Source: Deltaproteobacteria bacterium 13_1_40CM_4_68_19
Lineage (GTDB): Bacteria; Myxococcota; Myxococcia; Myxococcales; 40CM-4-68-19
Assembly: GCA_001918155.1 (NCBI GenBank)
Contig: MNFJ01000015.1
Span: forward strand, 1 to 36,958
Length of the DNA stretch: 36,958 nucleotides
Direction of reading: 5' to 3'
A model generated the notes under the pieces. It was given only the letters and a program-made list of their open reading frames with translations. It was not told the origin of the DNA and did not search any database. The translations under genes were made by a program, and so were the position numbers. Every line of letters starts with the position of its first letter. Position 1 is the first letter of the stretch. This document shows positions 1-36,958 of this stretch, piece after piece.

Positions 1-1812
1 CTGCTCAACCGCAAGCGCGAGATCCTCAAGCTGAGCTCGAAGATCGACTCGCAGGTCAAGGGCGAGATGTCCAAGACGCAGCGCGAGTACTACCTGCGCC
101 AGCAGCTCAAGGCGATCAAGGAGGAGCTGGGCGAGCTGGGCGAGGAGGAGGAGGAGCTCGACGAGCTCGGAGAGCGACTGAAGAAGATCGGCCTGCCGCC
201 CGAGGTGGAGAAGGTCGCCAACAAGGAGCTGAACCGGCTCAAGAGCATCCCCACCGCCAGCTCCGAGTACACCGTCGCGCGCACGTATCTGGAATGGATC
301 GCCGATCTGCCCTGGTCCAAGAAGACGGAGGACAACCTCGACGTCGAGAACGCGCGCGGCGTCCTGCAGAAGGACCACTACAGCCTGGAGAAGGTGAAGA
401 AGCGCATCCTCGAGTACCTGGCGGTCCGCAAGCTGAAGAACGACATGAAGGGCCCCATCCTCTGCCTGGTCGGGCCTCCGGGCGTGGGCAAGACCTCGCT
501 CGGCCAGTCCATCGCGCGGGCGACGAACCGCAAGTTCGTGCGCCTCTCGCTCGGCGGCGTGCGCGACGAGGCGGAGATCCGCGGTCACCGCCGCACGTAC
601 GTGGGCGCCCTGCCCGGCCGCATCATCCAGTCGATGAAGAAGGCGAGCACCATCAATCCCGTCATGATGCTCGACGAGATCGACAAGCTCGGCGCCGATT
701 TCCGCGGCGATCCCTCCGCGGCGCTGCTCGAGGTGCTGGATCCGGAGCAGAACAACAGCTTCTCCGACCACTACCTCGACGTGCCCTACGATCTGTCGAA
801 GATCATGTTCATCGCCACTGCGAACCAGCTCGACCCCATCCCTCCGCCGCTGCGCGATCGCATGGAGGTCATCGAGCTGCCCGGCTACACCTTCGACGAG
901 AAGATCCACATCGCGCGCAACCACCTGATCCCGAAGCAGGTGCGCGAGCACGGCCTCTCCATCGAGAACATCGAGATCACGGACGACGCTCTGGCCAAGG
1001 TGATCGGCGGCTACACGCGCGAGGCGGGCGTGCGCACTCTCGAGCGCACCATCGCGGACGTCTGCCGCGCAGTGGCCGTGGACGTGGCCAAGGGCTCCTC
1101 GGCGAAGCGCACCATCATCCCGGAGGACCTGGAGATCATCCTCGGGCCGGAGAAGCATTACTCGGAGACCGCGGAGCGCACCGAGCTGCCCGGGGTGGCC
1201 ACGGGCCTCGCCTGGACCGCCGCGGGAGGCGATCTGCTCTTCATCGAGGCCACCCGCATGCAGGGCAAGGGCGGGATCACGCTCACTGGCCAGCTCGGCG
1301 ACGTGATGAAGGAGTCGTGCCAGGCGGCGCTCAGCTACACCCGCAACAAGGCGCAGAAGCTGGGGATCGACCCCCGCTTCCTGGAGAAGAACGACATCCA
1401 CATCCACTTCCCGGCCGGAGCGATTCCGAAGGACGGTCCGTCGGCGGGCGTGACCATCTTCACCGCGCTCACCTCGCTGCTGACGGGGATCCGGGTCCGC
1501 GGCGACGTGGCCATGACCGGCGAGGCCACGCTGCGCGGACTGGTGCTGCCGGTCGGCGGCATCAAGGAGAAGGTCCTCGCCGCGCACCGGGCCGGCATCA
1601 AGCGCATCATCCTGCCCGAGCGCAACAAGAAAGACCTCGTGGACGTCCCCGATCAGGCGAAGAAGGAGATGGAGTTCATCTTTGCCCACTCGATGGACGA
1701 TGTCCTCCGCTCGGCGCTGGAGGAAGATCCGTTCGTCAAGGCGGAGAAGAACCCGCCTCCGCCGGAGTCCGGCGGCGAGCAAAAGCAACCCGAGCCGCAG
1801 GCGCACGCGTAG
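1..1812 (+). CDS. lon: ATP-dependent Lon protease (5' end outside window)
   Basis: Cytoplasmic AAA+ serine protease that unfolds and degrades damaged and regulatory proteins. The reading frame is open from base 1, so the gene begins outside the window. The 603 residues present compare with about 800 in the family, so most of the N-terminal substrate-binding domain is missing only because of the window edge. The coiled-coil region [19 protein letters not shown], the Walker A loop GPPGVGKT (Lys at bases 490-492) and the Walker B segment MMLDEID are intact. The protease dyad is also intact: Ser in KDGPSAG (1441-1443) and Lys in GGIKEK (1564-1566). The C-terminus carries a Pro/Gln-rich tail of about 25 residues. 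A 7-bp hairpin follows the TAG stop immediately. The family call is certain; which Lon paralogue this is cannot be told without the N-terminus. Confidence 0.97.
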
Positions 1813-1836
1813 CGCCCGCTCGCCGAGAGGCGGGCG
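1813..1836 (+). terminator. hairpin directly after lon
   Basis: CGCCCGC (1813-1819) pairs with GCGGGCG (1830-1836) around a 10-nt loop, starting at the base after the lon stop codon. No T-tract follows, so it is either a weak intrinsic terminator or an mRNA 3'-end stabilising stem. Confidence 0.4.
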
Positions 1837-1853
1837 GGAGCAACTCGCTCGGA

Positions 1854-1865
1854 TATCGCTCGATA
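1854..1865. promoter_or_regulatory. short perfect dyad in the lon-amidohydrolase gap
   Basis: TATCG-CT-CGATA is a perfect 5+2+5 inverted repeat in an AT-richer patch between lon and the amidohydrolase gene. It has the size of a half-turn repressor site, but no regulator can be assigned to it and it could be chance. Confidence 0.2.
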
Positions 1866-1870
1866 ACGAT

Positions 1871-1996
1871 GCCGCCGGGCTGCATGGCCGGGCGCCGCCG
1901 CAGGCAGAAACCGCCGGCGATGTTGCGGCCGGTGGACCGGGTACAGGAAGCGCGGTTTCTGATGACGGCGTCGCCGCGGCCATGCAGCCCGTCGGC
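1871..1996. repeat. 126-nt imperfect palindrome (long hairpin)
   Basis: The outer arms 1871-1890 and 1977-1996 are reverse complements at 19 of 20 positions. Inner arms CAGAAACCGC (1905-1914) and GCGGTTTCTG (1952-1961) are perfect. The segments between inner and outer arms (1891-1904 and 1962-1976) also pair over GGCG.CGCCG, and a small CCGG-tgga-CCGG stem (1929-1940) sits in the apical loop. Together they form one nearly continuous stem of about 40 pairs. It lies in the 313-base gap between lon and the amidohydrolase gene and holds no convincing gene. It could be a structured 3' UTR or small RNA, or a decayed MITE-like element. No second copy was noticed in the window. Confidence 0.75.
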
Positions 1997-2115
1997 TACT
2001 AGCGCGCGTCTCTTCCCTCAGGCCCTCCCGCCGCGCTCCCAGCGGGCGGCGACTTGAAACGGGAGAGATTGCATGTAGTTGGAGCTGAAGGCAAAGAGCT
2101 ATGCTGCGCGGCGCC

Positions 2116-2120
2116 GGAGG
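2116..2120 (+). promoter_or_regulatory. ribosome binding site fixing the amidohydrolase start
   Basis: GGAGG lies 5 nt before the ATG at 2126. It favours that start over the in-frame TTG at 2054, which has no such site. A possible -10 box TATGCT lies at 2100-2105. Confidence 0.6.
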
Positions 2121-2125
2121 CCTTC

Positions 2126-3847
2126 ATGTCGCGTGATCAGCGCGTGGCGTGCTTCGCGATTCTCCTCGCATGCGGGTGCCGGAGTGCGCACCCTAACGGG
2201 CCGTCGCCGGACACGAGCCAGGGAGGGACGACCTTCGTTCGCGGAATGCTCGTGCGCGCCGACGGCAGCGTGGTCGACGACGCCGTGGTCGCGATCGAAG
2301 GAAGCCGGATCGCGCGCGTTGGGACGGCGCGTGAGATGCCGATTCCGTCGGGCGCGGCGGTGATCGGTGGGCCCGGGAAGTGGATCATCCCCGGGTTGAT
2401 CGATGCGCACGTGCACTTCTTCCAGTCGGGCGGCCTCTATACGCGGCCGGACGTGATCGATTTGACCTCTCGCGTACCGTACGCGGAAGAAACCCGGCGG
2501 GTGCGGGAGGCGCTGCCCGAGACGTTTCGTCGCTACCTTCGTGCCGGCGTGACGTCGGTGATCGATTTCGGCGGTCCGGAATGGAACTTCGAGATGCGAG
2601 ACCTCGCCACCCGCACCCCTTTCGCCCCGCGGGTCGCAACGGCGGGTCCGCTTCTCTCGTCGTTGGCTCGCCCTCAGCTCGACCTGGGCGACCCGCCCAT
2701 CCGGCAGGTGACCGAACCCGCGGCAGCCCGCGCCATGGTCCGCGCTCAAGCGCCGCGCAAGCCCGACTTCATCAAGCTCTGGTGGCCGCTGGGACCTGGC
2801 CACACCCCGCAGACGTGGCAGCCGGTTGCCGCTGCCGCAGTCGACGAAGCGCACGCGCTCGGGCTTCGCGTGGCAATCCATGCCACCGAGCTCGAGGTGG
2901 CCCGGCTGGCGCTGAGGATGGGAGCGGACGTGCTCGTGCACAGCGTCGTCGACGCGGAGGTCGATGACGAGTTCATCCGTCTCCTTCGTGAGGGGAACGT
3001 CGGGTACGTCACGACCCTGGCGGTGTTCGGCGGCTACCCCAGGGTCCTCTCGCACAAGGTGCAATTGATCGCGGCGGAGATGGAGCTCGCCGATCCGAAG
3101 GTGGTGGCCACGGTGCTGGAACCGTTCACGGTGCCGGAAAGCCGCTACCGCGGGCCGCCCGGTCCGGCGGCGCGCCGCAACGTCCGGCGTGTGTGGGACG
3201 GCGGCGGCCTGCTCGCCGCGGGCAGCGACGCCGGGAACATCGGGACCTTCCACGCGGCAGGGCTGCACCGGGAGCTCGAGGAGCTCGTCGCGGCTGGGCT
3301 TACGCCGGCCGAGGCCCTGACCGCGGCGACGGCGAATGCCGCGCGCGTGATGGGACGCGCGGACCTGGGCGAGATCGAGCCAGGGAAGCTCGCGGACATG
3401 CTCGTGCTCGGTGCGAGCCCTCTCGATGACATCCGCAACGCGCGCCGCATCGAATGGGTGGTGAAGGACGGCGTGCCTCGTCGCCCGGACGAGATCCTTC
3501 CGCGCACGGCCGAGGAGATCGTCCAGGCGCAGGTGAACGCGTACAACGCTCAGGACCTCGAGGCGTTCCTCTCCACCTACTCCGACGACGCCGTGATCGT
3601 GCGCGCCGGGACGGGAGAGACGCTCATGGCCGGCAAGCAATCCATGCGCGAGCGGTACGGAAGCATGTTCGCCCGGTTCCCGGCCAACCGGGTCCGGATC
3701 GCGGAGCGCAAGATCGAGGGAACGAACACCGTGGTCGACCACGAGATCGTCACCGGCCGCGGCCCCGAGCGGCCCGATCCCTGGGACGTGGGCTGGGTCC
3801 GATATGAGCTCGGCGACGGCCTCATCCGCAAGGTGGCGCTGCCTTGA
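2126..3847 (+). CDS. secreted amidohydrolase with C-terminal SnoaL-like domain
   Basis: Metal-dependent hydrolase of the amidohydrolase superfamily (imidazolonepropionase/prolidase-like branch), 573 residues; the substrate is unknown. The ATG at 2126 is chosen because GGAGG precedes it and because it gives a lipoprotein-type signal (ILLAC near residue 16), so the product is probably exported and lipid-anchored. Metal ligands are all visible: His95 and His97 in DAHVH, a candidate carbamylated Lys217 (FIKLWW), His252 (IHATE), His272 (LVHSV) and Asp368 (GSDAGN). Residues from about 463 to the end match the NTF2/SnoaL fold (QAQVNAYNAQDLEAFLSTYS), which usually binds a small hydrophobic ligand or dimerises. 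This fusion is unusual. The gene is convergent with the cyclase gene that follows and shares its terminator hairpin. Confidence 0.88.
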   Translation: MSRDQRVACFAILLACGCRSAHPNGPSPDTSQGGTTFVRGMLVRADGSVVDDAVVAIEGSRIARVGTAREMPIPSGAAVIGGPGKWIIPGLIDAHVHFFQSGGLYTRPDVIDLTSRVPYAEETRRVREALPETFRRYLRAGVTSVIDFGGPEWNFEMRDLATRTPFAPRVATAGPLLSSLARPQLDLGDPPIRQVTEPAAARAMVRAQAPRKPDFIKLWWPLGPGHTPQTWQPVAAAAVDEAHALGLRVAIHATELEVARLALRMGADVLVHSVVDAEVDDEFIRLLREGNVGYVTTLAVFGGYPRVLSHKVQLIAAEMELADPKVVATVLEPFTVPESRYRGPPGPAARRNVRRVWDGGGLLAAGSDAGNIGTFHAAGLHRELEELVAAGLTPAEALTAATANAARVMGRADLGEIEPGKLADMLVLGASPLDDIRNARRIEWVVKDGVPRRPDEILPRTAEEIVQAQVNAYNAQDLEAFLSTYSDDAVIVRAGTGETLMAGKQSMRERYGSMFARFPANRVRIAERKIEGTNTVVDHEIVTGRGPERPDPWDVGWVRYELGDGLIRKVALP

Positions 3848-3854
3848 TAATCGC

Positions 3855-3871
3855 GGCCGCCGAAGGCGGCT
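3855..3871. terminator. bidirectional terminator hairpin between convergent genes
   Basis: GCCGCC-GAA-GGCGGC (3856-3870) is a 6-bp stem with a 3-nt loop, extended by a G-T pair. It lies between the stop of the amidohydrolase (3847) and the stop of the minus-strand cyclase (3871). There is no long T-run, but its position suits termination of both genes. Confidence 0.5.
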
Positions 3872-4818
3872 TAGCGACTACTGTTCTTAGGCTGTACCGG
3901 CTCCAGAGACGTGTTCTCTGCCCTGCACACCCGCGCGCGGCCCTCCTTCTTTGCGCGATACAGCGCGCGGTCGGCGCTCGCCATGAGCTCCTCGAGGGTC
4001 CCGCACTGCTCCGCGCTCGCGACGCCGATCGAGAGCGTGGTGGCGAAGCTCTGATCGAGCACGGTCAGCGGCCGTGAAGCCACTCGCGCCAGCAGGCGCT
4101 CCGCGGTCGCTACCGCGCCGTCCAGGTTCGTCTCCGGCATCAGGGCGATGAACTCGTCGCCTCCGAGCCGCGCCGGCAGGTCGCTGGCGCGCAGCGTGGC
4201 GCGGATCAGCGCGCCGATGTGCTGGAGCACGGCGTCGCCGGCGGCGTGGCCGAAGGTGTCGTTGATGTTCTTGAAGCCGTCCACGTCAATCATCGCGCAG
4301 CCGAGCGAGTGATTGTGCCGGCGGTGGCGGACCCACTCGCTATCGGCATGGTCGAGAAACGCCCGGCGGTTGAGGACTCCGGTGAGGGAGTCGACCCTGG
4401 CGAGCTCGCGCAGCCGGCCTGTCAGCGACGCCAGCTGCGAGACCGATTCGTGGTAGCGCCGCCGCAGGACGTCGACTTGATCGACGAGCTCGGTCGAAGT
4501 GGCCGACTCGCGGCCCACTCCGGCGAGATAGGGCCGCTCGACTCCGAAGAAGCGATACGCGGTGCTGATCAGACGCTCGCGGCCGCGATGGACCAGCTCG
4601 AGCGAGAGCGAGAACGCGGGATCGTGGTGAAGCGAGAGGGACTGCCGCAGCCGCTCCTGCGAGGCCTGGTCCAGCGAACGGAGGAAATCCTCGCCCGGCG
4701 CCACCACCGGGACGGCGGAGCGCAAGCCAGCGCTCGCCCTCACGACGCGCATCTCCGCGTCCAGAATCACGAGGAAATCCGGCGAACGCTCGATCAGGAG
4801 TGCGTCGAGACCTTGCAC
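3871..4818 (-). CDS. PAS-GGDEF diguanylate cyclase
   Basis: Makes c-di-GMP from two GTP. The 315-residue protein has an N-terminal PAS-like sensor region (about 5-100), a coiled-coil linker (about 108-140) and a C-terminal GGDEF domain. The active-site motif GGDEF is intact at residues 219-223. An inhibitory I-site RASD (210-213) sits the standard five residues upstream, so product inhibition is expected. No transmembrane segment is visible, so it is probably cytosolic. The GTG at 4818 is chosen because GGGGAG precedes it at a plausible distance and the PAS domain begins just after it; no in-frame ATG fits. A possible -10 box TACACT lies at 4881-4876. The gene is divergent from the epimerase-like gene across a 156-nt gap. 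Confidence 0.92.
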   Translation of the reverse strand: MQGLDALLIERSPDFLVILDAEMRVVRASAGLRSAVPVVAPGEDFLRSLDQASQERLRQSLSLHHDPAFSLSLELVHRGRERLISTAYRFFGVERPYLAGVGRESATSTELVDQVDVLRRRYHESVSQLASLTGRLRELARVDSLTGVLNRRAFLDHADSEWVRHRRHNHSLGCAMIDVDGFKNINDTFGHAAGDAVLQHIGALIRATLRASDLPARLGGDEFIALMPETNLDGAVATAERLLARVASRPLTVLDQSFATTLSIGVASAEQCGTLEELMASADRALYRAKKEGRARVCRAENTSLEPVQPKNSSR

Positions 4819-4974
4819 GTGCGGCGGCTCCCCGGCGTTGATTGGACAGCATATCGGGGCCAGAGCGCTCCGCGAAGTGTACGAATTGCAGTCTGGCCAC
4901 CCACACTGTAAGCGCGGATTCCAACGGCAGCTCAGCGGGTTGCGGGCGCGGGCCGGCCGTGACAGATCCGGCTC

Positions 4975-6057
4975 GTGCGCGCAGTCCTCGTCACCGGCGC
5001 AGCCGGGCTGATCGGTTCGCACCTGTGCGAGGCATTCGCACAGGCGGGGTGGAAGGTGCGCGCGCTCGACAAGCCGGGAAGCGACTGCACCGCTGCGCGG
5101 TTGGCGGGCGCGACGGTTTCCGCCGCCGAGCTTGCGCAGCCGGACGGCGCCCTCGCCGCGGCGGAGCTGGCGAGCGGGGCGCGGCTGATCGCTCACGCCG
5201 CCTACCCCGGGCCGAACGAGCTCTACGAGGCCCTCGCGTCCGCCCGGGCAGCGATGGCGGCGGCGCTGCAGGCGCGCGCGTCGTTCCTCCTGCTCTCCAG
5301 CACGTCGGTCTACGGCCGCCCGCGCAACCTGCCCTGCGAGGAAGGCGAGGTGAAGCTGCCCGTCGACAGGCACGGCGCGATCCGCTGGGCGGTGGAGCGC
5401 GAGGCGTTCCTCTGGCGGCGGACGCGCGGGCTCGAGCTGGCGGTCCTGCGGCCCGCGCTCACCTACGGTCCCAGGCAGCGCCGCGGTCTGGCGGTGATCC
5501 TCGCCATCGCCGCGCTGGCCGCGAGATCCGGGCGCGCCCTCTGGCTCCCGCGGCGCGGACCGGTGGTGCATACCGTGCACGCACAGGACGTGGCCCAGGC
5601 GGCGGTGCTGGTCGGGTCCGACGCCGGCACCCTCGATGGCCGCGCCTTCAACGTCGCCGACGACGTGCCGCTGCCGCTCGAGGAGCTGGCGCGAGCCGTG
5701 CTGCAGGCCGCCGGCGCGCGCGAGGCGGGCAGGCTGCCTTACTCGCCGCGGCCCGCGCGGTTCGTCCTCTGGCTCGCGAAGCACCTGCCGGAGTGGGTCC
5801 TCTGGGCACCTCTCAACCGGCGCATCGCGCGGGCCTGGCGGATGGCGTTCGGAGGCCAGCCGCCGGTGCCGCCGCCACGGCTCGAGCCGGATCTGCTCGA
5901 GCAGCTCTCGGCGGACCGGTGGTACGACACGCAGCGGTTGCGCGCGCTGGGATTCGCGCCCCGGTTTCCCAGCGCGGTCGAGGGCCTGCAGCAGCTTGCG
6001 CTGCAGAGCCGGACGCATGGGCTCTTGCCGTCGGCGCAGCCTGCGCTCGCGCCCTGA
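4975..6057 (+). CDS. NAD(P)-binding SDR/epimerase-like protein lacking the Tyr-Lys pair
   Basis: Extended short-chain dehydrogenase fold resembling nucleotide-sugar epimerases/dehydratases, 360 residues. The N-terminal Rossmann motif TGAAGLIG (7-14) is perfect, and the family segment SSTSVYG (107-114 region) and RPALTYGP are present. Where family members have the catalytic YxxxK, this protein reads HGAIR (133-137), so both Tyr and Lys are replaced by His and Arg. It probably still binds NAD(P) but may not catalyse the usual hydride transfer. The GTG at 4975 is the only start that keeps the Rossmann strand intact. The upstream gap shows no clear Shine-Dalgarno site. The gene ends 26 nt before a small TPR gene. 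Confidence 0.85.
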   Translation: MRAVLVTGAAGLIGSHLCEAFAQAGWKVRALDKPGSDCTAARLAGATVSAAELAQPDGALAAAELASGARLIAHAAYPGPNELYEALASARAAMAAALQARASFLLLSSTSVYGRPRNLPCEEGEVKLPVDRHGAIRWAVEREAFLWRRTRGLELAVLRPALTYGPRQRRGLAVILAIAALAARSGRALWLPRRGPVVHTVHAQDVAQAAVLVGSDAGTLDGRAFNVADDVPLPLEELARAVLQAAGAREAGRLPYSPRPARFVLWLAKHLPEWVLWAPLNRRIARAWRMAFGGQPPVPPPRLEPDLLEQLSADRWYDTQRLRALGFAPRFPSAVEGLQQLALQSRTHGLLPSAQPALAP

Positions 6058-6067
6058 TCGAGCATCC

Positions 6068-6083
6068 GGTACAATCCGTACCG
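6068..6083 (+). promoter_or_regulatory. leaderless-type -10 box with overlapping dyad
   Basis: TACAAT (6070-6075) lies 8 nt before the ATG at 6084, with no ribosome binding site in between, which fits a leaderless transcript. The inverted repeat GGTAC-aatcc-GTACC (6068-6082) straddles the box and the expected start point, as an operator would. No TTGACA-like -35 is visible. Confidence 0.45.
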
Positions 6084-6653
6084 ATGAGTCCCGCCGAACT
6101 CGAGCAGAAGGCCGAGAGGTCAGTCCGGCGCGGCGAGCTGCTCGCGGCCATCGAGCACTTCGAGGCGTACCTCGCCCAGCAACCGGACGACGAACGCATT
6201 CGCGTGCGCATGGAAGCCGTGCGGGCGCTGTTGCAGCCGAGCGAGCTGGTGAGTCGCCGCCGCCCGGAGCCGGAAGAGCCGGAGACGCGCGCCGCGCCGG
6301 TGAGCAGCGCCGAGGTCGGCGAGATGCACGCCAGCGCCGGGCGGTTCGCGGAGGCCGCGGAGGCATACCAACGAGCGCTGGGGAAGGATCCGGAAAACGC
6401 TCTCTTGCGCGAGCGTCTCGCCGAGCTGCGCGCCCTCGTCGATCAACCGCGCACGGCCGACCTCGACGGCGCGGAAAAGCTCGATACCTCTCCGGCGGCC
6501 CCGGGCGGCGGCTCGCCCGGACCGGGCGGGCGCTCCGAGAAAGCACACGCCGCCTCGTTCGCGCCCCTGCCGCACGCCCGCCCCCTCCCCCGGGAGCCGA
6601 AGGAGCTTCTCGAAGAGCTGCTCGAGCGCGTCCGGACAGGGCGGCGCGGCTGA
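6084..6653 (+). CDS. small TPR protein
   Basis: A 189-residue protein without signal peptide or membrane segment. Two helical hairpin units of tetratricopeptide type can be seen, around residues 4-35 (RGELLAAIEHFEAYLAQQPD) and 76-110 (AGRFAEAAEAYQRALGKDPE). They are separated by a charged linker and followed by a Gly/Pro-rich low-complexity stretch and a C-terminal Leu/Glu helix. Such proteins are scaffolds for protein-protein contacts; no specific partner can be named. The gene lies between the epimerase-like gene and the kinase. It is likely transcribed from its own promoter, given the TACAAT box 8 nt before the ATG. Confidence 0.8.
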   Translation: MSPAELEQKAERSVRRGELLAAIEHFEAYLAQQPDDERIRVRMEAVRALLQPSELVSRRRPEPEEPETRAAPVSSAEVGEMHASAGRFAEAAEAYQRALGKDPENALLRERLAELRALVDQPRTADLDGAEKLDTSPAAPGGGSPGPGGRSEKAHAASFAPLPHARPLPREPKELLEELLERVRTGRRG

Positions 6654-6741
6654 CGGGAATGTCCGGGTTGCGGCGAATGGCATCGCCAGGCATTTCGCTG
6701 TAGAAACGCGACACGCGCGTCAGGGTTCCCGCGGAGGTTCG

Positions 6742-8499
6742 GTGGAGCTGGGCCGGTACCGGCTCGAGGAGCAGGTCGGGCAGGGCGGAATGGCCGTGGT
6801 GTGGCGGGGCTGGGACACCCAGCTCAGGCGCACCGTCGCCGTGAAGGTGCTGCACGCCCACCTCCATTCGCGAGAGGAGATCCGCAAGCGCTTCGATCGC
6901 GAGGCGCACGCCGTTGCGCGCCTGCATCACCCGTACATCCTCGACGTCTACGACTTCTCCGGTCCGCAGGCGCAGCCGAGCTATCTCGTCACCGAGTTCA
7001 TCCGCGGGCAGACGCTGCGGACATTCGCCGACGAGCATCCGTTCGATCCACCTGAGCTCGCGGCGGCTTGCCTTCTCCCCATCGCGGAAGCGCTGCAGCA
7101 CGCGCACGCGGCGGGCGTGGTCCATCGCGACCTGAAGCCCGAGAACATCATGGTCCGCGACGACGGCGTGGTGAAGCTGACGGACTTCGGGATCGCCGCG
7201 CTCCTCGATCCGGACGAGAAGTTCACCGTGACCGGCAGCATTCTCGGATCCCCCTCGCACCTCGCGCCGGAGACCATCGAGGGCAAGCCCGCCGATCCCC
7301 GCGCCGACCTGTTCTCCTTCGGGACCATCTTCTATTGGCTGTCCTGCGGGAAGCTTCCCTACCAGGGGACCTCGCCGGCCGCGCTGCTGCGCAGCATCCT
7401 CGACGGCACCCGCCGCGACCCGCGCGCCGTCCGGCCGTCGATCAGCGACGGGCAAGCGAGGATCATCGCCCGCTGCCTGGAGAACGATCCGGCCAAGCGC
7501 TACCAGAGCGCCGCCGAGGTGAAGCTGGAGCTGACGCAGCTGCTCCGGGACTCGGGCATCGACGATCCGGTGCGCGAGCTGGCCGCGTTCGTGCGGGCGC
7601 CGCAAGCGCACGCCGCCAACGTGCGGGCGCGGCTGGTCGCGCGCAGCCTGGGCGCGGGCGAGGAGCAGCTTTCGCAGAAGCGCACCAGCGCGGCATTGGC
7701 CGCGTTCGGGCGCGCGCTGGCGCTCGATCCACAGAATGAGCAGGCGCGAGGGAGGGTCGATCGCATCCGCCGCCGCGAGCGGCTCGTCAAGCTGGCGCGG
7801 CGCGCGGTCGTGGCCATGGTTGTCCTGGCCGTACTTGTAGCCGTTGGTTGGGAGCTGCGCGCGGCGATCCGGCGGGTTCGGGCGACAGCGGCCGCCGAGC
7901 GAGTTGCGCGAGAGAAGACTGCGGCCGAGCGCAGCGCACGGCAGCAGGCAGAGGCAGCCAGCACGAGGATCGTTCCGCCGCCTCCGCCGCCGCCAAGCGC
8001 AACTGCCAGCGTCCCGACCTCCGAGAACAGCCGCAAGCGCACGGCCCCCCTGCCGGCGAAGCCAGCGGAGGCGCTGGATGTGAAGCTGCAGGTCCGCCAG
8101 CATGCGCAGGTCACCGTGGATGACCGCGACCTCGGCGACAGCAACGCCTTCTCCATCAAGGTCGCCCCCGGCCCGCACCGCGTGGTCGTGCGCCACTCTT
8201 GCTGCGAAGACAACGACCTCGTTCTGGTGGTGACGAAGAACCAGCCTGTGTACAAGCTCGAGTACGGCCCCCCGAGGCCAGCGCAGTTCAAGGTGCTGAA
8301 TGCACCCCGCGACGCCCGGGTGGTGGTGGACGTCTTCGGTAGGGGACCGGTGCTGGTGGGAACGGCGTCGAATCCGCTGCCCTACTCCATGACGGCCCCC
8401 TCGCAGCCCGCCACCGTGACCATCGGCGATCGCACGCTGTCCATCGATTTGAAGGCCGGTTCGGTCAACACGCTCGACTACGCGCAGGCCACGCCCTGA
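6742..8499 (+). CDS. membrane Ser/Thr protein kinase (Hanks type)
   Basis: A 585-residue PknB-type kinase. The kinase domain spans about residues 5-275 with every key element: glycine loop GQGGMAVV, ATP-anchoring Lys35 in AVKVL, catalytic Asp130 in HRDLKPEN (an RD kinase), metal-binding Asp148 in DFG, and APE. A TPR-like stretch follows (about 305-335), then one membrane helix (about 355-375). The outer part has a Gln/Ala coiled stretch, a Pro-rich linker and two beta-rich PEGA-like repeats. The GTG at 6742 has GGAGG four nt upstream. The stop overlaps the next gene's ATG (TGATG), so the two are translationally coupled. The natural reading is that an outer beta-rich domain senses the envelope and the inner kinase passes the signal to the activator two genes downstream. 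Confidence 0.94.
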   Translation: MELGRYRLEEQVGQGGMAVVWRGWDTQLRRTVAVKVLHAHLHSREEIRKRFDREAHAVARLHHPYILDVYDFSGPQAQPSYLVTEFIRGQTLRTFADEHPFDPPELAAACLLPIAEALQHAHAAGVVHRDLKPENIMVRDDGVVKLTDFGIAALLDPDEKFTVTGSILGSPSHLAPETIEGKPADPRADLFSFGTIFYWLSCGKLPYQGTSPAALLRSILDGTRRDPRAVRPSISDGQARIIARCLENDPAKRYQSAAEVKLELTQLLRDSGIDDPVRELAAFVRAPQAHAANVRARLVARSLGAGEEQLSQKRTSAALAAFGRALALDPQNEQARGRVDRIRRRERLVKLARRAVVAMVVLAVLVAVGWELRAAIRRVRATAAAERVAREKTAAERSARQQAEAASTRIVPPPPPPPSATASVPTSENSRKRTAPLPAKPAEALDVKLQVRQHAQVTVDDRDLGDSNAFSIKVAPGPHRVVVRHSCCEDNDLVLVVTKNQPVYKLEYGPPRPAQFKVLNAPRDARVVVDVFGRGPVLVGTASNPLPYSMTAPSQPATVTIGDRTLSIDLKAGSVNTLDYAQATP

Positions 8500-9364
8500 T
8501 GATCGCCCTGCTCGCCGTCATCCTCCTCTCGCAGGCCCAGCCCGCGCAGCCGCCGGACGAGGAGTCGCGCGCGGCCATCGAGGCGATGAACCGGGCCCGC
8601 GTGACGTTCGAGTACGGCGATTACGCCCAGGCTTCCAAGCTCCTTGCCGCGCTGCTCGAGGCGGGCCGCTTCGAGTCGCTGCAGATGCGCGCCGAGGCCT
8701 ACCGGCTGCTCGGGCTTTCGCTGTTCTACCAGGGGCGCAAGGGCGAGGCGTACAGCGCCTTCCTCGAGTACCTTTACATCAATCCGGATGCCGAGCTCGA
8801 CCCGTTCTACGTCCCGCCGGCGGCGATCTCCTTTTTCGCCCAGGTGAAGAAGGAGGCCGAGCCGCGGCTCGCCCCGCTGCGGGCTCAGAAGCGGGCGGAG
8901 CAGGACGCGCAGAAGAAGGCGGCGGCCGAAGAGGCGGAACGGCGGCGGCAGCGCGAGCTGGAGGAAGAGCAAAGGCGCCTGCAGAAGATCTCGCCGTCGA
9001 TCGAGCGGCGCGTGGTCCAGCACGAGTTCTGGGTGACGATGATGCCGTTCGGGCTCGGGCAGCTCCAGAACGGCGACCGGAAGCTCGGCATCTTCCTCGC
9101 CACTTCCCAGCTCATCGCCGGCGCCGCCAGCGCAGGGAGCGCGCTGCTCATCGAGCAGCTCCGCGACAATGCCACCGGCCGCTTCGACGACCACGGCCCC
9201 GGGAGCACGCCGTACAAGACGGCGACGCGCCTCAACGTGGTGAAGTGGGTCGGCGCGGGGCTGTTCTACGCTCTCTGGGCGGGCGGCGCGATCCACGCCG
9301 CGATCAATTTCAAAGGCGAAGAGCAGCTCCCCGATCGTCTCCTCCAGCAAGGACAGGGGCGCTG

Positions 9365-9365
<1 letters not shown>
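8499..9365 (+). CDS. TPR/coiled-coil membrane protein coupled to kinase
   Basis: A 288-residue protein of unknown function. It starts with a short hydrophobic signal or anchor (MIALLAVILLSQAQ). A TPR-like region covers about residues 25-105. It is followed by a highly charged coiled coil rich in Glu, Arg and Lys (about 115-165). The C-terminal part has a Gly-rich turn (MMPFGLGQLQNGD) between two hydrophobic helices (about 200-225 and 245-267), similar in style to small membrane proteins of the DUF5683 kind. It overlaps the kinase upstream and the activator downstream by one base each (TGATG), which implies co-synthesis in fixed ratio. A role as adaptor or docking partner of the kinase is inference. 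Confidence 0.82.
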
Positions 9366-11191
<1,826 letters not shown>

Positions 11192-11196
11192 CAGGA

Positions 11197-11892
11197 ATGT
11201 CGCGCCGGGAGACGTTCGCGCACCTTTGCACGTCGTTCAGGCTGCTGTTTTTCCGTCGCTTTGTACGTGGCGCAGCCCTTGCGTCGATCCTGGGCGTGGT
11301 CGTGTGTCCACAGGTCTCCTGCATGGTGCCGCAGACGATCGACGCAATCGTCGAATCGCCGCACCCGGCGCCGCATATCGTCCTCGAGAGCATACAGCCC
11401 TACCTTCTCGCCCGCGTGCTCACCCTCTATCAGCAGGGCTCCACCGACCTCGCCGCGTCGCCCCAGTGTCATTGCCGGCTCGAGTTCGACAGCCTGAGCG
11501 TGCAGGAGCAGGACTCCACGGTCACGCTGGAGGCGCGCTGGTTCATCGACTACGACACCGCGAACATTCCCTCGACGCGGATTGCGTTCTCCGACCAGAT
11601 CGCGCCCAACTTCGACAACGTCACGCAGACGATCAGACCGCTGCGCACGTTCGCATTCGACGCCGCGGCCGCTGGAATCGTGAGCAGCGGCGTGCACGTG
11701 GTGGAAGTCGTCATCGGAGAGACGACCGGATTCGACCCCGCTTCCACCACGCTCCCCAATCGCGCGATGAAGCAGGGCTTCACGGCCAGCACATACAAGT
11801 TCGTGGTGGACGTCCATCTCGAACAGTTCTCCGGCCAATGTGACGGCCCCACCTTTTCTCCCAGCCCGCCTGCGCACCGGGTGTGCCAGTGA
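11197..11892 (+). CDS. putative lipoprotein of unknown function
   Basis: A 231-residue protein I do not recognise. The N-terminus has a charged stretch, a hydrophobic core (GAALASILGVVVC) and a lipobox-like end (QVSC near residue 42), so export and lipid anchoring are likely. The mature part is mixed alpha/beta without repeats and contains a CHC motif and a Phe/Asp-rich strand region (RWFIDYDTANIPSTRIAF). The ATG is 5 nt after the activator's stop; the AGGA just upstream is too close to be a good ribosome site. The following gene overlaps its stop. Genes placed directly after such an activator are often its targets or co-factors, but nothing here proves that. Confidence 0.75.
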   Translation: MSRRETFAHLCTSFRLLFFRRFVRGAALASILGVVVCPQVSCMVPQTIDAIVESPHPAPHIVLESIQPYLLARVLTLYQQGSTDLAASPQCHCRLEFDSLSVQEQDSTVTLEARWFIDYDTANIPSTRIAFSDQIAPNFDNVTQTIRPLRTFAFDAAAAGIVSSGVHVVEVVIGETTGFDPASTTLPNRAMKQGFTASTYKFVVDVHLEQFSGQCDGPTFSPSPPAHRVCQ

Positions 11893-13436
11893 GGCGCGCG
11901 ATCCCGCTGGTCGCCACCCTCGCCGCGTGCTCGCTGCGAGAACCGCGCGTGAGCTACACCGCATGCTCCGCCAGCAGCCAATGCTCGAGCGCGAACGTCT
12001 GCTTCCTCGGACAGTGCCGCGCCCCCGCCGCGAACCTGTCCGTGGTGCAGGTCGAAGTGCGTCCCCCGAGCGGTTCGCAATTCGCGCTGAAGGAGCTGCA
12101 GATCGATCTGCGCCACGGCGTGCTGAACGACTTCTCCCTGGCCGCTCCGCTGGCCGCCACGGGCAGCGTGACGCAGGACGGCGCCGCGGTGGACGGCGGC
12201 GCGACGGTCACGTTCACCGATTCCGCGCCCGTGATTCCGGACCGCGTCGATCAGGTGGTGTCGGTCACGGATACGTCGGGCACGTACCGGGCGCAGCTCC
12301 CGCAGCGGACATGGAACGTGCTGGTCCAGCCGGCCGCGCCAAACCCGCCGCTACGCGCCGGCCCGATCGACTCGTCTTCATCCTCTCCGATCCTCGATTT
12401 CGCGCTTCCCGGAGCGGCGACGCTGAAGGCGATCGGCGGTGGGCTGCTCGTACCGGACGGTGGGCCCGCTGCCGGCGCGAGCGTCATTGCCGTCGACGCG
12501 CAAGGCGCGGCGCTCTCAGCGCCACAGATCTCGGACGCCAACGGCGGCTATACCCTGCTGCTTCCGCCGGATGCGGGCGATCCGTTGTTGCAAGTCGGTC
12601 CGCCTCCTGATCCCGATGGGGGACTTCCGCTCGACCCGCTTCCCGTTTATCCACCGCTGATGTACGCGAACGTTCTCACGCTGCCGTTGCCTCCCGTGGC
12701 AGGGCTCGACGTCAACGTCATCGATTCGGCCGGCGCGCCGGTGCAGTCCGCGCGCGTCTATGTCCGCAGCGTGGAGACGTCGTGGACGCTCGCGCGCTCG
12801 GTGGTCGCGGACGGCGGCGTCTCGACGATTTCGCTGCGCGAGGGCGGATACCTGGTGCAAGCGGCACCGCCCTCCGACGCCAGCGCTCCCGCGTTGTCCG
12901 ATGCGAAATCCATCACCTTGCCGCAGGCGGCGCCGGTCGTGCTCTCCTGTCCTCCCAAGGTGAAGCGGTTCGGCAAGGTCGTCGGCCCCGACGGAATGCC
13001 GGTGGGCGCCAACTTCCAGATCCTCGCCACGCGCCTCGCCGACGCCCTCGTGCCCACGCGGACGGCGTTCACCACCCCGACCGACGGCTTTGGCGTCTTC
13101 CACCTCGTCGCGGACGCCGGGAACTGGCGGTTCGAGATCGTGCCGCCGGCCGGCACTGCCCTTCCCCGCGCCATCGTGGGCGTAGTTCTCGACGGAGCGG
13201 ACCTCGGGGAGTCGGAGATGGGGCCGCTGCGGATCTCGAATGCGCTGCACGTCGGCGGAACCGTCATTGGACGGCTGTCGCCCGGCGCGGCGGATACGCT
13301 GGTGGCGAACGCGATGGTGAGCTTCTTCTCCGTCGATCTGAACGGGCAGCACAGCGTCTTCCTCGGCGGCAGCCGGACGGACGCGCAGGGTCATTACGAC
13401 GCGTACCTGCCGGACGTCGCGCAGCCCGGCCCTTGA
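11889..13436 (+). CDS. lipoprotein with repeated carboxypeptidase-regulatory-like domains
   Basis: A 515-residue surface-type protein. The signal ends in a good lipobox (TLAAC), followed by a Cys-rich knot with four to five Cys (YTACSASSQCSSANVCFLGQC), a style common in myxobacterial lipoproteins. The remainder is beta-rich and contains several copies of a Gly-rich unit (DANGGYTLLLPPDAG, DGFGVFHLVADAGNW, DAQGHYDAYLPDV) resembling transthyretin/carboxypeptidase regulatory-like folds, which act as extracellular binding or spacer modules. The GTG at 11889 gives a GTGA overlap with the upstream stop; a GTG six bases earlier is an alternative. Coupling to the preceding lipoprotein suggests the two work together in the envelope. 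Confidence 0.8.
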   Translation: MRRAIPLVATLAACSLREPRVSYTACSASSQCSSANVCFLGQCRAPAANLSVVQVEVRPPSGSQFALKELQIDLRHGVLNDFSLAAPLAATGSVTQDGAAVDGGATVTFTDSAPVIPDRVDQVVSVTDTSGTYRAQLPQRTWNVLVQPAAPNPPLRAGPIDSSSSSPILDFALPGAATLKAIGGGLLVPDGGPAAGASVIAVDAQGAALSAPQISDANGGYTLLLPPDAGDPLLQVGPPPDPDGGLPLDPLPVYPPLMYANVLTLPLPPVAGLDVNVIDSAGAPVQSARVYVRSVETSWTLARSVVADGGVSTISLREGGYLVQAAPPSDASAPALSDAKSITLPQAAPVVLSCPPKVKRFGKVVGPDGMPVGANFQILATRLADALVPTRTAFTTPTDGFGVFHLVADAGNWRFEIVPPAGTALPRAIVGVVLDGADLGESEMGPLRISNALHVGGTVIGRLSPGAADTLVANAMVSFFSVDLNGQHSVFLGGSRTDAQGHYDAYLPDVAQPGP

Positions 13437-13467
13437 ACACCCGCCTCGCCCAAGCTAGACCCTGCGG

Positions 13468-13944
13468 GTGCCGCGCGACCCTGCGCTGAAGCCATTCCGG
13501 ATCGCCGTGTACTGCATCTATGGGGCCTTCTGCGCGGTGCTCTTTTTCCAGCTCGTGCGCAGCGTCGTCGCCGACCTGTACGGCCGCAAAGCGCAGACGG
13601 CCGCGGAACAGACTCCCACCGCCTGCCTGGACGACGTCGAACGGCTCTACGCGCAGATCTCGGCGCGCGCGGTGCAGCCCGCGCCCGGCGGCCTCGAGGG
13701 TGGAGCGCTTGCCCGGGAATGGGACGCGTGGTCGCGGCGGTGGGACGACGATCTGGATCGGGTGAGTCAGCGCTGCCGGCTCGTCTCCGACAACGAAGCG
13801 GCCTCGCGGGCGATCGCGGACGCGCTGGACGGCATCGAGGAGTTGCGGCGGCGGCTCTCCCAGTCAGGAGCGGATGCCGCCGAGGAGGCGCGCCGGGTCA
13901 AGGACGCGCTCGCGCAGGCGCGAAAGGAGCTGAAGGTGCATTAG
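13468..13944 (+). CDS. small single-pass membrane protein
   Basis: A 158-residue protein of unknown function. One membrane helix lies at about residues 11-31 (IAVYCIYGAFCAVLFFQLV). The rest is soluble and largely helical, with heptad-like Leu/Arg/Glu spacing in the last 60 residues suggesting a coiled coil. Two Cys occur in the soluble part. The GTG at 13468 is preceded by TAGACC 6 nt upstream and by no ribosome site, so it may be leaderless. It ends the plus-strand block that begins with the kinase and is followed by a strong hairpin. Confidence 0.7.
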   Translation: MPRDPALKPFRIAVYCIYGAFCAVLFFQLVRSVVADLYGRKAQTAAEQTPTACLDDVERLYAQISARAVQPAPGGLEGGALAREWDAWSRRWDDDLDRVSQRCRLVSDNEAASRAIADALDGIEELRRRLSQSGADAAEEARRVKDALAQARKELKVH

Positions 13945-13973
13945 CCGCTCCCGAGGCGCGGGTATGCGGCTAA
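13941..13973. terminator. bidirectional terminator between convergent genes
   Basis: TTAGCCGC (13941-13948) pairs perfectly with GCGGCTAA (13966-13973), and CCCG/CGGG inside extend the stem. The TAG stop of the plus-strand gene is part of the left arm. The sequence TGTTGTT follows on the + side. A second stem, AGCCGC/GCGGCT (13999-14017), carries the minus-strand gene's stop codon in its loop. Confidence 0.65.
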
Positions 13974-14006
13974 TGTTGTTGGACTGTACAGGTGTAGCAG
14001 CCGCGA

Positions 14007-14975
14007 CTACTGCGGCTTCGGAGCCGCCGCCGTGGCCGGCGGCGTACCGAGAGGCGCGGCCGCTGCCGCGAGCCGCTTGAGCCGGTTGCGGAGTTGGGGC
14101 GCGAACTCGCTGCCGGGATAGAGCGTAACGGCGCGCTCGTACACCTCGCGCGCGCGGTTGGCGTTGCCGACCTCTTCGTATGCCTGGCCGAGCAGCAGAC
14201 CCGCGTATTGGGCGGTCTTGGTGCCACCCGCGCTCTTGAGGAACGTCTCCAGCGGGTGGAGCGCGCCCTGGAATTCCTTGGTCTGGATGCGCGCGCTGCC
14301 CAGGTGGAACCAGATGATGTTGTCGCTCACCTTGGGCTCCAGCTCCACGTAGCGGCCGAGGTCCTGGGAAGTCGCGTTCCAATCCTGGCGCCGGTACGCG
14401 GACTCGCCGGCGCTGCGCGCCGCCTCGGCGAGCTGGCGCTTCATGCCGGCGGCCCGGTCGTCGATGGCTTTGCCCTCGAGCGCCGAGAGCTGACCGCGGT
14501 CGAGATGCATGGCCTGCGTCATGGCCTGGTTCAGGGCAGGTCCTTCTTTCTCGCTGCCGAGAAGCTCGTAGACGCGGAGGGCCTTTTCCGAAGAATCGCG
14601 ACGCGTCTGCTCGGCAGCCTTGATCTTCTCGGCATCCTTCTGCAGCGCCGCGGCCCGGGCCTCGTTCGCCTGCGCATCGCTGCGCGCGGTGCGCACCTCG
14701 GCGTTGGCGTACGCGATCGCTCCCACCCCCGCGATCACCGCGAAACCGATATAGGCGGTCACGCTGGTCATCCAGTGCCGCTTCTCCTGCTCCTCGTGCT
14801 TGCGGCCCATCTGCTTGAGCTCGGCATGCAGGTTCTTGAGCAGGTTGTCGGTCTTGATGACGAGGTTGCGTGCCTCGATCAGCTCCTTGCGCAGCGTGGA
14901 GATGTCGCCGTCGCGGCCTCCCTCTGCATGGGGCGGAAGGCTGCGCGGAGAGGAGGTCTCGTCGGTCATCGGCAT
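14007..14975 (-). CDS. membrane-anchored TPR/coiled-coil protein
   Basis: About 322 residues, unknown function. Order: polar N-terminus, coiled coil (about 20-60, KELIEARNLVIKTDNLLKN), one membrane helix (about 68-88, TAYIGFAVIAGVGAIAYA), a long Ala/Glu/Lys coiled coil, then TPR units (AYRRQDWNATSQDLGRYVEL; SARIQTKEFQGALHPLETFL; GQAYEEVGNANRAREVYERA) and an Ala/Pro-rich tail. Three in-frame ATGs are possible (14978, 14975, 14969). GGGAG at 14984-14980 suits 14975 (4-nt spacing) or 14969 (10 nt) better than the first. Convergent with the preceding gene. The architecture suggests a scaffold at the inner membrane. Confidence 0.8.
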   Translation of the reverse strand: MPMTDETSSPRSLPPHAEGGRDGDISTLRKELIEARNLVIKTDNLLKNLHAELKQMGRKHEEQEKRHWMTSVTAYIGFAVIAGVGAIAYANAEVRTARSDAQANEARAAALQKDAEKIKAAEQTRRDSSEKALRVYELLGSEKEGPALNQAMTQAMHLDRGQLSALEGKAIDDRAAGMKRQLAEAARSAGESAYRRQDWNATSQDLGRYVELEPKVSDNIIWFHLGSARIQTKEFQGALHPLETFLKSAGGTKTAQYAGLLLGQAYEEVGNANRAREVYERAVTLYPGSEFAPQLRNRLKRLAAAAAPLGTPPATAAAPKPQ

Positions 14976-15052
14976 CATGCTCCCTTGAACGCCTGGGGTG
15001 CGGCAGAGCATCCCATGGCGGGGACTTCCGTGCACGTGTTTGTTGGCGCTGC

Positions 15053-15664
15053 CTACGGCGCTTTCGGCTTGCCGGCCTCGTCCGGTTCGAGGAAATGGAA
15101 CATGAATCCGAGGGAGAAAAGATTACCGCCCACGTTCAGCCTCTGGGTGCTCTGCGGATCGACCTGCGCGCTGGCGAGCGTGTACCGCTCCTCGATCACC
15201 AGCGAGACCGGGCCGGCGAGCTGGTAGCGCAGTCCGAGCGCGACGTAACCAGCGGTGGAGTTGGCCTCGTTGCTGACGCCGTTGCGGGTGCCGGTGTTCA
15301 GCGAATAGCCGATGCCGCCGCCTCCGTAGAACGTAAAGGAGCGCCCGTGAACGAGCACGGTGTCGAGCGCGAGGAATACCGGGATGCTCTTGACCTCGAG
15401 ATCGCCGCCCGCGATCCGGTAGCGGTCCCAGAGGTATCCGACCTCGATCTTGAAATGCAGCTCCTCGTCGTACTGGTAGCCGAACGAAGCGAGCCCACCG
15501 GGCTGCAGCGTCCGGTGCGTGGCGAGTTGCTCCGTCAGGTAATCGCCGTTGCCGGGAAGCAGTGTGCGGACCCCTCCGAGGAGGGTGATCGTGCCTTCGC
15601 CTTTCTCCGGCACGGCGGCTGCGGCGGACGAGGCGGCGAGGAGCAGCGCGAGCGCAAGGCGCAT
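15053..15664 (-). CDS. outer-membrane beta-barrel protein
   Basis: A 203-residue protein with a clean signal peptide (MRLALALLLAASSAAAA). The body is a succession of amphipathic strands with alternating hydrophobic residues (LHFKIEVGYLWDRY, FTFYGGGGIGYSLN, GYVALGLRYQL, PVSLVIEERYTL, LFSLGFMFHFLEP) in the style of small 8-stranded barrels of the OmpW/OprF-N type. The last strand ends in F-x-F-H-F-L and is followed by a short tail, so it is not a perfect C-terminal Phe signal. The ATG at 15664 is chosen because the signal peptide starts there and TATCTT lies 7 nt upstream; an upstream ATG at 15700 is possible. Function beyond membrane embedding is unknown. Confidence 0.8.
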   Translation of the reverse strand: MRLALALLLAASSAAAAVPEKGEGTITLLGGVRTLLPGNGDYLTEQLATHRTLQPGGLASFGYQYDEELHFKIEVGYLWDRYRIAGGDLEVKSIPVFLALDTVLVHGRSFTFYGGGGIGYSLNTGTRNGVSNEANSTAGYVALGLRYQLAGPVSLVIEERYTLASAQVDPQSTQRLNVGGNLFSLGFMFHFLEPDEAGKPKAP

Positions 15665-15677
15665 CTGCGGTAAGATA
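15665..15677 (-). promoter_or_regulatory. leaderless-type -10 box of the beta-barrel gene
   Basis: On the minus strand TATCTT (15677-15672) is followed after 7 nt by the ATG at 15664, with no ribosome site between them. No -35 is evident. Confidence 0.4.
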
Positions 15678-15722
15678 CAGGAGTTGCGCCGCTCTTCCAT
15701 TTTCGTTTCGTGTCGGAGTGTG

Positions 15723-15959
15723 ATGGCCCGCGCGCCCGAGACCGGTTTCTACTTCGAGCCCGTCGCCGAGCGGCTCGCGCTGGTCCTGGAGGGCGCGCCG
15801 TTTCCGACGGGCGGCGAGTGGGCGCATGTAGGTGATCCGGTGGAGATGCCACCGGACCTGGCGCGCCTGGAAGTGGCGACGCGCTGGCCGGGAGTCGACC
15901 CGGAAGCGCTGGAGATCGAGTTCCAGCTGGATTCCGCGGCTACTTCGCGGGAGTCGTGA
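15723..15959 (+). CDS. small acidic protein of unknown function
   Basis: A 78-residue, Glu/Pro-rich acidic protein without signal peptide or membrane helix. GGAG (15715-15718) lies 4 nt before the ATG. It sits alone on the + strand, divergent from the beta-barrel gene and overlapping the 3' end of the TPR lipoprotein gene by 20 bp tail to tail. The composition (GFYFEPVAERLALVLEG, RWPGVDPEALEIEFQL) looks like a folded protein rather than a chance frame, but it has no recognisable family. The frame stays open upstream through the beta-barrel gene, so the start rests on the ribosome site. Confidence 0.55.
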   Translation: MARAPETGFYFEPVAERLALVLEGAPFPTGGEWAHVGDPVEMPPDLARLEVATRWPGVDPEALEIEFQLDSAATSRES

Positions 15960-16986
15960 GCTGCTCGAAGGCGGCGCTGCCGCGCAGCGATTTGAGGTCC
16001 TCGTCCTGCCGCGCATGCGCGGCCAGCTCTCCGTCGAGGCGGAGCGCGGTGCGGAGGTGGTCCATCGCGGCCTGTGCGTCGCCCAGCCGCGCCAATGCAC
16101 AGGCATAGTTGTATTGCGCTTCCGCCAGATCGGGCGCGCGCACCACCAGCTCCGCCAGCGTGTCCGCGGCCTCCCGCACCTGGTTCTCCGCCAGCTGCAT
16201 CACGCCGACCGCGCGCAGGGCAAGGTGCCGCTGCTCCGGCGTGAGATCGCGTTCCGAGCGCAGCGCCAGCTTTCCGTGAGGAAGGGCGCGCGCGTACGCC
16301 TCCTGGCCCAGCTCGAAGCCGGCCATCAAGGCGCCGAAATGCGCCTTCGCATTGTCCGGCTCGCGGTGGGTGAGCGCCTCGAATCGCTCCAGCGCGGAGG
16401 CGGGTTCGCGACGCTCGAGGAAACCCATCCCGGCGAGCAGATCCACGTCGCGCTGCCGCTCCGGCGGCAGGGGCAGCACCTGGAAGCTGCGCGCCGCGGT
16501 GTCGAATGTCTGGTCGGCGAAGGCGTCGCCCTTGGGGCCGGTGACGTAGAGGACCAGGCAATCCGCGTCGCGCGTGAAGAACGCCCACCGGTTCCGCACC
16601 GGCGCAGACGCGGCGCCGCTGGTGAAGCTCCAGGCCACCACCGGCGCATCGGACGAAGCCTGCTCGCGGGGAGCCTCCGCGCTCGCGCCGCCCGTGTCCG
16701 CAGGCGCGGCGTTCTTTCCCGACAGGCGCGCGCGGGCGTACTCGCGGCACTGCTGCGGCGTGCCCGGCCTGGGCAGCGGGAACGAGCTGATCTCCGTCTC
16801 GACGCCCGACGGAGACCGGGCCGTGCCCTCGCGCGTCACCTGCCACGTCTCCGATGCGGCCGGAAGCGCATACCGCACACCGTGCACCGCGTCCTGCACC
16901 TCCAGGCTGGCGGCGCGCGCTTCCTTCGCCGCCGGCGCGTGCGCGCAGGCGAGCAGCGCCAGCGCGAGCGCCGCGGCGTGCTTCAC
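15940..16986 (-). CDS. TPR lipoprotein
   Basis: A 348-residue exported protein. The N-terminal signal ends in LALALLACAH, a lipobox-like site. The first half (about 30-170) has no family I recognise and contains a beta-rich patch (VVAWSFTSGAASAPVRNRWAF cut short here). The second half has TPR units (about 180-340), for example MGFLERREPASALERFEAL and YNYACALARLGDAQAAMDHL. The GTG at 16986 overlaps the stop of the cysteine dioxygenase gene (GTGA), which fixes the start and couples the two genes. A longer frame upstream to 17040 is rejected for that reason. It may help assemble or anchor envelope complexes; that is inference from the repeats. Confidence 0.82.
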   Translation of the reverse strand: MKHAAALALALLACAHAPAAKEARAASLEVQDAVHGVRYALPAASETWQVTREGTARSPSGVETEISSFPLPRPGTPQQCREYARARLSGKNAAPADTGGASAEAPREQASSDAPVVAWSFTSGAASAPVRNRWAFFTRDADCLVLYVTGPKGDAFADQTFDTAARSFQVLPLPPERQRDVDLLAGMGFLERREPASALERFEALTHREPDNAKAHFGALMAGFELGQEAYARALPHGKLALRSERDLTPEQRHLALRAVGVMQLAENQVREAADTLAELVVRAPDLAEAQYNYACALARLGDAQAAMDHLRTALRLDGELAAHARQDEDLKSLRGSAAFEQLTTPAK

Positions 16987-17561
16987 TGCAGCTGCTCCGG
17001 CGGATCGTCCACGAGTTTCCCCCCGATGGAGTGGTAGCACAGCTTCATGACCCGTGCGGTCCGCGAGGGCGGATCGTAGGCGATGCAGGTGTCGTAGGGG
17101 CGAGAGTAGACGTGCAGGCTCACCGCGCGCTCTTCGAACGGGTTGGAGACGCGATGGATCGCGTTCTCGCCTTGCTGCAGGTCCAGCGCGCCTTCCGTGG
17201 CGCGCGCGAGGCCGCCATTCGGGACCAGCCGGATTCCGTCGCCGGGTCCGGGGCCGTCGAGGCTCTTGAAGTTCTCAAGGCGCAGCGCCCCGCGCTGGAT
17301 GGACAGCCAGCAGAGCTGGCCGGAGTGGTTGTGGATCGGGCTCTGGCTGTGCGGCTCCCAGCAGAGCGCGATGAGCTCGAAGATCGCGTCGCGATAGATC
17401 AGGTTCCTGGTGTAGCGGCGCGGCGCGAAGTGCAGGTAGGGCTGCAGGGTGCGCGGATCCAGCAGAAGACCGCGCAACCGCGCGCATACCTCTCCAGGCT
17501 GGAACCGGGCGGGCGGCACTCCGCGCAGCGTCTCGACGATACCCTCGACCGCGACCTGCAT
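16983..17561 (-). CDS. cysteine dioxygenase (type I)
   Basis: Non-haem iron cupin enzyme that oxidises L-cysteine to cysteine sulfinate with O2; related thiol dioxygenases use other thiols such as 3-mercaptopropionate. 192 residues, typical for the family. Iron ligands His77 and His79 (HNHSG) and His136 (AIHRVSNP) are present. Cys84 and Tyr152 (SLHVYSRPYD) sit where the eukaryotic-type Cys-Tyr cross-link forms. Many bacterial members lack that Cys, so its presence supports true cysteine specificity. AGGAGGG about 7 nt upstream makes the ATG secure, and TATGAT (17588-17583) is a likely -10. The stop overlaps the start of the TPR lipoprotein gene. Confidence 0.93.
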   Translation of the reverse strand: MQVAVEGIVETLRGVPPARFQPGEVCARLRGLLLDPRTLQPYLHFAPRRYTRNLIYRDAIFELIALCWEPHSQSPIHNHSGQLCWLSIQRGALRLENFKSLDGPGPGDGIRLVPNGGLARATEGALDLQQGENAIHRVSNPFEERAVSLHVYSRPYDTCIAYDPPSRTARVMKLCYHSIGGKLVDDPPEQLQ

Positions 17562-17582
17562 GCGTGGCCCTCCTTCGTCCCC

Positions 17583-17588
17583 ATCATA
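17583..17588 (-). promoter_or_regulatory. likely -10 box of the cysteine dioxygenase gene
   Basis: TATGAT on the minus strand lies about 21 nt before the ATG at 17561, leaving a short leader that holds the AGGAGGG ribosome site. No TTGACA-like -35 is visible. Confidence 0.4.
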
Positions 17589-17618
17589 ATGCGCTCGGCG
17601 GCGCGCGGACGTCGTATT

Positions 17619-19424
17619 TCAGACGGCCTCGGGCGGCGCCGCGTGTGCGTGAGATGCGTAGTCGCGCCCGAAGCGGCGCTCGATCTCCGCCTCTGTCCAT
17701 TCCGCGACCACGGGCCTGCCGTGCGCGCAGCGGGCGCCATAGTCGGTCTCGTCCAGCGCATCGAGCAGCGCCTGCGCCTCGGCCGGGGCGAGAGCGTCGT
17801 GTGCGCGGATGCTCCCGTGGCAGGCGGCGCGCGCGAGCAGCGCATCCCGCAGGCGGTCGAGAGACTCCCCGCGGCCGTGCGCGGCCAACTCGTCGGCGAG
17901 ATCGGTGAGCAGCGCGCCGAGGCCGGCCTCGTCCAGCCTGGCGAGCGCGTGCGGGAGAGCCTTGACCACCGCGCTATTCGCGCCGAAAGAGTCCAGCTCG
18001 ACGCCGATCGAGGCGAGCATGTCCGTCGCTTCCAGGACACGGGCCGCCGCGGCGGCGGCAAGCTGCACGACCTGCGGCACCAGCAGCGGCTGCGCGGGTG
18101 CTTTGGCGGCGCCGCGCAGGCGCTGGTAATTCACCCGCTCGTGAGCGGCGTGCTGATCGACGAGCACCAGCCCCTGCGGGCCTTCGCAGACGAGATAGGT
18201 GCGATGCAGCTGGCCGAGATATCGCAACCCGCGGAAATATGGCGGGCGGACGACGAGGTCCGGCTGCGTCTCGCGCGGGCTCGGCGCGTGCGCCGGCGGC
18301 ATCCACCACGTCGAGGGCATCTGTCTGCCGTAGCGCTCGATCGCTTCCGCGACGCGCTCGACCGGATCGCCCAAGGCGTACACGCGACCCGGCTGGACGG
18401 CGTCCGTAGCGCCCTGGCGGCGCGGCATCCATTCGCCTCGGGCCAGCACGTGCGTCAGGCCCTCGTAAATCGCGTCCCAGGCGGCTTTGGCGTCGGCGAA
18501 GCGCACTTCGGCCTTCGCCGGATGGACGTTCACGTCCAGCTCCGCCGGCGGCACCTCGAGGAAGACGAGCGCGCCCGGGTAGCGCCCGTGGGGCATCAGC
18601 TCGCCATAGGCGCGCAGGACAGCATGGGTGAGCGAGCGGTCGCGGATGGCGCGGCCGTTCACGAACAGCCAGACGTTGCGCCCGCTGCCGTACTCGATGG
18701 CGGGAGACACCGCGAGCCCGTGGGCCCGGATGGAGCGCGACCCGCCGGAGAACGGCACCAGGCGATTGCGGACTTCGCGCCCGAGCGCCTCTTCGGCTCG
18801 AGCGGCCAGCACGTCGGCCCCGGCGTGGAGCTGCGCGAGCGTCCGGTCGCCTTCGCGGACCACGAACGTGACCTCCGGACGCGGCAGGGCGAGCCGGAGC
18901 ACGGCGTCGAGGCACTGCGCCTGCTCGGTCTGCGCCTTCTTGAGGAACTTGCGCCGGGCGGGGACGTTCCAGAACAGGTCGCGCACTTCGACGGTGGTTC
19001 CCGCGGGCGCGCCGGCGCCGGAGATGCGGACCATCGAGCCACCCTCGACCTCGATCCGGGTGCCCTCCAGCGCTCCCGGCTCGCAGGTGAGCAGCGCAAA
19101 ACGGCTGACGGCGGCCATGCTGGGGAGCGCCTCTCCACGAAACCCGTAGCTGGAGATGGCGAAGAGATCGTCCTTGCGGCGCAGCTTGCTCGTGGCGTGC
19201 CGCTGCAGGCTCAGCCCGGCATCCTCTCGTCCCATGCCGCAGCCGTCGTCGCGGACGCGCATCAGGCGGCGGCCGCCGTCCTGGAGGTCGATCTCGATCC
19301 GCTTCGCGCCGGCATCCAGGGCGTTCTCGACCAGCTCCTTCACCACCGCGGCGGGGCGCTCGATCACCTCTCCGGCGGCGATCTGGTTCGCGAGGGTCGC
19401 ATCCAGCACCTGGATCCGCGGCAC
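17619..19424 (-). CDS. mutL: DNA mismatch repair protein MutL
   Basis: 601-residue MutL, the matchmaker of methyl-independent mismatch repair. The N-terminal GHKL ATPase is complete: QIAAGEVIERP (14-24), ELVENALDAGA (30-40), DDGCGM (59-64) and YGFRGEAL. A Pro-rich linker follows, then the C-terminal dimerisation/endonuclease domain with ACHGS and CAHGRPV metal-site motifs. The endonuclease signature, normally DQHA-xx-E-xxxx-E, here reads DQHAAHERVNYQ (423-434), so the final Glu is Gln. The GTG at 19424 has TACTGT 6 nt upstream and no ribosome site, suggesting a leaderless transcript from its own promoter. It follows gmk by 48 nt on the same strand. Confidence 0.95.
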   Translation of the reverse strand: MPRIQVLDATLANQIAAGEVIERPAAVVKELVENALDAGAKRIEIDLQDGGRRLMRVRDDGCGMGREDAGLSLQRHATSKLRRKDDLFAISSYGFRGEALPSMAAVSRFALLTCEPGALEGTRIEVEGGSMVRISGAGAPAGTTVEVRDLFWNVPARRKFLKKAQTEQAQCLDAVLRLALPRPEVTFVVREGDRTLAQLHAGADVLAARAEEALGREVRNRLVPFSGGSRSIRAHGLAVSPAIEYGSGRNVWLFVNGRAIRDRSLTHAVLRAYGELMPHGRYPGALVFLEVPPAELDVNVHPAKAEVRFADAKAAWDAIYEGLTHVLARGEWMPRRQGATDAVQPGRVYALGDPVERVAEAIERYGRQMPSTWWMPPAHAPSPRETQPDLVVRPPYFRGLRYLGQLHRTYLVCEGPQGLVLVDQHAAHERVNYQRLRGAAKAPAQPLLVPQVVQLAAAAAARVLEATDMLASIGVELDSFGANSAVVKALPHALARLDEAGLGALLTDLADELAAHGRGESLDRLRDALLARAACHGSIRAHDALAPAEAQALLDALDETDYGARCAHGRPVVAEWTEAEIERRFGRDYASHAHAAPPEAV

Positions 19425-19436
19425 CGGTGCACAGTA
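19425..19436 (-). promoter_or_regulatory. leaderless-type -10 box of mutL
   Basis: TACTGT (19436-19431 on the minus strand) ends 6 nt before the GTG start of mutL, inside the 48-nt gap after gmk. There is no Shine-Dalgarno sequence in the 6 nt between. Confidence 0.4.
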
Positions 19437-19472
19437 GCAGGGAAAGCCAGCCGCGGTTCAGATCAACCGCCC

Positions 19473-20069
19473 TCAGGGGATGCCGAGGTCCGGGGCGAGG
19501 GGGCGCCTTCCCGCTTTGCATCCCTCCGCCCGGACGATCGCGTCCAGATCGGCGTAGGCGTGATCGAGGTCCTCGTTCACCACCCAGTATTCGTAGCCCG
19601 CCGCGATGGCGACACCGATCTCGATCCGGGCTGCATGAAGGCGGCGCCTCACGGCGGTGTCGTCGTCGGTCGAGCGCGCGCGCAGGCGCCGCTCCAACTC
19701 CGCCAGCGACGGCGGCAGGATCAGCGCCCGCACCGCTTCCGGGTGCTGCTTCTTGATCGCCTGACCGCCTTGCACATCGATGTCGAACACCACCAGGCTC
19801 GCGGCACTGGCGATCGACGTGCGCGGCGTCCCGTAATGATGGCCGTGCACCTGCGCCCATTCGACGAATGCGCCTGCGGCGATCATCTTTTCGAAGCGCT
19901 CCCGGCTGACGAAGTGGTAATCGACCCCGTCCTTCTCGTCGCCGCGCGGCGGACGCGTGGTGTAGCTGACGGAGAACAGCGCCCCCGGGTGCGCCGCGAC
20001 CAAACGGCGCGCGAGGGTGGTCTTCCCCGTCCCCGATGGTGCGCTGAGGATGAGCAGCAGCGGCGTCAT
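19473..20069 (-). CDS. gmk: guanylate kinase
   Basis: Phosphorylates GMP to GDP with ATP, an essential step in GTP and dGTP supply. 198 residues, close to the usual 200. The P-loop SAPSGTGKTT (9-18) is intact. The GMP-binding segment SYTTRPPRGDEKDGVDYHFV, the HHYGTP loop and the DIDVQGG strand are all recognisable. The ATG overlaps the stop of yicC by 4 nt (ATGA); the yicC-gmk pair is conserved in many proteobacteria. It is the last gene of the coupled LPS run. Confidence 0.97.
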   Translation of the reverse strand: MTPLLLILSAPSGTGKTTLARRLVAAHPGALFSVSYTTRPPRGDEKDGVDYHFVSRERFEKMIAAGAFVEWAQVHGHHYGTPRTSIASAASLVVFDIDVQGGQAIKKQHPEAVRALILPPSLAELERRLRARSTDDDTAVRRRLHAARIEIGVAIAAGYEYWVVNEDLDHAYADLDAIVRAEGCKAGRRPLAPDLGIP

Positions 20070-20944
20070 TCGACGTTCTGCACCTGCTCACGGATGCGCT
20101 CGAGCTCCGCCTTGAGCTCCACCACCGCCGCGGCGATGGCCGCGTGCTGCGACTTGGAGCCGATGGTGTTGATCTCGCGGTTCAGCTCCTGGACGAGGAA
20201 TTCGAGCTTGCGTCCCGCGGGCGCTTCCGAGCGGATGAGCCCCCGCGCCTGCGCCAGGTGGCTGGCAAGACGCGTGAGCTCTTCGGCGACATCGGTCCGG
20301 TCCGCGAACAGCGCCACTTCCTGCGCGAGGCGCGAGGGGTCGAGTGGCACCCCGCGCGTCAGCTCGGCGATGCGCGCGGAGAGCCGCTCGCGCACTGCAT
20401 CGACCTGCAGCGGCGCGAGACGGGACACTTCGCGCGCGCCTTTTTCCACGGTGTCGAACCGGGCGGCAAGATCGTGCGCCAGCGCTTCGCCTTCGCGGCG
20501 CCGCATGACGTCGAGCGCCTCGATGGCGGCGTCGAGGGCCTTCTGTAGCGCGGACGCAGCCGCCTCGGCGTCGGGCGCCGCCTCGCCGAGCGAGATCACC
20601 CCTTCCATCGCCGCGAGGTCCTGCACCGTCGGCTCCCCGGCGAGACCGAGGGAATCCTTCAGCTCGCGCAGCGCCTTGGCATAGGCCGCCCCGAGGACCA
20701 GATCGGCTCGCGGGGACGAGGCGGGTCCCGGCGCGGTCTCGCGGCGCACGAACGCCTCGATGACGCCGCGGCTGATGCGCGCCTTGATGCTCTTCACCAG
20801 CTCGGCCTCGAGTGGAATGAGCTCCCGCGGCAGCCGCGCCTTCACCTCGCAGAACTTGGCGTTGACCGCGCGCAACTCCACGGAGACCGTCTCTCCGCCG
20901 GCCTCGCCGCGTCCCGCGCCGAAGCCGGTCATGGAGCGGATCAA
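20066..20944 (-). CDS. YicC-family endoribonuclease-like protein (TTG start)
   Basis: 292-residue YicC-like protein. Members of this family act in RNA turnover and stationary-phase fitness. The hallmark N-terminus MIRSMTGFG is complete only if translation begins at the TTG at 20944. GGGAGG lies 7 nt upstream of that TTG, and the TTG overlaps the TGA of the upstream glycosyltransferase (TTGA). An internal ATG at 20932 would lose the first four conserved residues. The C-terminal family block (GRKLEFLVQELNREINTIGSK) with its Glu-rich motif is intact. No membrane segment. Confidence 0.93.
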   Translation of the reverse strand: MIRSMTGFGAGRGEAGGETVSVELRAVNAKFCEVKARLPRELIPLEAELVKSIKARISRGVIEAFVRRETAPGPASSPRADLVLGAAYAKALRELKDSLGLAGEPTVQDLAAMEGVISLGEAAPDAEAAASALQKALDAAIEALDVMRRREGEALAHDLAARFDTVEKGAREVSRLAPLQVDAVRERLSARIAELTRGVPLDPSRLAQEVALFADRTDVAEELTRLASHLAQARGLIRSEAPAGRKLEFLVQELNREINTIGSKSQHAAIAAAVVELKAELERIREQVQNVE

Positions 20945-22002
20945 GGAGTGTCCTCCCGAGACCTGGGAGGTTGTTCCGGCGGACGGGCCGTGTCAAGAAG
21001 ACGCCCCGCCGCGGCCAGCAGCGGCGTCTCGTCGGCAGGGGCCACCACCGCTTCGAAACGTGGACCCGGATGCGCCCAGCGCAATCCGGCATCGTCGAGA
21101 AACACTGCGATGACCGCTGCACCGCAAGCGACGGCGAGGTGCAGCGGACCGGTGTCGTTGGTCACGACGAGAGCGGCACCGCGGAAAGCGGCAGCGAGTT
21201 GATCGAGGTCCGTCGGCGGCGCGAGCGCCGCGGCCCCTCCGGCCGCCGCGACGACTTCCCGCGCGAGCGCCTCTTCGCCCGGGCCCCAGAACACCACCGA
21301 ATCGATCCCGCGCGTCCGCTGCAGCTTCCTCGCGAACGAGGCGAATCCGGCCGCCGGCCAGCGGTGGTCCTGCTTGCGCGCGCCGGGATTGAGCGCCGCG
21401 TACCTCCCCGCCACTGGAGACGGTCCGCGCCCGAGCGCCGTCTCCATGGGCGCGGGAGAAAGGCGCAGGCCGAGCGGTGCTCCCAGCCGCAGCTTCGCCA
21501 CCACGTCCGGCGTGCCTGGGTCCGGAAGCGGAGCGATCCCGGAGTACACCAGCCGCGACGGCCCGCGGTCGGCTCCCACCACCCATTGCCGCGCCGCCCA
21601 CCGCGAGAGCAATGCCGAGGTGAGCGAGAACGCGTGCCAGTGGGCGGCGTCGATGACGACGTCGTAACGCGCGCGCAGCCCGCGCAGGAACCGGAGGTAC
21701 CGGAGCGGCCCGGCGCGCTTTTCGAAACCGATCGCGCGCAAGTTCGGCAACCCCTCGACGAGGTGCACACGCCGCGCCGCGACCAGCAGGTCGACGCGGG
21801 CCTGCGGGAGAGCCGCCTGCAGAGCGCGAACGAGCGGAAGCGTCAGCAGCGCATTCCCCACCCGGTCGTCCGTGCGGACCACCAGGACCGACTGGATCCG
21901 TGCCAAAGGCGGCGGCTTCGCCGGGAGCGGAAACAGCGCGTGCGCCATCCGCGCGACCGCCCGCACCAGGGCCCCCGAAGGAGGATCCAGACGCGGGTCC
22001 AT
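20941..22002 (-). CDS. family 9 glycosyltransferase (LPS heptosyltransferase-like)
   Basis: 353-residue GT9 enzyme of the GT-B fold, expected to add heptose or a related sugar to the LPS core on the inner face of the inner membrane. The N-terminal segment VLVVRTDDRVGNALLTLPLV and the C-terminal donor-site motif NDTGPLHLAVACG are family hallmarks, and NPGARKQDHRWP matches the nucleotide-sugar loop. The first 30 residues are a hydrophobic/amphipathic extension. The ATG at 22002 overlaps the upstream stop (TGATG) and the stop overlaps the yicC TTG. The exact acceptor cannot be deduced. Confidence 0.9.
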   Translation of the reverse strand: MDPRLDPPSGALVRAVARMAHALFPLPAKPPPLARIQSVLVVRTDDRVGNALLTLPLVRALQAALPQARVDLLVAARRVHLVEGLPNLRAIGFEKRAGPLRYLRFLRGLRARYDVVIDAAHWHAFSLTSALLSRWAARQWVVGADRGPSRLVYSGIAPLPDPGTPDVVAKLRLGAPLGLRLSPAPMETALGRGPSPVAGRYAALNPGARKQDHRWPAAGFASFARKLQRTRGIDSVVFWGPGEEALAREVVAAAGGAAALAPPTDLDQLAAAFRGAALVVTNDTGPLHLAVACGAAVIAVFLDDAGLRWAHPGPRFEAVVAPADETPLLAAAGRLLDTARPPEQPPRSREDTP

Positions 22003-23018
22003 CAGGCGAGGACTTCCCGGCAGGCGGACGCCACCCGCTCCGCGTCGAGATCGTCGAGACAGCGGTGATGCCCGAGGGGGCACCGCTGCGAGCCGTGCAC
22101 GGTGCAAGGCGAGCAGGAGAGCCCGAGGGATACGGCGCGCTCGCGCGGCCCGAACAGGTGAACGTCCGAGGGCGTGGGCCCGAACACGGCCACCGTCGGG
22201 ATCCCGAGCGCGCGGGCAGCGTGAACGAGGCCGGTATCGCCCCCGACGGCGAACGCGCACATGGAGAGGATGGCCAGGGCTTCCCCGACTGAATTGCCGG
22301 TCGTGTCGATGCAGCCGCCTGCCGCGCCCACCTCTTGCGCGAGCGCGCGTTCGCGCGGTCCGCCGAGCAGCACGGGGCGAAAGCCGTTGGAGGCGAGCCG
22401 GCGCACCAGATCCGCGACATGCCGCGCAGGCCAGATCTTCGTCGCCCATTCGGACCCCAGGCAGATGGCCGCGAGCTTCTCTTCCCTGGACTCCCGGAGA
22501 GCCGAGCGGGCCGCGGACAACCATTCGGCGCGAGGCACGAGTTGCATGGCGCCCGGCGGGGCGCCGAGGGCGGCCGCAAGATCCGCCTCCCGGCGCAGGA
22601 AGGCCTTCTCGCGCGTGGGCACCCGCGCAGTGTAGAGCAGCGAAGCAGGGGTCCCCGCGAACCCGATCCGCTCCGGAATCCGCGCCAGCCAGGCGAGCAG
22701 CGCCGTGCGCATCGATCGATGCGGCAGCACCGCAAGTTGGTACTGCCGTGTGGCGAGCCGCGCGGCGACGCGGCGCAGACCGCGCAGTCCGCGGTCCCGC
22801 CCGCGCTTGTCGTAGACGTGGACGTGCCCGATCCCTGGAAAGGCCAGCGCCACGTCGAGTCCGCGCGGCGCGACGCAGGCGTCGATCACCGCCGGGAAAA
22901 ACCTGCGAGCCACCGCCGAGAATAGCGCGGAGGAGAAGACGGTATCGCCCAGGTACGCCGTCTGGATCACCAGCACTCGCGCCGGCGGGTGCGCGGCGAG
23001 CTTCGCCGCGAGCGTCAC
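22002..23018 (-). CDS. family 9 glycosyltransferase (heptosyltransferase II-like)
   Basis: 338-residue GT9 enzyme, closer to WaaF-type heptosyltransferase II than its neighbour. Motifs: VLVIQTAYLGDTVFSSAL near the N-terminus, ICLGSEWATKIWP, and GGDTGLVHAARALGIPTVAV followed by GPTPSDVHLFGP. The C-terminal region carries a Cys/His-rich segment (LSCSPCTVHGSQRCPLGHHRC), seen in many WaaF homologues and possibly metal-binding. The GTG at 23018 overlaps the stop of the Trm112-like gene (GTGA). A longer frame upstream to 23144 is rejected because it would run antiframe through that gene. Confidence 0.9.
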   Translation of the reverse strand: MTLAAKLAAHPPARVLVIQTAYLGDTVFSSALFSAVARRFFPAVIDACVAPRGLDVALAFPGIGHVHVYDKRGRDRGLRGLRRVAARLATRQYQLAVLPHRSMRTALLAWLARIPERIGFAGTPASLLYTARVPTREKAFLRREADLAAALGAPPGAMQLVPRAEWLSAARSALRESREEKLAAICLGSEWATKIWPARHVADLVRRLASNGFRPVLLGGPRERALAQEVGAAGGCIDTTGNSVGEALAILSMCAFAVGGDTGLVHAARALGIPTVAVFGPTPSDVHLFGPRERAVSLGLSCSPCTVHGSQRCPLGHHRCLDDLDAERVASACREVLA

Positions 23019-23188
23019 GTCCGCAGCGGCTTCGCCTCGTCCACGAGCATGACGGGGATGTCGTCCTCGATCCGGTACACCAGGCTGCACGTCTTGCAAA
23101 CGATCTCCTGCTTCTCCTCGTGGAACTCGAGCTCGCCCTTGCACTTCGGGCAGGCGAGGATCTCCTTGAGCTCCGGCGCGATGGGCAT
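23015..23188 (-). CDS. Trm112-family zinc-ribbon protein
   Basis: A 57-residue protein too short for most ORF calls. It has the Trm112/YcaR pattern: N-terminal LKEILACPKCKGEL, a Glu-rich middle, then CKTCSLVYRIEDDIPVML. Two CxxC pairs (Cys13/Cys16 and Cys31/Cys34) should bind one zinc. In many proteobacteria this family sits beside lpxK, and it is in an LPS cluster here too; its bacterial role is not settled. The ATG at 23188 follows the family 2 glycosyltransferase after 13 nt, and its TGA overlaps the next GTG. Confidence 0.88.
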   Translation of the reverse strand: MPIAPELKEILACPKCKGELEFHEEKQEIVCKTCSLVYRIEDDIPVMLVDEAKPLRT

Positions 23189-23201
23189 CGGGGCCTGGAT
23201 A

Positions 23202-23939
23202 TCACGAAAAATGCGACAGCTCCCAGAGGCGGGAGTAACGCCGGAACGCCTCGTACGCCCGTGCCCAAGCCATCGCCGCGCCCGCCGCGCCGTCGAGGAA
23301 GCCGAGGCGCAGCACGTATCCGCGCACGAAGCGCCACAGCGGCCGCGCCGCTACGTCCCAGGCCGTGGCGCGAACCCCTCGCGCATGCAGCATCCGCGCC
23401 GACTGCTCGCCGTACCGCTCCATCTTCACCAGGCAGTCCTGGAGCGACTCGAACGTGTAGTGCAGGATCGGCGCGTCGAGGCTGCCGATCGGACCGTCCA
23501 CGATCAGCCTCTCGTGGACGGTGCGGGCGGGGTCGTAGCGGCAGGCTTCCCGCCGGAACAGACGCACGTGGCGATCGGGCCAGAAGCCTCCATGGCGAAG
23601 CCAGATGCCACGGAAGTGGTTCCTGAACGGCAGCGAGTAGGCCGCGGCTCCGCCGAAAACCGCGCGGCGCAGCTCGGTCGAGGCCCGCTCGTCGGCGTCG
23701 ATGGAGAGCACCCATTCGCCGCGCGCTTCCACCCTTGCGAACTCGTGCTGGCGCGCGAAATCGTCGAAGGGCCGCTCCAGCACGCGTGCGCCGAGCGAGG
23801 CGGCGATCTCCCGCGTGCGGTCGCGCGAGCCGCCATCCACCATCAGGATCTCGTCGCAGAAGCCCTGCAACGACGCGATGCAGTCCGGCAGATCGCGCTC
23901 CTCGTCTTGCGCGATGATGGTCGCCGACAGCCGCGTCAC
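23202..23939 (-). CDS. family 2 glycosyltransferase (WaaE/KdtX-like)
   Basis: 245-residue GT-A enzyme, probably an LPS core glucosyl- or related transferase. The N-terminal SATIIAQDEERDLPDCI and ILMVDGGSRDRT motifs and the metal-binding DAD (81-83 in SIDADERAS) are typical. Downstream motifs GGFWPDRHVRLFRRE and ERLIVDGPIGSLDAPILHY match the WaaE/KdtX branch. An amphipathic region near the C-terminus may touch the membrane. The GTG at 23939 overlaps the rfaE2 stop (GTGA). Confidence 0.92.
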   Translation of the reverse strand: MTRLSATIIAQDEERDLPDCIASLQGFCDEILMVDGGSRDRTREIAASLGARVLERPFDDFARQHEFARVEARGEWVLSIDADERASTELRRAVFGGAAAYSLPFRNHFRGIWLRHGGFWPDRHVRLFRREACRYDPARTVHERLIVDGPIGSLDAPILHYTFESLQDCLVKMERYGEQSARMLHARGVRATAWDVAARPLWRFVRGYVLRLGFLDGAAGAAMAWARAYEAFRRYSRLWELSHFS

Positions 23940-24409
23940 AAGAGCGTCTTCAGCCTCGCGATCAGATCGGTGGTGGAGTGGTCCTTGGGATCGCCGGCGA
24001 CGATGGTGCGGCCGCCGAAGCTCGTGACCAGCTCGCGCTCGGGCACCGTCTCCGCCGTGTAGTCCGTCCCCTTCACGTGCAGATCCGGCCGCAGCGCCGT
24101 GAGCAGCCCGGCCGCGGTCGGTTCGCCGAAGAGCACCACCCGGTCCACGCACCGCAGCGCGGCGACGAGCTCCGCGCGCTCCTGCTCGGGCACGAACGGG
24201 CGGCGGGGCCCCTTGAGGGCCCGCACGGAGGCGTCCGTGTTGACCCCGACGATGAGAAGGCCCCCTGCCGTCGCCTGCTTCGCGCCCTCCAGGTAGCGCA
24301 GGTGGCCGACATGCAGCAGATCGAACGCGCCGTTCGCAACCGCGACCAGCGCGCCGCGCTTGCGCGCTTCCTCGCGCAACGCCTGCGCCTCGGCGAGGGT
24401 GCAGATCAC
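23936..24409 (-). CDS. rfaE2: D-glycero-beta-D-manno-heptose 1-phosphate adenylyltransferase
   Basis: 157-residue nucleotidyltransferase making ADP-heptose, the donor for the heptosyltransferases encoded downstream. The active-site loop NGAFDLLHVGHLRYL with HVGH (33-36) is canonical, and the late motif KGTDYTAETVPERELV is conserved. In E. coli this activity is the C-terminal half of HldE; here it is a separate gene. The GTG at 24409 overlaps the stop of the kinase gene rfaE1 (GTGA), so the split enzyme remains tightly coupled. Confidence 0.95.
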   Translation of the reverse strand: MICTLAEAQALREEARKRGALVAVANGAFDLLHVGHLRYLEGAKQATAGGLLIVGVNTDASVRALKGPRRPFVPEQERAELVAALRCVDRVVLFGEPTAAGLLTALRPDLHVKGTDYTAETVPERELVTSFGGRTIVAGDPKDHSTTDLIARLKTLL

Positions 24410-25452
24410 CGTCGCCCCCGCGATGCGGCTCGCGGCGCTACCACGAGCGTGGGCTGCGCCACTTCGACGCGGGCGAGCTCGGTGCGCAGCTCCTGGGCGG
24501 AGACGGCAACGGTGCCCGGTTTCTGCACCTTGAGGGCGCCAGCCACGTTGGCGATCCGCATCGCCTGCACCGGATCTCCGCCGGCGGCGACTGCGGCAGT
24601 GGCGGCGGCCATCACCGTATCGCCCGCGCCGGTCACGTCCACCGCATCCGCCGATCCGTGCACGGGAACCAGGGCCGTCGGCGCTCCCGGCCGCAGCAGC
24701 GCCATCCCGCTGCGGCCTCGCGTCACCAGCAGCGCTTGCGCGCGCAGCGACTTGAGCAGCTCGCGGCCCGCTTCCTCGAGCGCGAGGGGGTCGTCGCCGA
24801 TCCCGCGCCCGACCGATTGCTCCAGCTCGACTTCGTTCGGCTTGACGACGGTCACGCCCCGGTACTTCGCGAGCCCGTATCGAGCGTCGACGCAGACGGT
24901 GCGGCCCTGCCCCGCCAACGTGCGCACGGCCTCGACCAGCGAAGGCGTGAGCAACCCCAGGCCGTAATCGGAGATCATGATCGCGTCGCACTTCGCCGCC
25001 GCCTGCGCCAGCGCCTTGACCAGCTTCTGCGCCAGCGCCTGCCCGGGCGGCGCCGGCCCGTCCCGGTCGATGCGCAGCATCTGTTGCCGTCGGGTGTTCT
25101 TGCCGCCGGCGAGCACCCGGGTCTTGGTGGAGGTGGGTCCGTCGACGGCGAAGATGGCGGAGTCGTCGGCGCCCGCGTCGACCAGTTGAGCGCGCAGCCG
25201 GCGGCCGATCTCGTCGTCGCCGATCAGGCCGATCGCCTGCACCCGCGCTCCCAGGGCGCAGAGGTTCATGATCGCGTTCGCCCCGCAGCCCGGCTTCAGC
25301 TCGGCGGACTCGTAGCGGACGATGAGCACCGGCGCCTCGCGGCTGATGCGATCCGTCTCGCCGTACACGAACTCGTCCGCGACCAGATCGCCCACGGCGA
25401 CGATGCGCGCGCGAGAGAAGCGGCCGAGAAGATGCGCGAGATCGGCGTTCAT
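24406..25452 (-). CDS. rfaE1: D-glycero-beta-D-manno-heptose-7-phosphate kinase
   Basis: 348-residue PfkB-family kinase that phosphorylates heptose-7-phosphate at C1. The N-terminal family motif VAVGDLVADEFVYGETDRIS, the Gly-rich PGCGANAIMNLCALG block and the catalytic DVTGAGDTV with Asp278 are all present. It matches the N-terminal half of HldE in length. The ATG at 25452 overlaps the stop of the acyltransferase gene (ATGA). With rfaE2 it supplies ADP-heptose. Confidence 0.95.
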   Translation of the reverse strand: MNADLAHLLGRFSRARIVAVGDLVADEFVYGETDRISREAPVLIVRYESAELKPGCGANAIMNLCALGARVQAIGLIGDDEIGRRLRAQLVDAGADDSAIFAVDGPTSTKTRVLAGGKNTRRQQMLRIDRDGPAPPGQALAQKLVKALAQAAAKCDAIMISDYGLGLLTPSLVEAVRTLAGQGRTVCVDARYGLAKYRGVTVVKPNEVELEQSVGRGIGDDPLALEEAGRELLKSLRAQALLVTRGRSGMALLRPGAPTALVPVHGSADAVDVTGAGDTVMAAATAAVAAGGDPVQAMRIANVAGALKVQKPGTVAVSAQELRTELARVEVAQPTLVVAPRAASRGRR

Positions 25453-26294
25453 CGCGCGCTTCCTCTCACACTTTGTTCCGGTGGGCCAGTCGCGGCCGCC
25501 GAAGGCCGCGTCTTCCAGCGCCGGTGAACCCAGAACCAGTGGTCGGGATGCTGCCGGATCTCCTCCTCCACCATTCGCGTGACCTGCTGCGTGAGATCCG
25601 CCACCGCCGCGTGGCCGGACAGCGCTGTGCTGAACGGCCCCCGGATGCGGATCAGGTGCGTGCCGTCCGCTTGCCGGATGGAGAAGGCCCCGACCAGCGG
25701 AGCGCCGCTCCGGAGCGCGAACACCGCCGCGGCGGGGGTGGTGCAGGCCTTCTCGCCGAAGAAGTCCACGAAGATCCCGCGGGCCGGACGCATGTTCTGA
25801 TCGACGGCGATGGCGAGCGTCTCGCCGCGGCGCAGCACCGCCAGCGCCTCGCGCGTCGATCCGCGCTCGAAGAGCTGGCCGATGCCCATGCGCGTTCGAT
25901 CGGCCAGCAGCCAGCGCCCGAACGGATCGCGCAGCCGGCGGACGATGACCGAGAGCTTCAACCCGCGCCGGACGCTCACGCGCGCGAGCAGCTCGAAATT
26001 GCCGAAGTGCGCGACGGCAGCGACGAGGCCCCGGCCTCGCGCGAGCTCCCGTTCCAGGATTTCCCAGCCCTCGTTCTGGACGCTCGCCAGGTCTTCGTCG
26101 CGCAACGGGAGGAGGATCTCGGCGAGGCTGCGCCCCAGCTGCAGGTAGCTCGCGCGGCCGATCTTCCTCCTCTGCGCATCGGTGAGATCGGGAAACGCGC
26201 GGCGCAGCCCGTCGAGGGCTACCGCTCGCCGCAGGCGCAGGAGCCAGGCCAGCGCTCCGAGCCACTCGCCCAGCCGCAGCAGCGCCGCCCTCAC
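25449..26294 (-). CDS. lipid A acyltransferase (LpxL/HtrB family)
   Basis: 281-residue membrane-associated acyltransferase adding a secondary acyl chain to lipid A. The catalytic HX4E motif is HFGNFE (His96, Glu101), and the later motifs VDQNMRPARGIFVDFFG and EEEIRQHPDHWFWVHRRWK are diagnostic. The N-terminal hydrophobic helix (about 5-20) fits membrane anchoring. The GTG at 26294 overlaps the lpxK stop (GTGA). The codons for the last 20 residues contain a CGCGGCC/GGCCGCG hairpin (25491-25510) which shares 17 bases with the terminator region at 3851. Confidence 0.93.
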   Translation of the reverse strand: MRAALLRLGEWLGALAWLLRLRRAVALDGLRRAFPDLTDAQRRKIGRASYLQLGRSLAEILLPLRDEDLASVQNEGWEILERELARGRGLVAAVAHFGNFELLARVSVRRGLKLSVIVRRLRDPFGRWLLADRTRMGIGQLFERGSTREALAVLRRGETLAIAVDQNMRPARGIFVDFFGEKACTTPAAAVFALRSGAPLVGAFSIRQADGTHLIRIRGPFSTALSGHAAVADLTQQVTRMVEEEIRQHPDHWFWVHRRWKTRPSAAATGPPEQSVRGSAR

Positions 26295-27241
26295 AGGATG
26301 GCTTCCAGCGCCCTGTCGAGCACGTCGGCGCCGCTGAGGATGCGCACGTCGATGCGCACGGCGGCGACGCCTGCGGGATCGGCGATCCGGACCAGGTCCT
26401 TCTCGGTGGTGACGAGCAGCGCCCCCGCCGCGAGACGATGAAGCTGCGCGAGCTCGCGCGCGGTGAAGAGATGGTGATCGCGGAACCAGCGCGCGCCGGC
26501 GATCTCGCCGCCGAGCGCGCGCACCGTCCTGGCGAAGCCGTCCGGACGTGCGATTCCCGCGAAGAGGAACACTCGCTTGCCCCGCAGCTCGGCATTGGCG
26601 TCGTAGGCGCTCTCGACGGCGGGAAATGCGCGCAGCTCGGCGGTGCGCGGATCGCGCGGCAGCTCGCAGCGAGTCCACCAGACCAGGCCGTGGCGCACGC
26701 GGCGCAGCGCCGCCACCGGTTCGCGCAGGGGCCCCGCCGGAAGGAGGCGTCCGTTCCCGAAGGGGTTGGACGCATCGGCGACGATGATGTCCAGGTCCCG
26801 GGCGAGGCCGTAATGCTGTAGCCCGTCGTCGAGCAGCAGCACATCGGCGCCGCGCTGGATGGCGAGCTGCGCGAGCGCCGACCTTCGCGGTCCGACGAAG
26901 ACCTTGCATCCGCGGCGCGCGAGCAGGAGCGGCTCGTCGCCGGCGGCTTCGACGATCGCCTCCGGGCCGACTTCGAGCGGCTCGCGCGAGCGCCGTCCGA
27001 AGCCGCGGCTGAGCACCGCCGGCTTGCGGCCTCGAGCAGCGAGGCGCTGCGCGAGGTGAAGCGTCACCGGCGTCTTGCCCGCTCCGCCGACGGTGAGATT
27101 GCCGATCGAGATCACCGGCACGCGCACTTTGAGCGGCCGGGACGCGGCCCGATGGAGCGCCGCTCCAGCCGCATACAGCGGAGTCAGCGCCCGCAGCGGG
27201 ACCGACCATGCCGGAGGATCCGGATGCCACCAGAAGTTCAC
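26291..27241 (-). CDS. lpxK: tetraacyldisaccharide 4'-kinase
   Basis: 316-residue P-loop kinase that phosphorylates the 4' position of the lipid A disaccharide. Walker A VGGAGKT (51-57) follows the family strand VPVISIGNL. DDGLQHYGLARDLDIIVAD, LLPAGPLREP and LVTTEKDLVRI are LpxK hallmarks. A short hydrophobic N-terminal helix (about 15-32) should sit in the inner membrane. The GTG at 27241 overlaps the waaA stop (GTGA), excluding the longer frame upstream. Confidence 0.96.
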   Translation of the reverse strand: MNFWWHPDPPAWSVPLRALTPLYAAGAALHRAASRPLKVRVPVISIGNLTVGGAGKTPVTLHLAQRLAARGRKPAVLSRGFGRRSREPLEVGPEAIVEAAGDEPLLLARRGCKVFVGPRRSALAQLAIQRGADVLLLDDGLQHYGLARDLDIIVADASNPFGNGRLLPAGPLREPVAALRRVRHGLVWWTRCELPRDPRTAELRAFPAVESAYDANAELRGKRVFLFAGIARPDGFARTVRALGGEIAGARWFRDHHLFTARELAQLHRLAAGALLVTTEKDLVRIADPAGVAAVRIDVRILSGADVLDRALEAIL

Positions 27242-28497
27242 GGCAGCAGCTCCGCGATCAACCGGGCATCGCGCGCCGATGCGCCGCGCACGGAAGAGAC
27301 TGCCTCGCGCGCCAGCTCCCCGAGCTTCCGGATCTCCTCCGGGCGCGCCAGCAGATCGCGCATCAGCCGCAGCAGCGCGAGCGGATCCTTGACTTGAAGA
27401 CCGCCCCGCCCGACCAGCACCTGCACGCTGTCCTGGAAGTTCTCCATGCGTGGCCCGAACAGGACCGGCTTTCCGCACGCCGCCGGCTCGAGGATGTTCT
27501 GCCCGCCGCGCCTTCCGAAGCTGCCGCCCACGAACACCACCGTCGCCAGCTGGTAGGCTCGCACCAGCTCTCCGATGGTGTCGAGGATGATGACCGGCTC
27601 CGCCCCGCCGGCCTGCGAGCGCAGGCGCGCGCGAAGACCCATCGAGCGCGAGAGGGCGAGGACCCGCTGCGCGCGCTCGATGTATCGCGGCGCGATCAGC
27701 AGGCGCAGATCGCCGTGCTCTCGCTGCAGGATGGAAAACGTCCGCAAGAGGCCGCTCTCCTCGCCTTCGTGCGTCGATCCGCAGACCCAGAGCCGCTCGC
27801 TGCCCAGCGCGAGGGCCCGGCGCAGCGAGGCGTCCTCCGCCGCCGGAACACTGACGGCGAGCGCGTCGAACTTGGTGTTTCCGGTGACATGCACGCGCTC
27901 CGGCGGCGCGCCGAGCAGCAGCGCGCGCTCGGCCTCGTCGTCGGCGCGCATCATCAGGACGTCGAACTTCTGCAAAAGATTTCCGGTGAGCCGGAATAGG
28001 AGCCGATAGCGCGGCACGTTGCGCGGGCGGAGGCGGCCGTTGGTCAGCGCGAGCTTGACCCCTGCCTGGGAAGCCGCCTCCACCAGCTGCGGCCAGAGCT
28101 CGGTGTACTCGAGCACGAGAACGTCCGGGCGGACGGCCGCGATCGCCCGCCGGCAGGCTCCGGGTAGATCGTAGGGAAGGAACGTCACCAGCTCGGCGAG
28201 CCCCTGAGGGGCGAGCCGCTGGCGCGCCATGGATGCGCCGGAGTCGGTGATCGCGGACACGATCACCCGCGCGTCGGGCCGCAGCGCCTTGAGCTCTTGG
28301 ACGATCGGCACCAGGCCGAGGACGTCACCCGCCGACGCGCCGTGCAGCCACACCCGCGGCCTGCCCTGCGCAACCGGGGCGGGTCGGTACAGGCCGAGCC
28401 GCAAACGGATGCCCTGTCGCACGCGCGGGTGCAGCAGCAAGAACGGCAGGATGAGCCAGAAGACGACGTATTCGATGGCGATCGCCGCCCAGGTCAA
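27238..28497 (-). CDS. waaA: 3-deoxy-D-manno-octulosonic acid transferase (TTG start)
   Basis: 419-residue GT30 enzyme transferring Kdo from CMP-Kdo to lipid IVA. An N-terminal membrane anchor (about 4-22) precedes two Rossmann-like domains. Family motifs include PRVWLHGASAGD (48-58), LEYTELWPQLV, TGNTKFDA and the donor loop GGQNILEPAACGKPVLFGP. Two family-conserved residues differ: the catalytic Glu of the usual HxxSxGE is Asp58, and GGHN is GGQN. The TTG at 28497 overlaps the upstream TGA (TTGA), the only start that keeps the anchor intact. Length equals typical WaaA (about 425). Confidence 0.94.
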   Translation of the reverse strand: MTWAAIAIEYVVFWLILPFLLLHPRVRQGIRLRLGLYRPAPVAQGRPRVWLHGASAGDVLGLVPIVQELKALRPDARVIVSAITDSGASMARQRLAPQGLAELVTFLPYDLPGACRRAIAAVRPDVLVLEYTELWPQLVEAASQAGVKLALTNGRLRPRNVPRYRLLFRLTGNLLQKFDVLMMRADDEAERALLLGAPPERVHVTGNTKFDALAVSVPAAEDASLRRALALGSERLWVCGSTHEGEESGLLRTFSILQREHGDLRLLIAPRYIERAQRVLALSRSMGLRARLRSQAGGAEPVIILDTIGELVRAYQLATVVFVGGSFGRRGGQNILEPAACGKPVLFGPRMENFQDSVQVLVGRGGLQVKDPLALLRLMRDLLARPEEIRKLGELAREAVSSVRGASARDARLIAELLP

Positions 28498-29276
28498 AAG
28501 CGGGTCCCCACGCACACGCCGGGCTCGAAGAGAAAGCGCGTCGCCGCGTTCGGACCCGGCTTCGTGGCCAGCTCGATCGCCGCCCCGGGGGAGAGCTGCA
28601 CCGGGCCGAGATCGAAGGCGGCGGCCGCGCCAAAGCCCGCCGACAGCACCGGGGACCACTGCAGGACGGCTTGCGACGTGGTGAGCCCGACGATCTTGTC
28701 GTGCCAGGCGCGGATCCAGTACGCGCGCAGGAACGGCGAGGCGGTGACGGCGAACAGCGGATTCACGCGGTAGGTGGCGATGACGGGCACCTCGATGCCG
28801 ATGGATCGGTAGGCCCAGACGTCCGTCTGCGACCGGCCGCTCGCCGAGCGCTCGATCCGCTGCTCGGCGCCGACCCCCACCACGCGGGCGCCGAGCTCGA
28901 CCGAGAGCCCCCCTTCCGGAGACCGCTCGTGCACCCGCAGCCGGGCGCCGAGCGCTGCGCCGGAGACCAGGGGCGCGAACGGCACCACCGGGTTGGTGAG
29001 CTTGAGCTGCGCCTCGAGCGTGAGCCGCGAGGCCGCCTGCCAGCGCACCGAGATGTCCGAGGCGACCCAGGTGGAGACGTCGTACTGCTCCGCTTCCGGA
29101 GGGGTCGCAGGCAGATCGTGCACATCGCTCGGTCCGGCGAGCACCCTGCCCGATTCGAGGGAAATGCTGGCGTGGATGTCGCCGGTTTCCAGGTCGCCCG
29201 CCGGCAGGAAGGTCCCCGCGCTCACCACCGGCAGCGCACATCCGCAGCAACAGAGCGCCACGAACGCCGCTCTCAC
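28494..29276 (-). CDS. outer-membrane-type protein of unknown function
   Basis: 260-residue exported protein. The signal sequence is short and has a Cys cluster (ALCCCGCAL), so it could be a lipoprotein or be cut later at VVSA. The mature part is made of alternating strands (DISVRWQAASRLTLEAQLKL, IGIEVPVIATYRVNPLFAV, LRAYWIRAWHDKIVGL) ending with FLFEPGVCVGTRF, whose terminal Phe is the usual signal for outer-membrane insertion. This suggests a beta-barrel. It lies inside the LPS run with overlaps on both sides (GTGA upstream, TTGA downstream), so a role in LPS or envelope biogenesis is plausible but unproven. Confidence 0.75.
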   Translation of the reverse strand: MRAAFVALCCCGCALPVVSAGTFLPAGDLETGDIHASISLESGRVLAGPSDVHDLPATPPEAEQYDVSTWVASDISVRWQAASRLTLEAQLKLTNPVVPFAPLVSGAALGARLRVHERSPEGGLSVELGARVVGVGAEQRIERSASGRSQTDVWAYRSIGIEVPVIATYRVNPLFAVTASPFLRAYWIRAWHDKIVGLTTSQAVLQWSPVLSAGFGAAAAFDLGPVQLSPGAAIELATKPGPNAATRFLFEPGVCVGTRF

Positions 29277-29914
29277 CCGGCGAGCCCCGGGAAGGTGTCC
29301 CGCACGCCGTCGAACATGAACTGCACCGCGAGGGCGCCGATGACGAGCCCGATCACGCGGTTCATCACGTTGAGGCCGGTGACGCCGAGGACGCGCGCGA
29401 TCCGGTCGGCCGCGACCAGCATCAGGTAGCTCGCGATGCAAGTGAGCGCGATGGAGAGGATCACCGGCACGGCGAACAGCTTGCGGCCGGCGCGTCCCAT
29501 CAGGGCGGTGACGGTGGCGATGGAGCCCGGGCCTGCCAGGAGCGGGATGGCGAGAGGAAAGATGGCCACGTCCTCCTTCTCGAAGCCCTCCTGGGTCTCT
29601 TCCGGCGTGACCCGCGTGCGCTGGGGCTGGGCGCGAAGCATCTCGATCGAGGTGAGCAGCAGCAGCACCCCACCGGCCACCTTGAACGCCCCGAGGGTGA
29701 CCCCGAACACCTTGAAGATGAGCGTGCCCGCCACCGCGAAGGTGGTGAGCACGAAGAACGCGGTGATCGACGCGCGCAGTGCCATGTCCCGCCGCTTCTG
29801 GGGGGAGTCGTCGCGCGTCATGGCGAGAAAGACGGGAATGGCACCCATCGGGTCGACGACGAAGAAGATGGCCGAGAGCGACAGCAGGCTGAAGCTGAGC
29901 CATTCCTTGATCAT
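29273..29914 (-). CDS. MarC-family integral membrane protein
   Basis: About 213 residues with six hydrophobic helices, matching the MarC family in length and order. Diagnostic parts are SAIFFVVDPMGAIPVFLAM at the N-terminus and AIPLLAGPGSIATVTALMG in the middle. The family was once linked to antibiotic resistance, but its function is not established. The start is uncertain: the ATG at 29914 fits the family, while in-frame ATG 29956 (with GGAAA 7 nt upstream) would add a 14-residue hydrophilic extension. It is the first gene of the coupled LPS run and is divergent from the PAS-GGDEF-EAL gene. Confidence 0.88.
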   Translation of the reverse strand: MIKEWLSFSLLSLSAIFFVVDPMGAIPVFLAMTRDDSPQKRRDMALRASITAFFVLTTFAVAGTLIFKVFGVTLGAFKVAGGVLLLLTSIEMLRAQPQRTRVTPEETQEGFEKEDVAIFPLAIPLLAGPGSIATVTALMGRAGRKLFAVPVILSIALTCIASYLMLVAADRIARVLGVTGLNVMNRVIGLVIGALAVQFMFDGVRDTFPGLAG

Positions 29915-29986
29915 CTGGAGCGCCGCCGGCTGTTCACCTTCAGCGGTGTGTACCATCCTTTGCTTTCCGACGCGCAGCGCCGCAGA

Positions 29987-30000
29987 TACCATTCCCAACG
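29987..30000 (+). promoter_or_regulatory. leaderless-type -10 box of the GGDEF-EAL gene
   Basis: TACCAT (29987-29992) is followed after 8 nt by the GTG at 30001 with no ribosome site, the same geometry as at 6070-6084. No clear -35. Confidence 0.45.
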
Positions 30001-32091
30001 GTGGAGGAAGCGACCTATCGGGAGCTGGTGGAGAACGCCAGCGACGTCATCTACGCCCACGATCTCGAGGGCCGGTTCACGTGGGTCAACCGGGCTTGCG
30101 AGCGCATCACCGGCTATACGCGGGACGAGACCCTGCGGCTGCGGATCTGGGACCTGGTCGCGCCCGAATATCGCGCCGCGATGGAGAAGGACCTCTCCGG
30201 CGAGATGCAGACGTTCGAAGTGGAAGTGGTGGCGAAGGACGGCCGGCGCATCCCGCTGGAGCTGAAGAGCCGGCTGGTCTATCGCGGGCACATGCCGATC
30301 GGCGTGCAGGGAATCGCGCGCGACATCAGCGAGCGCCGCCGGGCCGCCGAAGCGATGCGGGAGAGCGAGGAACGCTACGCGCTCGCCGCGCTGGGCAGCA
30401 ACGACGGGCTCTGGGACTGGGACCTGCGGGCCAACCGCATCTTCTTTTCCGCCCGCTGGAAGGAGCAGCTCGGGGCGAAGGACAGCGAGCTCACCGACGA
30501 CCCGGACGAATGGTTCGACCGCGTCCATCCCGACGATCGCGAGCGCTTGTTCGGGGACCTCTCGTTGCACCTGGAGGGGCGCACTCCGCACCTGGAGGTC
30601 GAGCACCGCGTGCGCCATCTCGACGGAAACTGGCGCTGGATGCTGGTGCGCGGTGCGGCGGTGCGGGACGCGGAAGGACGGGCGTACCGGCTGGCGGGAT
30701 CGCAGACCGACATCACCGCGCGCAAGCTCGCGGAGGAGAAGTTGCTGCACGACGCGCTGCACGACGGCCTCACCGGGCTGCCGAACCGCTCGCTGTTCAT
30801 GGACCGGCTCGAGCAGGCGCTGGCGTTCCAGCAGCGGCGCGCCGACTACCGCTTCGCAGTTCTCTTCCTCGACCTGGACCGCTTCAAGACCGTCAACGAG
30901 AGCCTCGGCCACACCATCGGCGACGTCCTCCTGGTGCAGGTCGCCCGTCGCCTGCGTGCGATCGCCCGCCCCGGCGACACCGTGGCGCGCCTCGGCGGCG
31001 ACGAGTTCGCCCTTCTCCTCGGCGACTTCATGGACCCGGACGAACCGGTGCGCACCGCCGGCCGCGTGCAGGAGGCGCTCGCCGCCCCTTACGATCTCGA
31101 CGGGACCGAAGTCTTCGTCACCGCGTCGATCGGATTGGCGGTGGGATCGCGCGCCTACACGCAGGCCGAGGAGCTGCTGCGGGACGCGGACACGGCCATG
31201 TACCATGCCAAGGACCTGGGCCGGGCCCGGCACGCAGTCTTCGACCCCGCGATGCACCTGCACGCGCGCGCCCGCCTCCAGCTGGACACGGACCTGCGGC
31301 GCGCGATCGAACGGGAAGAGCTGCGGCTGCGCTACCAGCCGGTGGTCTCGCTGCGCTCCGGCCAGATCGTCGGCTGCGAGGCGCTCGTCGTCTGGGAGCA
31401 CCCGACGCGCGGGACAATTCCGCCGGGCGACTTCATTTCCACCGCCGAGGAGACCGGCTTGATCGTCCCCATCGGCCGCTGGGCCCTCTCGCAGGCCTGC
31501 CAGGACGCGAAGGCATGGAACGACGCCCTCGCCCGCGGACCGGGGGTCTACGTGGCCGTGAACCTCTCCGCCAAGCAGCTCCTTCCGAGCGATCTGCTGG
31601 AGGACGTGCGCGGCGCCCTGGCGGCCAGCGGACTCGAGGCGCGCCGCCTGAAGCTGGAGTTGACGGAGAGCGTGATCATGGAGCAAGCGGGCCCCGCCGC
31701 GCTGCTCTTGACCCAGCTCAAGGCGCTCTCCGTCGGGCTGCTCCTCGACGACTTCGGCACCGGGTACTCCTCGCTCAGCTACCTGCACAACTTCCGGTTC
31801 GACACCCTGAAGATCGACCGCAGCTTCGTCGCCCGGCTGGAGCAGTCGGGCAAGGAAACGGAGATCGTCCGCACCATCGTGAGCCTCGCCCGCGCGCTGC
31901 AGATGGAGGTGGTGGCGGAAGGCGTGGAGAACGCCGCGCAGGCCCGACAGCTGCAGCTGCTGCAGGTCGACTCCGCGCAGGGTTACTGGTTCTCGCGAGC
32001 GCTGGACGCGAAGGGGTTTCTCGAGCTGGCGCAGGCGCGCAAGTCGTTCACGCTGCCGGCGCCGGAGCTTGCGCCGCAGGCGCATCACTGA
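30001..32091 (+). CDS. PAS-PAS-GGDEF-EAL c-di-GMP enzyme
   Basis: 696-residue cytosolic protein with two PAS domains (about 3-115 and 125-245), a GGDEF cyclase domain (about 250-420) and an EAL phosphodiesterase domain (about 435-685). GGDEF is intact at 332-336 with an I-site RPGD five residues before it. The EAL domain keeps Glu460 in EAL, the NLS Asn, ELTES, the metal-binding DDFGTG (583-588), LKIDRSFV and AEGVEN. The usual EALxRW is EALVVW. Both activities could therefore be active, with the PAS domains choosing between synthesis and breakdown. The start GTG is supported by the -10 box 8 nt upstream and by the first PAS domain beginning at once. Confidence 0.95.
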   Translation: MEEATYRELVENASDVIYAHDLEGRFTWVNRACERITGYTRDETLRLRIWDLVAPEYRAAMEKDLSGEMQTFEVEVVAKDGRRIPLELKSRLVYRGHMPIGVQGIARDISERRRAAEAMRESEERYALAALGSNDGLWDWDLRANRIFFSARWKEQLGAKDSELTDDPDEWFDRVHPDDRERLFGDLSLHLEGRTPHLEVEHRVRHLDGNWRWMLVRGAAVRDAEGRAYRLAGSQTDITARKLAEEKLLHDALHDGLTGLPNRSLFMDRLEQALAFQQRRADYRFAVLFLDLDRFKTVNESLGHTIGDVLLVQVARRLRAIARPGDTVARLGGDEFALLLGDFMDPDEPVRTAGRVQEALAAPYDLDGTEVFVTASIGLAVGSRAYTQAEELLRDADTAMYHAKDLGRARHAVFDPAMHLHARARLQLDTDLRRAIEREELRLRYQPVVSLRSGQIVGCEALVVWEHPTRGTIPPGDFISTAEETGLIVPIGRWALSQACQDAKAWNDALARGPGVYVAVNLSAKQLLPSDLLEDVRGALAASGLEARRLKLELTESVIMEQAGPAALLLTQLKALSVGLLLDDFGTGYSSLSYLHNFRFDTLKIDRSFVARLEQSGKETEIVRTIVSLARALQMEVVAEGVENAAQARQLQLLQVDSAQGYWFSRALDAKGFLELAQARKSFTLPAPELAPQAHH

Positions 32092-32105
32092 CGCAGGGTG
32101 GACCT

Positions 32106-32122
32106 CCTCCCGCCTCGGGGGG
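32106..32122 (+). terminator. possible terminator after the GGDEF-EAL gene
   Basis: CCTCCCG-CCT-CGGGGGG forms a 7-pair stem with one G-T pair, 14 nt after the stop codon. There is no T-tract; it might equally separate this gene from the exporter operon by stabilising an mRNA end. Confidence 0.3.
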
Positions 32123-32147
32123 CCGCTGTGGTAGACAGCGCGCCATC

Positions 32148-33388
32148 ATGGCCAGCCCTCCTCCGTCGCTCGCGGACGAGCTGAAAAGCCTCCGCATCGA
32201 CCGCGGTCCGGCAAGGCGATCGCTGCCCCGCTGGGTCCCGGTGGCGGCGGCGATCGCCCTGGCCGCGGTGCTGGCGCTGATCGGCTGGAGGGCGCTGGGC
32301 GGCCGCCTCTTCGCTCCCGAAGTGGACACGGCGACGGTCGCGCTGATCACGCCGGCGCAGGGCGCGCAGCTCCTGGTGGCGACGGGATACGTGGTGCCGC
32401 AGCGCAAGGCGAACATCTCGCCGCGCATCGGCGGGCGGGTGGCGAAGATCTTCGTCGAGGACGGCACGGTGGTGAAGGCCGGCCAGGTGATCGCGGTGCT
32501 GGAGGATGCGGACTACCGCGCCCAGGTCGCGCAGGCGCGGGCGGATTTGAAGGCGGCCCAGGCGCGCGAGACGCGCGCCCAAGTCGATCTGCAGGACGCG
32601 CAGCGGCAGTACAACCGCGAGCAAATCCTACAAGCCAACGGAGTGTCGACCCCGGCCGCGCTCGACACGGCCAGTGCGCGGCTGGGGACCGCGAAGGCGA
32701 CGCTGGCGGCTGCCGAGGCCGACGTCGCGGCGGGCCGGGCGCGGGTGGAAGTGGCGCGCGTCAACCTCGACAACTGCTACGTCCGCGCGCCGTTCTCCGG
32801 CCGCATCACGCAGAAGCTCACGGACATCGGGGAGATCGTCTTTGGCTTCACCAGCGCGGGCAACGCCGGGAACGGCGGCATCGCTTCGCTCGCCGACTTC
32901 GACAGCCTGCGGGTCGAGGCGGACGTTTCCGAGTCCCAGGTGGCGAAACTGGCCATCGGCACGCCGGCGGAGATCGTGCTGGACGCCTTCCCCGACCGGC
33001 GGTACCGGGGAAAGGTGGCGGAAGTCCGTCCGCGGGTCGATCGGGCGAAAGCGACGGTCACGGTGAAGGTGGCGTTCGTCGACGAGCCCAAGGACGTGTT
33101 GCCCGACATGGGATCGAAGGTGACGTTTCTCACCCGCCAACTCGACGAGGCTGCGCAGAAGTCGCCACCCACGCCGGCCGTGGCCCCGGACGCGGTGGTC
33201 GATCGCGGAGAAACCAAAGCCGTGTTCGTCGTACAGCAGAACGAGACCGTGAAGAGCGTCCCGGTGATCACGGGCCCGGCGCTCGGAAATCTCGTGACGC
33301 TCCGGGAGGGCCCCCCGCCCGGCACGCGCGTCGTGCGCTCACCGCCTCCACAGCTGAAGGACGGCATGCGAATCAAGGAGAAACAGTG

Positions 33389-33389
<1 letters not shown>
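32148..33389 (+). CDS. membrane-fusion (periplasmic adaptor) protein of an ABC exporter
   Basis: 413-residue HlyD/MacA-family adaptor. It has a cytosolic N-terminus of about 28 residues, one membrane helix (about 30-48), a lipoyl half-motif (PRIGGRVAKIFVEDGTVVKAGQ), a long Ala/Gln/Arg coiled-coil hairpin (about 125-205), the second lipoyl half (VRAPFSGRITQKLTDIGEIV) and a beta-barrel plus C-terminal domain. It would bridge the inner-membrane permease to an outer-membrane channel not encoded here. A TAGACA box lies 10 nt before the ATG. The stop overlaps the ATPase gene (TGATG). Confidence 0.92.
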
Positions 33390-34086
<697 letters not shown>

Positions 34087-34090
<4 letters not shown>

Positions 34091-35241
34091 CGCTCACCAA
34101 CCTCGCCGTCCGCAATGCATTCCTTCGCAACCCGACGCGCTCGGTGCTCACGGTTCTCGGGGTGATGGTCACCGCCGTTGCATTCCTCTTCCTGCGCACC
34201 ATTCTCACCGCCTGGTACGCGAGCAGCGAGGCCTCGGCGGCCGATCGCATAGTCACCCGCAACGCCATCTCTTTGACGCAGTCGCTGCCACTCTCGTACG
34301 GCAGCCGCATCGCGCAGGTGCCTGGGGTTACTCGGGTGACTTGGAGCAACTGGTTCGGCGGGATCTACAAGGACCGGCGGAACTTCTTCGCGCAGTTCGC
34401 CATCGATGCTCGCTCGGCGCTGGAGGTGTTCGACATCCGCTTCGTGCAGGGAAGCGAGGCGGACTTCCTCGGCGACCGCAACGCCTGCATCGTCGGCAAG
34501 GGGCTGGCGGAGAAGTTCGGCTGGCGCGTGGGCGACACCGTCCCGCTGTTCAGCGAGATCTATCCCGGCGACTGGAAGTTCCGCATCGCGGGGATCGTCG
34601 AGGGCACCGACGACGCCAGCATCGCAAACACAATGTACTTCCACTGGGCCCGCCTCAACGAAGGCCTGCCCGACCGGATCAAGGACACCGTCGGCGTGTT
34701 CACCTCGAAAGTGTCGAACGCGAACGACTCGCCTCGTGTGGTTCGGGACATCGACGCGCTCTTCGCCAACAGCGACGCGGAGACGCACACCGAGACGGAA
34801 AGAGCGTTCAGGCTACAGTTCGTCCGCGGGTCCTCGGCGATCCTCACCGCGCTGCAGATCGTCAGCGGCGTGATCCTCGTGATCATGGCGCTCATCCTGG
34901 GGAACGCGCTGGCCATGGGTCTGCGGGAGCGAACGGGTGAAGTGGGAGTGATGCGGGCGATCGGCTTTCTCCCCCGCCACGTCCGCGCCCTCGCGTTCGG
35001 CGAGGGCGCCATGCTCGGTGCGCTCGGCGGTGTGCTCGGGTGCCTGCTGGCGCGGCCGGTCCTGCACGCCGTGGGCAAGTTCGCGGCAAGCATCGGGTTT
35101 CTCTCCAATGTCTCGTACACGGTGACCACGGCGCTTGCGACCGCGGCGGTTGCCGCGATCATCGGGGCGGCGGCCAGCGCCCTTCCCGCCGTCCAAGCGG
35201 CGCGCATGGAGATCGTCAACGCGCTGCGGAGGCAGGAGTGA
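34087..35241 (+). CDS. FtsX/MacB-type permease 1
   Basis: 384-residue inner-membrane permease. One helix near the N-terminus (about 18-38) is followed by a large periplasmic MacB-PCD-type domain (about 45-255) and three C-terminal helices (about 262-290, 308-330, 345-372). The cytoplasmic loop [16 protein letters not shown] is the coupling segment that contacts the ATPase. The GTG at 34087 overlaps the ATPase stop and its own stop overlaps permease 2 (GTGA), so all exporter subunits are coupled. Confidence 0.92.
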
Positions 35242-36401
35242 TCCCCCTCTCCTACAACGTCCGTTCCATCCTGCGGCGTCGCTTCTCCGCGTTCGCGGCC
35301 GCTGGCGGCCTCGCCCTGGTGGTGTTCGTGTTTGCGGCGGTCCTCATGCTGGTACGAGGCGTGCAGGAGACGCTCAAGGCCACCGGCTCACCGCAGAACG
35401 CGATCATCCTGCGCAAGGGGAGCACCTCGGAACTGACGAGCTTCCTTCCGCGCGAGGCCGCGAAGACCTTCGCCGCCGATCCCTCGGTCGCCATCGAGGG
35501 TGGGCGGCAGGTGGCCTCTCCCGAGCTTTTCGTCATCTTCCAGCTCCAGCGCGTGGACGGAAGCGGGACCGCGAACGTCGGATTCCGCGGCGTGACGAAG
35601 GACGGATGGGAGCTCTTGCGCTCGAATACCGTCAAGGTCGTCGAGGGCCGGCTCCCGCAGTGGGCCACCAACGAGGTGATGCTCGGCAGATCTACTGTGG
35701 GCCGGTACAACGGGGCCCAGGTCGGGCAGTCGATCTCGATCGCACGTCGCCAGTGGCAAGTCGTGGGAATCTTCGACGCGGGGGGCAGCGGATTCGACAG
35801 CGAGATCTGGGGCGATGCCGACCCGATCGCCGACGCCGCCCGCCGCACGGGCTATTCCATCCTCACGGTGAAGCTCCGCAGCCCCTCAGAGTTCAGCTCG
35901 TTGCGCGCCACAGTGGACGCCGACCCGCGCTGGAACCTGGAGGCGAAGCGCGAGGATCGGTTCTACGAGGAGGCGGCGGGTCCGATGGCCACCTTCATCC
36001 AGGTGCTCGGCACGGCCATCGCCCTCTTCTTCGCCATCGGCGCGACGCTCGGCGCGAAGATCACCATGTACGCGCAGGTGGCGAACCGCGTCCGCGAGAT
36101 AGGAACGTTGCGGGCGATCGGGTTCCGGCGCCGGTCGGTGCTGGGAAGCTTCCTCACCGAGGGGCTGATCCTGGCGTTGCTCGGGTCGGTCGCAGGGTGC
36201 GTGCTGGCTTCGCTCCTCGGCGCGACGACGTTCACGACCACGAACTTCGGATCGTTCACCGAGATCAAGTTCAGGTTCCACTTCGAGCCGGCGATCGCGG
36301 TCAAGGCGACCATCTTCGCCGTCCTCATGGGCCTGCTCGGCGGCCTTCTGCCGGCTGTGCGCGCGGCGCGGCTGCCGATCGCGGAGGCGACGAAGGGATG
36401 A
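35238..36401 (+). CDS. FtsX/MacB-type permease 2
   Basis: 387-residue permease with the same layout as its neighbour: N-terminal helix (about 18-40), periplasmic domain (about 45-245), three C-terminal helices. The coupling loop is NRVREIGTLRAIGFRRRSV. The periplasmic domains of the two permeases look clearly different, so the exporter is probably a heterodimer with one ATPase dimer, as in LolCDE, rather than a MacB homodimer. The GTG at 35238 overlaps the upstream stop and the HD gene overlaps its own stop (ATGA). Confidence 0.92.
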   Translation: MIPLSYNVRSILRRRFSAFAAAGGLALVVFVFAAVLMLVRGVQETLKATGSPQNAIILRKGSTSELTSFLPREAAKTFAADPSVAIEGGRQVASPELFVIFQLQRVDGSGTANVGFRGVTKDGWELLRSNTVKVVEGRLPQWATNEVMLGRSTVGRYNGAQVGQSISIARRQWQVVGIFDAGGSGFDSEIWGDADPIADAARRTGYSILTVKLRSPSEFSSLRATVDADPRWNLEAKREDRFYEEAAGPMATFIQVLGTAIALFFAIGATLGAKITMYAQVANRVREIGTLRAIGFRRRSVLGSFLTEGLILALLGSVAGCVLASLLGATTFTTTNFGSFTEIKFRFHFEPAIAVKATIFAVLMGLLGGLLPAVRAARLPIAEATKG

Positions 36402-36742
36402 AGACGCGCGCGGACGCCCTGGCGCTGCTGCACGAGTTCACCCAGTCCGATGCGCTGCGCAAGCACGCTCTCGGCGTGGAAGAAGCGATGCGGGCATACG
36501 CGCGCTGGTTCGGCGTCACCGATCCGGCGGAGATCGAGAAGTGGGGGATCGTCGGGCTCCTCCACGATTTCGACTACGAACGGAACCCGACGGAAGAGAC
36601 GCACCTGCACGTCGGCACCAAGGTGCTGCGCGAGCGCGGCTGGCCGGAAGAGATGATCGAGGCGGTCGCCTCGCACGCGGACTACATGAAGATCTCGCGG
36701 TTCCCTCAGCACAGCTTGCGACCAATGCCGCTACACAGATGA
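36398..36742 (+). pseudogene. HD-domain protein, apparently 3'-truncated
   Basis: The first about 98 residues match HD-superfamily phosphohydrolases found in many bacteria (LHEFTQSDALRKHALGVEEA, IVGLLHDFDYERNP, HLHVGTKVLRERGWPEEMIE, ASHADY). Metal ligands His/Asp of LLHDFDYE and the later SHADY are present. Family members are near 185 residues and continue with a block like LFAVDELTGF; here the frame leaves the family pattern after SHADYMKISR and stops at 114 residues. Base composition also drops from about 36,690 onward. The rest of the domain was probably lost by deletion or replacement. The start is secure, overlapping the permease stop (ATGA). A short functional variant cannot be excluded. 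Confidence 0.65.
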
Positions 36743-36761
36743 TGAACCGTCGCATTTCGAA

Positions 36762-36794
36762 CCCCCATGAAGCTTGCGCACACGCATCCGGGGG
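36762..36794 (+). terminator. possible terminator after the HD gene
   Basis: CCCCC (36762-36766) can pair with GGGGG (36790-36794), with ATG/CAT inside adding pairs. A small TGCG-caca-CGCA stem in the loop is an alternative fold. No T-tract follows. Confidence 0.3.
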
Positions 36795-36833
36795 TACGAG
36801 AGAAGTGCGCCTGCCTGGGCGTCCGGCGTGGAG

Positions 36834-36845
36834 TAGCATGGGCGC
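36834..36845 (+). promoter_or_regulatory. leaderless-type -10 box of the last gene
   Basis: TAGCAT (36834-36839) lies 6 nt before the GTG at 36846, without a ribosome site between them. Confidence 0.4.
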
Positions 36846-36958
36846 GTGCGCTTGCGCCGCGGTGAAGGCCTCCTGTTCCTGCTGCTGCTCGCCGCGTACG
36901 GATGGCTGTTCGTCTTCTTCGAGCGCATCAACAATCCCAATGAGCTCGTGCGCGTCTA
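36846..36958 (+). CDS. membrane protein, start only (3' end outside window)
   Basis: The frame opens with GTG at 36846 and runs off the window after 37 complete codons. It shows a basic N-terminus (MRLRRGEG), one hydrophobic helix (LLFLLLLAAYGWLFVFF) and then ERINNPNELVRV. This type of start occurs in multi-pass membrane proteins of the glycosyltransferase 39 kind, but too little is visible to decide. The start rests on the TAGCAT box and the immediate membrane helix. Confidence 0.6.
   Translation, partial: MRLRRGEGLLFLLLLAAYGWLFVFFERINNPNELVRV

Follow-up and report, generated by a model that had tools for sequence, protein, structure and literature searches.

A palindromic intergenic unit of about 190 bp was found in two dispersed copies in the genome of Deltaproteobacteria bacterium 13_1_40CM_4_68_19, and it is, on balance, probably a lineage-specific, non-autonomous palindromic repeat of the MITE or REPIN type that arrived in short gaps 3′ of genes. 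The first copy lies near the start of the window, which is the whole stretch of DNA that was analysed (36,958 nt). An earlier note on the window had described a palindrome of 126 nt at 1871-1996 and had offered a structured small RNA, a 3′ UTR processing signal or a decayed non-autonomous mobile element as its nature. The palindrome was found to be present, whereas the description had omitted the unit of about 190 bp around the hairpin as well as the second copy. The mobile element was the best fit among the three guesses because two dispersed copies were found and because close relatives were found to contain short syntenic intervals without the element; the word "decayed" was not supported. 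We infer both the mobility and the function of the element.

The unit and its hairpin

The neighbourhoods of the two copies were aligned, and the repeated unit was found to span approximately window positions 1851-2041, with 20 bases before the stem and 45 bases after it. The parts of the unit, and one neighbouring hairpin, were as follows.

1851..1870, + strand: 5′ flank of the unit, identical to copy 2 at 15 of 20 positions
1871..1914, + strand: left hairpin arm, 2 of 44 positions differing between the copies
1915..1951, + strand: apical part of 37 nt, 9 positions differing between the copies
1929-1940: small CCGG-NGGA-CCGG hairpin in the apical part, present in both copies
1952..1996, + strand: right hairpin arm, 4 of 45 positions differing between the copies
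1997..2041, + strand: 3′ flank of the unit, homologous in copy 2, with 7 differences of which three are indels
1813..1838, + strand: short hairpin directly after the upstream stop, outside the element, paired by reading and also found in the relative G006

The outer arms (1871-1890 and 1977-1996) were found to be 95% paired (19/20), followed by the arm segments 1891-1914 and 1952-1975 with 79% pairing, and the inner segments (1905-1914 and 1952-1961) were paired at 10/10 positions by reading. The region of 147 nt was folded on the + strand into a single long stem with a minimum free energy of -93.8 kcal/mol (z -5.72) against a shuffled mean of -70.3 kcal/mol, and none of 200 shuffles was found to be as low. 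The fold of the same region on the - strand reached -91.6 (z -6.36), again with 0/200 shuffles as low, and copy 2 was folded likewise (-95.3, z -7.2). The palindrome is thus real by its arms, its single long stem and its z score, and the folding against shuffled controls that had been proposed for it was borne out.

The inverted repeats were sampled in 11,239 windows of 160 nt from 226 kb, comprising the window, six other stretches of the source genome and four stretches of two congeners. By self-reverse-complement alignment the two copies ranked first and second, with scores of 36 and 30, followed by a best unrelated score of 20. The energy alone was less distinctive: among 15,000 windows of 130 nt, the non-homologous stretch L151:346 reached -92.7, and in the sampled register copy 2 reached -93.5 and copy 1 reached -85.4. 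The arms, and not the folding energy, are the distinctive feature, because the genome contains another G+C-rich stretch with nearly as low a folding energy. The remaining strong folds from these stretches had no relation to the element; the apparent giant palindrome in L171 was found to be a run of N, and a match of 31 nt in L168 was found to sit inside a long open frame.

The two copies compared

The source assembly (3.46 Mb in 196 contigs, 74.8% complete) was found to contain one further copy at G000:C139:8623-8765, which was 88% identical, followed by a unit-wide identity of 86% over 191 bases. Copy 1 is preceded by a gene that the earlier note had named lon (a putative assignment) and is followed by an amidohydrolase gene with a SnoaL-like end. 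The protein of this gene (window 2054-3847) joins an amidohydrolase to a SnoaL-like domain at its C-terminus. Copy 2 is preceded by a gene ending at L011:3978, itself located after an AAA-type ATPase gene, and is followed by a small opposite-strand gene and an M20 peptidase gene. The two loci were unrelated and the copied segment was found to be the unit alone, without the flanking genes.

The alignment of the copies contained 27 differing columns out of 193, five of which were indels. The differences were concentrated outside the arms, with 6/89 in the arms and 21/102 in the loop and flanks (p 0.0067). The consensus structure contained 45 pairs, of which 43 were identical in the two copies and none was broken; one pair was altered on both sides (C-G to G-C) and another was changed from G-U to A-U, in a consensus derived from the same two sequences on which it was scored. 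When each copy's own fold was used instead, 4/51 pairs (p 0.0012) and 5/52 pairs (p 0.08) were found to be broken in the other copy. These counts give modest support to the suggestion that pairing has been favoured between the copies. The paired state was largely retained and the arms were better kept than the loop and flanks, contrary to the "decayed" state in the earlier note. The search that had been proposed there for further copies and compensatory changes gave one further copy and one compensatory pair, with none in other genomes. The refuting outcome set out in that note, neither copies nor covariation, did not arise.

The same counts bear on the reading of the unit as a chance or relic palindrome, copied once by ordinary segmental duplication and drifting without function or mobility. 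Template switching from one arm to the other can itself generate paired changes, so it could mimic the pair conservation observed here; the presence of two copies only and the G+C content of the unit (0.71), near the 0.70 of the window, also agree with such an origin. It is nevertheless considered unlikely, as the arms were conserved beyond the loop and flanks, the inverted repeats were the strongest in the 226 kb sampled and the duplication did not include any flanking gene.

A coding origin was tried and rejected: each copy has an open + strand frame starting with MAGRRR, but the changes from one copy to the other showed no excess at the third codon position. The translations of both open frames contained no Pfam family match, and the copy-2 translation gave no plasmid match. 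Outside the source genome, among 145 genomes, the copy-2 translation matched one weak arginine-rich place with 39% identity (E 7e-4). A retron reading was met by no RVT_1 match in the source genome (0/1; about 75% complete).

The unit might be a small RNA or a 3′ UTR signal. A structured regulatory RNA whose gene has been duplicated, acting via its long duplex stem and recent in the lineage, would account for the conserved paired positions with their one compensatory change. It would also account for homology that continues past the stem on both sides, as expected of an RNA gene that includes a leader and a tail. However, no promoter-like site was found at the element when the sigma-70 consensus only, which may not suit this lineage, was looked for, and no T-tailed terminator was found on the element's strand. 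The Rfam matches were at chance level only (23.2 against a gathering score of 137 bits, and 22.6 against 90), and the element was found in none of the 6 congeners examined. With these observations the RNA gene is regarded as improbable, to about the same degree as the relic palindrome.

Relatives without the element

The closest relative examined, G006, was found to contain a lon-end protein with 98% identity and an M20 peptidase with 94% identity to those of the source genome. At the site of copy 2, the span between alignable genes was 29 bp in G006 versus 338 bp in the source genome, and, with slightly different alignment ends, 22 bp in G005 versus 361 bp. The short interval in these two congeners speaks for a gain in the source lineage. 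Next to lon, the interval that could not be aligned was 253 bp in the source genome versus 110 bp in G006, so that a gain is likely there as well, with borders that are not readable. The gain at the copy-2 site relative to G006 was about 309 bp, which is longer than the unit of 190 bp, and the empty-site alignments with G006 and G005 gave no exact borders and no readable target duplication. A segment of about 137 bp adjoining copy 2 (L011:4180-4316) was also missing from the relatives, and no second copy of it was found in the source genome.

Both copies lie on the same strand as the upstream gene, 59 nt (copy 1) and 28 nt (copy 2) past its stop codon by reading, in two cases only. This position on the coding-strand side would suit a transcription terminator or mRNA 3′-end element proper to the upstream genes. 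Such a role is very improbable, since G006 was found to contain the same upstream genes without the element, the stop upstream of copy 1 is already followed by the short hairpin common to G006, and the T tail is absent.

The element was matched in 1 of the 145 genomes of the order, the source genome itself being the one counted (E 1e-5), and in 2 of the 195 genomes of the phylum, namely the source genome and G105. The RNA model R1 matched the source genome only (1/40 genomes). No copies were found in phages and plasmids, and no isolated arm was found in the source genome at E 0.001. The match in G105 covered the 5′ flank and left arm only (51 nt, 83%, E 7e-7) and runs antisense to a graspetide-like precursor gene of repetitive sequence; it is read as a G+C-rich chance match, though it is not fully explained. 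The precursor itself (L146:123-2576 of G105, a genome of the same order) contained 457 amino acids with many PSDNEDGGG-like repeats, matched Inhibitor_I10 and was found to adjoin a gene whose product has an MvdD pre-ATP-grasp domain; it resembles a multi-core graspetide precursor of very large size.

Matches of 22-45 nt were found in 7/60 genomes (source excluded) and were taken as chance, the seven neighbourhoods having been folded without a comparable hairpin. The inner-stem pattern was found in 66 stretches of genome_contigs and 4 of viral_contigs, collections that may omit records of the source genome or very near ones; none contained the outer arms, and the best local alignment was 65% over 95 nt. 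The outer-arm pattern was found in 2 viral stretches with no homology. Many contigs of Gordonia sp. ABSL49_1 (e.g. L084, L085, L095) were observed to carry members of a dispersed family of repeats whose stems read CAGAAACCGC...GCGGTTTCTG; this family is unrelated to the element. A search of the open-licence literature, a scope that gives no proof of absence, found no description of such an element in myxobacteria.

A candidate mover and the known repeat families

In the favoured reading of a non-autonomous mobile repeat, a trans-acting transposase or recombinase would have put the unit in place, recognising its hairpin in single-stranded or cruciform form. Where transcripts of the upstream gene run on across the unit, their RNA would contain a long duplex stem, which might protect the upstream message against 3′ exonucleases or serve as a substrate for RNase III; any influence on the neighbouring genes would come second to the spread of the element itself. 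The points against this reading are the copy number of just two (assembly 74.8% complete), the position of the inverted repeats, which are not at the ends of the unit, the lack of a readable target duplication, a copy-2 gain longer than the unit, a Y1 gene without matching repeats and the modest structure conservation under each copy's own fold.

Genes for Y1 (IS200-like) transposases were found in 7/7 genomes of the genus, with 21, 20, 13 and 13 in four congeners, followed by 4 in G005, 3 in G006 and 1 in the source genome. Several of them (genomes G000-G006, loci L163-L174) were flanked by inverted repeats, and the flanks at L163 and L170 contained inverted repeats of 57 nt at 89% with self-complementary halves. 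A RAYT/TIRYT-type mover for the element is thinkable because of these genes and the repeats that flank several of them. The single Y1 gene of the source genome was found to have no flanking repeats matching the element (assembly 74.8% complete). That the unit is the founder of an undescribed palindromic mobile family of a single species, moved in trans by a RAYT/TIRYT-like Y1 transposase of the genus and caught at two copies, is a narrower proposal and a decidedly doubtful one.

In the parts of PMC10969869 and PMC3733652 that concern them, MITEs (NEMIS, ERIC, RUP, QMITE2) are described as non-coding units of 70-300 bp, intergenic beside genes and with a strong single hairpin in the transcript. 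The same parts (PMC10969869, PMC3733652) give them inverted repeats of 15-30 bp at the ends, often with direct repeats around, and a typically AT-rich composition. The element resembles MITEs in its length of about 190 bp, its intergenic position next to genes, the lack of a third-codon-position excess, open frames without a family match and the strong single hairpin predicted for its transcript. Unlike MITEs, it contains homology that runs beyond the inverted repeats by about 20 bp on one side and about 45 bp on the other, and it is 71% G+C. No further match that might be an autonomous relative sharing its ends was found in the source assembly (74.8% complete), and the one Y1 locus lacks such ends.

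REPs are described, in the relevant part of PMC3733652, as repeats of 20-40 bp with stems of 6-9 bp and a high copy number, and REPs or REPINs and TIRYTs as being moved by Y1 tyrosine transposases. The element is likewise palindromic intergenic DNA located 3′ of genes, in a genus where Y1 transposase genes are common. REPs carry a GTAG (or CGTC) tag at each palindrome foot; here the right stem foot of both copies reads GTAG on the - strand, and the left foot has no GTAG (by reading). Unlike REPs and REPINs, it contains arms of about 45 nt and was found as two whole copies with no single arms elsewhere. The RMX repeat of Myxococcus xanthus is a short, many-copy repeat of a probably related lineage. 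The element differs from it in having two copies, and no genome of the order other than the source genome was found to match the element.

The terminal inverted repeats of MITEs and the high copy number with singletons of REPs were both looked for and neither was found, so the element is filed with neither, while in outline it works like a MITE or a REPIN. It opens no new kind of system, and it adds to the small palindromic repeats of bacteria a sequence family with few copies and near relatives without it. The link between transposase and repeat could be tested in this genus, with its 1 to 21 Y1 genes per genome. Taken together with the known families, the element seems to be a small palindromic intergenic repeat of an ordinary kind, belonging to an undescribed family.
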